This document shows positions 1 through 64,000 of a stretch of 64,000 bases of DNA, piece by piece. The notes below the pieces were generated by a model that saw only the letters and a list, made by a program, of their open reading frames with translations, did not search any database and was not told where the DNA came from. Source of the stretch: Paracoccus tegillarcae (lineage in GTDB: Bacteria > Pseudomonadota > Alphaproteobacteria > Rhodobacterales > Rhodobacteraceae); contig NZ_CP025408.1 in NCBI RefSeq assembly GCF_002847305.1, forward strand, positions 3,245,001 through 3,309,000. Direction: 5' to 3'. The stretch's first letter is position 1. Each line of letters starts with the position of its first letter. Both the position numbers and the translations under genes were made by a program.

Positions 1-213
1 TAGTAGTGTCAACTCGGCATCAGCGCTTACTAAGAACTGTAGCCCTCCGATCAGTGCAGCGACAACGAACAAAGAGAGCCGCTCTAACTGCTTTTGAAAC
101 CGCAGTCGTTCAATTATCTCATTTCGATACTGTATAAACTCTTGCAGAAGCGTTGCGTGGACGACGTCGATGGATTGCCGCTCTGCTACATTTTTGGGCT
201 CACGACCAGTCAT
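1..213 (-). CDS. N-terminal part of an unknown membrane protein (runs off the window)
   Basis: An open frame of 71 codons runs from an ATG at 213 to the left edge without a stop, so only the N-terminus is present. Its ATG overlaps the stop of the glycosyltransferase upstream (ATGA, 210-213), a strong sign of translational coupling. Residues about 25-45 are polar and could form a short amphipathic or coiled helix. Residues about 46-62 (LSLFVVAALIGGLQFLV) look like a membrane segment. I do not recognise a family. Its coupling suggests a role with the glycosyltransferase, perhaps in envelope glycan synthesis or export, but this is inference only. Confidence 0.6.
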   Translation of the reverse strand, partial: MTGREPKNVAERQSIDVVHATLLQEFIQYRNEIIERLRFQKQLERLSLFVVAALIGGLQFLVSADAELTLL

Positions 214-1439
214 TCTTTCGGCCTCATACCTCTTGGCGTCACTTGCCATTCGTGCCTTCCCAATGCGGAAAGCCTGACTGCATCAAGCGCGACGGCGGAT
301 TTCATCAGTTCATAGAAAGGAAAACACAACACGTACAGGACCGAACTTTTGCTTAGCAGGCCGCTTCGTGTCCCGGTGTTTGAGGTTGCCGCAACCTGTA
401 TGATTGCAACAGAAAGTTGAAGGGGCACAATATGCAACGCCCAATCGAATAGCACGTCCGATGTGTTGATGGACCCAAAAGTGATCACTAAGGCAGCTGA
501 AGTGAAGTAAGTAAGCCATGCAGTAGCGAGAACCACACGTCTCAGATAGATAAGATAGAGCCAATCATACTTTTGACGCCAATTTAGCCTCTTTGAAACT
601 ACAAGATCATGAAAGTGATGCTGTCCAACTTCTAGCCAACCCTTGGCCCAGCGTCGGCGCTGAATCCACCACGAAGTCAACTTGGACGGTGCAAGCTCTG
701 TTGCAATGAGCCAGGGTTTAAAGTGAACTTGGTGTCCCTCGAGATTTGCGCGCACGGAAATTTCAACGTCTTCTACTAGCGAAGCGTTATTGAACTGCAA
801 TGACACCAACTTCTGTCGCGGCCAAATCGCATTTGAACCACAAAAGTAAACGTTACCACCTCCTAAAGCACGAAATTGAAGGCCAACAAGGTATTTGATC
901 TTCGTTTCACTGCCCACAATTTTCTCGAAGAGAACATTCTGATTTCTAGGAAGCGTGACGCCCTGCCAAATTTCATCTCGGGAATGCTGTCTGCAAGCGC
1001 GTTCTAAAACTCTTTCGACGGGATACTCATCTGCATCCAACAGATAGATTAAATCGTTTTGCGCGCATTTTATTGCGGAGTTAAGTTGTGCAAACTTCCC
1101 AACAATTTCCTTTGAGAGTAGAACTCGTAGCTGCCCATGAGATAGTTCAAGTGTTCTTAAATCAGCAAGAACTCTGGAACTTTCAATTGATGCAATGGAA
1201 ACAATCAGTTCATTTTTCTTGTTGAACTCGATTTCCCCAAGAACTTTCCGCACACTATTCAGTAGTATTTCTTCTTCGTTCGGGAGCAGAGCGCACATGA
1301 TTACAGACACAGCGTTTGCTTTCTGCGGTTCTGCATTCGAAATCTCGGCGAATTTAACACGTCCATGTAGTAGAACCCAAACAGACTCAATGAGAACTAA
1401 ACAATAAAGGATCACAAGTGCTGAAAATGCGATGATCAA
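210..1439 (-). CDS. Membrane glycosyltransferase, family 2 (processive-type signature)
   Basis: 409 residues. An N-terminal membrane helix (residues about 1-24) is followed by a GT-A domain with the family 2 landmarks: LLDADEYP (DxD, sugar-nucleotide/metal site), EDVEISVRANLEG (acceptor-side acidic residue) and QRRRW near the C-terminal side of the domain. Several C-terminal hydrophobic segments follow. The QxxRW box is typical of processive enzymes (cellulose, chitin, N-acetylglucosamine polymers) and related lipid-linked transferases, so polymerisation of a surface glycan is likely, but substrate cannot be read. Base composition is unlike the core genes: lines 961-1020 and 1141-1200 hold 30 and 21 G+C of 60, against 45 of 60 at 12541-12600. 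Transfer is likely. The gene downstream overlaps by four bases. Confidence 0.8.
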   Translation of the reverse strand: MIIAFSALVILYCLVLIESVWVLLHGRVKFAEISNAEPQKANAVSVIMCALLPNEEEILLNSVRKVLGEIEFNKKNELIVSIASIESSRVLADLRTLELSHGQLRVLLSKEIVGKFAQLNSAIKCAQNDLIYLLDADEYPVERVLERACRQHSRDEIWQGVTLPRNQNVLFEKIVGSETKIKYLVGLQFRALGGGNVYFCGSNAIWPRQKLVSLQFNNASLVEDVEISVRANLEGHQVHFKPWLIATELAPSKLTSWWIQRRRWAKGWLEVGQHHFHDLVVSKRLNWRQKYDWLYLIYLRRVVLATAWLTYFTSAALVITFGSINTSDVLFDWALHIVPLQLSVAIIQVAATSNTGTRSGLLSKSSVLYVLCFPFYELMKSAVALDAVRLSALGRHEWQVTPRGMRPKE

Positions 1440-1480
1440 AAAATTACGCCTGCCACAATCCTAAGTGAGTTCACTGCATA

Positions 1481-1822
1481 CTACATCGGGCTTGCGGAAC
1501 CAAGATACCGTACTGAAAGCGCAGGTTCGCTCATTGCCCTGCCTACGGTCAGTAAGCGGGACTGGTCAACGCGTACTTCTCTTTTTCCGCCAACTAACAA
1601 GTAGTGGCGGGACGGGTCGGTTAAGTTGACTTTCTTGATCAGCTTTCGCGCGGCAACAATGTTTTGCTGAGGCGACTTTTCGGGATCACCGCGATAGCGG
1701 TCAAATGCTTTGCGATCTTCAAGTTCGAGTTGGATTGTAGTGAAGGTTCTTTCGCTGCTTCCGGGCTTGGTAGGATCATCGCCGCCAAACAACCGAAACA
1801 ACTCATCCTCCGACTTAATCAT
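1481..1822 (-). CDS. Small hypothetical protein, last gene of the coupled island operon
   Basis: 113 residues with the start at 1822, chosen because this ATG overlaps the stop of the upstream gene (ATGA, 1819-1822), the same arrangement as the other joins of this operon. A longer frame to 1867 exists but would overlap the neighbour by 49 bases. The protein is soluble and charged, with MIKSEDELFRLFGG at the start and a basic middle (NIVAARKLIKKVNL). There is no membrane segment and no motif I recognise. A role with the TGT-like protein is suggested only by coupling. It is followed by 41 bases before the glycosyltransferase, the only non-overlapping join in the island. Confidence 0.55.
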   Translation of the reverse strand: MIKSEDELFRLFGGDDPTKPGSSERTFTTIQLELEDRKAFDRYRGDPEKSPQQNIVAARKLIKKVNLTDPSRHYLLVGGKREVRVDQSRLLTVGRAMSEPALSVRYLGSASPM

Positions 1823-2445
1823 CCTGCACCGGGGTTCAGGGGTCGCAACGAGGCGCGGCGATCCCACATATGAACGCGCTCTGCGCGATCAAAGTCAGGA
1901 GAAAAGAACTTCGCTATTGCTTTGGCAACCCGCTTTGCGACTTTGGTGTCGGGGGCGACAACCACCTCGACCGCGCGCTTGACGGTCACATAGAGAAAGC
2001 CGTCTTCGACACGCTTTCTCTCAATGCTCCAATCGTCGGCTTCCAGCTTTTCAAACGCGCCTTCGTGTTCTTCAAACTGGCTTTCAATGTCCGCCCTACG
2101 TTGCTCATTCACAAGGCTCGAAAATTTAGGAGTCAGAAGCCCTTGCTCTTGGGCGTCTAGTTCGTCGCCGCGTTCATACTTGGCCATGGCTTCATACTGG
2201 TGCTTATGGCGTTCGTTGATCCGGGCCACCTCGGCATCCGCCTTAGCGATCTCATCTTCGATCTCGCTTAGACGGTTCTTGAGGCGGGTGACGCGTTTTT
2301 CCGCAGCAGCTTTGGCCGACACGGTTTCTTCCAGTGCTGTGACAAAGAGGTCGTCGAGACGTGGATTCAACTCTCCATCGGCCACACGCTGCGCAACGGC
2401 GGCGTCTGGGTGGTAGAAGAACCCGTCTGTGTAGGTCTCGTTCAT
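1819..2445 (-). CDS. Coiled-coil hypothetical protein in the island operon
   Basis: 208 residues. After about 40 residues comes a long heptad-like, charge-rich stretch (residues about 40-140, rich in K, R, E, A and L) that should form a coiled coil. The C-terminal third (from about DDWSIERKRVEDGFLYVTVKRAVEVVV) looks like a small beta-containing domain followed by a basic helix. No enzymatic motif is visible. It overlaps both neighbours by four bases (2442-2445 and 1819-1822), so it is almost certainly cotranslated with them. The shape would suit a structural or bridging subunit. Family unknown. Confidence 0.6.
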   Translation of the reverse strand: MNETYTDGFFYHPDAAVAQRVADGELNPRLDDLFVTALEETVSAKAAAEKRVTRLKNRLSEIEDEIAKADAEVARINERHKHQYEAMAKYERGDELDAQEQGLLTPKFSSLVNEQRRADIESQFEEHEGAFEKLEADDWSIERKRVEDGFLYVTVKRAVEVVVAPDTKVAKRVAKAIAKFFSPDFDRAERVHMWDRRASLRPLNPGAG

Positions 2446-3065
2446 GTGACGATTCTGCCCTTAGACGGCTTTACGATCAAGCCTTTTCCACCGGGCAGCG
2501 AAAACGGGGTTGGTGAAGCGTCAGGATCATATGCGGTTGCTACGGACATCACTTTGGCAATAGTGCCGCCGTGCCAATATTGATGATGCTTCTCACCAGT
2601 GCTTTGATACGGAAACTTGACGATGGTGCGCAGGCCATCACGTTTTGCCCGATCAACATAGAATTGGGCGGACGGCTGAATGTCTCGCCCCTCATGCCAA
2701 TACTTCTCAATTAGGGGGCGGCAGTGTTCAGACAGTCGGTTGTCCAATTGCGTTTCGGAGGTGAACCAGCGCCCATCACTCCAAGTGAAGGCAATCCCAT
2801 CGCTGAAATCGCAGAACTCAGGATCGTCACCCATTGCCTTCAAGACGGCGATGTCACCCGCTGTGAAGGTCGCTGCCCCCAACTCTAAACCAATGTCTAT
2901 CGCCACAATCGACTGATTGTCTGAGGCATATAGCAGAGTGCCCGCCAATTCGACGAACCCAAGCCAAGGGAACAGTTTCGTCCCGCGCCCTCGAAATTTG
3001 TTGGCTGTGACAAGCGCACTGAGAAATCCCGCAGGCACAGGAGTTTTGCAGTCGGGACGCGTCAT
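2442..3065 (-). CDS. Hypothetical protein with weak resemblance to sliding-clamp-like folds
   Basis: 207 residues, overlapping the gene before and after by four bases (3062-3065 and 2442-2445). The N-terminal half has alternating strands with a pattern that recalls beta-clamp (DnaN-like) repeats: a small-residue/aromatic helix (LVTANKFRG), then LLYASDNQSIVAIDI, then a helix (AGDIAVLKAMGDDPEF) and a strand-rich piece. This is a by-eye resemblance, not a match. A phage-type processivity or DNA-binding role is one reading and an unrelated beta-rich protein is another. No catalytic motif or membrane segment is seen. Confidence 0.5.
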   Translation of the reverse strand: MTRPDCKTPVPAGFLSALVTANKFRGRGTKLFPWLGFVELAGTLLYASDNQSIVAIDIGLELGAATFTAGDIAVLKAMGDDPEFCDFSDGIAFTWSDGRWFTSETQLDNRLSEHCRPLIEKYWHEGRDIQPSAQFYVDRAKRDGLRTIVKFPYQSTGEKHHQYWHGGTIAKVMSVATAYDPDASPTPFSLPGGKGLIVKPSKGRIVT

Positions 3066-4375
3066 AGCCGTCCATCATATATTTGGTCGGACAGAAATCG
3101 AGCGCGATCCTCTTGAGTCGGATAAGTGCGCACCACTTCGCTAAATGGCGGAAGCAGCACTTTTCCCGCCCCGTCGTATTGCCGCACGCCCGGCGGACGC
3201 CATTCGAACGACTCTGCGAAAGTGCGCAACTCGCCCATGCAGATCAGGCTACGCGCCCGTTGATCCGTTAACGCGAGCGTCCATGGAAAATAGCTCTCGA
3301 CTTTTGCCCGCACCCATTCCCGTTTGCGCTTAGGCAAAAACGATACGTTTCGATCATTGCTGATCATCTTGGATTGAGATTTCAAATCGTAGTCATCCAT
3401 CTCGACACCGATGTGATAGCCACGATACCGAAGCCGTGACCGCTCCACGATATGTTCTCCTGCGCGGTCAAGTTCACCGTTCTCCAACTTCACTAAATTG
3501 AATTTGTCCTGCGGATAAGTCTCATCCTCAACGAGATCGACAGCACCATAGAATCCATGCTCATTCCAAGCAGCAGAATCGCCTGACATAAGATGGGCCT
3601 CACGGATCATGTCGTTGCCCGTGGTGGCAAGACCATGCGTTTGCACATTACAAGCTAAGTCGTGAAGCGCGGTTCGAGCTAGTTGCGCCCATCGCCAACG
3701 CTCGCCTTCTGGCTTCTTATTGTTCGGGGAAAGGCAGAGGTATCCCTTCGCCTGATTAACCACGTCGAGCAGGCGTTGTTGACCTTCGCCTTGATGGAAC
3801 ACAGGCAACACACAATCACCGAACTCAGCACTGAGCGCGGCAAGGTTCCGATCTGATTCCTGAATAGCGGTTTGGAACTCCTGCGGTGTCGGATCACGAT
3901 CCTTCTCGCCGGGGATCACATCCAAATTGATCAACCAAATTTCTTCAAACAAGCCGTCTGCCTCGGTGAGGAAACGCGAATAAGCCGATTTGACCTCATC
4001 GAGCGTTACTGACGCGCTTGCATTCCAAGCCGTGAAGGCACCAGAATCAAGCATCATGTGCGAAGGGCACGAAGGCGTTCGGCTCTGGCTGGCTGCGCGC
4101 AGAGCCTCAGCGTAAGGCACCCACTCATCCTCAATCCCGCGTTGCACCAGCAACGCCTGTTGCTCTTGATCCTTTTGCTCAAGCCTTGCGATGGCCCGTG
4201 GCTCATACTGGCAATAATCGTCAAAGGTCCGAACTCCCGCTTTGACCATGCCAAGCCACTTCATCACCTCAGGCGCATAGGCACCGTGCATCGAGAACAG
4301 CCTTTGTGAGCACACCTGGTTTTCTATCGCTTGAAAGGCGTCGTTCTTTGGCGTGCCGGACATATATAGGTGCAT
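3062..4375 (-). CDS. tRNA-guanine transglycosylase (TGT/DpdA-like) superfamily protein
   Basis: 437 residues, the first gene of the coupled island operon. Motifs in order fit the TGT barrel: LDSGAFTAW (residues 109-117; TGTs have DSGGFQ, whose Asp recognises the deazaguanine), LPVFHQGE (190-197, in place of GLVQGG), THGLATTG (246-253) and SGDSAAW (264-270, where phage relatives have an Asp-Ser-containing motif supplying the nucleophile). These features resemble the phage and island DpdA-like branch, which puts 7-deazaguanines into DNA, more than housekeeping Tgt. The cysteine-rich zinc site of bacterial Tgt is not evident. No queC/D/E/F-type genes occur here, although the island continues to the left. 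The substrate (DNA, tRNA or a free base) cannot be told. Start: first Met; MHLYMSG fits the hydrophobic first strand. Confidence 0.6.
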   Translation of the reverse strand: MHLYMSGTPKNDAFQAIENQVCSQRLFSMHGAYAPEVMKWLGMVKAGVRTFDDYCQYEPRAIARLEQKDQEQQALLVQRGIEDEWVPYAEALRAASQSRTPSCPSHMMLDSGAFTAWNASASVTLDEVKSAYSRFLTEADGLFEEIWLINLDVIPGEKDRDPTPQEFQTAIQESDRNLAALSAEFGDCVLPVFHQGEGQQRLLDVVNQAKGYLCLSPNNKKPEGERWRWAQLARTALHDLACNVQTHGLATTGNDMIREAHLMSGDSAAWNEHGFYGAVDLVEDETYPQDKFNLVKLENGELDRAGEHIVERSRLRYRGYHIGVEMDDYDLKSQSKMISNDRNVSFLPKRKREWVRAKVESYFPWTLALTDQRARSLICMGELRTFAESFEWRPPGVRQYDGAGKVLLPPFSEVVRTYPTQEDRARFLSDQIYDGRL

Positions 4376-4474
4376 CGCGCCCTCCTGACACGAAGGGTAG
4401 CAACCGCAAGGCGATGAGGGAACCAGAAAGCGCGTTTTAACAGCGCCTTATCGCCATGACCTCGGAATTTGGCC

Positions 4475-4527
4475 TTTGCAACGAACTGCACCGCCATTTC
4501 GAGTGGCGTTGCAAAATCGTTGCAAAA
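4475..4527. repeat. Short repeats CGTTGCAAA: two direct and one inverted copy
   Basis: CGTTGCAAAA occurs at 4507-4516 and 4518-4527, eleven bases apart, and its inverse TTTGCAACG at 4475-4483. They lie between the island operon and tRNA-Asn, where integrase arm-type or excisionase sites would be expected. They could equally be operators for the promoter of the TGT-like operon. Seen directly; function inferred. Confidence 0.5.
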
Positions 4528-4530
4528 ACG

Positions 4531-4562
4531 AAAAATGGCGATCCCGGAGGATCACCATTTTT
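4531..4562 (-). terminator. Rho-independent terminator of tRNA-Asn
   Basis: On the minus strand two 13-base arms around a six-base loop (4531-4543 and 4550-4562) pair fully, with one G-U wobble, and end in a T run followed by CGTTTTT. It lies 23 bases past the CCA end of tRNA-Asn. Confidence 0.75.
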
Positions 4563-4584
4563 GCTTTACAACCAAGTGGTTGAT

Positions 4585-4659
4585 TGGCTCCGGCGGTAGG
4601 GATCGAACCTACGACCAATTGATTAACAGTCAACTGCTCTACCGCTGAGCTACGCCGGA
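4585..4659 (-). tRNA. tRNA-Asn (anticodon GTT)
   Basis: 75 bases including an encoded CCA (4585-4587). Acceptor TCCGGCG pairs with CGCCGGA, the anticodon loop is CTGTTAA, and the T arm is GTAGG-TTCGATC-CCTAC. The gene is intact. Its 3' end faces the island at 4375 and leftward, which fits integration of an element at the 3' end of this tRNA gene. Confidence 0.95.
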
Positions 4660-4669
4660 ACACGAGGGC

Positions 4670-4698
4670 GATATAGCAATGGCGTTTGGGGGCGTCCA
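4670..4698 (-). promoter_or_regulatory. Promoter of tRNA-Asn
   Basis: On the minus strand TGGACG (4693-4698) and TATATC (4670-4675) are separated by 17 bases. This places the start of transcription a few bases before the tRNA 5' end at 4659. Confidence 0.55.
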
Positions 4699-4717
4699 GA
4701 GGCTTTTCGACAAAATC

Positions 4718-5620
4718 TCACATCGCCGCAAAGAGCGAGTGCCATGTGGGTTCCTCGGCCGTGCGGACGGCGCCCAGATTGTTCAGGGCGACCAGATGGG
4801 CAAAGACGTTGCGCGTCGCCGCGGGCATCAGCGCGGGCGGCACATCATAGATCCGGGCTGCCAGGGAGGCCGCGTCGGATGGCGCTGTATCTCGCAGGGC
4901 GGTCAGTATTTGTGCGGTCCGGTCGCGGCGGTGCTGTGCCAGTTCGAACAGACGCTGCTGCGGGTTCTCGATCGCCGGGCCATGTGCGGGAAAAATGCGG
5001 CGCGGCGCCAGGTCGGCCAATCGTTCGAGGCTGCGCATGTAATCGGCGAGATCGCCGTCGGGCGGCGAGATCAGCGTTGACGACCAGCCCATCACGATAT
5101 CGCCGCAAAAGACCAAATCCTCCCAGGCGAAGGACAGGTGATTGCCGGCATGGCCCGGCGTGTGCAGGGCGGTCAGCCGCCAGTCATCGGTCGCGATTTC
5201 TTCGCCGTCGGCCAGCGTGATGTCAGGGCGGAAGGACAGATCCAGCCCTTCACCGCCGCCGGCGCCGCCATGGCCCGCCAGCCGCTGCATGATCGGCGAG
5301 CGCCCGGCCAGCGCGTCGCCAAAGGCCAGAACCGGCGCGCCGGTCTGCGCGGCAAGGGCAGCGGCACCCTCGGAGTGATCGCGGTGTGCGTGGGTGACCA
5401 GAATATGGCTGATCCGCCCGGCCTCGGCTGCCGCCAGAATCGCCGCGCGGTGTTCGGGGATGTCGGGGCCGGGGTCGATCACCGCGATCTGGTTCTCGCC
5501 TATCAGGAATGTGTTGGTGCCCGGGCCGGTCAGCGGCGAGGGGTTCGGTGCCAGCACGAGACGCAGCCCCTTGGGCAAATCGTCCGGCGGCTGAGGCAGG
5601 GCTTTCGCATCGCGTGTCAT
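4718..5620 (-). CDS. Metallo-beta-lactamase-fold hydrolase (LACTB2-like)
   Basis: 300 residues. The metal-binding signature THAHRDH (residues about 76-82) is followed by further MBL ligands in TPGHAGNH and FCGDIVMG, and by HGP near the end of the domain. The C-terminal 70 residues form the helical region found in LACTB2-like MBL proteins. Family members include hydrolases and nucleases; the substrate here is unknown. It reads away from the sensor kinase gene (34 bases between starts), so the two may share a regulatory region. It is the first core-like gene right of tRNA-Asn. Confidence 0.8.
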   Translation of the reverse strand: MTRDAKALPQPPDDLPKGLRLVLAPNPSPLTGPGTNTFLIGENQIAVIDPGPDIPEHRAAILAAAEAGRISHILVTHAHRDHSEGAAALAAQTGAPVLAFGDALAGRSPIMQRLAGHGGAGGGEGLDLSFRPDITLADGEEIATDDWRLTALHTPGHAGNHLSFAWEDLVFCGDIVMGWSSTLISPPDGDLADYMRSLERLADLAPRRIFPAHGPAIENPQQRLFELAQHRRDRTAQILTALRDTAPSDAASLAARIYDVPPALMPAATRNVFAHLVALNNLGAVRTAEEPTWHSLFAAM

Positions 5621-5654
5621 GGCGCTAGCCTAGCCGCGAGGTTGCAGGGTTTCC

Positions 5655-7010
5655 ATGGCATTTCGACCGGATTTTACGTGGCTCAAACGGTTCTTTCCGC
5701 GCGGCATCTATGGCCGGGCGGCGCTGATCCTGTTTTTGCCCGTTGTGACGGTGACGCTGGTTGTCAGCGTCATGTTCCTGCAGCGCCATTTCGATGATGT
5801 GACGCGCCAGATGACCGCCAGCATGGCGCGGGAGCTGGCCTTTGTTGCGGCGCAGGTCGATCAGGCCGCAAATTCACCCGGTGCGATGCTGGCCGGGGAA
5901 ACCGTTGCCCGGCCGTTGGGCCTGTCCCTCATGCTGCCTGTGCCAGGCCCGGTCGAGGACAGCCGGCTGTTCTATGATTTCTCGGGTCGGGTGGTGATCG
6001 ACGCGCTGCGCCAGGAGGTGCCGCAGGTCACCGGCATTGATCTGGGCAGTGACATCAAGCGCGTCAATGTGACCATGGACGGGGCGTTCGGTCCCTATAT
6101 GCTATCCTTTGATCGGGCACGGGTCAGTGCATCGAACCCGCACCAATTGCTGGTGCTGATGATGTTCACATCGCTCTTGATGTCGGGGATCGCCACGATC
6201 TTTCTGCGCAACCAGCTGCGGCCGATCCGGCGTCTTGCGCGGGCAGCCGAGGAATACGGCAAGGGTCGCATCGTGCCCTATCGCCCGGCAGGCGCGACCG
6301 AGGTGCGCAGTGCCGGCGCTGCGTTTCTGGATATGCGAAACCGGATCGAGCGCAGCAATGAGCAGCGAAAGATCATGTTGTCGGGGATCAGCCATGATCT
6401 GCGCACGCCGCTGACCCGGTTGCGGCTGGGGTTGTCGATGCTGTCGCCCGATGATCTGCCCGACCAGCCCGAGATCGACGATATGGTCGCGGATGTGGAT
6501 GAAATGGGGCGCATGATTAGTGCCTTTCTGGATTTCGCGCGTGACGAGGCGCAGGAAGGGCAGGCCGTCTCCATCGCGGCGCTGCCGTTTCTGCGCGGGG
6601 TGGTCGCGGATGCACAGCGCGCCGGTCAGAATGTCAGCCTGATCATGGCCGAGGGATCGGACGAGGCAGAGGTCGCGTTTCGACCCGATATGCTGCGCCG
6701 CGCCATCGAAAACCTGTTCGGCAATGCCGTGCGATACGGGACGCTGGCCGAGGTCGAGGTGGTGCTTGGGCCGCGCAGCCTGCGCATCAGCGTCGAGGAT
6801 GACGGGCCCGGTATCCCCGAAACCCAACTGGACGAGGCGATGCGCCCGTTCACGCGGCTCGATTCGTCGCGCAATCAGAATCGCGGGCAGGGCGTCGGGC
6901 TGGGTCTGGCAATAGCAGCCGACGTCGCGCGCGCGCACGGCGGACAGTTGAGATTGGGGCAGGGACGCAAGCTGGATGGATTGCGCGCAGAGATCGTGAT
7001 TCCGCGATAA
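5655..7010 (+). CDS. Sensor histidine kinase, EnvZ-like, without an adjacent regulator
   Basis: 451 residues. A first membrane helix (about 20-45), a periplasmic sensor loop, a second helix (about 160-180) and a HAMP region are followed by the DHp helix with ISHDLRTPLTR, in which His247 is the predicted phosphorylation site. The ATP-binding domain shows the N box (ENLFGNAVRYG), G1 (DDGPGIP) and G2 (GQGVGLGLAI). The layout is that of EnvZ/OmpR-family kinases. No response regulator gene flanks it: MBL lies upstream in the opposite direction and lon downstream. The partner must be elsewhere. Signal unknown. Confidence 0.88.
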   Translation: MAFRPDFTWLKRFFPRGIYGRAALILFLPVVTVTLVVSVMFLQRHFDDVTRQMTASMARELAFVAAQVDQAANSPGAMLAGETVARPLGLSLMLPVPGPVEDSRLFYDFSGRVVIDALRQEVPQVTGIDLGSDIKRVNVTMDGAFGPYMLSFDRARVSASNPHQLLVLMMFTSLLMSGIATIFLRNQLRPIRRLARAAEEYGKGRIVPYRPAGATEVRSAGAAFLDMRNRIERSNEQRKIMLSGISHDLRTPLTRLRLGLSMLSPDDLPDQPEIDDMVADVDEMGRMISAFLDFARDEAQEGQAVSIAALPFLRGVVADAQRAGQNVSLIMAEGSDEAEVAFRPDMLRRAIENLFGNAVRYGTLAEVEVVLGPRSLRISVEDDGPGIPETQLDEAMRPFTRLDSSRNQNRGQGVGLGLAIAADVARAHGGQLRLGQGRKLDGLRAEIVIPR

Positions 7011-7054
7011 AATGCCGCGCAGCGGTGTTGCGGCAGGCGAAACGGGTGCATTTT
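7009..7054 (+). terminator. Probable terminator after the sensor kinase
   Basis: AAAATGC (7009-7015) and GCATTTT (7048-7054) are inverted, with GCCGC/GCGGC nested inside. The outer arm ends in TTTT. The left arm overlaps the kinase stop codon. Confidence 0.4.
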
Positions 7055-7105
7055 AGTCGTTTGCGACAGACTGTTTGCTTGGATCATGCTGTGCGAAGGA
7101 ACATA

Positions 7106-7134
7106 TTGAACCGAACCTGTACGGGACCTAAATT
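7106..7134 (+). promoter_or_regulatory. Sigma-70 type promoter of lon
   Basis: TTGAAC (7106-7111) and TAAATT (7129-7134) are spaced 17 bases, about 65 bases before the lon start. No convincing heat-shock (RpoH) promoter was found beside it. Confidence 0.55.
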
Positions 7135-7199
7135 AGAGGATGCAGGGGTCGCGCGTTGCCAATGACGGGGCCGTGACTTCGGGCATGAAAGGACTGATC

Positions 7200-9620
7200 A
7201 TGAATGAATTAGAAACCCAGACTCACCCGGTCTTGCCGCTGCGCGACATCGTGGTGTTTCCGCATATGATCGTGCCTCTTTTTGTCGGGCGCGAGAAATC
7301 AGTGCGGGCGCTGGAAACGGTGATGGAAGAGGATCGGCCGATTCTGCTGGCCGCGCAGATGGATGCCTCCATCGATGAGCCGGATGCAGACGGTATCTTT
7401 CGCACCGGCGTATTGGCCAATGTGCTGCAACTCCTGAAACTTCCCGACGGAACGGTCAAGGTTCTGGTCGAGGGCCGCGACCGCGTGCAGATCACCGAAT
7501 TCGTCGAGAACGAAGATTTCTTTGAAGCCACGGCCAAGCCGCTTGAACAGGCGCCGGGCGATGCTGATACGGTGGCGGCTCTGACCCGCACCGTTTCCGA
7601 AGAGTTCGAGCGTTACGTCAAGGTGCGCAAGAATATCCCCGAAGAGGTGGTTTCCGCCGTTGCCGAGGCCCGCGAACCCGCGCGGCTGGCCGATCTGGTC
7701 AGCGGCCATATGGGCGTGGACATCGACAAGAAGCAGGATCTGCTGGAAACGCTGGATGTCGGCCAGCAACTGGAAAAGGTCTACGGCCTGATGCAGGGCG
7801 AAATGTCGGTTCTGCAGGTCGAGAAAAAGATCAAATCCCGCGTGAAAACGCAGATGGAGAAAACCCAGCGCGAATACTATCTGAATGAGCAGATGAAGGC
7901 CATTCAGAAGGAATTGGGCGATGGCGAGGACGGCCAGAACGAACTGGCCGAACTGGAAGAGCGGATCGAGAAAACCAAATTCTCGAAGGAAGCCCGCGAA
8001 AAGGCCCTGTCCGAACTGAAAAAGCTGAAGTCGATGTCGCCTATGTCGGCCGAGGCGACGGTCAGCCGCAATTATCTGGATTGGCTTCTGGCGCTGCCAT
8101 GGGGCGTGAAGTCGCGCACCAAGAAGGATCTGACCAAGGCCGAGCAGGTGTTGGATGCCGATCACTTTGGCCTTGAGAAGGTCAAGGAACGGATCGTCGA
8201 ATATCTGGCCGTGCAGAACCGCTCGTCCAAGCTGAAGGGTCCGATCCTCAGCCTCGTCGGACCTCCGGGTGTGGGCAAGACCAGCCTCGGTCGGTCGCTG
8301 GCCAAGGCAACCGGGCGCGAATTCATCCGCATCTCGCTTGGCGGTGTGCGCGACGAATCCGAGATCCGGGGCCACCGCCGGACCTATATCGGCTCTATGC
8401 CGGGCAAGATCATCCAGGCGCTGAAAAAGGCCAAGACCACGAACCCGCTGATCCTGTTCGATGAAATCGACAAGATGGGGCAGGATTTCCGTGGCGACCC
8501 GGCCTCGGCCATGCTTGAGGTGCTGGACCCGGAACAGAACTCGACCTTCGTCGACCACTATCTTGAGGTCGAATACGATCTGTCCAACGTGATGTTCGTG
8601 ACCACGGCCAACAGCTATAACATGCCCGGCCCGTTGCTGGACCGGATGGAGATCATTCCGCTGTCGGGCTACACCGAGGACGAAAAACGCGAGATCGCAC
8701 GCCGTCACCTGCTGTCCAAGCAGATCAAGGCCAATGGTTTGCGCAAGGGCGAATTCAGCGTCACCGACGAGGCGCTGACCCATGTGATCCGCTATTACAC
8801 GCGGGAAGCCGGGGTCCGCTCGCTCGAACGCGAAATCGCCAAGCTTGCGCGGAAAGCCGTGACCGAGATCCTCAAGGGCAAGGTCAAATCGGTCGAGGTC
8901 ACGCCGGAGAAAGCCGAAGAATATCTTGGCGTTCGCAGGCATCGTTACGGTCTGGCCGAACAGGACGATCAGGTCGGCGTGGTGACGGGTCTGGCCTGGA
9001 CGCAGGTTGGCGGCGATCTGTTGCAGATCGAGGCGCTGCGCCTGCCGGGCAAGGGCCGCATGAAGACGACCGGGAAACTGGGCGATGTGATGAAGGAATC
9101 CATCGACGCAGCCTCCAGCTTTGTGCGCTCGATCTCGCCCGAGATCGGGGTGAAGCCGCCCGAGTTCGACAAGCGTGACATCCACGTTCACGTCCCCGAA
9201 GGCGCGACGCCAAAGGATGGACCGTCCGCGGGTATCGCCATGGTGACCAGTGTCGTTTCGGTCATGACCGGCATTCCCGTTCGCAAGGATGTGGCGATGA
9301 CGGGCGAGGTGACCCTGCGCGGCAATGTCCTGCCCATTGGCGGTCTCAAGGAAAAGCTGCTGGCGGCTCTGCGTGGCGGCATCAAGACGGTGCTTATCCC
9401 GGCCGACAACGAAAAGGACCTGGTTGAAATCCCTGCGAATGTGAAAGAAGGGCTGACCATCATCCCCGTCAGCAACGTCCGCGAGGTGTTGAAACAGGCG
9501 CTGGTTCGGGCGCCCGACCCGGTCGAATGGGACGAGGCTGCCGAAGAGGCGGCCGAGGCGGCAAAACTGGCCGTTCAGCGCGGTGAGACGGGCGGCTCTG
9601 GCGCGTCCGTCGCGCACTGA
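7200..9620 (+). CDS. lon: ATP-dependent protease Lon
   Basis: 806 residues from the ATG at 7200, which has AAAGGA six bases upstream; an earlier in-frame ATG at 7140 has no such site. The N-terminal substrate-binding domain (PVLPLRDIVVFPHM) leads into a coiled region. The AAA+ module has Walker A GPPGVGKTS at residue 354 and Walker B ILFDEIDK. The protease domain has catalytic Ser676 in KDGPSAG and Lys719 in GGLKEKLLAA, matching the E. coli Ser679/Lys722 dyad. It degrades misfolded and regulatory proteins in the cytoplasm, and in Caulobacter these include cell-cycle regulators, relevant given ctrA and sciP in this window. An HU-like gene follows, as hupB follows lon in E. coli. Confidence 0.97.
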   Translation: MNELETQTHPVLPLRDIVVFPHMIVPLFVGREKSVRALETVMEEDRPILLAAQMDASIDEPDADGIFRTGVLANVLQLLKLPDGTVKVLVEGRDRVQITEFVENEDFFEATAKPLEQAPGDADTVAALTRTVSEEFERYVKVRKNIPEEVVSAVAEAREPARLADLVSGHMGVDIDKKQDLLETLDVGQQLEKVYGLMQGEMSVLQVEKKIKSRVKTQMEKTQREYYLNEQMKAIQKELGDGEDGQNELAELEERIEKTKFSKEAREKALSELKKLKSMSPMSAEATVSRNYLDWLLALPWGVKSRTKKDLTKAEQVLDADHFGLEKVKERIVEYLAVQNRSSKLKGPILSLVGPPGVGKTSLGRSLAKATGREFIRISLGGVRDESEIRGHRRTYIGSMPGKIIQALKKAKTTNPLILFDEIDKMGQDFRGDPASAMLEVLDPEQNSTFVDHYLEVEYDLSNVMFVTTANSYNMPGPLLDRMEIIPLSGYTEDEKREIARRHLLSKQIKANGLRKGEFSVTDEALTHVIRYYTREAGVRSLEREIAKLARKAVTEILKGKVKSVEVTPEKAEEYLGVRRHRYGLAEQDDQVGVVTGLAWTQVGGDLLQIEALRLPGKGRMKTTGKLGDVMKESIDAASSFVRSISPEIGVKPPEFDKRDIHVHVPEGATPKDGPSAGIAMVTSVVSVMTGIPVRKDVAMTGEVTLRGNVLPIGGLKEKLLAALRGGIKTVLIPADNEKDLVEIPANVKEGLTIIPVSNVREVLKQALVRAPDPVEWDEAAEEAAEAAKLAVQRGETGGSGASVAH

Positions 9621-9646
9621 GCACTGACCTAAACATATGATGTATT

Positions 9647-9673
9647 CGGGGCGCCGCATTTGGCGCCCCGTTT
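9647..9673 (+). terminator. Terminator of lon
   Basis: CGGGGCGCC (9647-9655) and GGCGCCCCG (9662-9670) form a perfect nine-pair stem with a six-base loop, followed by TTT. Confidence 0.75.
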
Positions 9674-9794
9674 CATTGCGAACGGAAACAAGTGCTTGTA
9701 AGATCGCATAGGCAGAGGTAACGGCCCCACGATCACGGCAGGTTGTTTGCGCTCTGCGAGGATTGACCAGCCTTCAGGACAAGGTGGAACACAG

Positions 9795-10121
9795 ATGACC
9801 AAACCGGGCGGACCCGACAAGTCAAAAGCGGCAGAGGACGCGCCTCAGCAGGCTCGTGTCGTGCAAAAGCGTGAATTTGTCGATCGGGTCGTCGAGGCGA
9901 CGGGCAGCAAGAAAAGTGACGTCAAACCAATCGTCGAGGCCGCGCTGGATCAATTGGGCCGCGCCTTTGCGGCGGGCGAAACCCTGGTCATCCAGCCCTT
10001 TGGTCGTGCGCGCGTCAGCATGCGCAAAGATCTGCAGAACGGCGGCGAGGTCATCAATCTGCGACTGCGGCGACGGGGCGCCGACCACAACCAGGACAGT
10101 TCAAAATCAGGCGAGCAATAG
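9795..10121 (+). CDS. HU/IHF-family DNA-binding protein
   Basis: 108 residues from the ATG at 9795 (AAGGTGG upstream); the frame opens earlier but lacks a better start. A basic, disordered N-terminal tail of about 25 residues precedes an HU-like fold: KREFVDRVVEATGSKKSDVKPIVEAALDQL (helices 1-2) and the beta part IQPFGRARVSMRKDL. The DNA-embracing arm is short and the usual PG tip is not clear, so it is a divergent member. It probably acts as a nucleoid-associated protein. The position after lon recalls hupB. Confidence 0.75.
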   Translation: MTKPGGPDKSKAAEDAPQQARVVQKREFVDRVVEATGSKKSDVKPIVEAALDQLGRAFAAGETLVIQPFGRARVSMRKDLQNGGEVINLRLRRRGADHNQDSSKSGEQ

Positions 10122-10157
10122 CGTCGGCTGACCCGATCGCAGCGGCCAGAAAGCCTC

Positions 10158-10186
10158 TTGCATCACTTTTCCTGCGTCGCTACATA
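10158..10186 (+). promoter_or_regulatory. Promoter of tRNA-Val
   Basis: TTGCAT (10158-10163) and TACATA (10181-10186) are 17 bases apart, ending ten bases before the tRNA. Confidence 0.65.
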
Positions 10187-10195
10187 GCGCCCTGC

Positions 10196-10270
10196 GGGTG
10201 ATTAGCTCAGTGGTAGAGCGCTTCGTTCACATCGAAGATGTCAGCGGTTCAAATCCGTTATCACCCACCA
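10196..10270 (+). tRNA. tRNA-Val (anticodon CAC)
   Basis: 75 bases with encoded CCA (10268-10270). Acceptor GGGTGAT pairs with ATCACCC, the anticodon stem is CTTCG/CGAAG around loop TTCACAT, and the T arm carries TTCAAAT. It reads GTG codons. No integrated element is seen next to it. Confidence 0.95.
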
Positions 10271-10457
10271 TTTCCTCTTGAACGTCACACCGCGCCATCG
10301 ACCAGCGGCGGGCTGGCCCGCGCAGATCACGCGGCCGCAAATGATTGATCTGGCGCCGCCTTTGACCGCCTGACATCTCCAAACCCTCTTCCCCTTTCAC
10401 GAATGTTGTGGAAGGAATTGGTTATGGCCCGGTCAACAGGGTCGTCAGGGAGCGTGG

Positions 10458-11327
10458 ATGGCCAGCGGATCGAAAAGCGAGGCGGCGCAGGGGGCGACAC
10501 TGATTGCCCCGCCTTTCCTCTATGCGCTTTTGGTGCTGGCCGCGCCGTTGCTGACGATCTTTGCCTACAGCTTTCTGACCGATGGCTATCTCGAGGTCAT
10601 TCGCGATTTCACGCTGGATAACTACCGGCAGGTGATCGGTGATCCGATCGTGCGCTCGGTCATGCTGCGGTCGCTATGGGTGTCGATCCTGGTGACGTTG
10701 GTGACGGTCATTCTGGCCTTTCCGGTGGCCTATTATGTCAGCTTTATCGTGCGCCCCGAGCGCAAGGCGCTGTGGCTGTTTCTGATCACCATTCCCTTTT
10801 GGACCAGCTATCTGATCCGGGTTTTCCTGTGGAAGGTGATCCTTGGCTATAACGGCGTGATCAATTCGTCGCTTATGGGGCTTGGCATCATCGACGAGCC
10901 GCTGAGCTTTATCCTATATAACGTCAACGCCATCGTGCTGACGCTGGCCCATGCCTATGCGCCCTTCGCCATTCTGCCGATCTTCGTGGCGCTGGAAAAG
11001 ATCGACCGCTCGCTGCTGGAGGCCGGGCGCGATCTGGGCGAAAGCCGCCTGATGACATTCTGGCGGGTGACGCTGCCGCTGGCCATGCCGGGCGTTATCG
11101 CGGCGACGCTGATCGTGTTCATCCCGACCATTGGCGATTACGTCACGCCGACGGTGATCGGAGGCGGCAAGATCCCGATGATCGCCAATATGATACAGGT
11201 GCAGATGCTGGATCTGGACAACCGTCCGCTTGGATCGGCGCTGGCCGTGACCGCCATGCTGATCGTCGCCATCGTCAGCGGCATCTTTCTGTTCCTCAAC
11301 CGACGATTCCTCAGGGTGCGGCAATGA
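10458..11327 (+). CDS. ABC transporter permease, PotB-like (polyamine/opine type)
   Basis: 289 residues with about six membrane helices and the permease signature EAGRDLGESRLMTFWRVTLP (the EAA loop that contacts the ATPase). It resembles PotB of spermidine/putrescine importers, a family that also handles other small cationic or carboxylated substrates. It overlaps the next permease by four bases (11324-11327). GGGAG lies just before the start. The 187 bases between tRNA-Val and this gene hold no binding-protein gene. Confidence 0.85.
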   Translation: MASGSKSEAAQGATLIAPPFLYALLVLAAPLLTIFAYSFLTDGYLEVIRDFTLDNYRQVIGDPIVRSVMLRSLWVSILVTLVTVILAFPVAYYVSFIVRPERKALWLFLITIPFWTSYLIRVFLWKVILGYNGVINSSLMGLGIIDEPLSFILYNVNAIVLTLAHAYAPFAILPIFVALEKIDRSLLEAGRDLGESRLMTFWRVTLPLAMPGVIAATLIVFIPTIGDYVTPTVIGGGKIPMIANMIQVQMLDLDNRPLGSALAVTAMLIVAIVSGIFLFLNRRFLRVRQ

Positions 11328-12145
11328 GGCCCGGTGCGTTTCAGGGCAGCGGCTTGCGCATCTATGCGCTGCTTTATCTGGTGTTCCTCTATGCGCCGAT
11401 CCTGCTGCTGCCAGTCTTTGCCTTCAATTCCGGCACCATCATCGCCTTTCCGCTGAAGGGTTTCACGACCGAATGGTTCGGTCAGATGTGGGGCAATGCC
11501 ACGCTGCGGCTGGCGCTGCGAAATTCGCTGATCATCGCGGTCAGTTCCTCGGTTCTGGCGACGTGCCTTGGCATCTTTGCGGCGCGCGCCTCGACCCGCT
11601 TCAAGTTTCCGGGCAAGGGACCGATCATGGGGTTCATCATGCTGCCCATGGTGCTGCCCGAAATCATCGTCGCCATGTCGCTGCTGGTCGTGCTGCTGGG
11701 CGCGGGCATCGAGCTGTCGATCCTGACCGTCATCATCGGTCACACGCTGATCTGCATGCCCTATGCCATCGCCATTCTGTCCACGGCCTTTTCCAGTCTG
11801 GATCCATCGCTGGAAGAGGCAGCCTTTGATCTGGGCGAAAGCCGGTGGGGCGCGTTCCGGCTGATTACCCTGCCGCTGGTCATGCCCGGCATCATCAGTG
11901 CCTTGCTGATTTCCTTCACCATCAGCCTGGATGAATTCATCATCGCCTTCTTTCTGGCGGGCAGCCAACCGACGCTGCCGACCTATATCTTCAGCCAGCT
12001 GCGCTTTCCGGCTCAGATCCCGATGATCATGGCGCTTGGAACGGTGCTGGTGGCGTTGTCGATCCTGTTGTTGGCCATTGGCGAATATTTCCGCCGCCGC
12101 AGCCTGTCGCGCAGCGGTGGCAAGAATACCGGAGGCCTGATGTGA
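11324..12145 (+). CDS. ABC transporter permease, PotC-like
   Basis: 273 residues, six membrane helices, with the coupling loop EEAAFDLGESRWGAFRLITLP near residue 165. It forms the heterodimeric channel with the preceding PotB-like protein. The stop is embedded in the GTG start of the ATPase gene (12142-12145), so translation is coupled. GGAGG at 12131-12135, inside this gene, serves the next one. Confidence 0.85.
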   Translation: MRPGAFQGSGLRIYALLYLVFLYAPILLLPVFAFNSGTIIAFPLKGFTTEWFGQMWGNATLRLALRNSLIIAVSSSVLATCLGIFAARASTRFKFPGKGPIMGFIMLPMVLPEIIVAMSLLVVLLGAGIELSILTVIIGHTLICMPYAIAILSTAFSSLDPSLEEAAFDLGESRWGAFRLITLPLVMPGIISALLISFTISLDEFIIAFFLAGSQPTLPTYIFSQLRFPAQIPMIMALGTVLVALSILLLAIGEYFRRRSLSRSGGKNTGGLM

Positions 12146-13266
12146 CCGAGACTGCCAAGCCGATGATCGAATGCCAGGAACTGCATAAGTATTATGGCGA
12201 TTACCACGCGCTGCGCGGCATTGACCTGACCATTCGAGAGGGCGAGTTCTTTTCGCTGCTGGGTCCATCTGGCTGCGGCAAGACGACGCTGCTGCGCACC
12301 ATCGCAGGGTTCGAGGATATTTCCTCGGGCGCGGTACTGATCGACGCCAAACGCATGGAGGACGTGCCCGCGAACAAGCGTCCCACCAATATGGTGTTTC
12401 AGTCCTATGCCATCTTTCCGCATCTGACCGTGGCCGAGAATGTGGCCTTTGGCTTGCGCCGCGATTCGCGTTCGCGCGATGAAAAGGCCAGGCTGGTTGA
12501 TGAAGCCCTGGGCATGGTCGGCCTCAAGGGTTACGGCGGCCGGGCTGCCCATGCGCTGTCAGGTGGTCAGCGGCAACGGGTGGCGCTGGCCCGTGCGCTG
12601 ATCCTCAAGCCCAAGGTGCTGCTGCTGGACGAGCCGCTATCGGCGCTGGACCGCAAGATGCGCGAACAGATGCAGGTCGAACTGATCAAGCTGCAGCGTC
12701 AGGTCGGCATCACCTTCGTGCTGGTCACCCATGATCAGGAAGAGGCACTGGTCATGTCCGACCGCATCGCCGTGATGTTCGAGGGCGAGATCGCGCAGCT
12801 TGACGGCCCCGAGGCGCTGTATGCCCGCCCGGCCAATCGCCGCGTGGCCGATTTCATCGGCGTAATGAACTTTCTGCCCGCCGAAGTGCTGGGCGACACT
12901 GCAGATGGCGGTGCGCGCGTTCGTGTGGCCGGTCTGGGCGAGGTCGAATTGCCCGCCAGCCAGATCAGTCAGGCCAATGCCGACGATGCCGGCACGACCG
13001 TGGGCTTTCGTCCAGAGACGATGACCCTGATTGGCGCGGGCCAGACCCACAATCAGGTGCACGAGACCGAGGCCACCATCGACGAGGTCGTCTATTACGG
13101 TGACATGACCTATTACGACCTTCGGCTGGATGGCGCCGATGGCGAGGGCAAAACGTCCCGACCGGTTCGGATTTCGATGCGCAATGTCTTTGGCCGCGAC
13201 GTGCAGGACGTGGGCTCACGCACTCGTGTGGCGTGGTCGCCGGGCTCGCTGGTGCTTTTCCGCTGA
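12142..13266 (+). CDS. ABC transporter ATP-binding protein, PotA-like
   Basis: 374 residues, GTG start at 12142 supported by GGAGG six bases upstream. Walker A is GPSGCGKTT, the Q loop is VFQSYAIFPH, the signature is LSGGQRQRVALARAL, Walker B is VLLLDEPLSALD and the H loop is LVTHDQEEA. Residues from about 290 form the C-terminal TOBE domain typical of PotA/FbpC-type ATPases. It powers uptake through the two permeases. No periplasmic binding protein gene is adjacent, so the specificity of the system cannot be read from this locus. Confidence 0.88.
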   Translation: MTETAKPMIECQELHKYYGDYHALRGIDLTIREGEFFSLLGPSGCGKTTLLRTIAGFEDISSGAVLIDAKRMEDVPANKRPTNMVFQSYAIFPHLTVAENVAFGLRRDSRSRDEKARLVDEALGMVGLKGYGGRAAHALSGGQRQRVALARALILKPKVLLLDEPLSALDRKMREQMQVELIKLQRQVGITFVLVTHDQEEALVMSDRIAVMFEGEIAQLDGPEALYARPANRRVADFIGVMNFLPAEVLGDTADGGARVRVAGLGEVELPASQISQANADDAGTTVGFRPETMTLIGAGQTHNQVHETEATIDEVVYYGDMTYYDLRLDGADGEGKTSRPVRISMRNVFGRDVQDVGSRTRVAWSPGSLVLFR

Positions 13267-13369
13267 TCGCTGCAATCCGCCAAGCGGCTTCCCGCAAGCC
13301 CGGTTTGCGGCCCGTTTCCCGACGTGCAAGGCTTTGCGGGCCTAGTGCAACCATATTGGGAAATGAACA

Positions 13370-13807
13370 ATGAGTTTTTGCAAACACATGCTGGCAGGTC
13401 TGTCGCTGATGGCCATTTCGGCAACGGCGACATGGGCGCAGGATGCCGCGGCACCCGAGGCCGCACCCGAGGCAGAGGCACAAGCTGCGCCTGCCTCACC
13501 TGACCCGCAGGCGGCCTATGATGCCGCACGCAACCAGCTTGGCGTGTTGAGCTATTGTCAGGATGAAGGCCATATCGACGGTACTGCCGTCGAAATCCAA
13601 GGCCGGATGCTGGAAATGGTCCCCGCTGGCGATGTCGCACAGGGCGACGCGGCCGAAGCCAATGGCAAGGAAGGCAAGGTCGTCGGCATGGGCGTCGAAA
13701 CGACACTGGCCGAGGCGGCGACCCAGCAGGGCGCGACCGAAGCGGCGCTGTGTCAGCAGATGGATGCGTTGATCAAGCAGGCGGGCGAGCAACTGCCGGC
13801 TGAATAA
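13370..13807 (+). CDS. Exported hypothetical protein with a conserved two-cysteine domain
   Basis: 145 residues. A signal peptide (residues 1-23, cleavage after TWA) is followed by an Ala/Pro/Glu linker (AAPEAAPEAEAQAAP). A helical domain then begins YDAARNQLGVLSYCQDEGHI and ends ALCQQMDALIKQAGEQLP; the two cysteines may pair. From memory this resembles small periplasmic proteins of Rhodobacterales labelled pore-forming ESAT-6 family, a name with little functional support. It stands alone, with its own terminator. Confidence 0.7.
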   Translation: MSFCKHMLAGLSLMAISATATWAQDAAAPEAAPEAEAQAAPASPDPQAAYDAARNQLGVLSYCQDEGHIDGTAVEIQGRMLEMVPAGDVAQGDAAEANGKEGKVVGMGVETTLAEAATQQGATEAALCQQMDALIKQAGEQLPAE

Positions 13808-13827
13808 GCTTCTGATCAACAAAATCG

Positions 13828-13862
13828 GGCCGCCATCTGCACAAAGCGGGTGGCGGCCTTTT
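13828..13862 (+). terminator. Terminator between convergent genes
   Basis: GGCCGCCA (13828-13835) pairs with TGGCGGCC (13851-13858), followed by TTTT. It ends the exported-protein gene. The yjbR-like gene on the other strand stops at 13862, so its message may use the same stem. Confidence 0.7.
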
Positions 13863-14215
13863 CAGGTCTTTGCCGGCAGTTCGGCCAACCCGGCCTGCAC
13901 TTTCTTTGGCAGCTTTTCGCGAATGATCCGGTAACTGGCCGTGATGCGGTGTTCCAACTCATCGGGCGCAGTGCCCAATGGCAGTTCGATCCAACTGCGG
14001 TGAAAATAGGCCGCGCGCCGCGCCACTTGCGCCTCGATCAGCATTTCGGCGGTATCGATCCCGTCGGTCTTGACCGCCACTGCCTCGTTCACCGCGCCGA
14101 TGACGGCAAACATCTTGCCACCGACCTTCCAGCAATCATGCCCGCCGCCCCAGGGGTCCGAGTGTTCGGCGCCAGGCAGGGCCGCGCAGATAGCGTTGAC
14201 GGTCTTGCGGCTCAT
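13862..14215 (-). CDS. MmcQ/YjbR-family protein
   Basis: 117 residues. The start at 14215 is chosen because the ATG overlaps the P450 stop (ATGA, 14212-14215); the longer open frame runs through the P450 gene. The sequence shows the CyaY-like/YjbR pattern: LPGAEHSDPWGGGHDCWKVG, then GKMFAVIG, and a C-terminal helix pair with SYRIIREKLPKK. The family is small and basic, with a DNA-binding-like fold and no proven enzymatic role. Coupling to the P450 gene is the only hint of context. Confidence 0.75.
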   Translation of the reverse strand: MSRKTVNAICAALPGAEHSDPWGGGHDCWKVGGKMFAVIGAVNEAVAVKTDGIDTAEMLIEAQVARRAAYFHRSWIELPLGTAPDELEHRITASYRIIREKLPKKVQAGLAELPAKT

Positions 14216-15558
14216 GCGCGTTCCTGTCGCCTCTCCAGTTTGATCAGGATGCCATCGCGCCCGCGCAGGGTCAAACGCGCGACCGGCACCGGATCGACCT
14301 GGCCGGGCGACAGCCGAAAGGCGCGGGTAATCAGTGCCAGCATCAACACCCCTTCCAACATCGCAAAGCCAGCACCGGGGCAGACGCGCTGGCCTGCGGA
14401 AAACGGGATATAGGCATTGCGCGCCGAGACCCGGCCTGCGTCGCTGTCCCATCGTCCCGGATCGAATGTGTCGGGTCGATCCCAAAGCCGGTCATGGCGG
14501 TGCAAATGCCACGGCGACAGGATCAGCTGTGCGCCGCGCGGCACCTCGCGGTCGCGGAAATGCTGCGGGCAGGCGGCCTCGCGCACCATCATCGGCACAG
14601 GCGGATAAAGGCGCAGCGCCTCGCGGAACACGGCGCGTGTCACCTTGAGCCGCGACAGGCCCGCCATGTCCTCGGTCATCGTGGCGGCCTCTTGCGCGAC
14701 CAGGTCCTGCCATTCGGGATTTGCGGCCAGCAACCACAGTGCCCAGGAAAGGGCCGAGGCGCTGGTCTCGTGCCCGGCTAGAAAGAAGATCGCGACTTGG
14801 TCGATCATCTCGGGCGCGGTGAAGGTCCGGCCCGTCTGGGGGTCTGGTGTGGTCATGATCTTGGTCGCCAGATCGTCCGGTGCCGTGCCCTCGGTGATAG
14901 CGCGCATCCGATCCTCGACCAGACCCCTGATCAGTCCCCTGATCTCGGCGGCGGTTTCGCGGGTGCGGCGCGAATGCAGGCGTGGCAGCCAGTTCGGCAG
15001 AGGCAGCAATGCGGCAAGGTTGACGATCGGCTGGGCTGCCTGATGGGCGCGAAACGCGCCGAATACACGTTCCGCGACCTGATGCTCGATAGGCAGCGAA
15101 AACAGCGTGCGAAATATGGCGTCGGCGGCGGCGTGACTGGCCTCGGGTTCGATGTCGATCTCACCCACCGGCAGGCGCGCGGCGACGGCTTGGGCCGCAT
15201 CCAGCAGCGCGGGAAAAACCTCGCGCAAGCGACCGCCCTCAAAGGCCGGGTCTATGATGCGGCGCTGAGACTGCCATTCCTCGCCATTGGTGAGAAAGAC
15301 CGAATTGCCCAGCAGTGGTGCCAGCCCTTCGCGCAACCGGTTCGATTTTGGGAACTCGGCGGGGCGTTCCTGCAGGATCAACCGCACAAGCGCGGGGTCA
15401 TTGCAGACAAAGCTGTGGATCAGCGGATTGCGGAACTCGGCCATCCAGGCGTGAAACAGGTTGGCGGGCAGGGCAGATAGCAGGTCGCGGCGAAAGCCTC
15501 GGACCATCCGCAGGATACCGCCGCGCTTGGGGCTTGCCTGTGGCTTGGGCGGGATCAT
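14212..15558 (-). CDS. Cytochrome P450
   Basis: 448 residues. The I-helix oxygen-activation motif is AGHETSASAL, the K-helix ExxR is in FREALRLYPPVP, and the heme loop is FSAGQRVCPGAG with Cys393 as the thiolate ligand. The protein looks soluble, without an N-terminal anchor, like other bacterial P450s. Substrate is unknown. No ferredoxin or reductase gene is nearby, so electrons must come from partners elsewhere. It overlaps the hydrolase gene upstream (15555-15558) and the yjbR-like gene downstream (14212-14215), each by four bases, so the three are made together. Confidence 0.92.
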   Translation of the reverse strand: MIPPKPQASPKRGGILRMVRGFRRDLLSALPANLFHAWMAEFRNPLIHSFVCNDPALVRLILQERPAEFPKSNRLREGLAPLLGNSVFLTNGEEWQSQRRIIDPAFEGGRLREVFPALLDAAQAVAARLPVGEIDIEPEASHAAADAIFRTLFSLPIEHQVAERVFGAFRAHQAAQPIVNLAALLPLPNWLPRLHSRRTRETAAEIRGLIRGLVEDRMRAITEGTAPDDLATKIMTTPDPQTGRTFTAPEMIDQVAIFFLAGHETSASALSWALWLLAANPEWQDLVAQEAATMTEDMAGLSRLKVTRAVFREALRLYPPVPMMVREAACPQHFRDREVPRGAQLILSPWHLHRHDRLWDRPDTFDPGRWDSDAGRVSARNAYIPFSAGQRVCPGAGFAMLEGVLMLALITRAFRLSPGQVDPVPVARLTLRGRDGILIKLERRQERA

Positions 15559-16757
15559 GCGCTGACCTTTTCCCGGTTGCCCGGTCCGGCCGGCGTCGTG
15601 ATCCGCCCGGGCGAATGGGCGCGGCCTGCAAACCGCTGCGCCAGCGTCTGCGGCCCGGCGGTGATGGCGAAATAATCGTAGTCACCGGGACGGTCGAAGG
15701 TGCAGAGATACTGGAAATGCAGCCGGAACCAATGGCCGCGCAGCGCCCGCTGCTTTTCCGCAGACAGGGTTTGCGTAAAGGCGGCCGAGATGATCAGCGG
15801 GTGTTTCTGATCCGCAGGCGCCACCCCGGTCACGGCGACTGGATCACACAGCCCGAAACAACAGGCATCACCGGGTGCCGTGACGTCCATCCAATAAAGC
15901 TCGTCTCGGGTGGACAGATAAGCCAGATCGGCGCGCAACCGGTCGGCGCGAGGCAGGAACGAGGCCATCGGCACCACGTGGCCAAGGCTGAGAAACGACA
16001 GGGTCGGCCCGTCCGCCGGCACACGGCGCGCGCGGATCAGGTCTGCAAGAACCGAAACCGCCAGATAAGCACCTGATGAATGCCCGACGATCAGCACTTC
16101 GTCCCAATCGCCCTGCAGCACATCCGCGATGCGGTCGGTGAACTGGGCAACGCGGCCCTCTAACGCGGCGGGATAAGCACCGCCCTGTTCGGCGGTAAAG
16201 GCATAGTCATGCATCAGGTAATGGGCGAAAATCCTGCCATCCAGCCGTCGCCACAGAACCAGGCCGCCCCATGCGGTGGCGGCCATAAGCGGCAGTCCCA
16301 GCCACCAGCCGCCAAACCGCGCCGCCAGCCAGCCCACCAGCCATCCTGCCAGCAAGGCCACCAGCAACTGCGCCAGCAGTACCACAATCGGATAAAGCGC
16401 CGCGATCACCGGACCCCGGCGCAGGCGCATCAGCCGAAACAGCGCACCCGAACCGATATAGGCCCAGGCCGTGCGCACAAGCTGCCCGTAGGTCGCCAGA
16501 ATGCCGCGCCCCATCGAGCCCTGAACGATATCCGCCCAGATCAGAACCTCGAATTCCGCGCGTGCGGCCCCGTCCGAGAAATCACCGGCAGCACCCCAGC
16601 CAAATCCGGTGCGATCCACGCGCGCGCACAGGCTCAGCCCATAGCCCGAGATCGAAGCCTGTTGCGCACCCTCGCGGCGGTATAATTCGCGGTAGCGGCG
16701 CGGCGGGATCGGATCATAGCCGGGGATATACAACACACGGCGGCGGAACGGCTGCAT
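15555..16757 (-). CDS. Membrane-anchored alpha/beta-hydrolase-like protein
   Basis: 400 residues from the ATG at 16757 (AAGGG upstream; an in-frame ATG at 16787 lacks such a site). It opens with RRRVLYIPGYDP, a strand and turn like the oxyanion region of hydrolases. Two membrane helices follow in the middle (from about VIAALYPIVVLLAQLLVALL through LPLMAATAWGGLVLW), then VLIVGHSSGAYLAVSVL, a GxSxG nucleophile elbow with Ser in GHSSG. A C-terminal His typical of the triad is likely but not assigned. The reaction is unknown; esterase or lipase-like work on a lipid that the P450 then oxidises would fit the operon. Confidence 0.65.
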   Translation of the reverse strand: MQPFRRRVLYIPGYDPIPPRRYRELYRREGAQQASISGYGLSLCARVDRTGFGWGAAGDFSDGAARAEFEVLIWADIVQGSMGRGILATYGQLVRTAWAYIGSGALFRLMRLRRGPVIAALYPIVVLLAQLLVALLAGWLVGWLAARFGGWWLGLPLMAATAWGGLVLWRRLDGRIFAHYLMHDYAFTAEQGGAYPAALEGRVAQFTDRIADVLQGDWDEVLIVGHSSGAYLAVSVLADLIRARRVPADGPTLSFLSLGHVVPMASFLPRADRLRADLAYLSTRDELYWMDVTAPGDACCFGLCDPVAVTGVAPADQKHPLIISAAFTQTLSAEKQRALRGHWFRLHFQYLCTFDRPGDYDYFAITAGPQTLAQRFAGRAHSPGRITTPAGPGNREKVSA

Positions 16758-16838
16758 CAGTGACCCTTGCGGTTTAGCATGCAGCATAAGGGCTGTGTCG
16801 CAGGCGGCAAGGCGGATAAGCGGCGCCGGTTCCGGGAC

Positions 16839-17528
16839 TTAGTCGGTGCTGCGCCAGCGTGCCTCATTCGCCTCGATCGCGGCGATGCGCCGGTCGGTGC
16901 GGGGATGCGACAGCAGCCACGCGGGCGTGCCGGCCCCCATGCGCCCGGTCAGCGTGTCCAGTTTGCGAAACAGCGATTTCTGCGGCTCGGTGCCAAGACC
17001 TGCCTTGATCATCAGCGCGCTGGCAAATTCATCGGCCTCGAACTCGTCCTGCCGCGACAGCCGCGCAGCGACGGCGGTGGCGGCCATATGGGCAAGCCAG
17101 TTGCCGATAAAGGGAATAAAGCGCCCCAGCACCCCCGCCAGCGCCAGCCGGATCGCGTTCTGGCCTGCGAAATCCACCATCCTGCGCCGCGAATGGCCAT
17201 GCGCAACATGGCCCAATTCATGCGCGATGACCGATGCCAGTTCGGCATCCGTGACCTCGCAGGCATCGAGCTTGCGGATGAAACCACGGGTCAGAAAGAT
17301 CCGGCCATCGGGCGCCGCCAGGCCGTTGATCGGTTCGATCTCATAGATATGCGCCTCGACCGGGGGCAAATCCATCGCCTTGCCAAGGCGTTCAAGCATC
17401 GGCGACAGGCGCGGATGCTTCAGCGGCGTGGTGTTCTCGTTCAACTCTCGCTTGAGCCGCCACGCCGAAAAGAAATACATGGCGGCGACATAGAGGATGA
17501 TCAGCAGAAGAGGCGTAAGTTTCAGCAT
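16839..17528 (-). CDS. M48-family zinc metalloprotease
   Basis: 229 residues. A single N-terminal membrane helix (residues 4-22) is followed by a periplasm-type peptidase domain with HELGH at 103-107 and the third zinc ligand in DEFEADEFA (about 167). WLLSHPRTDRRIAAI near the end is typical of the M48B/C group (HtpX- and Oma1-like). It probably degrades damaged envelope proteins. The gap of 81 bases to the hydrolase gene and lack of overlap make joint transcription possible but not shown. Confidence 0.85.
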   Translation of the reverse strand: MLKLTPLLLIILYVAAMYFFSAWRLKRELNENTTPLKHPRLSPMLERLGKAMDLPPVEAHIYEIEPINGLAAPDGRIFLTRGFIRKLDACEVTDAELASVIAHELGHVAHGHSRRRMVDFAGQNAIRLALAGVLGRFIPFIGNWLAHMAATAVAARLSRQDEFEADEFASALMIKAGLGTEPQKSLFRKLDTLTGRMGAGTPAWLLSHPRTDRRIAAIEANEARWRSTD

Positions 17529-17596
17529 AGTCTGGATATGGGGGGCGCAGTGGGGCGGGTCAATTGCGATGCGCCATCAGTCGAGCGCTTTTGCAC

Positions 17597-18211
17597 CTAC
17601 CGTTGGTCGCGGTCGCCCGGCTGCTGCCCGCGCCGTTCGCGGATACGCCGGTTCAGCCAGAGGCCCAGCCCCAGCATGATGGCGGTGGCAGCAACAAGGC
17701 CAAGGACGGAACCGGCCAGATCGGCAGCCGCCGCGATATTGCCGCCAAAGACCATGCCCAGCCCAAGATAGATCGCCACCCAGATCATCGCGCCAAGGGT
17801 GCTGGCCAGCGTAAAGTTGGGATGCGGAAAGCCCGCCGCACCGGCCGCCAGCGTCATCCATGGCCCAAGCGGCGAGAACAGCCAGCGCGACAGAAAGACC
17901 GCCGTGCCGCCGCGCGCCGCCAGCATACCGCGCGCGCGCCCGACCATCGCTCCGCTGCGCCCCTGCCTGCGCGACAGCCAGTCCTGCGCGCCGCGACCCA
18001 GAAAGAACGCCGCCTGATCGCCGATGAGAAAGCCGGCCAAGGCCGCCAGCGCAACCGTCATCAGGGTCAGATCGCCCGATCCGACAAAGGCCCCCGCCGC
18101 GATCAGCAGCAGCGATGATGGCACCGGCAGCAACAGGCAGGATGCCAGCGTGGCCAGCGCGATCAGCCAGGGGCCCCATTGCGGCAGCAGGGCCAGGATC
18201 GTCTCTGTCAT
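17597..18211 (-). CDS. DedA/SNARE-associated family membrane protein
   Basis: 204 residues with four to five membrane helices. The conserved FLSRWLFSPLGPWMTLAAGAAG segment (residues about 103-125) corresponds to the [F/Y]xxR...G core of DedA proteins, implicated in undecaprenyl-phosphate or phospholipid translocation. FLIGDQAAFFLGRG is the conserved acidic helix region. Its start overlaps the stop of the upstream gene (ATGA, 18208-18211). Confidence 0.75.
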   Translation of the reverse strand: MTETILALLPQWGPWLIALATLASCLLLPVPSSLLLIAAGAFVGSGDLTLMTVALAALAGFLIGDQAAFFLGRGAQDWLSRRQGRSGAMVGRARGMLAARGGTAVFLSRWLFSPLGPWMTLAAGAAGFPHPNFTLASTLGAMIWVAIYLGLGMVFGGNIAAAADLAGSVLGLVAATAIMLGLGLWLNRRIRERRGQQPGDRDQR

Positions 18212-18645
18212 GGCGGCGAGGTGGCGCCGGGCTCATCCGGGCCGTCTGCGCGGGTGCGTTCCTGCGCCAGTCTGTCATTCAGGGTGTCGATCAATGCCTC
18301 GATGGGAATGCCCTGCACCTCGGCGATCTCTGACAGGCGCAGCCCGCGCATGGAACCGTCGGTGATCCCGATCGCCTGCGCCAGTTCGGGCGGGGGCAGG
18401 TGCCATGATCGCGCCAGAAAGCCGACGGTCATCCATGGCTGAGGCGCCTGATGCTGATGCGCGGGATTGGTCCAGTAAAGCGCCCGGTCGACCAGCCGAA
18501 ACCCGAAAAAGCCCGTCAGCGCAACGGCCACCAGAAAGGCCGCCGCAATCGGCCAATCACGACGATGCAGATGTCGGCGCAGCCATATCCCGACCGCCGC
18601 CGTCAGCAGGACCGCAAAGATCACGTTCGCCGTCGGTCCCAGCAT
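18208..18645 (-). CDS. Small hypothetical membrane protein
   Basis: 145 residues from the ATG at 18645, which has GGAGG a few bases upstream; the frame is open further but that part would overlap the VWA gene. Two hydrophobic helices (VIFAVLLTAAVGIWL and PIAAAFLVAVALTGFFGFRL) are followed by a soluble tail containing AQAIGITDGSMRGLRLSEIAEVQGIPIEALIDTL, which resembles a small helix-turn-helix-like repeat. Coupled to dedA downstream. No function assigned. Confidence 0.6.
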   Translation of the reverse strand: MLGPTANVIFAVLLTAAVGIWLRRHLHRRDWPIAAAFLVAVALTGFFGFRLVDRALYWTNPAHQHQAPQPWMTVGFLARSWHLPPPELAQAIGITDGSMRGLRLSEIAEVQGIPIEALIDTLNDRLAQERTRADGPDEPGATSPP

Positions 18646-18662
18646 GGCCGCGGTCCCTCCTG

Positions 18663-19844
18663 TTAGCCCAGCACCCGCATGGCCTGGGTCAAGCCGTCCA
18701 GCGTCAGCGGCATCATCCGGTTTTCGAAAATCTGGCGGATCATGCCAATGGATTGGGTATAGGCCCAACGCGGCTCTGGCACCGGATTGAGCCAGACATG
18801 ATCGGGCCATGTTTCTGCCAGGCGGCGCAGCCAGATCTCGCCCGATTCCTCGTTCCAGTGTTCATTCGCACCGCCCGGCACGGCGATCTCATAGGGCGAC
18901 ATCGAGCCGTCACCGACAAAGATGCACTTATAGTCGCGGCCATAGCGATGCAGCAGATCCCAGGTCGGGATCTGTTCGTTCCAGCGACGGTGATTGTCCT
19001 TCCAGACGGCCTCATAGGGGCAGTTATGAAAGTAGTAATGTTCCATATGCTTGAATTCGGCGCGGGCGGCGCTGAACAATTCGTCCACCAGACGGGTGTG
19101 ATCGTCCATCGAGCCACCGACATCCAGAAACAGCAGCACCTTGACCGCATTGCGCCGCTCGGGCCGGGTTTTCACGTCGATATAGCCGTGATCGGCCGTG
19201 GCCTGGATGGTGGCCGGCAGATCCAGCTCGTCCGCTGCGCCGTGGCGGGCCCATTGACGCAGGCGCTTGAGTGCGACCTTGATGTTGCGGGTGCCCAATT
19301 CGACGCTGTCGTCGAAATCGCGGAATTCGCGCTTGTCCCAGACCTTGACCGCGCGGCGATGGCGGCTTTCATCCTGCCCGATGCGCACGCCTTCGGGGTT
19401 ATAACCATAGGCGCCAAAGGGGCTGGTGCCTGCGGTGCCGATCCATTTGTTGCCGCCCTGGTGGCGACCCTTTTGTTCGGCCAGCCGGTCACGCAGCCGC
19501 TTCATCAACTCGTCAAAACTGCCCGGCCCGTCGATATCGGCCTTTTCGTCATCGCTGAGCAGTTTTTCGGCCAGTTTTTCCAGCCATTCGCGGGGCAGGG
19601 CTTTCTCGGAAATCAGCTCGTCCAGCGTCACATGCTCCAGCCCGCTGAAACTGGCCGCGAACGCCCGGTCAAAGCGGTCGATGTGGCGTTCGTCCTTGAC
19701 CAGAACGGTGCGCGAGAAATGGTAAACGCCATCGACGGTCCAGCCGGTCACGCCAGCCTGCAGGCCCGCCAGCAGGTCCAGATATTCGCGCAGGCTGACG
19801 GGAACCCCTTCTCGGCGCAGATTGTCGAGAAAGGGGGTCAGCAT
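18663..19844 (-). CDS. von Willebrand A domain protein (CoxE-like)
   Basis: 393 residues. The N-terminal half (PVSLREYLDLLAGL...) is the helical region found before the VWA domain in CoxE-type proteins. The VWA domain begins near VKVLLFLDVGGSMDDHTRL, where the canonical DxSxS metal site reads D-V-G-G-S, so the first serine is glycine. Such proteins normally work with a MoxR AAA+ ATPase to insert metals or remodel complexes. No ATPase gene is next to this one; the moxR at 39787 is paired with its own VWA gene. It overlaps the tiny gene upstream by one base (TGATG). Confidence 0.75.
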   Translation of the reverse strand: MLTPFLDNLRREGVPVSLREYLDLLAGLQAGVTGWTVDGVYHFSRTVLVKDERHIDRFDRAFAASFSGLEHVTLDELISEKALPREWLEKLAEKLLSDDEKADIDGPGSFDELMKRLRDRLAEQKGRHQGGNKWIGTAGTSPFGAYGYNPEGVRIGQDESRHRRAVKVWDKREFRDFDDSVELGTRNIKVALKRLRQWARHGAADELDLPATIQATADHGYIDVKTRPERRNAVKVLLFLDVGGSMDDHTRLVDELFSAARAEFKHMEHYYFHNCPYEAVWKDNHRRWNEQIPTWDLLHRYGRDYKCIFVGDGSMSPYEIAVPGGANEHWNEESGEIWLRRLAETWPDHVWLNPVPEPRWAYTQSIGMIRQIFENRMMPLTLDGLTQAMRVLG

Positions 19845-20008
19845 CAGACCATCCTGTCGATGATGATGGTGACAAACAGGCCCAGGGCCGAAAAGGCCAG
19901 CGCGAAGGCTGCGGCATATTGCAGCCGGTCCTTGCGGTTACCGCCAAGGGCGGTTGCACGGCGCCAGCCCAGCAGGGCTCCGATCACGATTGCGGCGATA
20001 ATGATCAT
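19844..20008 (-). CDS. Two-helix small membrane protein
   Basis: 54 residues from the ATG at 20008: two hydrophobic segments (IIIAAIVIGALLG and AAAFALAFSALGLFVTIIID) flank a basic, polar turn (WRRATALGGNRKDR). Its stop shares a base with the VWA start. From memory similar short proteins are common in Rhodobacteraceae; function unknown. The 107 bases to putA form a divergent promoter region. Confidence 0.6.
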   Translation of the reverse strand: MIIIAAIVIGALLGWRRATALGGNRKDRLQYAAAFALAFSALGLFVTIIIDRMV

Positions 20009-20115
20009 GTCGGCTCTCTCGCTTGCTGTATCGCATCGGGCATAGCTGGGCAAATCGCCCCGTGCAACCGACGCCTGATCGCGATAGCGTCATGGCAAGT
20101 GGATCGGAGGATATA

Positions 20116-23100
20116 ATGACTGAACTGCCAACACTACGTTCCAGCATACGCGCGGCCCATCTGGCTGATGAGGCAAGCGCCATTGCTTCGCTGATCGCCA
20201 GCTATGGTCCCGATGCGGCGGCCCGGTCACGAATCGACGCGACCACGGTGGAACTGGTGCGTGATATCAGGGCAGGCGACGATCCGGGCCTGATGGAGGT
20301 GTTTCTGGCAGAATACGGCCTGTCCACCGATGAGGGCGTGGCGCTGATGTGTCTGGCCGAGGCGCTGCTGCGCGTCCCCGATGCCGAGACCATGGATGAA
20401 TTGATCGAAGACAAGATCGCCCCCTCCGAATGGGGGCATCATCTGGGCAAGTCGTCCTCGTCGCTGGTCAATGCCTCGACCTGGGCGCTGATGCTGACAG
20501 GCAAGGTGCTGCAGGAAAACAGATCCCCCGGCATCGCGGGCCATTTGCGCAATGCGGTCAAGCGCCTGGGCGAGCCGGTGATCCGCACCGCCGTTCACCG
20601 CGCGATGCGCGAGATGGGCCAGCAATTCGTGCTGGGCGAAACGGTCAAGGATGCGATCAAACGCGGTCGCGACCGCGTCGCCAAGGGTTATACCTACAGC
20701 TATGACATGCTGGGCGAGGCGGCGCGCACCGAGGCGGATGCGCGCGAATATCTTGCCGCCTATGAAGGCGCGATTGCGGCGCTGGCAGCGCAGGCAAAAA
20801 GCAGCGATATCCGCGACAATCCGGGCATTTCGATCAAGCTTTCAGCGCTGCATCCCCGGTACGAGGAACCGCAGCGCGACCGGGTGATGGCCGAACTGGT
20901 GCCCATTACGCTGCGGCTGGCGCGGGCGGCAAAGGCCGCCAATATGGGGTTGAACATCGACGCGGAAGAGGCCGACCGGCTAGAGATTTCGCTGGATGTG
21001 ATCGAGGCCGTGCTGTCCGATCCGTCGCTGGCCGGTTGGGACGGGTTCGGCGTCGTGGTGCAAGCCTATGGCAAGCGCGCCGCCGGCACCATCGACTGGC
21101 TCGAGGCGCTGGCCGAGCGGCTGGACCGGCGCATCATGGTCCGGCTGGTCAAGGGCGCCTATTGGGACACCGAGATCAAACGCGCGCAGGTCGAGGGGCT
21201 GCCGGGCTTTCCGGTCTGGACCCATAAGCCCGCAACCGATGTGGCCTGGATCTGCTGCGCACGCAAATTGCTGGCAAGCCCGCGCATCTATCCGCAATTC
21301 GCAACCCATAACGCCCATTCGACCGCCGCGGTGCTTGAACTGGCCGGCGAGGATCGCGATTGGGAATTCCAGCGCCTGCACGGCATGGGCGAGGCGCTGC
21401 ACGGGCTGCTGCACGATGGGCACGACACGCGCTGCCGCATCTATGCCCCGGTCGGCGCGCATGAGGATTTGCTGGCCTATCTGGTCCGTCGCCTTCTGGA
21501 AAACGGCGCCAATAGCAGCTTTGTGAACCGGATCGTTGATGAGGACGTGCCCCCCGCCGAGGTCGCGCCAGATCCCTTTGTCGAATGGGAACAGGTCGCA
21601 GGGCAACCCGCAGTGGGGGTCAGGCACCCGGAAAACCTGTTTGGCAAGGACCGGGTGAATTCGCGTGGCTTCGATCTGCGCGATCCCGAGGTTCTGGAAA
21701 TGATCGAACAGGCCCGCGCGCCATGGGCCAGCCATCAATGGCAGGGCGGCCCGTTGCTGGCGGGTGACCTATCGCGCGACGGCCAGACGGAAACGGTGAT
21801 CAACCCCGCGCGCCCCGGTGACACCGTGGGGCAGGTCGGGCAATCGACGCCTGCGGATGTGGAAACCGCGCTGAGCAACGCCCGCATCTGGGACGCCCCG
21901 CCCGAAGAGCGCGCAGCGGCCCTGCGCCGCGCGGCTGATTTGTACGAGGAACATTACGCCGAACTCTTTGCCCTGATCGCGCGCGAGGCCGGGAAATCGC
22001 AACCAGATTGCGTCGCCGAATTGCGCGAGGCAGTGGATTTCCTGCGCTACTACGCCGATTTCGCCAGTGCAGATGCGCCGCGCGGCCTCTTTACCTGCAT
22101 CTCGCCCTGGAACTTCCCGCTGGCGATTTTCACCGGCCAGATCGCCGCGGCACTGGCTGCGGGCAATGGCGTGCTGGCCAAGCCAGCCGAAACCACAAGC
22201 CTTGTCGCATGGCGCGCAGCACAACTGCTGCATGAGGCGGGCGTGCCTGCCCATGCGCTGCAATTGCTGCCGGGCGAAGGCCGCGTGGTCGGCACCGCGC
22301 TTAGCAGTGATGCGCGGGTCAATGGCGTCTGCTTTACCGGCAGCCTGCCCACCGCACAGGCGATCAATCGCGCCATGGCCGAACACCTTTCGCCTGACGC
22401 GCCGTTGATTGCCGAAACCGGCGGGCTGAACGCGATGATCGTGGACAGCACCGCACTGCCCGAACAGGCCATTCGCGACATTCTGGCCAGCGCCTTTCAA
22501 TCGGCCGGGCAACGCTGCAGCGCCCTGCGCATCCTCTATGTGCAGGAAGACGTGGCCGACAAGATGCTGACCATGCTGCACGGTGCCATGGACGAATTGC
22601 GCCTTGGCGATCCCTGGCATCTGGAAACCGATATAGGCCCGGTCATCAACGCAGCCGCCAAGAAAGGCATCGACGATCATGTCGCAGCCGCGCGCAGCGA
22701 CGGACGCGTGCTGCACCGGCTGAAAGCGCCGTCACGCGGGCATTTCGTGGCGCCGGTGAGCATCCGCGTCGGCGGGATCGAGAATATCGAACGCGAGATA
22801 TTCGGTCCGGTCCTGCATGTGGCGACCTTCAAGGCCGAAGATCTGGACAAGGTGATCGCGGCCATCAATGCCTCGGGCTATGGGCTGACCTTTGGCCTGC
22901 ATACCCGCATCGACGACAGGGTCGAACATATCGACCGTCACCTGCATGTCGGCAACGTCTATGTGAACCGCAACCAGATCGGTGCGATCGTGGGCAGCCA
23001 GCCCTTTGGCGGCGAGGGGCTGTCGGGCACCGGACCCAAGGCGGGTGGGCCGCATTATGTGCCGCGTTTTCGGGCGGTGCCCTTTACCCGCAACGATGGC

Positions 23101-23565
23101 AGCGGGGGCACGGAACACAGCACCGGCGCGGGCACGTCGATCAGCAAGGGGCTGGACCAGAAGCGCACGGATACGACGCAGATCCTGTCGACCGTGTTGC
23201 TGCCGGGGCCGACTGGCGAATCAAACAGGCTGACGGAACATCCAAGAGGCACGGTCCTGTGTCTTGGCCCCGATACCGCAGCCCAGGCCGCGATTGCCAA
23301 AGCCCATGGATGTGAGTCGCTGACCTATGATCAGAGTGTTGATCCCGAGGACTTGCGCGGCCAGCGCGACCTTGCGGTTGTGGCTTTCGACGGCCCAGAA
23401 GCGCTGGCCCGCGAATACGCCAAAGTGCTGGCCGAGTTGGAAGGACCCATCATTCCACTGGTCAACTCTGCCGAATTGGCCAGCCATTGCGTGATGGAAC
23501 GGCATCTGTGCGTCGACACGACCGCCTCGGGCGGAAATGCGTCGCTGCTCGCGGCTGCGGGCTAG
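20116..23565 (+). CDS. putA: Bifunctional proline dehydrogenase / P5C dehydrogenase PutA
   Basis: 1149 residues from the ATG at 20116 (GGAGG upstream). The proline dehydrogenase barrel (about 150-450) oxidises proline with FAD, passing electrons to quinone; VKGAYWDTEIKRAQ marks its C-terminal core. The aldehyde dehydrogenase domain (from about 520) then makes glutamate with NAD+; it has AETGG and catalytic Cys801 in GQRCSALR. There is no N-terminal ribbon-helix-helix, so it should not repress its own gene as E. coli PutA does. A C-terminal domain of about 120 residues follows the dehydrogenase. It lets the cell use proline as carbon and nitrogen. Confidence 0.96.
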   Translation: MTELPTLRSSIRAAHLADEASAIASLIASYGPDAAARSRIDATTVELVRDIRAGDDPGLMEVFLAEYGLSTDEGVALMCLAEALLRVPDAETMDELIEDKIAPSEWGHHLGKSSSSLVNASTWALMLTGKVLQENRSPGIAGHLRNAVKRLGEPVIRTAVHRAMREMGQQFVLGETVKDAIKRGRDRVAKGYTYSYDMLGEAARTEADAREYLAAYEGAIAALAAQAKSSDIRDNPGISIKLSALHPRYEEPQRDRVMAELVPITLRLARAAKAANMGLNIDAEEADRLEISLDVIEAVLSDPSLAGWDGFGVVVQAYGKRAAGTIDWLEALAERLDRRIMVRLVKGAYWDTEIKRAQVEGLPGFPVWTHKPATDVAWICCARKLLASPRIYPQFATHNAHSTAAVLELAGEDRDWEFQRLHGMGEALHGLLHDGHDTRCRIYAPVGAHEDLLAYLVRRLLENGANSSFVNRIVDEDVPPAEVAPDPFVEWEQVAGQPAVGVRHPENLFGKDRVNSRGFDLRDPEVLEMIEQARAPWASHQWQGGPLLAGDLSRDGQTETVINPARPGDTVGQVGQSTPADVETALSNARIWDAPPEERAAALRRAADLYEEHYAELFALIAREAGKSQPDCVAELREAVDFLRYYADFASADAPRGLFTCISPWNFPLAIFTGQIAAALAAGNGVLAKPAETTSLVAWRAAQLLHEAGVPAHALQLLPGEGRVVGTALSSDARVNGVCFTGSLPTAQAINRAMAEHLSPDAPLIAETGGLNAMIVDSTALPEQAIRDILASAFQSAGQRCSALRILYVQEDVADKMLTMLHGAMDELRLGDPWHLETDIGPVINAAAKKGIDDHVAAARSDGRVLHRLKAPSRGHFVAPVSIRVGGIENIEREIFGPVLHVATFKAEDLDKVIAAINASGYGLTFGLHTRIDDRVEHIDRHLHVGNVYVNRNQIGAIVGSQPFGGEGLSGTGPKAGGPHYVPRFRAVPFTRNDGSGGTEHSTGAGTSISKGLDQKRTDTTQILSTVLLPGPTGESNRLTEHPRGTVLCLGPDTAAQAAIAKAHGCESLTYDQSVDPEDLRGQRDLAVVAFDGPEALAREYAKVLAELEGPIIPLVNSAELASHCVMERHLCVDTTASGGNASLLAAAG

Positions 23566-23656
23566 CGTCGCTGACAGCTTGGCTTAACGGTGGCCCTTGA
23601 ACGGTGACAGGGGCCACGCTACGTTGAGAGCAAGTTGAAATCGGAGGGCGTAGATC

Positions 23657-24781
23657 ATGACGCCCAAGCGTCCCGCGGGTGCGGACGCGTTCCCGAGGAA
23701 AAAGCCGGTAGAGCCGTCCGTTGCCCGCCACACTAAGGAAGAGCCGCTTTATGCGGCGCTCGACCTTGGAACAAATTCGTGCCGGATGCTTATTGCACGC
23801 CCGCGCGGCAATCAGTTTCAGGTCATCGACAGTTTCTCCAAGCCCGTGCAGCTTGGCTACGGGTTGGAGGCCTCTGGCCGCCTGTCGCGCAGTTCGATGG
23901 CGCGCACGGTTCATGCGCTGCAGGTCTGCCGGCGCAAGCTAGAGACACATAACGTCACCAATATGCGTCTGGTCGCGACCGAGGCTTGCCGCCGCGCGCG
24001 CAACAGCCGTGACTTCATGCGCAAGATCCAGCGGGAAACCGGCCTGCCGGTAGAGGTGATAGAGGCCGAGGAAGAGGCGCGGCTGGCGGTGATTTCCTGC
24101 GCGCCGCTGGTGAATGTCGCGACCGAACAGTTGCTGATCGTCGATATCGGGGGCGGCTCGACGGAACTGGTCTGGATCGATCTCGAAGATGTCGAACCGG
24201 CCGCGCGGGCGCGTGCCATCATCCGTCTGGGCGAGGGGTTTCGCAATCCGCAGCCGGGCGGGGCGCGCGTGGTCGACTGGATCAGCGTGCCGCTTGGTGT
24301 GGCGACGCTGCGCGATCAGTTTTCGGATGTCGAAGACGATCAGGGCCGCTTTGCGCTGATGAGTTGGTATTTCGAAGAGATGCTGGCCGATTTCACGCCC
24401 TATGCCGACGGCTCGCCCGAGGCCGGGTTCCAGATCATCGGCACATCGGGGACGGTCACGACGGTCGCCGCCAGCCATCTGGGCCTGCGCCGTTATGACC
24501 GAACTAAGGTTGACGGGCTGACCATGACCAGCGATCAGATCGACAAGGTGATTCACTCTTACCTCGCACTCGGTCCCGAAGGCCGCCGCGCTGATCCGCG
24601 CATCGGCAAAGAGCGCCATGCCCTGATCATGTCAGGCGCGGCGATCTTGCAGACGCTGATGCGGCTGTGGCCGACGAACCGGCTGTCGGTGGCTGATCGC
24701 GGACTGCGCGAGGGGCTGCTTTATGCGCAGATGGTGCGCGATGGGGTGCTGACACCAGAAGGCATGAACGGGGTGGCATGA
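23657..24781 (+). CDS. Ppx/GppA-family exopolyphosphatase
   Basis: 374 residues. After a basic tail of about 30 residues the ASKHA fold starts: [17 protein letters not shown] (phosphate 1) and [16 protein letters not shown] (phosphate 2), with [11 protein letters not shown] later. Members remove phosphates from polyphosphate or pppGpp; which one cannot be told, and the family's C-terminal HD domain is absent, as in short alphaproteobacterial forms. GGAGG precedes the start. Its stop overlaps the rlmE start (ATGA, 24778-24781). Confidence 0.88.
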
Positions 24782-25545
24782 TGGCCAAGATACCGGGCAC
24801 GGGCGGTGCCAAGGGAAATACCAGCGGGCGCGGGCAGCGCGATCTGAAGGTGCGGGTCAAGACCGCCAAGGGCCGCAAGATGTCCAGCAAACTGTGGCTG
24901 GAACGGCAGTTGAACGACCCCTATGTCGCGCGGGCCAAGCGCGAGGGATATCGTGGTCGAGCCGCCTACAAGATCTTGGAACTGGACGATAAATACCGCT
25001 TTCTCGTGCCCGGCGCGCGGATCGTCGATCTGGGCTGTGCGCCCGGCGGCTGGTGTCAGGTGGCCGTTGCGCGGGTCAATGCGCTTGGCGAGAAATCGGG
25101 CAAGGCCGTGGGCCGCGTGCTGGGCGTCGATTTGCAAGAGGTCGACACCATCGCGGGTGCCGAAATCCATGTGCTGGATTTTCTGGAAGACGGCGCTGAT
25201 GACAAGGTCAAAGCGTGGCTGGGCGGCCGGGCCGATGTGGTCATGTCCGACATGGCCGCATCCAGCAGTGGCCACAAGAACACCGACCACATGCGCATCG
25301 TGGCGCTGGTCGAGGCGGCGGCGCAACTGGCCTTTGACGTCCTTGAACCGGGTGGCACCTTTGTGGCCAAAGTCCTTGCCGGTGGCGCCGAAAGCGACAT
25401 GCAGGCCATGCTGAAGCGCAATTTCACCAAAGTCGCCAATGTGAAACCACCTGCCAGCCGCAGTGACTCGTCGGAAAAATTCGTGGTGGCGACAGGGTTT
25501 CGCGGGCGCCCGGACCCAGAGATCGAGACCGGGGGCGAACTATAG
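24778..25545 (+). CDS. rlmE: 23S rRNA 2'-O-ribose methyltransferase RlmE (FtsJ)
   Basis: 255 residues (two adjacent ATGs, at 24778 and 24781). The Rossmann domain has [15 protein letters not shown] (SAM site), the catalytic Asp in [14 protein letters not shown] and Lys in FVAKVLAGG. RlmE methylates the universally conserved U2552 of 23S rRNA late in 50S assembly. The N-terminal 50 residues are basic and glycine-rich, suiting RNA binding. It is coupled to ppx/gppA; its stop touches the stop of the Lrp gene on the other strand (25540-25545). Confidence 0.93.
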
Positions 25546-25992
25546 GCGGATTGCTGTTTCCTCTTTGGCGGTGCGGATCACCACCATCGTGAAAAACCGC
25601 GATACATTGGTTTTGTCGCGAAACAGGCGTTCGCAAAGCGCATCGAATTCTTCCATGTCGCGCAGGCGCATGATCAGAACCACGTCGCTTTGGCCGGTCA
25701 CGGCATAGGCTTGCGCGACGGCCTCTTCCCTCAGTGCCAGTTGCAGAAACCGGCGTTGTTGCTGTTCGCCGTGCTGGATCAATTCGACCGTGATGATGGA
25801 CTTCAGGCCGCGACCGGCCTTGGCCGGGTTCAAAATCGCGACAATGCGGTCGATTACGCCCGAGGCGCGCAACCGTCGAACCCGGCGCAGGCAACTGGAG
25901 GGCGACAACCCGACCTCATCAGCCAATTGGGCATTCGTCCGCGCCGAATCGCGCTGCATCAGGTTCAGGATTTTCCGGTCGATACCGTCCAT
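25540..25992 (-). CDS. Lrp/AsnC-family transcriptional regulator
   Basis: 150 residues from the ATG at 25992, preceded by GGAGG at a five-base spacing (upstream in-frame ATGs are less well placed). The N-terminal winged helix ([37 protein letters not shown]) is followed by the RAM ligand domain. Such regulators sense amino acids or related metabolites as octamers. It is divergent from the membrane protein at 26096, and two palindromes lie between them, so that gene and itself are likely targets. Confidence 0.92.
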
Positions 25993-26005
25993 TCGGACCT
26001 CCATC

Positions 26006-26037
26006 TGCAATAATATTGCACAAAGACGCAATCTTTG
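26006..26037. promoter_or_regulatory. Two adjacent palindromes, probable Lrp-type operator
   Basis: TGCAATAATATTGCA (26006-26020) is a perfect 15-base palindrome. It is followed directly by CAAAGA-N5-TCTTTG (26021-26037). Both lie in the 103-base region between the divergent lrp-like gene and the membrane gene. Repeated short palindromes are what octameric Lrp/AsnC proteins bind. Confidence 0.6.
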
Positions 26038-26095
26038 ACCACATCTGCCATGCGGCTCGTGAGAGGGTCAGGCGGAATCACCGGGAAAGAATGTC

Positions 26096-27088
26096 ATGTC
26101 CGTTATTGCCGTATTCCGCCAAAAGACTTTGGATTTGCTGCATGTCTATGTCGGCCTCGCAAGGCTGATCATCCCGATTGCGATTGCCGCCGAGGCACTG
26201 GCCCGGATGGGTGTCATCACGGCCATCGCGCCGGCGTTTGATCCGGTCATGTCCTTTTACGGCCTGCCACCCGAACTGGGCATCGCCTGGCTGATGGGCA
26301 TGTTGCTTGGCCTCTGGGGCGCGATCACGCTGATCTTTACGCTGGTGCCCGTGTCCGAACTGAGCGTGGCAGATATCACCATCTTTTCCGCGCTGCTGCT
26401 TTTTGCCCATGCGCTGCCCATCGAACAGGCCATCATTCGCCGCGCGGGGCCCGGCCTGCTGGCGACGACACTCATCAGGGTGGCAGGCGGCATGATCTAT
26501 GCAGCCATCCTGCGCGGGATCAGCGCCGCGACCGGCTGGCTGGAACAGCCTCTGCAAGGCACCTGGCAGCCCATGGCGGAAACGCAGGGCTGGGGCGGTT
26601 ATCTGATCGGTCTGACCGAGACAATGGCCTGGATGCTGGTCGTCCTGTTGCTGCTGGGCTGGCTGGTCGAGGCGCTGCAGATCACGGGCATCATGGATCT
26701 GCTGGGCCGGCTGATCGACCCGGTGCTGCGACTGGCCGGCATCGGCGGCGAGGCGCGGCAATTCGCAGTGATCGGCACGCTTTTGGGCGTCGCCTTTGGG
26801 GGCGGGCTGCTGATCCGAGAGGCACAAAGCGGACGGATCCCGCCGCGTCAGATCCTCGCGGCCTGCATCTTCATGGGCTTTTCCCACAGCCTGATCGAGG
26901 ACACCGCCATTGTCATGGCGCTCGGCGCGGACGGGCTGGCGGTGCTGTGGGGCAGGCTGCTCTTTGCGCTGATTGCCACCGCGCTGGTCATGCGTGTGAT
27001 CAACCGATTGCCGCCGTCGGTCTTTGAGGCTTGGCTGTTCCCCGCTGCGCGCTCAAAGGCCGGGCCAGGCCAGGACCGCGCCGCCTGA
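26096..27088 (+). CDS. Nucleoside-recognition (Gate) domain membrane protein
   Basis: 330 residues with about eight membrane helices. Two repeats with the Gate-type pattern are visible, the second carrying TLLGVAFGGGLLIREAQSGRIPPRQILAA and FMGFSHSLIEDTAIVMALG. Gate proteins (YjiG/YjiH, SpmA/SpmB, nucleoside transporter relatives) are thought to move small solutes. The divergent Lrp-family regulator suggests an amino-acid-related substrate, or an export role, but this is inference. Confidence 0.7.
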   Translation: MSVIAVFRQKTLDLLHVYVGLARLIIPIAIAAEALARMGVITAIAPAFDPVMSFYGLPPELGIAWLMGMLLGLWGAITLIFTLVPVSELSVADITIFSALLLFAHALPIEQAIIRRAGPGLLATTLIRVAGGMIYAAILRGISAATGWLEQPLQGTWQPMAETQGWGGYLIGLTETMAWMLVVLLLLGWLVEALQITGIMDLLGRLIDPVLRLAGIGGEARQFAVIGTLLGVAFGGGLLIREAQSGRIPPRQILAACIFMGFSHSLIEDTAIVMALGADGLAVLWGRLLFALIATALVMRVINRLPPSVFEAWLFPAARSKAGPGQDRAA

Positions 27089-27093
27089 CGCCG

Positions 27094-28107
27094 TCATTCA
27101 CGAAATTCTCGCGGCAGGCGTCCGGTTGCGTTGACAAAAGCGCGGCTGAGATGTGCAAGACCGCTATAACCCAAGAGCCGTGCGATCCGCGCCGGATCTT
27201 CGCTGGTTTCACGCAGCATCTGCGCTGCACATTGCAGGCGCAGTTCATTCATCAGATCCAGCGCGCGCTTGGTGTGCTTGTGCTGGCAGGCGGTGTCCAG
27301 TTCGGCCGTCGTCACGCCCAGCTCATGCGCAAGATCGGCGATGGTGCTGCCATCGGCAAAGCGGGTTTCGGCCAGGGTCAGAAACCGGTCAGCCAAGGGC
27401 AGATCGGGGTTTGAGGCGGGCGGACGCTCGATCGGACGGGCCGCCGGTTCCAGTCGCTGCAACCGCAGCGCCAGCAGGCCCAGATGGCATTCGATCGCAG
27501 CTCGGGAGTTTTCGGTATCACGCCGCGCCTCGACCGCCAGATCGTGCAGCAATTGACGCAAGGCCGGATCGTCGTGGTCGACGCGGCCCTCTGTCAGGCG
27601 TGCGGGAAACTCTTGGGTCAGGTGACGGGTCAGGTGCGGGGCGATCAGCAGGACCTGCCCGGCGCAATCCGCCAGCGGCAATGTCGCGAAGGCCGTGCCG
27701 GGGATGAAACACAGGCTGCCAGCGGCAAGCTGCTGTGTACGCCGTGGAAAGTCCAGTTTCAGGCGACCACGGGTTACCCAGATCAGCACCATTTCCCCGC
27801 GGGTCCGCGGTTGCGGGATCGGCGTGCGTCCGCCCCAGACGAAACTGGCCAGCGGCAATGCCTTCAGCGAAGTCGGCTTCGCGCGCGACCGCATCTGCCC
27901 GGTTCGATTGCCAGATTGTGGCAAATATTCGCCGATGAATCCCGCCGCTGTCTCGTCGATCTGCGCGGAATTCACCCCGATCTCGGGTAAAATACGGGCT
28001 TTCAGGGGGGATACTTCCGATGCCGCGCCCTGTTGAGGCATCCCCTTGAACCGACTGGGGGTAAAGGGAAATCCGGATTCGAATGAACCGTCTTTGACGA
28101 TCGACAC
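27094..28107 (-). CDS. AraC-family transcriptional regulator
   Basis: 337 residues. A cupin-like sensor region (about 85-175) is followed by a C-terminal AraC DNA-binding domain with two helix-turn-helix parts: STIADLAHELGVTTAELDTACQ and DPARIARLLGYSGLAHLSRAF, ending TGRLPREFRE. The gene converges on the Gate protein gene (five bases apart). A palindrome lies 27 bases upstream of its start. The first ATG was kept; others downstream (for example at 28041) are possible. Confidence 0.88.
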   Translation of the reverse strand: MSIVKDGSFESGFPFTPSRFKGMPQQGAASEVSPLKARILPEIGVNSAQIDETAAGFIGEYLPQSGNRTGQMRSRAKPTSLKALPLASFVWGGRTPIPQPRTRGEMVLIWVTRGRLKLDFPRRTQQLAAGSLCFIPGTAFATLPLADCAGQVLLIAPHLTRHLTQEFPARLTEGRVDHDDPALRQLLHDLAVEARRDTENSRAAIECHLGLLALRLQRLEPAARPIERPPASNPDLPLADRFLTLAETRFADGSTIADLAHELGVTTAELDTACQHKHTKRALDLMNELRLQCAAQMLRETSEDPARIARLLGYSGLAHLSRAFVNATGRLPREFRE

Positions 28108-28133
28108 CGAGGCAACTCCGACACAACAAGGTC

Positions 28134-28155
28134 TATAGGCGAATTATTGCCTATA
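28134..28155. promoter_or_regulatory. Palindrome upstream of the AraC-family gene
   Basis: TATAGGC-N8-GCCTATA is a perfect inverted repeat between the araC-like gene and miaA. Its size and place suit an operator for the regulator's own promoter; its AT-rich ends could also overlap a -10 element. Confidence 0.45.
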
Positions 28156-28225
28156 ATGCCGTGCAAGTAAAAGAGTTCCTGCAAAAGGCGTCATTGTATC
28201 GGTTTGACTGATGCCATCCCGCCGT

Positions 28226-29104
28226 TCAGCCCACTGCAAGCGGGGTCCAGGCCTTCATGCGATTGCGGAACCAGATGCGCTGTGACTTGGCATATTGACG
28301 GGTCGCGATGATCGCATGATCACGGGCTTCGGCCAGCGTTTGCTCGCCCCGCAGAAAGGCGATCAGGTCCGGCGCGCCGATGGCACGGGCCCATTGCGCC
28401 TCACTGCGCCAATCAGGCAGCACCGCGCGGGCTTCATCCAGCGCGCCCTGTGCCAGCATGGCGTCGAAACGTTGCGCGATCCTGTCCGCAAGCCAGTCAC
28501 GATCAGCCGTCAGCACGATTCGCGTCGCTTGATCAGCGCCAATCAAAGGGGGTGGCGTGTCCGCCTGCCAATCGGCCAGGCCGCGCCCGGTATTCTGCAA
28601 CACCTCCCAGGCGCGCTGCACGCGGGCGGGGTTTTGCAAATCGATGCGGTCGCGGGTCTTGCTGTCCAGCACCGCGATCATCTGCTGCAGGCCGTCGTCC
28701 TGGGCCAACAGCCGATCCCCACTGGTACGGATCGCGGGCGGCGTGGGCGGCACATAGGCCAGTCCTTCGGTCAGCGCGGTCAGATACAGCCCGGTGCCGC
28801 CAACCACAATCAGCCGCCGGTCCATCAACGCAGACAGGTCGCGCAGCCAGTCGCCGACCGAATAGCTGCGATCGGGCGTCACGTGGCCGTAAAGAGCGTG
28901 GGGCAGGGCGGCCTCGTCCTCGGCCGAGGGGCGCGCCGTCAGCACATGCCAACAGGACCAGACCTGCAGCGCATCGGCGTTGACGATCAAACCGCCCTGC
29001 GCCGCTGACACCTGCATTGCCAAAGCGGATTTGCCGCTGGCCGTGGGGCCTGCGATCAGCAGGTGGCGGTCGGGGTCGATGTGGGATAGATCGGTGGATA
29101 TCAT
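28226..29104 (-). CDS. miaA: tRNA dimethylallyltransferase MiaA
   Basis: 292 residues from the ATG at 29104; the frame extends further but MISTDLSHIDPDRHLLIAGPTASGKSALA puts the P-loop where it belongs. GPTASGKS binds the phosphate end of dimethylallyl diphosphate; GGTGLYL and QYAKSQRIWFRNR are family signatures. MiaA adds the isopentenyl group to A37 of tRNAs reading U-starting codons. It uses an isoprenoid precursor made through Dxr, also in this window. Divergent from pyrH. Confidence 0.94.
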   Translation of the reverse strand: MISTDLSHIDPDRHLLIAGPTASGKSALAMQVSAAQGGLIVNADALQVWSCWHVLTARPSAEDEAALPHALYGHVTPDRSYSVGDWLRDLSALMDRRLIVVGGTGLYLTALTEGLAYVPPTPPAIRTSGDRLLAQDDGLQQMIAVLDSKTRDRIDLQNPARVQRAWEVLQNTGRGLADWQADTPPPLIGADQATRIVLTADRDWLADRIAQRFDAMLAQGALDEARAVLPDWRSEAQWARAIGAPDLIAFLRGEQTLAEARDHAIIATRQYAKSQRIWFRNRMKAWTPLAVG

Positions 29105-29117
29105 GGTCTGGCGATGG

Positions 29118-29146
29118 TTGAACCTGATATGCTTTTGCGACATTTT
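29118..29146 (+). promoter_or_regulatory. Possible promoter of the pyrH run
   Basis: TTGAAC (29118-29123) and CATTTT (29141-29146) are spaced 17 bases, 33 bases before the pyrH start. The -10 match is weak. Confidence 0.35.
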
Positions 29147-29178
29147 GCGCGGCAATGAAACCAGCGGGGACCCAAGCC

Positions 29179-29913
29179 ATGACTGATAATGACGGGACCA
29201 AACCCGCGAATTACAAGCGCGTCATGCTGAAGATCTCCGGCGAGGCGCTGATGGGCGATCAGAATTACGGTCTGAACCCACCCACGGTCGCCCGTATCGC
29301 CAATGAGGTCGAATCGGTTCACAAGATGGGCGTCGAGATCTGCATGGTCATTGGCGGCGGCAATATCTTTCGCGGCCTGCAAGGCAGTGCGCAGGGGATG
29401 GAGCGGACCACCGCCGACTACATGGGCATGCTGGCCACGGTGATGAACGCATTGGCGATGCAATCGGCGCTGGAAGCCAAGGGCATCCATACCCGCGTCA
29501 TCAGCGCCATCCGCATGGATGAAGTAGCCGAGCCCTATATCCGCCGCCGCGCCGTGCGCCACCTCGAGAAAAAGCGGATCTGTATCTTTGCGGCAGGCAC
29601 GGGCAATCCGTATTTCACCACTGACACGGCGGCGACGCTGCGCGCCAATGAGATGAACTGCGAGGCGATTTTCAAGGGCACCAAGGTCGACGGGGTCTAT
29701 GACAAGGACCCGCAGAAATTCCCCGATGCGAAACGCTATGACATCGTGACCTATGACGAGGTGCTGCAAAAGCATCTGGGCGTCATGGATGCCTCGGCAA
29801 TCGCACTGGCGCGCGACAACAACCTGCCGATCATCGTCTTTTCGCTGGACGAGCCGGGCGGTTTCCAGGGCATTCTGGAAGGCCGGGGTACATCTACGCG
29901 GGTGCATGACTGA
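29179..29913 (+). CDS. pyrH: Uridylate kinase PyrH
   Basis: 244 residues from the ATG at 29179 (the earlier in-frame ATG at 29155 would add eight residues). [14 protein letters not shown] is the amino-acid-kinase start, [11 protein letters not shown] and [19 protein letters not shown] bind UMP, and [10 protein letters not shown] is the second nucleotide-site loop. It phosphorylates UMP to UDP as a hexamer. It heads a long same-strand run, with only 11 bases to the channel gene. Confidence 0.96.
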
Positions 29914-29924
29914 CAACCAATACA

Positions 29925-30764
29925 ATGGATTTTCGCGCGCGCGTTGACGCCTGGGTCTTTGGGCCACGGGTGCAGGGGCTGATTACCGTCGTCATCATCT
30001 TCAATGCGGTGATTCTGGGGGTGGAAACCTCGGCGCGCGCCATGGCGCAGGCCGGGCCGATGATCCTGTTGCTGGACAGTTTGTGCCTGGCCATCTTTAC
30101 CGTTGAGATGCTGGCCAAGCTTTATGCGCGGCGACTGACATTCTTCCGGAATGGCTGGAATCTGTTCGATCTGCTGGTTGTAGGCGTGGCTTATCTGCCG
30201 GCGGGCCAGGGTTTTTCCGTCCTGCGCGCGCTGCGAGTGCTGCGGCTGCTCAGAATTGTGTCGGTCACGCCGCGTTTGCGCCGGGTGGTCGAGGGGTTTC
30301 TGGACGCGGTGCCGGGCATGGCATCTGTGTTCCTGCTGATGGGGCTGATCTTCTATGTCTTCGCGGTGATCGCGACCAAGCTGTTCGGGGCGGCCTTTCC
30401 CGAATGGTTTGGCACCTTGGGCGACTCGGCCTATTCGCTGTTTCAGATCATGACATTGGAAAGCTGGTCGATGGGGATCGTGCGCCCGGTCATGCAGGTC
30501 TATCCACAGGCATGGCTGTTCTTTGTGCCGTTCATCCTGATCACGACATTCACGGTGATGAACCTTGTCGTCGGTCTGATCGTGAACTCGATGCAGGACG
30601 CCCATCACGCCGAAGAAAATGAGATGACAGGCGCTTATCGCGACGAGGTACTGGCGCGGTTGAAGGCCATCGAAGAGGCGCTGGTCCAGCAGGCCCCGAG
30701 CGACAGGCAAACGTGCAATGGCAATCAGGCCGCCGATCAATCGTCGCGCGCACGTCAGGATTGA
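29925..30764 (+). CDS. Voltage-gated sodium channel, NavAb/NaChBac type
   Basis: 279 residues, one six-helix subunit of a homotetramer. S4 has gating arginines at R101, R104, R107 and R110 (VLRALRVLRLLR). The pore has TLESWSM at 177-183, the sodium-selective filter of NavAb (NaChBac has TLESWAS), followed by IVRPVM. S6 (about 200-223) has FTVMNLVVGLIVNSM, and the tail continues as a helical, charged region (about 228-255). The closest known relatives are bacterial Nav channels of marine Rhodobacterales and Arcobacter. It lies 11 bases after pyrH and before frr on the same strand. It probably passes sodium across the inner membrane in response to depolarisation. Confidence 0.93.
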   Translation: MDFRARVDAWVFGPRVQGLITVVIIFNAVILGVETSARAMAQAGPMILLLDSLCLAIFTVEMLAKLYARRLTFFRNGWNLFDLLVVGVAYLPAGQGFSVLRALRVLRLLRIVSVTPRLRRVVEGFLDAVPGMASVFLLMGLIFYVFAVIATKLFGAAFPEWFGTLGDSAYSLFQIMTLESWSMGIVRPVMQVYPQAWLFFVPFILITTFTVMNLVVGLIVNSMQDAHHAEENEMTGAYRDEVLARLKAIEEALVQQAPSDRQTCNGNQAADQSSRARQD

Positions 30765-30809
30765 TCGGCGCCATGCGCAAGTTCATGCGTAAAGGTCAGG
30801 GCAAAGGCT

Positions 30810-30838
30810 TTGCCATGCTTCGCCAATGTGGTTACAAG
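30810..30838 (+). promoter_or_regulatory. Possible promoter of frr
   Basis: TTGCCA (30810-30815) and TACAAG (30833-30838) are 17 bases apart, in the 106-base gap between the channel gene and frr. It would let frr and the following genes be transcribed without the channel. Confidence 0.45.
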
Positions 30839-30870
30839 CTGTCAAAAGTACAAATTACGGGCAGACCGAC

Positions 30871-31434
30871 ATGGCTGAGGAATTCGAACTCGATACGGAC
30901 GATCTGGAACGGCGGATGAAGGGTGCGATGGAATCGCTGCGCCAGGAATTCGGCAGTCTGCGCACCGGGCGCGCCTCGGCAAGCATGGTCGAGCCGATCA
31001 TGGTCGATGCCTATGGCAGCCCCACGCCGATCAATCAGGTCGGTACGGTCAACGTCCCCGAACCGCGCATGGTGACCATCAATATCTGGGACAAGGCATT
31101 GGTCGGAAAGGCGGAAAAGGCAATTCGCGAATCCGGTCTGGGCATCAATCCGCAGTTGAACGGCACCATCATCATGCTGCCGATCCCCGAGCTGAACGAG
31201 GAACGCCGCCGCGAACTGACCAAGGTCGCCGCGCAATATGCCGAAAGCGCGCGCGTCGCCGTACGCAACGTCCGCCGCGACGGTATGGATCAGATCAAGA
31301 AGGGCAAGTCGAGCGGCCTTTCCGAGGATGACCAGAAGTTCTGGGAAACCTCGGTCCAAGAGCTGACCGACAAGATGATTGCGGCTGTCGATGAGGCGCT
31401 GGAATCGAAGCAAGCAGAGATCATGCAGGTTTGA
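30871..31434 (+). CDS. frr: Ribosome recycling factor
   Basis: 187 residues from the ATG at 30871. The three-helix bundle and hinge domain are evident: [21 protein letters not shown], then the beta domain with [20 protein letters not shown], then [31 protein letters not shown]. With EF-G it splits the post-termination ribosome. Its stop overlaps the uppS start (TGATG). Confidence 0.97.
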
Positions 31435-32183
31435 TGGCAATGGTGGCCGAAAGCGCCAAGATCGCGTCGCAAGGAGGCGCTGGCCGTCAATCGCTGCGCC
31501 ATGTTGCCGTCATCATGGATGGCAACGGGCGTTGGGCAACCGAACGTGGCTGGCCGCGTCTGGTCGGTCATCGTCGCGGCGCGGAACGCGTAAAGCAGAT
31601 CGTTCGCGCCTGCCCCGATATGGGGGTGAACTGGCTGACGGTCTATGCATTCTCGACCGAAAACTGGAAGCGCTCGACCGAAGAAGTGCTGGGTCTGATG
31701 AAGATCTTTCGCCGCTATATCGAGCGCGAGGCCGACGGGCTGTCGACCGAGGGCGTGCGGATGCGTTTTATCGGTGATCGCGGTCGGCTGGACCGCAAAC
31801 TGCAGGACCTGATGCGCGGGATCGAGGCGCGGACCGCTGGCAATACCCGTCTGAATCTGACCGTCGCGATCAATTACGGCGGCCGCGACGAGTTGCTGCG
31901 CGCCTCGACGCGGCTGGCTGAAAAGATTGCATCTGGTCAGTTCGGTGATCGACAACCGACCGAGGCCGATCTGAGCGATTTCCTGGATACCGCGGGCCAT
32001 CCTGATCCCGATCTGGTGATCCGCACCTCGGGTGAGACGCGAACCTCGAACTTCCTGCCCTGGCAGGCGGCCTATGCCGAGTACGAGTTCACCCCGACAT
32101 TATGGCCCGACTTCACGCCCGAACGGCTGGCCGAGATCCTTGATCGCTTTGGTCTGCGCGACCGGCGCTTTGGAGGCGTATGA
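31434..32183 (+). CDS. uppS: Undecaprenyl diphosphate synthase
   Basis: 249 residues from the ATG at 31434. HVAVIMDGNGRWATERGWPR carries the catalytic Asp, with GHRRGAE just after, and FLPWQAAYAEYEFTPTLWPDF is the C-terminal signature. It makes the C55 lipid carrier for peptidoglycan and polysaccharides from isoprenoid units. Joined to frr and cdsA by overlaps (one and four bases). Confidence 0.96.
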   Translation: MAMVAESAKIASQGGAGRQSLRHVAVIMDGNGRWATERGWPRLVGHRRGAERVKQIVRACPDMGVNWLTVYAFSTENWKRSTEEVLGLMKIFRRYIEREADGLSTEGVRMRFIGDRGRLDRKLQDLMRGIEARTAGNTRLNLTVAINYGGRDELLRASTRLAEKIASGQFGDRQPTEADLSDFLDTAGHPDPDLVIRTSGETRTSNFLPWQAAYAEYEFTPTLWPDFTPERLAEILDRFGLRDRRFGGV

Positions 32184-33010
32184 CGCAGAAATCGGCATCC
32201 GGTCGCTGGTCCGATCTGGGCCGGCGCATCACCTCAGCCGCAATCTTGCTGGGGATCGGGCTGGTATTGGCGCTGTCGACCGGCGTTACCCTGCGGCTGT
32301 TCATGTCGTGTTTCGTGGCGCTGACCTTTTGGGAACTGGCAAATATGACCGGCTGGCGGCATCCGTCGATGCACGACACGCCCTTCGGTCGGTCAAGGCC
32401 CATGGTCCTGGCCGGACTGGCCGGCGTCGCGCTGATGATCGCGCTCAGCGACTTTTCGCTGTGGGTCTTGCCGATCCTCGCCATTCCGATCCTTGCAGGG
32501 CTGCCCGGCGCAATCTCGCGTGACCGGCTGACCTATGCCGTCTTTGGCATGGCGATCCTGCTGGTCGGATACGGGCTGGTGGGCATGCGCGAGGAATTCG
32601 GCCTGCCCTTTGTTCTGTGGCTGATCGGTGCCGTCTTTCTGTCTGATATCCTTGGCTATTTCGCTGGAAAGTACTTTGGCGGGCCCAAATTCTGGCCGGC
32701 TGTCAGCCCAAAGAAAACCTGGTCGGGCACGATTGCCGGCTGGGTGGGCGGCGTCATTCTGGGCACGCTCATCTGGCTTAGCGGACATGGCGATCCTGCA
32801 CTGATCTGGGTGACGCCGATGATCATCTTTGCGGGTCAGATGGGTGATATCGCGGAAAGCTGGCTGAAACGCCGGGCAGGGGTCAAGGATAGTTCGAACC
32901 TGATCCCCGGCCATGGCGGGTTCATGGACAGGTTTGACGCGGTTTCGGGTGCCGTCCTGCTGGTGTTGCTCATCAGTCTGGTGATGCAAATCCCGCAGTT
33001 GGTCTTTTAG
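32180..33010 (+). CDS. cdsA: Phosphatidate cytidylyltransferase
   Basis: 276 residues, about eight membrane helices. The C-terminal CDS signature is intact: SWLKRRAGVKDSSNLIPGHGG followed by MDRFD. It makes CDP-diacylglycerol from CTP and phosphatidic acid, the branch point to all phospholipids. Four-base overlap with uppS; four bases separate it from dxr. Confidence 0.94.
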   Translation: MTQKSASGRWSDLGRRITSAAILLGIGLVLALSTGVTLRLFMSCFVALTFWELANMTGWRHPSMHDTPFGRSRPMVLAGLAGVALMIALSDFSLWVLPILAIPILAGLPGAISRDRLTYAVFGMAILLVGYGLVGMREEFGLPFVLWLIGAVFLSDILGYFAGKYFGGPKFWPAVSPKKTWSGTIAGWVGGVILGTLIWLSGHGDPALIWVTPMIIFAGQMGDIAESWLKRRAGVKDSSNLIPGHGGFMDRFDAVSGAVLLVLLISLVMQIPQLVF

Positions 33011-33014
33011 AACC

Positions 33015-34172
33015 ATGCGCAGCGTATCGATTTTTGGCGCGACCGGCTCGGTCGGGGAAAGCGGCTTTGATCTGCTGATGCGGGCAGGTGGCCCGGATGC
33101 ATTCCGCACCGTCGCCCTGACGGGCGGGCGCAATGTTGCGCGTCTGACGGAGATGGCACTGGCCTTGCGCGCCGAAATTGCCGTGACCGCCTTCGACGAT
33201 GCGCTGCCGGCCCTGCGCGAGGCGTTGCAGGGATCGGGCATCGAGGCAGCCGCCGGTACCGGCGCATTGACCGAGGCTGCGATGCGCCCGGCCGACTGGA
33301 CCCTTTCGGCGATCATCGGCGCGGCAGGGTTGGCGCCCGGCATGGCGGCACTGTCACGCGGTGGCACGCTGGCCCTGGCCAACAAGGAATCTCTGGTCTG
33401 TGCGGGCGGCTTGCTGCGCAAGACGGCCATGGCGGGAAATGCCACGATCCTGCCAGTTGATTCTGAGCATTCCGCTATTTTTCAGTCTCTTGGCGCTGAT
33501 AACTTAGATTCCGTCGAGCATATAACCATCACCGCATCCGGCGGGGCCTTTCGCGACTGGCCGATGGAACGACTGGCGTCTGCCACGGTGGCCGAAGCAT
33601 CGGTCCATCCCAACTGGCAGATGGGTCAGCGCATCACCATCGACAGTGCCAGTATGTTCAACAAGGCGATGGAGGTCATTGAAACGCATGAGTTCTTTGA
33701 TCTGCCTGCTGAGAAAATCAAAGTACTGATCCACCCCGAATCCATCCTGCACGCGATGGTCACGCATAAGGATGGCGGCACCATCGCCCATCTCGGACCG
33801 CCTGATATGCGTCATGCCATCGGTTACGCGCTGAACTGGCCTGCACGGCAGCCACTGCCGATCGCACTGCTGGATCTGGCGGCCATCGGCAGCCTGAGCT
33901 TCAGCGAACCGGATGAGGCACGTTGGCCCGCCTTGCGCCTTGCGCGTCAGGTGATTGCTGCGGGCGGCGCGGCAGGCGCGGTGTTCAATGCGGCCAAGGA
34001 ACAGGCGCTGGCTGACTTTATCGGCCAACGCATCGCCTTTACCGAGATGGCGCCGCGTGTCGAGGCGACACTGGACCGCATGGCAAAGCAGCCCCATTTC
34101 GGGCAGGAACCGCACGATTTGTCTACCGTCCTTGACTGGGACCGCGCAGCACGAAAGGCCGCAGCCGCATGA
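33015..34172 (+). CDS. dxr: 1-deoxy-D-xylulose 5-phosphate reductoisomerase
   Basis: 385 residues. FGATGSVGESGFDLL binds NADPH, ANKESLVCAG and PVDSEHSAIFQSL hold the metal and substrate ligands, and MFNKAMEVIETHEFF is the conserved active-site helix. It makes methylerythritol 4-phosphate, the committed step of the non-mevalonate isoprenoid pathway that feeds UppS and MiaA. Overlaps rseP by four bases. Confidence 0.96.
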   Translation: MRSVSIFGATGSVGESGFDLLMRAGGPDAFRTVALTGGRNVARLTEMALALRAEIAVTAFDDALPALREALQGSGIEAAAGTGALTEAAMRPADWTLSAIIGAAGLAPGMAALSRGGTLALANKESLVCAGGLLRKTAMAGNATILPVDSEHSAIFQSLGADNLDSVEHITITASGGAFRDWPMERLASATVAEASVHPNWQMGQRITIDSASMFNKAMEVIETHEFFDLPAEKIKVLIHPESILHAMVTHKDGGTIAHLGPPDMRHAIGYALNWPARQPLPIALLDLAAIGSLSFSEPDEARWPALRLARQVIAAGGAAGAVFNAAKEQALADFIGQRIAFTEMAPRVEATLDRMAKQPHFGQEPHDLSTVLDWDRAARKAAAA

Positions 34173-35500
34173 CCGACCTTATCCCGCAATTCGGCAGCAC
34201 CCTCTATACGCTGTTGGCCTTTATCGTGGCGTTGTCGATCATCGTGGCGGTGCATGAATTCGGCCATTACATCGTTGCGCGCTGGTCCGGCATCAAGGCC
34301 GAGGTCTTTTCGATCGGCTTTGGGCCGCGCCTGTTCTCGCGCGTCGATCGGCACGGGACGCTGTGGCAGGTCGCGGCGCTGCCCCTGGGTGGTTATGTCC
34401 GGTTCATGGGCGATGAAAATGCCGCCAGTGCCGGGCCGGGCAGGGATGTCGATCCTGCCTTGCGGCGGCAAACGCTGGCTGGCGCACCGCTTTGGGCACG
34501 TTTTGCGACCCTGCTGGCGGGACCGGTTTTCAATTTCATCCTCTCGATCCTGATCTTTGCCGGCTTTGCCATGTTCATGGGCCTGCCGCGCGATCAGATC
34601 GTGATCGGAGAAATCAGCCCCGCGCCGCCGCAGGTGATCAACGAATTGCAGCCGGGCGACGAGGTGCTGGCCATCGGCGGTGTCGAGGTGGCCGGCTGGA
34701 CCGATATGCGCAGCGTGATCGAGCAGGTTCCGCCTGCGCTGATGCAGGACTGGCGGGTCAGACGCGGGGATGACGAGGTGACGGTCTCTGCCCCCGATCC
34801 GATGCCTGCGCGTGTTTCCGGGGTGGGCGCGCGCAGTGCGGCCGCGGCAGCGGGGATCATGCCCGGCGATGTGATCCTGGCGGTCGGCGAAGACCCCATC
34901 GATCGATTTGATCAGTTGCCGCCCAAGGTTGCGGCTGCCGAAGGTCAGCCGCTGGTGCTGAGCATCTGGCGCGAAGGCCAGGAGCCTACGGATGTGACGG
35001 TCACGCCCAAGCAGCAGGATCTGCCTGCAGCGGATGGCGGCTACGAGCGGCGCTGGCTGGTGGGCATCACCGGCGGTGACGGTTATTTCACGCCCGACAC
35101 CCGCAGCGCAGGCCCGCTAGAGGCGCTTTGGCTGGGGATAGATCGCACCTGGTCGGTCATTGCCATGTCGATTTCAGGGCTATGGGCGATGATTTCGGGG
35201 CAGATCGACAGCTGTAATCTGGGCGGCGCGATTTCGATTGCGCAGACCACGGGCCAGGCCGCCAGCGCGGGTGGGGCCAGCTTTGTCACCTGGATCGCCT
35301 TTCTGTCGGCGGCGATCGGATTTTTGAACCTGTTGCCCATCCCGGTGCTCGATGGCGGGCATCTGATGTTCTACAGCTACGAGGCCGTCACCGGGCGTCC
35401 ACCATCAGACCGCGCCCTGAACCTTTTGACCGCGATCGGCTTTGCCGCTGTGATAATGCTGATGATTTTCGGTCTCAGTAACGATCTTTTCTGCCCCTGA
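34169..35500 (+). CDS. rseP: Site-2 protease RseP
   Basis: 443 residues. The intramembrane zinc site is VHEFGHYIVA near the start, completed by NLLPIPVLDGGHLMF near the end. Two PDZ-like domains lie between (about 120-290). RseP cuts anti-sigma factors and leftover signal peptides in the inner membrane. It precedes bamA, as in many Proteobacteria, linking envelope stress to outer-membrane assembly. Confidence 0.95.
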   Translation: MTDLIPQFGSTLYTLLAFIVALSIIVAVHEFGHYIVARWSGIKAEVFSIGFGPRLFSRVDRHGTLWQVAALPLGGYVRFMGDENAASAGPGRDVDPALRRQTLAGAPLWARFATLLAGPVFNFILSILIFAGFAMFMGLPRDQIVIGEISPAPPQVINELQPGDEVLAIGGVEVAGWTDMRSVIEQVPPALMQDWRVRRGDDEVTVSAPDPMPARVSGVGARSAAAAAGIMPGDVILAVGEDPIDRFDQLPPKVAAAEGQPLVLSIWREGQEPTDVTVTPKQQDLPAADGGYERRWLVGITGGDGYFTPDTRSAGPLEALWLGIDRTWSVIAMSISGLWAMISGQIDSCNLGGAISIAQTTGQAASAGGASFVTWIAFLSAAIGFLNLLPIPVLDGGHLMFYSYEAVTGRPPSDRALNLLTAIGFAAVIMLMIFGLSNDLFCP

Positions 35501-35514
35501 AGGTCACTGCGCTT

Positions 35515-35544
35515 TTGACAGTCGCGCAGAAACAGGGGTAGAGG
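35515..35544 (+). promoter_or_regulatory. Possible promoter of bamA
   Basis: A perfect -35 TTGACA (35515-35520) is followed at 18 bases by a poor -10, TAGAGG (35539-35544), about 60 bases before bamA. It may need an alternative factor, or be chance. Confidence 0.35.
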
Positions 35545-35602
35545 ATGAACAAAACAACCGCCGGGAACGCGGCGCACAGGCTTGAAATCGAGAGGGGCGG
35601 CA

Positions 35603-37969
35603 ATGACACGCAAATTGGGAACGCGCGCTGTGGCGCTGATGACGGCGCTGGCAGTGGCGACACCGGTCGCGATGGTGGCCATGCCGGCCTGGGCCTATTC
35701 GTTCAACGATGTGCGCATCGAGGGCGCTGAACGGATCGAACCGGCAACCATCCTGTCCTTCGCCAATATCGCGCGCGGGCAAGAGGTCTCGGCCGGGGAA
35801 CTGAACGACGCGCTGCAGCGGCTGCAGAATTCGGGCCTGTTCGAAACCGTCGAGGTCATCCCGCAGGGCAATACGCTGGTCATCCGGGTCAGCGAATACC
35901 CGACGATCAACCAGATCAATATCGAAGGCAACCGCCGCCTTGATGATGAACGCCTGCTTGAGGTCGTGCAATCCCAGCCTCGCCGCGTCTATCAGCCCAG
36001 TCAGGCGCTGGCCGATGCCACCGCCATCGCGCAGGCCTATGCCGCATCGGGTCGTCTGGCCGCGCGTGTTGATCCCCGCATCATCCGCCGCGACGGCAAT
36101 CGCATCGATCTGGTTTTCGAGGTCCGCGAAGGCGATCTGACCGAAATCGAGCGCATCGGCTTTGCCGGCAACCGCGCTTTCAGCGACCGCCGCCTGCGGC
36201 AGGTGCTGGAGACGAAACAGGCCGGCATCCTGCGCACATTCATCCGCAGCGATACCTTTGCCCCCGAGCGGATCTCGCTGGATGAACAACTGCTGACCGA
36301 TTTTTACCGCTCTCGCGGCTATGCCGATTTCCGGGTGCAGGCTGTCGCACCGGAAATCGCGCGCGAACGCGATGCCTTCTACATCACCTTCAACATCCAG
36401 GAAGGCCCGCAATACCGCTTTGGCAGCGTCAACACGGTGTCAGAAATCGCGGGCGTCGAAGCCTCGGCCTTTGCAGAGCAGAACCGGGTGCGGACGGGAT
36501 CGGTCTATAATCCGGCCATCATCGACAACAGCATCCGCCGGATGGAAACCGTGGCCATCGAACAGGGCCTGGATTTCGTCAATATCGAACCGCGCGTGAC
36601 CCGCAATCCCGGCTCGCGCACGCTGGATCTGACCTTTGCGCTGACACGCGGCCCCCGCATCTTTGTCGAGCGTATCGACATCGAGGGCAACACCACCACG
36701 CTGGACCGTGTTATCCGCCGGCAGTTCCGCACGGTCGAGGGTGACCCCTTCAACCCACGCGAAATCCGCAACAGCGCCGAACGTATCCGTGCGCTCGGCT
36801 ATTTCAGCGACGCTCAGGTCGAGACCCGTCAGGGCAGCAGCGAACAACAGGTGATCGTCGACGTGAACGTCGAGGAACAGCCCACCGGCTCGCTGAGCTT
36901 TGGTGCCAGCTACGGACAGAACTCTGGCGTCGGTTTCAATGCCGGCCTGACAGAGCGGAACTTTCTGGGTCGCGGTCAGCAATTGGGCATCAACGTCTCG
37001 ACCGCCTCGGGTGACCAGAAGGCCGATTTCAACTTTGTCGAACCCTATCTGCTGGGCCGTGATCTGCGCTGGCGTCTGTCGGGCGGCTATTCCGAGACCG
37101 AGCGGCTGAACTCCAAATACGATACGCGCTCTGCCTATCTGGGGACCGGCCTCGAATTCCCGATTTCGCAGAACGGTCGTCTTGAGGTGCGCTATCGCCT
37201 CAGCCGCGACAGCATTCTCAATGTGCAAGACGGTTTCGATGATGAAACCGGACTGCCAACCGATACGGAAGATCGCAGCTCATCCCTGATTATCGACGAT
37301 GAGGGCACCCGGGTCACGTCGGCTATTGGCTATTCCTACAGCTATGACAGCCGGATTACCGGGCTGAACCCGCTGACCGGCTATCGGCTGTCCTTCAGCC
37401 AGGATGTTGCCGGGCTGGGCGGCGATGTGAAAAACGTCAAGACCGGTATTTTCGCCGGTGTCGAAAGCCGTGCCTGGCGCGAAGAGGTGGCACTGCGCGC
37501 CGAGTTCGAGGCCGGTGCCGTTGTCAGCTATGGCGACAGCAGCACCCGCATCAACGACCGCTATCGCGGCGGCAGCCACATGCGCGGCTTCGAGCCAAAC
37601 GGCCTGGGTCCGCGCGATCTGGGGCCCTCGCAAGAAGGCGACGACGTCAATGACGCACTCGGTGGCAACTACTACTGGGCGCTCAGGACAGAGGCACAGT
37701 TTCCGCTTGGTCTGCCCGAGGAATACGGCATTACCGGCGGACTTTTTGCCGATGTCGGGTCCGTTTGGGGGCTGGACAACACCACGGCCAGTTTTGAGGG
37801 TGACAGCTATGAGGTCGATGATAGCATGAAGGTGCGCGCATCGATCGGGGCTTCGATCTTCTGGACCACGCCGATTGGTCCGCTGCGCTTCAACTTTGCC
37901 AAAGCGGTGAAAAAGGAAGAGCAGGACAAGGAACAGAAGTTCGACCTGACCATCTCGACCAATTTCTAA
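35603..37969 (+). CDS. bamA: Outer-membrane assembly factor BamA
   Basis: 788 residues from the ATG at 35603. A signal peptide (about 1-29, ending PAWA) leads to five POTRA domains (YSFNDVRIEGAERIEPATIL begins the first) and a C-terminal 16-strand barrel. The barrel ends with IGPLRFNFAKAVKKEEQD and the terminal beta signal ending in Phe. BamA folds and inserts outer-membrane proteins. Its stop shares a base with ompH (TAATG). Confidence 0.96.
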   Translation: MTRKLGTRAVALMTALAVATPVAMVAMPAWAYSFNDVRIEGAERIEPATILSFANIARGQEVSAGELNDALQRLQNSGLFETVEVIPQGNTLVIRVSEYPTINQINIEGNRRLDDERLLEVVQSQPRRVYQPSQALADATAIAQAYAASGRLAARVDPRIIRRDGNRIDLVFEVREGDLTEIERIGFAGNRAFSDRRLRQVLETKQAGILRTFIRSDTFAPERISLDEQLLTDFYRSRGYADFRVQAVAPEIARERDAFYITFNIQEGPQYRFGSVNTVSEIAGVEASAFAEQNRVRTGSVYNPAIIDNSIRRMETVAIEQGLDFVNIEPRVTRNPGSRTLDLTFALTRGPRIFVERIDIEGNTTTLDRVIRRQFRTVEGDPFNPREIRNSAERIRALGYFSDAQVETRQGSSEQQVIVDVNVEEQPTGSLSFGASYGQNSGVGFNAGLTERNFLGRGQQLGINVSTASGDQKADFNFVEPYLLGRDLRWRLSGGYSETERLNSKYDTRSAYLGTGLEFPISQNGRLEVRYRLSRDSILNVQDGFDDETGLPTDTEDRSSSLIIDDEGTRVTSAIGYSYSYDSRITGLNPLTGYRLSFSQDVAGLGGDVKNVKTGIFAGVESRAWREEVALRAEFEAGAVVSYGDSSTRINDRYRGGSHMRGFEPNGLGPRDLGPSQEGDDVNDALGGNYYWALRTEAQFPLGLPEEYGITGGLFADVGSVWGLDNTTASFEGDSYEVDDSMKVRASIGASIFWTTPIGPLRFNFAKAVKKEEQDKEQKFDLTISTNF

Positions 37970-38733
37970 TGCTCGGGCGTGGCCTCAGCCTGTGTTGTCT
38001 GGCTCTGCTCTGTGCAGGGCCGGTTCACGCACAAGAGGCCCCGCCGCTGCCGGGAATAGAGCCGCAGGCGTCGCGACCAGAATCGCGCCGCGACGGCAAT
38101 CCGCCCTTGCAGATCATCGAAGACAATCAACAGCAGGCGCCGGTCGTACCAGTCGTCAGCCCGGTGCTGACAGTTGATCAGGAACAGCTTTTCGCGGGCT
38201 CGGCATGGGGCAGGCGTATTCAGGCTGATCTGGACGCCGCAGGGATCAGGCTAGACGAAGAAAATGACCGGCTTTACAAGCAGTTGGTCGCTGAAGAGGC
38301 AGAACTGACGGAACTGCGCAAGACACTGGATGCTGCCGAATTCCGCGAGCGCGCAGAGGCGTTTGACGCGCGCGCAACTCGGATCCGCCGTGAATTCGCG
38401 CAATCGGTCGAGGATCTGAACGCCGATCTGCAACGCGAGCAGGCCGCGTTCTTTCAGGCGGCTGGCCCGATCATGGGTCTGCTGATGCAGGAACGCGGCG
38501 CGCTGGCGGTGCTGGATCGGCAAACGACGCTGGTTTCGGTCGGCAGCATCAACATCACCTCTGAGCTGATCGCCCGGATTGATGCAGAACTGGGTGACGG
38601 GTCTGACCGCGCGCCGGATGCACCCCCTGCGGATACGGCCGGCACTGCGCAGGATGATGCCGCGTCCGAAACCGGACCAGAGCAGGGCCAGGACGCCAAC
38701 GTAGAGCCCGCCCCCGACAGCACCGACAATTAG
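37969..38733 (+). CDS. OmpH/Skp-family periplasmic chaperone
   Basis: 254 residues, longer than the usual 160-180. A signal peptide (ending VHA) is followed by a Pro-rich spacer (about 25-70), then VLTVDQEQLFAGSAWGRRIQADLDA, the OmpH start. A long coiled coil follows (about 95-165), and an acidic disordered tail (about 215-254). Skp-type chaperones carry outer-membrane proteins through the periplasm to BamA. The usual fabZ-lpxA genes do not follow; instead a nucleoside hydrolase ends here on the other strand (overlap 38730-38733). Confidence 0.85.
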   Translation: MLGRGLSLCCLALLCAGPVHAQEAPPLPGIEPQASRPESRRDGNPPLQIIEDNQQQAPVVPVVSPVLTVDQEQLFAGSAWGRRIQADLDAAGIRLDEENDRLYKQLVAEEAELTELRKTLDAAEFRERAEAFDARATRIRREFAQSVEDLNADLQREQAAFFQAAGPIMGLLMQERGALAVLDRQTTLVSVGSINITSELIARIDAELGDGSDRAPDAPPADTAGTAQDDAASETGPEQGQDANVEPAPDSTDN

Positions 38734-39668
38734 GGCAGCCGGGCGATCCGTTCTCCGATCAGATCGAAAAGCCCGTGCCGGTCGACATGGCGCATGTAGA
38801 GCGCGTTTTCCGCGCGGTCGGTCACATGCCAGTAATCGGCCACGGTCATGCCGAGGGTAAAGGTCCCGCCCAGTTCGATCTCGACATTGATACGGCGACC
38901 TTCGAACAGCTTGGGCTGGATCAGCCAGGCAATCGTGCAGGGATCATGCAGCGGTGCGCCCTTGCTGCCATATTTCTCCTTGTCGAAGCGTTCGAAAAAA
39001 TCGGTCCAGCTTGCCACAGCAGGCCCGCAGCGATTTGGCAGGGCGCGCATCGCCTCGACCCAGGGGGCCGAGGTCATGGCCTCATGTGTCACGTCGAGCG
39101 GCATCACAACCAGCGGCACGCCTGACGCAAAGACTTCTGCTGCTGCCTCAGGGTCGACATAGATATTGAACTCGGCCGCCGGGGTGATGTTGCCCACTTC
39201 GAAATAGGCACCGCCCATCAGCACGATTTCCTGCACCCGTTCGGCGATCTCGGGCGCACGGCGAAACGCCTCGGCGATATTGGTCAGGGGTCCGATGGGC
39301 ACCAGGGTCACGGTTCCGGCGGGTTCGCGGCGCAGCGTCTCGATGATGAAGTCAACGGCATGCTGATCCTGCAGCGGCATGGCGGGTTCGGGCAGGGACA
39401 CTCCGTCCAGCCCGGTCTTGCCATGAACATGCTCGGCGGTAACGAGCTTGCGTGCCAAAGGTGCGTCGCAGCCCGCAAAAACCGGCAGATCGCTGCGTCC
39501 GGCCAGTTCGCAGATCTTGCGCGCATTCAGTTGTGTCAGCGCCAGCGGCACATTGCCCGCCACTGCGGTGATGCCCAGAACCTGCAACTCGGGGCTGGCC
39601 AGCGCCAGCAGGATCGCGACGGCATCATCCTGCCCCGGATCGGTGTCGATGATAATCTTGCGCGCCAT
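38730..39668 (-). CDS. Inosine-uridine-type nucleoside hydrolase
   Basis: 312 residues. The calcium-binding N-terminal signature is IIIDTDPGQDDAVAIL (DxDxxxDD), with VAGNVPLALT and LTNIAEAFRRAPEI as further family marks; VDPEAAAEVFASG and HDPCTIAWLIQP lie near the active site. It splits ribonucleosides into base and ribose for salvage. It stands alone between ompH (convergent) and the moxR cluster (divergent). Confidence 0.92.
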   Translation of the reverse strand: MARKIIIDTDPGQDDAVAILLALASPELQVLGITAVAGNVPLALTQLNARKICELAGRSDLPVFAGCDAPLARKLVTAEHVHGKTGLDGVSLPEPAMPLQDQHAVDFIIETLRREPAGTVTLVPIGPLTNIAEAFRRAPEIAERVQEIVLMGGAYFEVGNITPAAEFNIYVDPEAAAEVFASGVPLVVMPLDVTHEAMTSAPWVEAMRALPNRCGPAVASWTDFFERFDKEKYGSKGAPLHDPCTIAWLIQPKLFEGRRINVEIELGGTFTLGMTVADYWHVTDRAENALYMRHVDRHGLFDLIGERIARLP

Positions 39669-39786
39669 CTTGGTTCCCTATCTTCGGCCAGACGACATTC
39701 CTGCGATGCCTGCGCGACCGGTGCAAGCCCCTGCGACCAATGGACAGGGGCAGCCTGCCCGCGTTACCCGTTAGGATGAGCCGACC

Positions 39787-40722
39787 ATGACGAGGGGGAG
39801 AGGCAACTTGACCGTTTTACCAGCCAGCATCGACGATACGATCAGCCTGTTGGCCAGTCAGGATTATATCTGCGGGCGCGATCTGGGAACCGTCGCCTTT
39901 CTGTCGCTCAAGCTGGGCAAGCCGCTGTTTCTCGAGGGCGAGGCCGGCGTGGGCAAGACCGAGATCGCCCGCGCCCTGTCGGCTGCACTGGGGCGGCGTC
40001 TGATCCGGTTGCAATGCTATGAAGGGCTGGACGCGTCCTCTGCCATTTATGAATGGAATTTCGCGGCGCAGATGGTCGCCATTCGCACTGCCGAAGCCAC
40101 CGGTCAGACTGACCGCGCCGAGTTGCAGGCCGAGCTGTTCTCGGACGATTTCCTGATCCGCCGCCCATTGTTGCAGGCGCTGGAGCCGCAGCCTGGCGGC
40201 CCGCCGGTGTTGCTGATCGACGAGTTGGACCGCACGGACGAGCCCTTCGAGGCTTTTCTTTTGGAACTGCTGTCGGACTTTCAGGTCACCATACCCGAAC
40301 TGGGCACGATCCGCGCGGATGCGCCGCCCATCGTGATCCTGACCTCGAACCGTACCCGCGAGGTGCATGATGCGCTGAAACGGCGCTGCCTCTATCACTG
40401 GGTCGATTATCCGGGCTTTCAGCGCGAACTGTCGATCCTGCGCGCGCGTGTCCCCGAGGCCACCGACAAACTGTCATCGGAAATTGTGGCCTTTGTGCAA
40501 TCACTGCGCGGCGAGGATCTGTTCAAATCGCCCGGCGTGGCGGAAAGCATTGACTGGGCGCGGGCATTGGTCGCGCTGGACGCGGTGGCGCTGTCGCCCG
40601 AACTGGTCACCGACACGGTCGGCGCGCTGCTGAAATATCAGGACGATATCGCCCGCATCGCTGGCGCTGAGACGACGCGACTGCTGGATCAGGCCAAGGC
40701 GCAACTGATGGCCACCGGCTGA
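39787..40722 (+). CDS. MoxR-family AAA+ ATPase (CoxD-like)
   Basis: 311 residues. Walker A is GEAGVGKTE, Walker B is VLLIDELDRTD, sensor 1 is VILTSNRTR and the arginine finger region is KRRCLYHWVDYPG. In carboxydotroph-type clusters CoxD, with the VWA protein CoxE, helps finish the Cu/Mo or Mo active site of the large subunit. It shares its last base with the next gene's start, supporting a joint complex. Confidence 0.9.
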   Translation: MTRGRGNLTVLPASIDDTISLLASQDYICGRDLGTVAFLSLKLGKPLFLEGEAGVGKTEIARALSAALGRRLIRLQCYEGLDASSAIYEWNFAAQMVAIRTAEATGQTDRAELQAELFSDDFLIRRPLLQALEPQPGGPPVLLIDELDRTDEPFEAFLLELLSDFQVTIPELGTIRADAPPIVILTSNRTREVHDALKRRCLYHWVDYPGFQRELSILRARVPEATDKLSSEIVAFVQSLRGEDLFKSPGVAESIDWARALVALDAVALSPELVTDTVGALLKYQDDIARIAGAETTRLLDQAKAQLMATG

Positions 40723-41951
40723 TGGCCGGCGGCCAGACACGATCAGCACCACAGGGCAGGCTGGCCGAGAACATCGTCCATTTCGCCCGCGCCCTGCGCA
40801 AGGCCGGGGTCAAGCTGGGCACGGCGCAGGTCGAAACGGCGATCCGCGCGGTCGAGGTGGCGGGCTTCACCCGGCGGGCGGATTTCTATTATATCCTGCG
40901 CGCGACCATGATCACGCGGGCTGATGATCTGACCATCTTTCATCAGGTGTTCGCGATGTTCTGGCGCGACCCGGAATTCATCGAATCCCTGCTGCACTTG
41001 CTGTCGCACAAGACGCGCGACGACAAACCACCCGCCCCCAAACCAGCAGCCCACCGTCGCGCGGCCGATGCCATGGGCGAGATGCCAGACCGCGAGCCAC
41101 CCGACCTGCCAGAGCGCGAAGAGGTCGAGCAAGAGGCGCTGTTAAGCTGGTCGGACAATGCCGTGCTGCGCCGCATGGATTTCGAACAGATGAGCGCCGC
41201 AGAACTGACCGAGGCCGAGGCCGCCATCCGTCGCCTGACATTGCCGGTCTCACCCAAATTGACGCGGCGCATGCACCCTGAGCCTCATGGCGCAAAGCCG
41301 GACCCGCGCGCGACTCTGCGGGCCTCGTTGCGGCGCGGCGGCGAGATCGGGCGCATTGCCCGAAAGTCGCGCTTGCGCCGTCCGCCGGATCTGGTGGCGA
41401 TCTGCGATATCTCGGGCTCCATGTCGGTCTATTCGCGACTGCTGATGCGGTTTCTGCACGCGCTGGCCCATAACCCGCAGCGTCAATGGGGGCGGGTCAG
41501 TGCCTTTACCTTCGGCACGCAGCTTACAAATGTGACGCGCGCGCTGCGGCAGCGTGATCCCGATGAGGCCCTGGCAGCCATCGGGTCCGAGGCCGATGAT
41601 TGGCAGGGCGGCACCCGTATCGGCGACGCAATCGAACGGTTCAACAAGGACTGGTCGCGCCGGGTACTGGGCAGCGATGCGGTTGTCTTGCTGATCACCG
41701 ACGGGCTGGAGCGTGGCGATGCTGCCCATCTGGCCAGTCAGATGCAGCGGCTGTCGCTGTCGGCGCGCCGGCTGATCTGGCTGAACCCGCTGCTGCGCTA
41801 TGACGGATTCGCACCGCGCGCCGGCGGTGTGCGCGCGATCTTGCCCCATGTTCACAGTCTGCATGCCTGTCATTCGCTGGACAGTCTGGGCGCGCTATCG
41901 GATGCGTTGGCCGAGCCTGGGCTGCGTGATACCCTGCTGCGGCAGCTATGA
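40722..41951 (+). CDS. VWA domain protein, CoxE-like
   Basis: 409 residues. A helical N-terminal region and an acidic, Pro-rich middle (about 100-140) precede a VWA domain whose metal site is intact: VAICDISGSMSVYSRL (DxSxS) and VVLLITDGLERGD. It should act with the MoxR ATPase in enzyme maturation. Compare the VWA protein at 18663, whose metal site is altered and which lacks an ATPase neighbour. Confidence 0.85.
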   Translation: MAGGQTRSAPQGRLAENIVHFARALRKAGVKLGTAQVETAIRAVEVAGFTRRADFYYILRATMITRADDLTIFHQVFAMFWRDPEFIESLLHLLSHKTRDDKPPAPKPAAHRRAADAMGEMPDREPPDLPEREEVEQEALLSWSDNAVLRRMDFEQMSAAELTEAEAAIRRLTLPVSPKLTRRMHPEPHGAKPDPRATLRASLRRGGEIGRIARKSRLRRPPDLVAICDISGSMSVYSRLLMRFLHALAHNPQRQWGRVSAFTFGTQLTNVTRALRQRDPDEALAAIGSEADDWQGGTRIGDAIERFNKDWSRRVLGSDAVVLLITDGLERGDAAHLASQMQRLSLSARRLIWLNPLLRYDGFAPRAGGVRAILPHVHSLHACHSLDSLGALSDALAEPGLRDTLLRQL

Positions 41952-42069
41952 ACCATGGTCTCTACGACCAATTGCCAGTTTAACCCGGCGGCAAAATCCT
42001 TGCCTTGTAAGGGCAGGCCGATAAGCTTTGTGGGCAGGACATGCCCGTTTCCTGAGGAGGAGAGACTGC

Positions 42070-42531
42070 ATGGATATGAGTGGCGAATACCGTATTTCCG
42101 CACCCCGACAGATGGTCTGGGAGGCCCTGAACAGCGAGGATGCGCTGAAGGCGTGCATTCCCGGCTGTGAATCGCTGGAAAAGACCTCGGATACCGGGTT
42201 CACGGCCACGGTGATGCAGAAGATCGGGCCGGTCAAAGCGCGCTTTAGCGGCGAGGTGGAATTGCAAAACATCAACGCACCCGAAAGCTATACCATTCGC
42301 GGCGAGGGCAAGGGCGGCGTGGCCGGTTTTGCCAAAGGCGGCGCGGACGTGAATCTGGCCGAAGACGGCGAGGACACGCTGCTGAGCTATACGGTCAACG
42401 CGCAGGTCGGCGGCAAGCTGGCGGCGCTTGGCAGCCGGTTGATCGATTCGACCTCGAAAAAGCTGGCGGCGAAATTCTTTGAGAATTTTCAGACCTATCT
42501 GAACGAGCGCGGGGCAGGGCAAGCATCCTGA
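42070..42531 (+). CDS. coxG: CoxG-family SRPBCC protein
   Basis: 153 residues from the ATG at 42070, preceded by GAGGAGGAG; the frame is open upstream but without a site. MDMSGEYRISAPRQMVWEAL starts the START-like (SRPBCC) fold, ending with DSTSKKLAAKFFENFQTYL. CoxG proteins occur in Cox-type clusters and are thought to bind the quinone or membrane and dock the enzyme. The 118 bases upstream contain GGGCA/TGCCC repeats only. Confidence 0.88.
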   Translation: MDMSGEYRISAPRQMVWEALNSEDALKACIPGCESLEKTSDTGFTATVMQKIGPVKARFSGEVELQNINAPESYTIRGEGKGGVAGFAKGGADVNLAEDGEDTLLSYTVNAQVGGKLAALGSRLIDSTSKKLAAKFFENFQTYLNERGAGQAS

Positions 42532-42596
42532 CAACCCGCCTATCGCCGGTGGGGGTCATGGCCCGCCGGCAAGACTGAACCCTAGGGAGGATTATA

Positions 42597-43094
42597 ATGA
42601 CCAAGGTGAGCATGACGGTGAACGGCAAGGCGGTCAGCCGCGACGTGCCGGACAATACGCTTCTCGTCGAATATCTGCGCGAGGGCCTGCGCCTGACCGG
42701 CACTCATGTCGGCTGCGACACGACCCAATGCGGCGCCTGCGTGGTGCATGTGAACGGCAAATCGGTGAAATCCTGCACGCAGCTTGCAGCCTCGCTGGAC
42801 GGCGCCGAGGTGACCACCATCGAGGGCATTGCCGCTGGCAATGATCTGCATCCGATGCAGGTGGCGTTCAACGACCATCACGGGCTGCAATGCGGTTATT
42901 GCACGCCTGGCATGATCATGACCGGCATCGATATGGTGAACCGCTATCAGGCCGAGGGCAAGGATCTGACCGAAGAGGCGATCCGCTTTGAGCTGGAGGG
43001 CAATATCTGCCGCTGCACGGGTTACCACAATATCGTCAAGGCCATCGACGACGCCGCGGGCAAGATGTCCAGCGTCGCCAAGGCGGCAGAATAA
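42597..43094 (+). CDS. coxS: Molybdenum hydroxylase iron-sulfur subunit (CoxS-like)
   Basis: 165 residues. Two [2Fe-2S] sites are visible: a plant-ferredoxin-type set in [13 protein letters not shown] with a downstream Cys (KSCTQL), and the helical C-terminal set in [12 protein letters not shown] and [10 protein letters not shown]. It passes electrons from the molybdenum site to the flavin subunit. GGAGG precedes the start. Confidence 0.95.
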
Positions 43095-43109
43095 GGGGAG
43101 GACACGCAA

Positions 43110-45470
43110 ATGAGCACCGGAATCGGCGCGCGCGTCAAGCGCAAAGAAGACAAGCGGTTCACCACCGGCAAGGGCCGCTATACCGACGATGTGCGGGTGG
43201 ATAATCAGGCCTATGCCTGCTTTGTCCGCAGCCCGATGGCACATGCCAAGGTAACCGGCATCGACAAGGCGGCGGCGGAAGCCATGGAAGGCGTGATCGC
43301 CGTGCTGGACGGTCATCAACTGACCGGCGACGGCATCGGCAACCTGATCTGTGGCTGGGCCGTCAGTTCCAAGGATGGCAGCCCGATGAACATGGGCGCA
43401 TGGTCCGCATTGGCCACCGACCGCGTGCGCTATGTTGGCGACGCGGTCGCCATCGTCATTGCCGAAACACGCCAGCAGGCCCGCGATGCCGCCGAGGCGG
43501 TCGAGGTCGATTATGATGAACTGCCGGTTTCGGTTCGCTCTGACGGCGCACTGGAATCGAGTGCCGAACAGATCCATGAAAACGCGCCGGGCAACCTGTG
43601 CTTTGACTGGGAAATCGGTGACGAGGCCGCAACCGATGCGGCGCTTGCTGGTGCCGCGCACATCACCGAACTGGATGTGGTGAACAACCGCCTCAGCCCC
43701 AACCCGATGGAGCCGCGCAGCGCCGTGGCCATCTATGACACGGCCGAGGATCACTACACCCTCTATACCACCAGCCAGAACCCGCATGTCGCGCGTCTGG
43801 TGCTGTCGGCATTCTACAACGTCGCGCCGGAACACAAGCTGCGGGTGATCGCGCCTGATGTGGGCGGCGGCTTCGGAGCAAAGATCTATATCTATCCCGA
43901 GGAAATTACCTGCCTCTGGGCGTCGATGAAGACCGGGCGTTCGGTAAAATGGACCTCGGATCGGTCCGAGGCGTTCCTGACCGATTGCCATGGCCGCGAC
44001 CATATCACCAATGCGCGGATGGGCTTTGACGCCGATGGCAAGATTGTCGGTTTCAAGGTCGACACCAAGGCCAATCTGGGCGCTTACATGTCGCTGTTTT
44101 CCAGCGCCACGCCGACCTATCTGTACGCCACGCTTTTGTCGGGGCAGTACGATATCCAGAACGTCTATGGCAATGTGAAGGGTGTCTATACCAACACCGT
44201 GCCGGTTGACGCCTATCGCGGTGCTGGCCGCCCCGAGGCGACGTTCGTGGTCGAACGGATGATGGAAACGGCTGCGCGTGAATTGGGTATGGACCCGGCT
44301 GAACTGCGTCGCCGCAACTTCATCCAGTCCTTCCCGCATCAGACGCCTGTCATCATGACCTATGATGCGGGCGATTTCCCGGGCAACCTGGAGATCGGCC
44401 AGAAAGCCGCCGATGTGGCAGGCTTCCCGGCCCGCAAGGCCGAGGCAGAGGCCCGCGGCAAGCTGCGCGGTCTGGGCTATTCCTGCTATATCGAGGCCTG
44501 CGGCATCGCGCCCTCGGCCGCGGTCGGCAGCCTTGGCGCAGGCGTCGGCCTGTGGGAATCGGCAGAGGTTCGGGTAAACCCGGTCGGCACCATCGAGATC
44601 CTGACGGGCAGCCACAGCCACGGTCAGGGGCACGAGACGACTTTCGCCCAGATCGTCGGTGAACGCTTTGGTCTGCCCATCGAAAACGTGTCCATCGTGC
44701 ATGGCGACACCGACAAGGTGCAGTTCGGCATGGGCACCTATGGTTCGCGTTCTGGCGCGGTCGGCATGTCGGCCATCGTCAAGGCGATGGACAAGGTCGA
44801 AGCCAAGGTCAAGAAGATCGCGGCCCATGTGCTGGAAGCCAGCGAAGACGATATCGTCATCGAAGGCGGCGAGGTCAAAGTCGCGGGCACCGACAAGGCG
44901 ATGGCCTGGCACGAGGTCGGGCTGGCCGCCTATACCGCCCATAACCTGCCCGAGGGGCTGGAGCCGGGGCTGAAGGAAACCGCGTTCTACGATCCCGTGA
45001 ACTTTACCTTCCCGGCAGGCTGCTACATCGCCGAGGTCGAGGTCGACCCCGAAACCGGTGTGACAGAGATCGTGCAATTCACTGCAGCGGATGATTTCGG
45101 CACCATCATCAACCCGATGATCGTCGAGGGTCAGGTCCATGGCGGGGCGACGCAGGGCATCGGTCAGGCCATGCTGGAAGGCGTCGTCTATGACGACAGC
45201 GGTCAGCTGATCACCGGGTCCTATATGGACTACTGCATGCCGCGCGCCGACGATGTGCCGTTCTACAAGATCGAGCACAACACCACGATCTGTCCGGGCA
45301 ACCCGCTTGGCATCAAGGGCTGTGGCGAGGCAGGGGCCATCGGTACGCCGCCCGCCATCATCAACGCGATCACCGACGCCATCGGCAATAACGACCTGCA
45401 GATGCCGGCCACACCGCTAAAGGTCTGGACCGCGTTGCAGGCCGCAAAGAAACCCATGGCAGCGGAATAA
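43110..45470 (+). CDS. Molybdenum hydroxylase large subunit, CoxL form II
   Basis: 786 residues of the xanthine oxidase fold, holding the molybdopterin cytosine dinucleotide. The active-site loop at 368-374 is AYRGAGR, the form II signature. Genuine aerobic CO dehydrogenase (form I) has AYxCSFR with the copper-binding Cys, which is missing here. GGGFGAK and [12 protein letters not shown] are molybdenum-cofactor contacts, and a Glu late in the chain (in [10 protein letters not shown]) is the usual base. Form II enzymes probably oxidise small carbonyl, aromatic or purine-like substrates; CO use is unproven. Confidence 0.9.
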
Positions 45471-45483
45471 GGAGGGCCATCAG

Positions 45484-46281
45484 ATGTATCAGACCAAGTA
45501 TCACAAGCCCGCAAGCGTCGATGACGCCATCGCTGCGCTGAACGGGGCCGAGGACGGGAAATTCCTGTCCGGTGGCCAGACCCTGCTGGCCACGATGAAA
45601 CAGCGCCTGGCCGCGCCGACCGATCTGGTCGATTTGCGGGGCCTTCCCGACATGGTCGGGATCAGCGTCGATGGCGACACCGTCACCATCGGTGCCGCGA
45701 CCACCCATGCCGAAGTCGCGGCCAATGCCGATCTGGCGCAGGCAATCCCCGCGCTGTCGGCACTGGCCCTGCTGATCGGTGATCCGGCAGTGCGTCATAT
45801 GGGTACCATTGGCGGTTCTTTGGCCAATAATGATCCGGCGGCGGACTATCCTGCCGCCGTTCTGGGCCTGAACGGCACAATCGTCACCAATCAGCGCGAA
45901 ATCCCGGGCGAAGAGTATTTCCAGGGGTTGTTCACCACTGCGCTGGATGAGGATGAGGTCATCACGGCGATCCGCTTTCCCCGGCCCAAACGTGCCAGCT
46001 ATCAGAAGTTCGCCAACCCGGCGTCACGCTTTGCACTGGTTGGGGTGATGGTGGCGGAAACAGCCGATGGACCGCGTGTGGCGGTGACGGGTGCCGGCTC
46101 GGACGGTGTGTTCCGTGCCGAGGCACTTGAGGCGGCGCTGGCAAACGGGTTCTCGGATGCGTCGCTGGACGGCGCGACCGTCGATGCCGCCGATCTGATG
46201 GGCGATATCCATGCAACGCCGGAATATCGCGCGCATCTGATCGCGGTGTTGGCCAAGCGTGCCGTCACGGCCCTTGGCTAG
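45484..46281 (+). CDS. coxM: Molybdenum hydroxylase FAD subunit (CoxM-like)
   Basis: 265 residues. [16 protein letters not shown] and [12 protein letters not shown] are the FAD-binding motifs, and [20 protein letters not shown] the second; the C-terminal third is the CO dehydrogenase flavoprotein domain. It receives electrons from CoxS and passes them to the quinone or another acceptor. The cluster has S-L-M order, where classical carboxydotroph clusters have M-S-L. A terminator follows. Confidence 0.94.
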
Positions 46282-46304
46282 GCCGCACGATGTCTGAAAA
46301 GACT

Positions 46305-46332
46305 GATGCCGGGCCTGGCGCCCGGCATCTTT
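46305..46332 (+). terminator. Terminator of the molybdenum hydroxylase cluster
   Basis: GATGCCGGGC (46305-46314) and GCCCGGCATC (46320-46329) form a perfect ten-pair stem with a five-base loop, followed by TTTAT. Confidence 0.8.
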
Positions 46333-46431
46333 ATGTCTGCACTGCGTTGGTTTTATCGACGTTGGGGTGACGTAGCAAAGCCCTGGGTATGGTTTGCGTT
46401 TCAGCCGCAGCCCATAGCACCGCGCTCTGTG

Positions 46432-48168
46432 TCATTCCGCAGCATTGGCCGCAGCTTCCGGCTTGGTCAGCGCCTGCCAGGCATCGAACTGCGACAGAAA
46501 CACCCGGCCGTTCAGATCATCCACAAAGTGAGAACGCTTTAGCTTGTCCATCACCGGCCCCTTGACCTCTGAAAGGTGCAGGCCGACGCCCATATCCTTG
46601 AGGCGATGGTTGACCGCCTCAAGGCTTTCAAGGGCCGAATAATCCACCTCGTTTACCGCCGAGAACATCAAGACGACGTTTCGGATGGCGCAACCTTCGG
46701 TGACACGCCTCTGGATCAAGTCCTCCAGAAAGCGCGCATTCACGAAATAGAGGCTTTCATCGACGCGCAATGTCACCAGCGCCGGGTCGGTCTCGACCTC
46801 GTGCCGGTCGATGTTGCGAAAGTGCTGACTGCCGGGGACAAGACCAACTTCGGCCACATGAGGGCGCGAGGTCTTGTAAAGATGCAGCAGCACAGAAGTC
46901 GCGACGCCGGAGGCAACGCCGATTTCGACGCCAAGGGTCAGCGTCAGCAGGATGGTCGCTGCGACCGCGATGAAATCGGCGCGCGAATAGGCCCAGGTCT
47001 TTTGCAGGATCAACAGATCGACAAGGCTGAGAACAGCGACGATGATCGTGGCGGCCAGCGTGGCATTGGGCAGATAGTAGACCAGCGGTGTCAGCGCCAC
47101 CGCAGCGACGGCAAGGCCAAGGGCGGTAAAGATGCCTGCCGCCGGGGTCTCGGCGCCGGCGTCGAAATTCACCACCGACCGCGCAAAGCCGCCTGTCACG
47201 GGATAACCGCCGGTAAAGGCCGCGCCGATATTTGCCGCGCCAAGGCCGATCAGTTCCTGATCCGGGTCGATGCGCTGACGTTTCTTGGCCGCCAGTGTCT
47301 GCGCCACAGAGACGCTTTCGACAAAGCCGATGATCGAGATCAGGATGGCCGGCACCAAGAGCGCGCCCAAGAGATCGGGCGACAGGCCCGGCATGGTCAG
47401 GGGCGGCAGGCTTTGCGGCACCGCGCCCACGATCTTGACGCCCTGATCTGCCAGCCCGAACCCCCAGACCGTGACGGTCGTGGCGACGACAGCGGCGACG
47501 GGCCCGGCCTTGGTCAGAATATCGGCCAATAGTGGCGGCACGCCAAGGCCGAGCAGGGTCGGTTTGAGGTTCTTGCGCACCCAGAACAGGAAAGCCGTCG
47601 CAAGCACCCCGATGACAACCGTGATCCAGTTGACCTCGTTCAGGTGCTCAAGGATCGAACTTAGCATTTCAGGCAAGGTATGCCCCTGCGCGCTGACGCC
47701 CAGGATGTGCTTTAGCTGGCTGGTTGCAATCAGGATGCCAGAGGCGGTGATGAAGCCCGCAATCACCGGATGGCTGAGAAAATTGGCAAGAAACCCCAGC
47801 CGGAACACGCCCATCAAAAGCAGAAATCCGCCCGACAGAAACGCAAGCGTCAGGGCCGCGACGGCATAGCCTGCGGTGCCCTGCTGGGCGACTTGTCCCA
47901 CTGCCGAGGCGGTCAGCAGCGACACCACAGCGACCGGCCCGACCGCCAGCGCGCGGCTGGTTCCGAAGATCGCATAGAGGATAATTGGCGCAATCGAGGC
48001 GTAGATACCCGCCTCGGGCGGCAGCCCCGCCAGCAGTGCATAGGCCAGCGATTGCGGGATCAGCATGATCGTCACGATGACCGCTGCGATCAGGTCGTTG
48101 GAGAACGCCGACCTGTTATAGGTGCGGCCCCAATCGAGGATGGGTAGATACTTTCGCAAGCTGGGCAT
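46432..48168 (-). CDS. SulP-family anion permease with STAS domain
   Basis: 578 residues. Ten or more membrane helices (about 20-420), with LIPQSLAYALLAGLPPEAGIYAS as the family signature near the start and FVESVSVAQTLAAKKRQRIDPDQEL mid-protein, precede a cytoplasmic STAS domain (about 430-555). SulP proteins import sulfate, or bicarbonate and other anions. Placed last in the sulfur operon it may export or import sulfate or sulfite; direction unknown. A gap of 132 bases with a hairpin separates it from the fusion gene. Confidence 0.88.
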   Translation of the reverse strand: MPSLRKYLPILDWGRTYNRSAFSNDLIAAVIVTIMLIPQSLAYALLAGLPPEAGIYASIAPIILYAIFGTSRALAVGPVAVVSLLTASAVGQVAQQGTAGYAVAALTLAFLSGGFLLLMGVFRLGFLANFLSHPVIAGFITASGILIATSQLKHILGVSAQGHTLPEMLSSILEHLNEVNWITVVIGVLATAFLFWVRKNLKPTLLGLGVPPLLADILTKAGPVAAVVATTVTVWGFGLADQGVKIVGAVPQSLPPLTMPGLSPDLLGALLVPAILISIIGFVESVSVAQTLAAKKRQRIDPDQELIGLGAANIGAAFTGGYPVTGGFARSVVNFDAGAETPAAGIFTALGLAVAAVALTPLVYYLPNATLAATIIVAVLSLVDLLILQKTWAYSRADFIAVAATILLTLTLGVEIGVASGVATSVLLHLYKTSRPHVAEVGLVPGSQHFRNIDRHEVETDPALVTLRVDESLYFVNARFLEDLIQRRVTEGCAIRNVVLMFSAVNEVDYSALESLEAVNHRLKDMGVGLHLSEVKGPVMDKLKRSHFVDDLNGRVFLSQFDAWQALTKPEAAANAAE

Positions 48169-48260
48169 CGTTGGATCACATTCCTCAAAGACTGGTCAGC
48201 ACAGAAGGGGCCCCACACGCGCGCCTTTGGCCGGGACGGGATACCCGGACCGTGAGATCA

Positions 48261-48280
48261 GCGGCGGAATCCTCCGCCGC
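48261..48280 (-). other. Hairpin between the SQOR-like gene and sulP
   Basis: GCGGCGGA (48261-48268) and TCCGCCGC (48273-48280) pair perfectly around a four-base loop. There is no T run on either side. It could slow decay of the upstream message or partly limit read-through into sulP. Confidence 0.4.
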
Positions 48281-48300
48281 CGATGGGATCGCGGCTGCCC

Positions 48301-49980
48301 TTATTCTGCCGCGACCTTCAATGGCTCGGGCTTGGCCATCCATTCCTTGCCCTTCAACATGGCCTGCCAATAGATTGAAGGCAGCATCCGTTCCTTGAGA
48401 AACCACGCCGCACGGGTCGGCTTGGTACCGTCTATCGCCCAGGCCGGGAACGAGGGTTTGAGGACGCCACCATAGCCGAACTCGGCCAGGACGATCTTGC
48501 CGCGCTCTACCGTCAGCGGGCAAGAGCCGTAACCGTCATAGGCGGCGGTTGGTGAATGGCCTGCGATGTCGGCGACGATATTGTCAGCCACGGTCGGCGC
48601 CTGCTTGCGCGCCGCTGCGGCTGTCTTGGCATTGGGGGCGTTCATCACGTCGCCCAGTGACCAGATGTTGTCATAGCTCTTGTGACGCAGGGTCGCCTGA
48701 TCGACATCGACCCAGCCTGCCGCATCGGCCAAGGGCGACACCCGGATAAAGTCGGGCGCCACCTGCGGCGGGCAGACATGCATCATGTCGAACTCGACCG
48801 TGACCTCCTGTGGGTCAGTGTCAGGCTTTGCAACCTTGAACGTGGCCTTTTTCGCCGAACCGTCGACAGACACCAGATTGTGGAAAAAGTTCAGGGTCGC
48901 ATCGTATTTCTCGATGTATTTCATCAGCGCGGGAACGTAGTCCTTGACGCCAAACAGCACACCGCCCGCATTCATGAACTGGATGTCGATATTGCCCAGT
49001 ACCTTGCGGCGGAACCAGGCATCCGCTGAGAGATACAGCGCCTTCTGCGGCGCGCCGGCGCATTTGATCGGCATCGGCGGCTGTGTGAAAAGCGCGCGCC
49101 CCTGTTTCATCTCTTGCACCAGTTGCCAGGTGTAGGGCGCCAGATCATAGCGGTAATTCGACGTCACGCCGTTGCGACCCAGGGTTTCCTCCAACCCCTC
49201 GACCTGCCCCCAGTCGAGCTTGAGGCCCGGGCAGACAACCAGCCGGTCATATTTGACCACCCGGCAGCCATCGAGGACGACGGCGTTATTTTGCGGTTCG
49301 AAGGCGGCCACGGCGGCCTTGATCCAATGCACACCTTTGGGGATCAGGCTGCCCATCGTCTTGGCGGTGGATTTCGCGTCAAAGATGCCGCCACCGACCA
49401 TGGTCCAGCCGGGCTGATAGAAATGGATATCCGCCGGATCGATCACCGCGATCTGCAGGTCGGGTTTGCGGGACTTGAGGCTCGCGGCAACGGAAATGCC
49501 GCCCGAGCCTGCGCCGACGATCACAACCTGAAAATGCGCATCCCCGGTATCGGTCGGGGTCTTGCCACCATTGGCAATGCGCCGGGCAACGCCGTTCATG
49601 TCATAGCCTGCGGCCTTGGTGGCGGCGAGGATCTCGGCCATCGGACGATTTTGCGCCTCGTGCAGTGACCACAGCGTCGCCGAGCGCGTGCCGGTGCGGC
49701 AATAGGCCAGAATAGGGCGCGGCAGATCGTTCAGCGCGTCGGCAAAGGACGCCACATCCGCATCCGTCACCATGCCGCTTTGAACGGGGACATAGCGGAC
49801 GTCCAGGCCGGCGGCTTTCGCGGCCGCCTCGATCTCGGCGAAGCCGGGCTGGTCCGCACCCTCTCCGTCGGGGCGATTGCAGATGATGGCGCGGATCCCC
49901 TCGGCCTTGATTGCCTCCATGTCCTCGGGGGCGATCTGCGGGCTGACGACAAACTTCGGCGATATCTTCTTGATATCCAT
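48301..49980 (-). CDS. DUF442 sulfurtransferase-like domain fused to an SQOR-like flavoprotein
   Basis: 559 residues. The first 110 form a DUF442/TIGR01244 domain with Cys94 in AYCRTGTRS, a rhodanese/PTP-like loop. From 150 the chain resembles type II sulfide:quinone oxidoreductase: VIVGAGSGG (156-161) binds FAD, PIKCAGAPQK has Cys306, and LAEFGYGG comes late. In human SQOR the redox pair is that Cys and a second one in IGDCTNLP; here the matching place is SLGDVMNAP, with Val444. Cys249 and Cys402 are extra. It may pass sulfane sulfur between the two domains, or oxidise a substrate other than sulfide. Six-gene operon, 24 bases after the MBL gene. Confidence 0.85.
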   Translation of the reverse strand: MDIKKISPKFVVSPQIAPEDMEAIKAEGIRAIICNRPDGEGADQPGFAEIEAAAKAAGLDVRYVPVQSGMVTDADVASFADALNDLPRPILAYCRTGTRSATLWSLHEAQNRPMAEILAATKAAGYDMNGVARRIANGGKTPTDTGDAHFQVVIVGAGSGGISVAASLKSRKPDLQIAVIDPADIHFYQPGWTMVGGGIFDAKSTAKTMGSLIPKGVHWIKAAVAAFEPQNNAVVLDGCRVVKYDRLVVCPGLKLDWGQVEGLEETLGRNGVTSNYRYDLAPYTWQLVQEMKQGRALFTQPPMPIKCAGAPQKALYLSADAWFRRKVLGNIDIQFMNAGGVLFGVKDYVPALMKYIEKYDATLNFFHNLVSVDGSAKKATFKVAKPDTDPQEVTVEFDMMHVCPPQVAPDFIRVSPLADAAGWVDVDQATLRHKSYDNIWSLGDVMNAPNAKTAAAARKQAPTVADNIVADIAGHSPTAAYDGYGSCPLTVERGKIVLAEFGYGGVLKPSFPAWAIDGTKPTRAAWFLKERMLPSIYWQAMLKGKEWMAKPEPLKVAAE

Positions 49981-50004
49981 TTCGGGTTCCTCCCTTTCAG
50001 CGCA

Positions 50005-50889
50005 TCAAAGGCCGTTGACCGGTACTTTCAGCATCGGATTGCCGTCCTTGTCCTTCGGCACCTCGCCGCCGCGCATGTTCACCTGCAACGAGGGAATGAT
50101 CAGCCGGGGCATCCCCAGTTGGGCATCGCGCTCGGTCCGGAACTTGACGAAATCCTCTTTCGTCTTGTCGCCGCCGACATGGATATTATGCGCCTTTTCC
50201 TCGCCCACCGTGGTTTCCCACTGAATATCGCGGCCATTGGGGCCGTAATCGTGGCACATGAACAGCCGCATGTCGTCGGGCAGGGCCAGCACCTTCTGGA
50301 TGCTGTCATAAAGCACACCGGCATCGCCGCCGGGAAAGTCGGCACGTGCCGATCCGCCATCGGGCATGAACAGCGTGTCGCCGACAAAGGCCGCGTCGCC
50401 CATCACATGCACCATGCAAGCGGGCGTATGCCCGGGCGTGTACATCGCGAATGCCTGCATATTGCCAATCGTGTAGGTATCGCCGTCCTCGAACAGGTGA
50501 TCGAACTGGCTTCCGTCGCGCTGGAATTCGGTGCCCTCATTAAAGACCTTGCCGAAGGTATCCTGCACGACCAGGATCTTTGATCCGATGCCGATCTTGC
50601 CGCCCAGCTTTTGCTGGATGTAGGGCGCGGCGCTGAGGTGATCGGCGTGGACATGCGTCTCGATGACCCACTGCAGGTCAAGGCCCTGCGTCTCGATCTG
50701 GCGGATCAACTCATCGGCGTGGTCATAGGTGATGCGCCCCGCCGCGTAATCGATATCCATCACACTGTCGACGATGGCGCAGGCATTGGATGACGGGTCC
50801 TTGACGATATAGCTGATGGTATTGGTCGCTTCGTCAAAGAATGCCTGGACCTCTGGTTTCAGGTCCATGTTCACGGGATAGCTGGTCAT
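50005..50889 (-). CDS. MBL-fold persulfide dioxygenase-like protein (ETHE1/Blh type)
   Basis: 294 residues from the ATG at 50889, with GGAGG upstream (the frame extends to 50982 without a better site). Residues THVHADHLSAAPYIQ hold the HxHxDH iron site of ETHE1-like dioxygenases, with YTPGHTPACMVH and FVGDTLFMPDGGSARADFP further along. These enzymes oxidise glutathione persulfide to sulfite. In Blh proteins this domain is fused to DUF442; here DUF442 is fused instead to the next gene's flavoprotein. A role in sulfide or persulfide removal is likely. Confidence 0.88.
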   Translation of the reverse strand: MTSYPVNMDLKPEVQAFFDEATNTISYIVKDPSSNACAIVDSVMDIDYAAGRITYDHADELIRQIETQGLDLQWVIETHVHADHLSAAPYIQQKLGGKIGIGSKILVVQDTFGKVFNEGTEFQRDGSQFDHLFEDGDTYTIGNMQAFAMYTPGHTPACMVHVMGDAAFVGDTLFMPDGGSARADFPGGDAGVLYDSIQKVLALPDDMRLFMCHDYGPNGRDIQWETTVGEEKAHNIHVGGDKTKEDFVKFRTERDAQLGMPRLIIPSLQVNMRGGEVPKDKDGNPMLKVPVNGL

Positions 50890-50917
50890 GTCGGTTCCTC
50901 CAAAATCTATGTTTGGT

Positions 50918-51343
50918 CTAAGCGGTCTTGGCCTGCGGGGATGGCAGCCGTCGGCGCAGGTAAAAGCCCACGGCGACGGCAATCAGGAACAGCGCCACCT
51001 CCCAACGGCCTGTGCCAAGGGCAGGGATCGCTGCGCCCGGGCAGAATCCTGCGATGCCCCAACCGATGCCGAAAAGCGCAGAGCCGCCCACCAGACGGGC
51101 GTCGATCGCGGTCGAGTTGGGCAGTTGGAACCGCCCGCCGAACAGCGGCGCATCGCGACGCCACACCAGCCTGTAGCCGACGAATGTGATCAACACCGCG
51201 CCGCCCATCACAAAGGCAAGGCTGGGATCCCATGTGCCCGCGAGATCAAAGAAGTTCAGGACCTTGGCCGGATCCATCATACCAGAAATCACGATGCCGG
51301 TACCGAAAACGAGGCCGGTCAGCAGTGCAAAGACAAGTTTCAT
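50918..51343 (-). CDS. YeeE/YedE-type sulfur transporter half (DUF6691-like)
   Basis: 141 residues, four membrane helices. LTGLVFGTGIVISGMMDPAKV and FGIGWGIAGFCPGAAIPALG carry conserved Cys and Gly positions of the thiosulfate-channel family (YeeE/TsuA). It pairs with the next protein upstream to make one full-length transporter split into two genes. Four bases separate the genes. Confidence 0.85.
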   Translation of the reverse strand: MKLVFALLTGLVFGTGIVISGMMDPAKVLNFFDLAGTWDPSLAFVMGGAVLITFVGYRLVWRRDAPLFGGRFQLPNSTAIDARLVGGSALFGIGWGIAGFCPGAAIPALGTGRWEVALFLIAVAVGFYLRRRLPSPQAKTA

Positions 51344-51347
51344 CGGC

Positions 51348-51779
51348 TCAACCTCCGAACACGTGGCGGATCAGGAAAACGGTGATCGCGGCGGTTGCCA
51401 TGAAGGTGGGCACGGCCACCAGCGAGCGGATGGACAGACGCGCAAGCCCGCAGACGCCGTGCCCCGACGTGCAGCCACTGCCGAGGCTGGCACCCAGGCC
51501 GACAATGACGCCGCCGATCACGATCATGGCGGGGCTGACCGGCACGGTCAGCGTCGGCATTGCACCGGTGATGAGAAAGATCAGACCCGGCGCAAGAATC
51601 ATGCCCGCGATCAACGCCAGCCGCCACCGCATCTCGTCGCGGTTCTCAAAGAAGATGGCGCCTGACAGAATGCCCGTGGCGCCGAAGATGCGCCCAAGGC
51701 CAAGCATCAGCAGCACGGCACCAAGACCGATCAGCAGACCGCCACCGAATGAGGCGAACGGGGTAAACGCAGTCTCCAT
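51348..51779 (-). CDS. YeeE/YedE-type sulfur transporter half
   Basis: 143 residues from the ATG at 51779, one base after the DUF2892 gene ends. Four membrane helices; GLGASLGSGCTSGHGVCGLARLS is the hallmark with cysteines that bind thiosulfate in relatives. The upstream in-frame region (to 51863) lies inside the DUF2892 gene and is not used. Confidence 0.88.
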   Translation of the reverse strand: METAFTPFASFGGGLLIGLGAVLLMLGLGRIFGATGILSGAIFFENRDEMRWRLALIAGMILAPGLIFLITGAMPTLTVPVSPAMIVIGGVIVGLGASLGSGCTSGHGVCGLARLSIRSLVAVPTFMATAAITVFLIRHVFGG

Positions 51780-51780
51780 C

Positions 51781-51996
51781 TCAGGACATCCGGCAGGTCT
51801 TGACGCCGAAGATCGAATAGAGCGGGCACATCCTGAACGCCGCCGTGGCGAGCATGATGACACCGATCACGGCAGCGCCATACTTGAAGACCGGCTGGGC
51901 GAATAGCGCGGCGTCGCTGAAAAAGGCAAGATACAACAGAAAGGCGCCAAGGGCAGCGCGCAGGATGCGGTCAATGGTTCCGACATTCGATGTCAT
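51781..51996 (-). CDS. DUF2892 membrane protein
   Basis: 71 residues: NVGTIDRILRAALGAFLLYLA is the family start, and a second helix and FRMCPLYSIFGVKTC end it. This domain is found next to, or fused with, rhodaneses (YgaP) and sulfide-response genes. It is the first gene of the sulfur operon; a possible regulator site lies 32 to 70 bases upstream. Confidence 0.85.
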   Translation of the reverse strand: MTSNVGTIDRILRAALGAFLLYLAFFSDAALFAQPVFKYGAAVIGVIMLATAAFRMCPLYSIFGVKTCRMS

Positions 51997-52027
51997 GGCG
52001 TTCTCCAGTCTTTAAAGCTGGGTACTG

Positions 52028-52066
52028 ACTATAAGGTCGCGTTGCGGGCTTCAGTGACTTTGTCAC
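52028..52066 (-). promoter_or_regulatory. Putative promoter and operator of the sulfur operon
   Basis: GTGAC-TTT-GTCAC (52054-52066) is a perfect palindrome in the 96 bases between the DUF2892 and crp-like genes. On the minus strand TATAGT (52033-52028) follows, placing the palindrome near -40. This would suit activation by a dimeric Crp/Fnr protein; it does not match the classic FNR site (TTGAT-N4-ATCAA). Confidence 0.4.
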
Positions 52067-52092
52067 CCTTGGCCGATTTTTCCCCGATCTTG

Positions 52093-52758
52093 TCAGTCGG
52101 TGTCGGCCAGTGCGCGCAGGGCAGGCTTGTTGGTCACCGCAATTCGCCCGCGCGATTGCTCGATAAGGCCGCGCTTTTGAAAGTCGTTCAACACGCGCGA
52201 GATAACCTCGCGTGCCGTCCCCAGTTCGCTTGCGATCTGCGCATGGGTCGCCGCGATTTCCTTGTTGCCCCCGACAAGGGTCAGCAACCGGTCGGCAAGA
52301 CGGACATCGATCCGACCGAAGGCAACATCGTCGACGACGCGCAGCAGGTCGAGCAGGCGCCGCGAATAGGCCGCGAAAACAAAGTTGCGAAAGGCCGCTT
52401 CCTCGGCAACCAGCGTGTCAAAGGCTGGCTTTGGCAGCACAATTGTCGTGATATCCGTCTCTGCCACACCTTCGGCATTATAAGCTTCCTCCGCCAGCAT
52501 GCAGGCGGTGGTCAGCACGCAGCTTTCGCCGGCATCGACGCGGTAAAGCACGATATCCCTGCCATTTTCCGAGGTTTGCGAGACACGGATCGTGCCTTCG
52601 TACAAGAACAGCAGACTGTCGGGTATATTTCGGGGGCCGAACACCTCGCGGCCCTTGGGATAAGACCGTGCCTGCGCCACCTGCAGCAGCCGATCCCTGA
52701 CCGGGCGCGGCAATACTCTGGTTCCCTGAAACCGCTCTGTCCAGTCGCCGATGTTCAT
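52093..52758 (-). CDS. Crp/Fnr-family transcriptional regulator
   Basis: 221 residues from the ATG at 52758 (the frame runs to 52845, without better signals). The cyclic-nucleotide-type sensor barrel (about 35-130) has GTIRVSQTSENGRDIVLYRV, and the C-terminal winged helix has ATHAQIASELGTAREVISRVLNDFQKRGLI. No N-terminal cysteine cluster of FNR is seen, so it should not sense oxygen through an iron-sulfur cluster; one Cys in SCVLTTACML may matter. Lying upstream of the sulfur operon, it may control it. Signal unknown. Confidence 0.88.
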   Translation of the reverse strand: MNIGDWTERFQGTRVLPRPVRDRLLQVAQARSYPKGREVFGPRNIPDSLLFLYEGTIRVSQTSENGRDIVLYRVDAGESCVLTTACMLAEEAYNAEGVAETDITTIVLPKPAFDTLVAEEAAFRNFVFAAYSRRLLDLLRVVDDVAFGRIDVRLADRLLTLVGGNKEIAATHAQIASELGTAREVISRVLNDFQKRGLIEQSRGRIAVTNKPALRALADTD

Positions 52759-53124
52759 TCTGCCCTCCGCAGCGCATGGTTCGAATGCTCTGCAAGTTTC
52801 GTCGAATTCAACGCAATAATTGTCTACAAGAAACGACTTGTTCACAATCCCATGCCAGAGTCACGGGACGGCGGGGCCAGATACGTCCTGCTGCATTTCA
52901 TCGCGTCACAGTAAAGGAACACTTGGAATGGATTGACCGCGTCGCCACAGGTCGCAGCAGCCCGTTCTGCCTGATCGCCTCGGCTCTGCAGCCTGCGGAC
53001 TGAGGGTTTCAACAGCTGCCGTGCTGTCAGCGGTTATCCCCAGACCCATCAAGTTGCGGCCGTCATCGCGTTTTGGGACGATTTGGCGGCCGAAGCCTCG
53101 GATGGATATCAACGCGAGGGAAGG
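52759..53124. other. 366-base region without a gene
   Basis: Between the crp-like gene and tRNA-Ser no open frame with a ribosome site was found. The left part probably holds the crp-like promoter, with one palindrome (52826-52841). The right part has nothing I can assign; the tRNA terminator should lie here, but no clear stem with a T run is visible. Confidence 0.5.
52826..52841. promoter_or_regulatory. Palindrome upstream of the crp-like gene
   Basis: ACAAG-N6-CTTGT is a perfect inverted repeat 68 bases before the crp-like start. It could be an autoregulatory site. Confidence 0.3.
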
Positions 53125-53214
53125 TGGCGGAGGAGGTGGGATTCGAACCCACGGTGGACTTTCACCCACGTCGGTTTTCAAGACCGGTGCATTAAACCAC
53201 TCTGCCACTCCTCC
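53125..53214 (-). tRNA. tRNA-Ser (anticodon TGA)
   Basis: 90 bases with encoded CCA (53125-53127). Acceptor GGAGGAG/CTCCTCC, discriminator G, anticodon loop CTTGAAA and a long variable arm as expected for serine. The bottom anticodon-stem pair (27-43) is a C-A mismatch. Confidence 0.95.
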
Positions 53215-53223
53215 GGTGCCGCG

Positions 53224-53252
53224 CAATTAGCCTGTGTTGGCGGCGGTGGCAA
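53224..53252 (-). promoter_or_regulatory. Promoter of tRNA-Ser
   Basis: On the minus strand TTGCCA (53247-53252) and TAATTG (53224-53229) are spaced 17 bases, ten bases before the tRNA. Confidence 0.55.
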
Positions 53253-53327
53253 TGCCTCTGTGGCAGGTTGCAAAAAAGCGCAAAAGCTGATGAATGTGCG
53301 TGACGAAATGCGAGGTTAGGTCAGACG

Positions 53328-54704
53328 ATGGATCGCAAGCTTATTCTGGATGTATCGGCGACCGAAGCTTTCGGATTTGCCCGGCGCAATCGGCTGCGGC
53401 GCTATCCTTCACCGGACCAGGGCGGGGATCGACTGTATCCATTGGCCTGGCCGCAGGCCAAGCCAAGCTTTCAGATCCTGCCGACCGATACGGTGTTTAC
53501 CATCGGGTCGTGTTTCGCGCGCAATGTCGAGGCCGCCCTGATCGAGAATGGGATGGATGTGCTGAGCCGCGACTTTAATCTGGGCGAGATCGGCGACAGC
53601 ACCGGCGAGGCATCGAACTTTTTCAACAAATATTCGATCCACTCAATCTATAACGAACTGAAATGGGCGTTGGAGCGTGACAGCTTTCCCGGCGAAACTC
53701 TGCTTTATACCGGCACCGCCGATCAGCCCGTCTTCGATGCGCAATTGGGGCAGGCGCGGATCGACTTTCCCAAGGACAAAGTTCTCGAATTCCGTCACCG
53801 CTATCTGGACGCGATGGCGCAGGTGAAGGATGCCGATGTCATCATCATCACGCTTGGCTATGTCGAGACATGGTATGACAAAGAGCTGGACATCTATCTG
53901 AACGTCATGCCGCCGGTCGAGGTGCTGCGGAAATACCCGGACCGGTTCCAGTTTCGTGTGCTGAGCTATTACGAGATCCTCGAGACGCTGCACGCGCTGC
54001 ACGCGCTGTTGTCCAAGCATCGCGAAAAGCCGATGAAGATGCTGATCACCGTCTCGCCGGTGCCGCTGCTGGCGACCTTCCGCGACATGGATGTGCTGGT
54101 TGCCAACGCCTATTCCAAATCGGTGCAGCGCGCGGTGTTGGAACAGTTCGTGATCGAGGTCGATCAGGTGGATTACTTCCCGTCCTACGAATTCGTGACC
54201 CTGTCCAACCCGACCATCGCCTGGTCGCGCAACGACTATCGCCATGTGAATTCCGATCTCGTGGCGCGGATCATGTCCAGTGTGATCTCGACCTATTTTC
54301 CGGCCGAATCCCAGCCCAAGCCGCAATTCGCCGAAACTGGCGAGGCCAGCGCCACGCCAGAGGGGCTGACACCCGCAGCCATCATGTCGACCGCCAAGCT
54401 GATGCTGAAGCTTGAGGAATGGGAAAAGATGGCAGCACTGTTTGACGAAAACGCTGCCGTGGTTGACGCGCATCCCGATCTTTTGCTGCAAAAGGCCGCG
54501 ATGCACCGGCAACAACGCGAAACCCCTGCAGAGTTCGCCGCACTGGTGCAGGTGCATCAATTGGCACCTGATCGGCCTTGGCCGCTAGAGCGTATGATCC
54601 GGCTCTGCCGTCCCTTGCGCAAGCAGGGCCGCCAGCGCGAACTGCTGGCCAGTCATGCCGAGAAGTTTCCCGATCGCGGCGATTTTCGCGATCAGATCAG
54701 TTGA
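53328..54704 (+). CDS. GSCFA domain protein
   Basis: 458 residues. FTIGSCFARNVEAALIENGMDV (about 60-80) is the GSCFA signature; the SGNH-like hydrolase core continues through ADVIIITLGYVETWYD and MLITVSPVPLLATFRDMDVLVANAYSKS, with SNPTIAWSRNDYRHVNSDLV near the domain end. The C-terminal 130 residues are helical and repeat-like. GSCFA proteins may be esterases or acyltransferases for surface glycans or sugars; no substrate is known. Single gene beside tRNA-Ser. Confidence 0.85.
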   Translation: MDRKLILDVSATEAFGFARRNRLRRYPSPDQGGDRLYPLAWPQAKPSFQILPTDTVFTIGSCFARNVEAALIENGMDVLSRDFNLGEIGDSTGEASNFFNKYSIHSIYNELKWALERDSFPGETLLYTGTADQPVFDAQLGQARIDFPKDKVLEFRHRYLDAMAQVKDADVIIITLGYVETWYDKELDIYLNVMPPVEVLRKYPDRFQFRVLSYYEILETLHALHALLSKHREKPMKMLITVSPVPLLATFRDMDVLVANAYSKSVQRAVLEQFVIEVDQVDYFPSYEFVTLSNPTIAWSRNDYRHVNSDLVARIMSSVISTYFPAESQPKPQFAETGEASATPEGLTPAAIMSTAKLMLKLEEWEKMAALFDENAAVVDAHPDLLLQKAAMHRQQRETPAEFAALVQVHQLAPDRPWPLERMIRLCRPLRKQGRQRELLASHAEKFPDRGDFRDQIS

Positions 54705-54771
54705 TCTCTGCCCGGTCCATATCGCCGCCGCGACTTGGGCGGTGAGGGGCAGATGCGGGCAAGATCGGGGC

Positions 54772-54777
54772 TATAAT
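54772..54777 (+). promoter_or_regulatory. Isolated -10-like TATAAT
   Basis: A perfect TATAAT sits in the 170-base gap between the converging GSCFA and lipoprotein genes. There is no good -35 and no gene downstream on this strand. It may drive a small or antisense RNA towards the lipoprotein gene, or be chance. Confidence 0.2.
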
Positions 54778-54874
54778 GTTCAGGCGCCCAAGCGGCGCGC
54801 CATGCAAGGCAACGCCGCAGCAACCTGCGCCATCGCCGGATAGGGCAAGCGTCCAATCAGATCAGACTGTGGGC

Positions 54875-55381
54875 TTACTTGCGGATCGTGACGGTATTGG
54901 TCGCGCCGGTGATCTCTACCTGTGTGATCCCTGCCAACACGTTAGACGACAGCGTCAGCGCGACGCTGATCGTGTCCGTCTCGGGCCGTGCCGGCAGTCT
55001 AGCGAACTCGCTGTCAGACAGGGGCGGCCAGGCGACAAAGCGCAAACGCAATACACCGTCTGGATCGGGGCTCAGGCGGCCCGTGGGGCTGGGACTCTGA
55101 CCGATAAGGTCGGCATTGTAATAGCCCTTGGTCGGGCCGATCCCGGTGACGACCAGCAGCCGACCTTCGTTCAGCACCTCCCACCGCGCGCCGGTGATTG
55201 CGGGAATGCCCGGCCTGGCATCGGTATTGGCATTTGCGTAGCCGTCGCGCGGCTCAAGCGTGGTCGGCCCTTGACCCGAACCGAACCAGCCAAGCGGGTT
55301 CCAGCCGCTGTCGCTGAAACGCCCGCCGCATCCGGCCAGCGTCAGAGTGGCAATCAGCAAGGGCGCCATCAGTCGTTTCAT
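54875..55381 (-). CDS. Hypothetical lipoprotein
   Basis: 168 residues. A type II signal peptide ends in LTLAGC (lipobox, Cys18). The mature part has a Gly/Trp-rich start (WNPLGWFGSG) and a beta-rich remainder (ARWEVLNEGRLLVVTGIGPTKGYYNADL). It should sit in the outer or inner membrane facing the periplasm. No family recognised; from memory similar proteins are widespread in Rhodobacteraceae. Confidence 0.75.
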   Translation of the reverse strand: MKRLMAPLLIATLTLAGCGGRFSDSGWNPLGWFGSGQGPTTLEPRDGYANANTDARPGIPAITGARWEVLNEGRLLVVTGIGPTKGYYNADLIGQSPSPTGRLSPDPDGVLRLRFVAWPPLSDSEFARLPARPETDTISVALTLSSNVLAGITQVEITGATNTVTIRK

Positions 55382-55498
55382 GTCACTATCCCCGTTCGTT
55401 GCCCGATTGATAGGCGAAAGCCGGGGGCTGCGAAAGCCTCTTTGACCTCAGCCCATGCGCGGGGTAACCCACAGTAAGCTGTGAAAGGACCGACAGGC

Positions 55499-55909
55499 AT
55501 GGCCACCGCTGCCTTTGAAGACATCGCTGACACTTTCGATTTTCTGGATGACTGGGAGGAACGCTATCGTCATGTCATCGAACTGGGGCGCGCGATGCCA
55601 CCCATGGACGAAGCGCTTTGCGTGCCGGCAACCAAGGTCGATGGATGCGCCAGTCAGGTCTGGATCATGCCCCGGATCGAGGCCGGGGTCTTTGATTTTC
55701 AGGGCGAAAGCGATGCGACGATCGTGCGCGGCCTGATCGCCATTCTGCACGCGCTTTATTCCGGTGTGCCGGTTGGGCAGGTGGCGCAGATCGACGCGCA
55801 GGCCGAGTTGGCGCGTCTGGGGCTGGACGAACACCTGTCTTCGCAGCGTTCAAACGGGCTGCGCGCCATGATTCAGCGGGTCAGGACGCTGGCCGCCGAC
55901 GCACAGTGA
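55499..55909 (+). CDS. sufE: SufE-family cysteine desulfurase partner
   Basis: 136 residues from the ATG at 55499 (AAAGGA upstream). [24 protein letters not shown] is the SufE start and [15 protein letters not shown] holds the sulfur-accepting Cys (about residue 50). SufE takes persulfide from SufS for iron-sulfur cluster assembly. No suf operon is near. Its last 29 bases overlap the end of mnmA, which also uses desulfurase sulfur. Confidence 0.92.
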
Positions 55910-57053
55910 TCCAGCCGCCGCCCAGTACGCGGCTGCCACCCGATTCGTAAAACACACAGGCCTGGCCGGGGCTGACGCCTTCTTCGGCGTCCAGCAGCTC
56001 CACCTCGGCCTTGCGACCGCCAAGAGGGCGCAAGATCGCAGGCCGCGGCGGCCGGGTCGAACGAATGCGAACATCGCAGGCGATCTCTTGCTCGAACGGG
56101 CCGTCGCCCAGCCAGTTTACCTCACCGATGGGCACGATGTTCGTCGCAAGCGCCGTTTTCGGGCCAACAATGACCTGGCGGCTGTCAGGATCCAGCCGAA
56201 CAACATAAAGCGGATCACCAAGCCCACCGATGCCAAGGCCCCGGCGCTGTCCGATCGTATAGTGGATGACGCCGCGATGGGTGCCCAGCACAGTGCCATT
56301 CATATCCACGATCTCGCCCGGATCAGCGGCGCCGGGGCGCAGTTTTTCGATTACCGCTGCATAGTCGCCATTGGGCACAAAGCAGATATCCTGACTGTCA
56401 GGCTTGTCCGCCACCGCCAGCTCGAATTCAGCCGCCAGCGCCCGTGTTTCGGCCTTGCTTTCCAGATGACCCAGCGGGAAGCGCAGGAAATCCAGTTGCT
56501 CTTGGGTGGTCGAGAACAGGAAATAGCTTTGATCGCGGTTCATGTCCGCGGCCATGTGCAATTCGGCCCGGGCAGCGCCATCTTTGCGCTGGATGTAATG
56601 CCCCGTTGCCATGCAATCGGCATCCAGTTCCTTGGCGGTTTGCAGCAAATCGCGGAATTTCACCCGCTCATTGCAACGGATGCAGGGCACAGGCGTCGCT
56701 CCGGCAAGATAAGCGTCGGCAAATTCGTCAATCACCGATTCGCGAAACTTGTTTTCATAATCAAGCACGTAATGGGGAAAGCCCATACGTTCGGCCACGC
56801 GGCGCGCATCATGGATATCCTGCCCGGCGCAGCAGGCCCCTTTTTTGGCCAGCGCCGCGCCGTGATCGTATAGCTGCAAGGTCACGCCCACGACGTCATA
56901 GCCCTCGCGCGCCAACTGCGCCGCCACGACCGAACTGTCCACGCCACCCGACATCGCCACCACGACCCGCGTCTGGCTGGGCGGTTTGGCGAAGCCGAGG
57001 CTGTTCAAAACGGGCGTTTGCGCCGGGGCGGGCGCTGTCGTGGCAGAGGTCAT
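55881..57053 (-). CDS. mnmA: tRNA-specific 2-thiouridylase MnmA
   Basis: 390 residues from the ATG at 57053. The PP-loop is [15 protein letters not shown], the nucleophile Cys is in [13 protein letters not shown], and the second Cys in [13 protein letters not shown]; the C-terminal barrel binds tRNA. MnmA adds sulfur to U34 of Lys, Glu and Gln tRNAs, with the sulfur coming from a cysteine desulfurase, consistent with the convergent sufE. The N-terminal 30 residues (Ala/Pro-rich) are extra. Confidence 0.95.
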
Positions 57054-57149
57054 GGCTGGATCCTGGCCGGGTTGGGGCGGCAAACTTGGTCGAAATATAA
57101 GAAAATGCGTGGCATTCTCAAGGCACAGAGCGTCGATTTCCGCAATGCG

Positions 57150-57164
57150 CTAACCTCGGATTAA
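57150..57164. promoter_or_regulatory. CtrA-type box upstream of sciP
   Basis: CTAA-N7-TTAA, one base off the TTAA-N7-TTAA consensus of the CtrA response regulator, 45 bases before the sciP start. Confidence 0.55.
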
Positions 57165-57208
57165 GCCAGGCGGCGCATTTTGGGTGTCGAGTTATTCGGG
57201 AAAGCCGC

Positions 57209-57502
57209 ATGTTCATACGAAAATCCACACGCCCGCGCACGATCACGTTGCCCGATGGCACGATCCTCAGCATGGCAGATTTGCCAGCCGATGACACACG
57301 CTGGGTCGCCAGCCGCAAAGCCACAGTGGTTAACGCAGTCCTGGGCGGGCTGCTGACCCGCGAAAATGCGATCACCCGCTACAGCCTGACCGAGGAAGAG
57401 TTCGACAGCTGGGTTCTGGCAGTAGAACGTCACGGAAAATCGGCCTTGAAAGTGACCGCACTGCAAAAATACAGACACGTCAAGGTTGAGCGACAGGAGT
57501 GA
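57209..57502 (+). CDS. sciP: SciP (DUF1153), CtrA inhibitor
   Basis: 97 residues, the size of Caulobacter SciP. RPRTITLPDGTILSMADLP and RWVASRKATVVNAVLGGLLTRENAITRYSLTEEEFDSWVLAVERHG form the compact helix-turn-helix fold; LKVTALQKYR is the conserved end. In Caulobacter SciP binds CtrA and blocks its activation of promoters in G1. Here it lies directly upstream of ctrA, 76 bases apart, on the same strand, and both have CtrA-type boxes. Confidence 0.92.
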   Translation: MFIRKSTRPRTITLPDGTILSMADLPADDTRWVASRKATVVNAVLGGLLTRENAITRYSLTEEEFDSWVLAVERHGKSALKVTALQKYRHVKVERQE

Positions 57503-57510
57503 CTAGGGTA

Positions 57511-57526
57511 GTAACGGTATATTAAC
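57511..57526. promoter_or_regulatory. CtrA-type box upstream of ctrA
   Basis: GTAA-N7-TTAAC, one base off the consensus, 52 bases before the ctrA start. It suggests autoregulation. Confidence 0.6.
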
Positions 57527-57578
57527 ACTTCCTCCTCATAGTCCACATTCGGACCGAGGCTGAACTGGGACTTTTAGA

Positions 57579-58289
57579 ATGAGAATCCTACTTGTCGAGG
57601 ACGAGGCCAGCACCGCTCGCGCGATTGAGCTGATGCTGACCGCCGCCAATTACAATGTCTTCCTGACCGATATGGGGGAAGAGGGCGTCGACCTTGCGAA
57701 ATTATATGATTATGACCTGATCCTGCTGGATCTTGACCTGCCGGACATGAACGGAATGGAGGTCTTGCGCCACATCCGCCTGTCGCGGATCGACACGCCG
57801 ATCCTGATCCTGACCGGGTCGGACGACACCGAAAGCAAACTTCGCGGCTTTGGCTTTGGCGCGGATGACTATATGACCAAACCTTTCGTTCGTGAGGAAC
57901 TGGTGGCCCGCATTCAGGCAATCATCCGCCGTTCCAAGGGGCATAGCCAGGCCGTGATCCAGACCGGCGATCTGCTCGTCAACCTGGATGCTCGTTCGGT
58001 CGAGGTAGAGGGAAAGCCAGTCAATCTGACCGGCAAGGAATATCAAATTCTCGAGCTGCTCAGCCTGCGCAAGGGCACGACTCTGACTAAAGAGATGTTC
58101 CTGAACCACCTCTATGGCGGCATGGATGAGCCAGAGCTCAAGATCATCGACGTCTTCATCTGCAAGCTTCGCAAGAAGTTGTCCGAGGCGCTTGGCGGTG
58201 AAAACTTCATCGAGACTGTTTGGGGCCGTGGTTACGTGCTGCGCGACCCAGCCCCGGCCAATGCCGAGAAAATGGCTGTCGGGCTGTAG
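57579..58289 (+). CDS. ctrA: Cell-cycle response regulator CtrA
   Basis: 236 residues. The receiver has the phosphorylation site Asp51 in [12 protein letters not shown], the switch Thr in [14 protein letters not shown] and Lys in DDYMTKPF; the C-terminal OmpR winged helix has [28 protein letters not shown] and [11 protein letters not shown]. The protein fits the CtrA subfamily in the fixed spacing and sequence of the recognition helix region. It controls motility, gene transfer agents and cell-cycle genes in Rhodobacterales. A GANTC methylation site (GAATC) sits in codons 2-3. Confidence 0.97.
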
Positions 58290-58299
58290 ACCGACAGCC
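58274..58299 (+). other. Hairpin over the ctrA stop codon
   Basis: GGCTGTCGG (58274-58282) and CCGACAGCC (58291-58299) form a perfect nine-pair stem around the TAG stop (58287-58289). No T run follows. It may protect or terminate the ctrA message. Confidence 0.55.
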
Positions 58300-58364
58300 C
58301 TCCCACAGCTGCAAACAAGGTAACTGGCGCGCTGGACAACCATGTCCGGCCACCGTTATCACCC

Positions 58365-58411
58365 ATGCATCCGATCTGTTTCCTTGCTCCGGGAAAGCAT
58401 ATCGGATGCAT
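58365..58411. repeat. Long inverted repeat in the ctrA-ligA gap
   Basis: ATGCATCCGAT (58365-58375) and ATCGGATGCAT (58401-58411) are perfect, with a nested TTTCC/GGAAA. Followed by GTTTG, so a weak terminator of ctrA is possible, as is a protein site. It lies in a 240-base region with no gene. Confidence 0.5.
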
Positions 58412-58517
58412 GTTTGTCTGATGCGAGGGCGATCAGCCCCGCGCATTGCGGCAGGCGCGCATGATGCTTGCGCCGCAAGCCTCGTGATCGCCGTCCCGTC
58501 GCAATCTGGCGCGGTGA

Positions 58518-62905
<4,388 letters not shown>

Positions 62906-62914
62906 GGTCAGGAA

Positions 62915-62929
62915 TTAAGACCTGATTAA
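62915..62929. promoter_or_regulatory. Perfect CtrA box downstream of recG
   Basis: TTAA-GACCTGA-TTAA is an exact TTAA-N7-TTAA site, 73 bases before the start of the 31-codon ORF. It is the best match of the three boxes seen. Confidence 0.65.
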
Positions 62930-63001
62930 ATGTTCCTAAAAAGTTCTTTACAGGGCGCGCCCGATATGAGAACAAAGTAGCAACTTAGCAGGAGGCACAT
63001 C

Positions 63002-63097
63002 ATGACCCGCGAAATGATCAGTGATATTTTGGGTGTCACCGCGATTTCGGTGACAACGCTCGTCGTCTTGTGGCTTCCGGCTATTTTGCACAGCTGA
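63002..63097 (+). CDS. 31-residue single-helix membrane protein, candidate CtrA target
   Basis: The frame starts at an ATG six bases after a perfect AGGAGG (62990-62995) and ends at TGA (63095-63097). After MTREMISD comes a hydrophobic stretch (ILGVTAISVTTLVVLWLPAIL) long enough to span the membrane, then HS. Its own perfect CtrA box lies upstream and a strong terminator follows. The DNA contains a TGTCACCG/CGGTGACA stem (63034-63055), so the locus could also make a small RNA. No family known; similar short proteins would be missed by standard annotation. Confidence 0.6.
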   Translation: MTREMISDILGVTAISVTTLVVLWLPAILHS

Positions 63098-63184
63098 TTG
63101 TCGGCTGTTTCCCTGCCCCGCGTTGCAGAAAAGTTGGTGCGCTCGCCTGTGCGCCGCCTTGGTCCCCACCGCACGCGCAACTTG

Positions 63185-63211
63185 ACCGGCCCTGTGAGGG
63201 GCCGGTTTTTT
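63185..63211 (+). terminator. Terminator after the small ORF
   Basis: ACCGGCCC (63185-63192) and GGGCCGGT (63199-63206) form a perfect eight-pair stem, followed by a T run to 63211. Classical rho-independent form. Confidence 0.85.
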
Positions 63212-63234
63212 CGTATCGTCACTCGGATCCGCCG

Positions 63235-63666
63235 TCAGGCCGCGTCAATCGCCTCTAGCGTGGCCTCCCAGGCCAGCAGGATCGAGGCGTGGCGATTGGG
63301 ATAATCGCGTGCCGGCAACAGTGCCTCCAGCTCGGCGAACGGTGCGGCGGGTGGAGTGCCGTCTTGTTTCAGCATTGCCTTCAATTCGTCGCGCGCCTGG
63401 GCGATTTCAGCGCGGCTGCGCCCGATAACCGCGCTGCCCAGCACCGAGGCCGAGGCCTGCCCAAGCGCGCAGGCCCGTACCTCTTGGCCGAATTCGACAA
63501 TCCGATCACCGCTCATCGCGACATCGACCGTGACAGACGACCCACATTGTGGCGAGCGCCGCATGGCACTGCCACCCGGCGCGGGCAGCCTGCCGGAATG
63601 GGGCATGGCCGTGGTCAGCGCCAGAATCCGGCGTGAGTAAAGCTGCATCAGGTCGCTATCGGACAT
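63235..63666 (-). CDS. IscU/SufU-like scaffold protein with an altered third cysteine
   Basis: 143 residues. SDLMQLYSRRILALTTAM begins the IscU-like fold and CGSSVTVDVAM and ACALGQASAS hold the first two cluster cysteines. In SufU-type proteins the third is in RIKCATLAW; here the matching place reads RHASILLAW, with Ser for Cys. It may bind a cluster with another ligand or serve as a carrier. It sits divergent from hisI, 57 bases apart. Confidence 0.8.
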   Translation of the reverse strand: MSDSDLMQLYSRRILALTTAMPHSGRLPAPGGSAMRRSPQCGSSVTVDVAMSGDRIVEFGQEVRACALGQASASVLGSAVIGRSRAEIAQARDELKAMLKQDGTPPAAPFAELEALLPARDYPNRHASILLAWEATLEAIDAA

Positions 63667-63723
63667 CTGGAACCCTTTTCGCTTCCGTCCTAGATAGGAA
63701 GCCGGAAACGCGAAGGAAAGCCG

Positions 63724-64000
63724 ATGTTTGACCCGACCAGCCTAAAATATGACGCCAAAGGGCTGATCCCCGCGATTGCGCAGTCACCCGAAGGCGAGGT
63801 TCTGATGATGGCCTGGATGAATATCGAAGCCGTCAAACGCACGCTGCAATCGGGTCAGGTCACCTATTGGTCGCGTTCGCGGCAGGATTTCTGGATCAAG
63901 GGCGAGACCAGCGGACATCTGCAAAAACTGATCGAAATGCGCGTGGATTGTGATCGCGACTGCCTGTTGATGATTGTGGATCAAACCGGCCCGGCCTGTC
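63724..64000 (+). CDS. hisI: Phosphoribosyl-AMP cyclohydrolase HisI (N-terminal 92 residues)
   Basis: Starts at an ATG with AAGGAAA upstream; runs off the right edge. MFDPTSLKYDAKGLIPAIAQ, then VLMMAWMN, TLQSGQVTYWSRSRQ and WIKGETSGHLQKL are the family hallmarks; the metal-binding VDCDRDCLLM is present. It opens the adenine ring in histidine synthesis. The C-terminal end is missing from the window. Confidence 0.93.
   Translation, partial: MFDPTSLKYDAKGLIPAIAQSPEGEVLMMAWMNIEAVKRTLQSGQVTYWSRSRQDFWIKGETSGHLQKLIEMRVDCDRDCLLMIVDQTGPAC

Follow-up and report, generated by a model that had tools for sequence, protein, structure and literature searches.

A guanine transglycosylase-like gene beside a tRNA raises the questions of which nucleic acid it acts on, how it reaches that target and why it travels with the genes behind it. 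The gene lies in a 64,000-nucleotide stretch of the Paracoccus tegillarcae genome, the whole of which is called the window here. An earlier note had taken it for a TGT/DpdA-like transglycosylase, a reading that stands and is extended by the evidence below. The features concerned are:

210..1439, minus strand: family 2 glycosyltransferase, 409 aa (Pfam PF13632, E = 8.5e-19); other cargo, outside the conserved cassette
1481..1867, minus strand: gene 4, 128 aa if read from the listed GTG (1867), ~113 aa if read from a conserved Met (1822)
1819..2445, minus strand: gene 3, 208 aa; its middle is coiled-coil-like, and a DGFLYVTVKR region is conserved in its C-terminal part
2442..3065, minus strand: gene 2, predicted compact beta-sliding-clamp-like protein, 207 aa; its start overlaps the gene 1 stop by 4 bp
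3062..4375, minus strand: gene 1, DpdA-type guanine transglycosylase by family and predicted fold, 437 aa, ATG start
4584..4633: 50-bp direct repeat, the 3' end of tRNA-Asn, perfect; other copy at L003:5608-5657, outside the window
4585..4659, minus strand: tRNA-Asn(gtt), attachment site of the element

Family, fold and substrate of gene 1

All four motifs attributed to gene 1 (LDSGAFTAW, LPVFHQGE, THGLATTG and SGDSAAW) were found in the minus-strand ORF at 3062-4375, and its start lies ~210 bp behind the 3' end of tRNA-Asn(gtt) (4585-4659, minus strand), in agreement with an island beside this tRNA. Using a profile search, we found that gene 1 matches phrog_887 (E = 1.8e-32, residues 104-396), a profile also matched by the DpdAs of 9g and Dp-1, and that it has 559 homologues at E <= 0.001, of which the best 120 were used for homologue analyses; together, these results indicate that the ORF is not a chance one. 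The predicted gene 1 model likewise pointed to the TGT barrel, with TGTs at Foldseek ranks 1-7 and in 50 of the 50 listed VIA-align rows, and with ~10% identity to housekeeping Tgt in structural alignments. The DpdA structure 7UI4 was absent among the fold matches listed, which excludes nothing. Judged by sequence family and predicted fold, gene 1 adds a new member to the DpdA family. The Pfam TGT profile (PF01702) gave no match to it at E <= 1, searches of Pfam, NCBIfam and PADLOC yielded nothing useful (two weak Pfam rows fell below cut-offs) and a sequence search of solved structures with the gene 1 protein and the gene 1 profile returned no match. When the gene 1 profile was compared by hhalign with the single Tgt sequence of the same genome, the alignment was weak (E = 0.033), yet D110 and D152 were in register.

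Residue conservation was counted over 26 aligned gene 1 homologues, the window's own sequence among them. D152, H194, Q195, H247 and D266 are invariant (26/26), and D110 is present in 25. The two aspartates that had been singled out for checking, Asp110 and the Asp of SGDSAAW (D266), align in register with the matching motifs in the DpdAs of 9g and Dp-1. Housekeeping Tgt has a zinc site of the Cys3His pattern; its cysteines had been described as not evident in gene 1, and indeed C214 is the only invariant Cys in the 26 aligned sequences, with no Tgt-type cluster. An assignment of gene 1 to housekeeping Tgt was rejected on the missing PF01702 match and Cys3His zinc site. H247 aligns with His196 of 9g DpdA, which passages of PMC6884629 give as the mark separating DpdA from DpdA2. 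Because H247 is kept in 26/26 sequences, we also rejected DpdA2, the Vibrio phage nt-1 type without His196. In the DpdA of a Pelagimonas metagenome-assembled genome (MAG; L004:9983-11314), Gly replaces the active-site Asp110; judging from its sequence, this copy may be inactive, or the change may be an error in the MAG.

Compared with the phage DpdAs of 9g and Dp-1, gene 1 has the same profile family, the same motifs (DSGAF/DSSAY, NxD or ELD, FHxGE, HG or HA, and SxDS) and the same diagnostic histidine (His196/H247). However, it is longer (437 versus 311-317 aa), with ~40-50 extra residues before DSGAF and a longer C-terminal part, and it has three partner genes but neither a clamp-type tail nor adjoining preQ0 genes. 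Its nearest named phage relatives are annotated 'queuosine tRNA-ribosyltransferase' in Dinoroseobacter phages R5C and R26L and Pseudanabaena phage Pan1 (38-40% over 89% of gene 1); they have an N-terminal part as in gene 1, and such sequences fall in the neighbouring clade of the tree. Unlike gene 1, the R5C and Pan1 enzyme genes follow queD, queC, GTP cyclohydrolase and a queF-type gene, and their products carry Q-x-x-L-F-type tails.

No queC, queD, queE or queF family occurs among the Pfam, PHROG, NCBIfam and PADLOC matches of the cassette genes or among the Pfam matches of ten other island ORFs, as expected from the earlier remark that queCDEF is not found nearby. The host genome carries queC and queF elsewhere, and its housekeeping tgt (C1:2819220) is its sole PF01702 match. 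According to passages of PMC6884629, 9g dpdA expressed alone yields dPreQ0 in plasmid DNA, and the closest proven relatives of gene 1 act on DNA. Given queC and queF in the genome and the dPreQ0 made by 9g dpdA alone, host preQ0 is a plausible substrate of gene 1; we infer that the target is DNA and the role anti-restriction.

Partner genes, carrier element and relatives

Gene 1 had been placed at the head of an operon with three unknown genes. Three same-strand genes are indeed found behind it, overlapping by 4 bp, but one of them is sliding-clamp-like. This protein, gene 2, has no family in Pfam, NCBIfam or PADLOC and no match in PHROG. Its predicted model is middling (pLDDT 66.9, the second half at low confidence); 48 of the 50 listed Foldseek rows were named clamps or clamp complexes and the remaining two were chains of a mismatch-repair complex. 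By hhalign, it aligned with a clamp profile at E = 2.4e-7, covering residues 9-136 only; the clamp set comprised seven clamps or presumed clamps from dpdA-bearing phages, its R5C member (annotated as hypothetical) having been chosen by gene position alone. Predicted fold and profile support the clamp likeness of gene 2, which may also bind, be put on DNA by a clamp loader and close into a ring there. It shares fold and sequence profile with DnaN and the phage processivity factor phrog_947 but is short for a clamp (207 versus ~330-390 aa) and is encoded with a base-exchange enzyme; at this length, a ring would probably need a trimer of two-domain subunits.

The matches of gene 3 in Pfam, NCBIfam and PADLOC look like coiled-coil noise, and neither gene 3 nor the fused gene 2-3 protein seen in two relatives (a Shimia-type genome and a viral contig) matched the phage records searched. 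Gene 4 gave one weak NCBIfam row only; its true start is probably the Met at 1822, conserved in relatives, rather than the listed GTG at 1867. Its N-terminal motif [FYW][RQ]LFGG, present in five of five cassettes, resembles phage DpdA tails such as QQYLFGGL, and one might speculate that it binds gene 2. No name from the bacterial Dpd restriction-modification island appeared among the PADLOC and NCBIfam matches of the cassette genes, a result that depends on the Dpd models in those libraries.

The four-gene cassette adjoins the tRNA end of a ~14 kb element, whose ends are the two perfect copies of the 50-bp repeat, 13,976 bp apart; the perfect repeats fit a recent insertion. The element encodes a tyrosine-type integrase (PF00589, E = 1.9e-12) and, preceded by an HTH-like gene, a large terminase in two ORFs, an ATPase part (phrog_7579, E = 3.7e-36) and a C-terminal part (phrog_27743, of unknown function, E = 2.8e-32). 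Overlapping ORFs for the two parts lie at L003:13065-14566 in this element and at L014:3787-5234 in the viral contig, and the split is probably natural rather than a frameshift, since it was found in two divergent elements. A Pfam scan of ten larger ORFs of the island, the cassette excluded, identified no capsid or tail family, several of these ORFs having no family at all. GC content is 0.561 in the island, 0.54 in the cassette and 0.623 in the window right of the island. From its gene content, the island appears to be a satellite-like mobile element with an integrase, attachment repeats, a terminase and no recognised capsid gene; capsid-less satellites that carry an integrase, a primase and a terminase belong to what we take to be the PICI-like group. 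Like phage satellites, the element is 14 kb long and has repeats at a tRNA attachment site, genes for a tyrosine integrase and a terminase and an HTH-like gene, and a primase is present in the Sulfitobacter-type relative (Pfam) and a similar ORF in the viral relative (by eye). It differs from them in the large terminase in two ORFs (two elements) and in the DpdA cassette as cargo. Elsewhere in the element, a DUF2971 protein (L003:9661-10587) matches the PADLOC candidate PDC-S31 (E = 4.3e-27) and is possible defence cargo. In the stretches covered on either side of the Pelagimonas, Sulfitobacter-type, Shimia-type and viral copies, tblastn found nothing that matches the glycosyltransferase.

In an empty-site search, 40 of 41 genomes of the genus (own counted) gave some match, the longest taking in the complete right flank and the shortest the tRNA by itself. 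None showed a clean empty site, and only the own genome covered positions 1-111 of the query, which held 155 bp of left flank. A second element may lie in tandem at the tRNA, because this 155-bp flank has no full match in 40 congeners; by eye, the left flank at L003 ~5108-5530 resembles the final part of an ATPase of the conjugation coupling type. One congener (G1038) has a ~14-kb island at the same tRNA-Asn that shares some core genes with the window's element, including a 375-aa relative (34%) of its 429-aa ORF. The cargo of that island (L055:5838-7218) is a type II restriction enzyme (PADLOC, E = 3.5e-112) with a methylase, which makes restriction a real force at this tRNA-Asn.

DpdA and the three partner genes were found together in the window, the Pelagimonas MAG (L004), a Sulfitobacter-type genome (G141, L024), a Shimia-type genome (G547, L038) and an IMG/VR viral contig (L014/G1125), and seven further DpdA entries appear to lie on the same contigs as gene 2 or gene 3 entries, to judge from identical lengths of their longest contigs. 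The Pelagimonas island (DpdA 82%, genes 2-4 80-83%) is 5.67 kb long and has perfect 51-bp tRNA-Lys(ttt) repeats, no integrase match and one element gene remaining as a fragment. The Sulfitobacter-type copy (DpdA 53%) has a frameshifted gene 2, whose later part runs in frame into gene 3, followed by gene 4, a primase-terminase ORF and an integrase beside a 45-bp tRNA-Asn fragment; the 997-aa ORF (L024:12310-15303) joins a TOTE-type primase (Pfam) to a terminase C part and is apparently a deletion fusion within a related element. In the Shimia-type genome (DpdA 39%, gene 4 30%), genes 2 and 3 are fused into a 347-aa protein (34% and 27%), and a 50-bp tRNA-Asn fragment lies ~13.6 kb away. The viral contig (DpdA 38%, fused genes 2-3 34% and 30%, gene 4 28%) continues after the cassette with the terminase C part, the terminase ATPase part, an HTH-like gene and a gene for 212 aa; counted from the cassette, the window's element has them in this order too. 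Further on, the contig has a primase-like ORF and, next to a 46-bp tRNA-Asn fragment, an integrase (35%). The element core had no match in the 14 other viral loci.

The cassette is not intact everywhere, as the Gly at position 110 in Pelagimonas and the gene 2 frameshift in the Sulfitobacter-type copy indicate, and genome G278 retains DpdA pieces only, behind the same tRNA-Asn. DpdA of the window's kind was found in 4/394, 4/390, 1/385 and 2/391 genomes of four overlapping samples, counts that include the own genome each time and remnants. No relative of gene 2, of fused gene 2-3, of gene 3 or of the terminase C part came up in scans of viral contigs, although these scans demand exact peptide patterns and missed L014, which has the fused gene and the terminase C part. 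A plasmid search also found none.

Candidate roles of the cassette

We consider it somewhat probable that the four genes form a clamp-assisted DNA-modification cassette of a satellite-like element, protecting its DNA from restriction. Gene 1 would cut guanine from DNA and insert a 7-deazaguanine (preQ0 or preQ1) taken from the host queuosine pathway, and gene 2 would hold or recruit gene 1 on DNA, probably during or just after replication; the modification may in this way be delivered by a ring-shaped sliding clamp. Genes 3 and 4, to judge from their co-conservation and from the 2-3 fusion, would be cofactors of the gene 1-gene 2 complex. Many phage relatives of the enzyme have, in place of such a partner, a C-terminal tail of the clamp-binding type and would rely on the replication clamp of the phage. 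Once the element was packaged and in a new cell, its modified DNA would resist restriction enzymes, as proven phage DpdAs suggest. What sets the cassette apart as a new variant is that an enzyme of base exchange and a clamp-like protein of its own are carried together by a satellite-like element. It also shows a 7-deazaguanine enzyme among the cargo of mobile elements whose integration sites are tRNA genes and in which no capsid gene was recognised.

Interference with helper phages is common among satellites, and gene 2, a shortened clamp-like protein, might instead be a decoy clamp that turns the replication machinery of a helper or rival phage to its own use or poisons it, with DpdA as a separate anti-restriction gene; phage clamp genes near dpdA also serve as plain replication genes. 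This is unlikely, given that DpdA and gene 2 are paired across divergent cassettes, that genes 2 and 3 are fused in two of five and that in phages, too, dpdA is repeatedly found with a clamp gene. Defence is another reading, in which the cassette, instead of shielding the element, modifies or damages incoming phage DNA or marks self DNA for a partner nuclease. The restriction enzyme and methylase on the congener island at the same tRNA-Asn, the PDC-S31 match of the DUF2971 protein and the statement, in passages of PMC6884629, that bacterial dpdA is often part of a restriction-modification gene cluster all speak for it. We nonetheless find it improbable, as PADLOC has no match for genes 1, 2 and 4 and weak coiled-coil-type matches for gene 3, and no nuclease family is convincingly recognised in genes 2-4.

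A passenger in decay, with no present function in this strain, would explain the D110G change in Pelagimonas, the Sulfitobacter-type frameshift, the DpdA pieces in G278 and the rarity of the gene (4/394, 4/390, 1/385 and 2/391 genomes, with the own genome and remnants counted and the samples overlapping). In the window, though, the four frames are open, the motifs are intact and the perfect repeats at the element ends fit a recent insertion, so that decay seems very unlikely here. Least credible is that gene 1 acts on tRNA or another RNA and that its site beside tRNA-Asn(GUU), a queuosine tRNA, is meaningful. The TGT fold and the neighbouring tRNA fit this proposal, but the tRNA is the attachment site, DNA is the target of the closest proven relatives, a housekeeping tgt is already present in the genome and one partner gene is clamp-like. 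A role tied specifically to tRNA-Asn as a queuosine tRNA was rejected, since the Pelagimonas cassette uses tRNA-Lys(ttt), and an RNA target in general is highly improbable.

Tails and clamp neighbours in other DpdAs

Clamp-assisted modification, the reading we prefer for the cassette, may extend beyond it. DpdA base exchange could be clamp-guided and replication-coupled in general, with phage DpdAs docking on the phage clamp via a Q-x-x-L-F-type tail and the satellite lineage having given up this tail for a clamp-like subunit of its own. The satellite would then mark its own new DNA (or that of its helper) independently of any one replication machine, and host preQ0 or preQ1 would suffice for the marking. 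This generalization is tentative and rather doubtful, the case for it being made from sequence motifs and gene neighbourhood. If correct, the phage DpdA tail and the clamp-like satellite partner would give a simple answer to how DpdAs reach guanines.

Q-x-x-[LM]-[FL] is the textbook clamp-binding pattern. The tail motif was first noticed by eye in alignments, and the strict pattern was counted afterwards over the 120 listed homologues, grouped into 32 cassette-like ones, chosen by rank and identity, 7 of fused type, told by their tail sequence, and 81 others, which are mostly phage-like, mostly from unnamed contigs and in some cases partial. Counting related and hence non-independent sequences, Q..[LM][FL] occurs in the last 15 residues of 54 of the 81 others and is missing in 27, compared to 3 of the 2073 remaining 15-residue windows in these proteins, 0/32 cassette-like and 0/7 fused-type homologues. 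Docking of gene 1 on gene 2 is unsupported by any motif, because the tail is absent from all 39 cassette-like and fused-type sequences; a private tail motif for the cassette clade, a loose pattern set after looking that fits 19/32, was discarded. The phylogeny gave a similar division: a clade with the cassette DpdAs (34 rows, support 90/82) has no tail, and the adjoining phage-type clade (38 rows, support 92/53) has it in 30, by a slightly wider pattern (Q..[LIM][FL]). The tree had 82 rows (from the 120 listed homologues, it took in the even-numbered entries of at least 350 aa and 18 hand-picked ones) and was rooted at the midpoint, with long branches that make the outgroup order unsure; P0032, P0035, P0104 and P0110, counted among the 81, fall on its cassette side. 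Among 15 relatives on viral contigs, some of them related or repeated and one (L012) apparently R5C, the strict tail occurs in 8; L018, L019 and L022 end in the clear clamp-type tails QDTLFDG, QETLFGV and QDTLFAL.

Gene neighbourhood was compared in 12 phage records, in 7 of which (9g, VpKK5, MS1, RHEph04, Dp-1, Pan1 and ZHS) a clamp gene adjoins dpdA or lies a few genes off. Among eight phages chosen once the idea had arisen, the strict tail is present in two of four with a clamp neighbour (VpKK5 and MS1, not RHEph04 and ZHS) and in none of four with a ParB neighbour (Typha, Lars, phi38:2 and Mufasa8); it was found in none of 122 annotated dpdA neighbours in eight phages, with cut genes, some short genes and later genes left out. 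Together with 9g, Dp-1, R5C and Pan1, the four clamp-neighbour phages have the strict tail in 5/8, and a looser pattern that covers 9g, RHEph04 and ZHS as well (8/8) was picked after seeing them. In T4, alpha-glucosyltransferase co-purifies with the clamp gp45, and the amount of glucosylation is set mostly by expression and mostly not by clamp binding, according to passages of PMC13216743. In the literature records, mainly titles and abstract openings, we found none linking DpdA or 7-deazaguanine to a sliding clamp; a search on the clamp-binding motif with phage and DNA modification likewise found none, and the word 'clamp' is absent from the 2019 DpdA paper. In Typha, Lars, phi38:2 and Mufasa8 (L046, L047, L048 and L050), no clamp gene was seen near dpdA in the short stretches examined, and a ParB-like gene is adjacent or one gene off, which might be another way of bringing DpdA to DNA.
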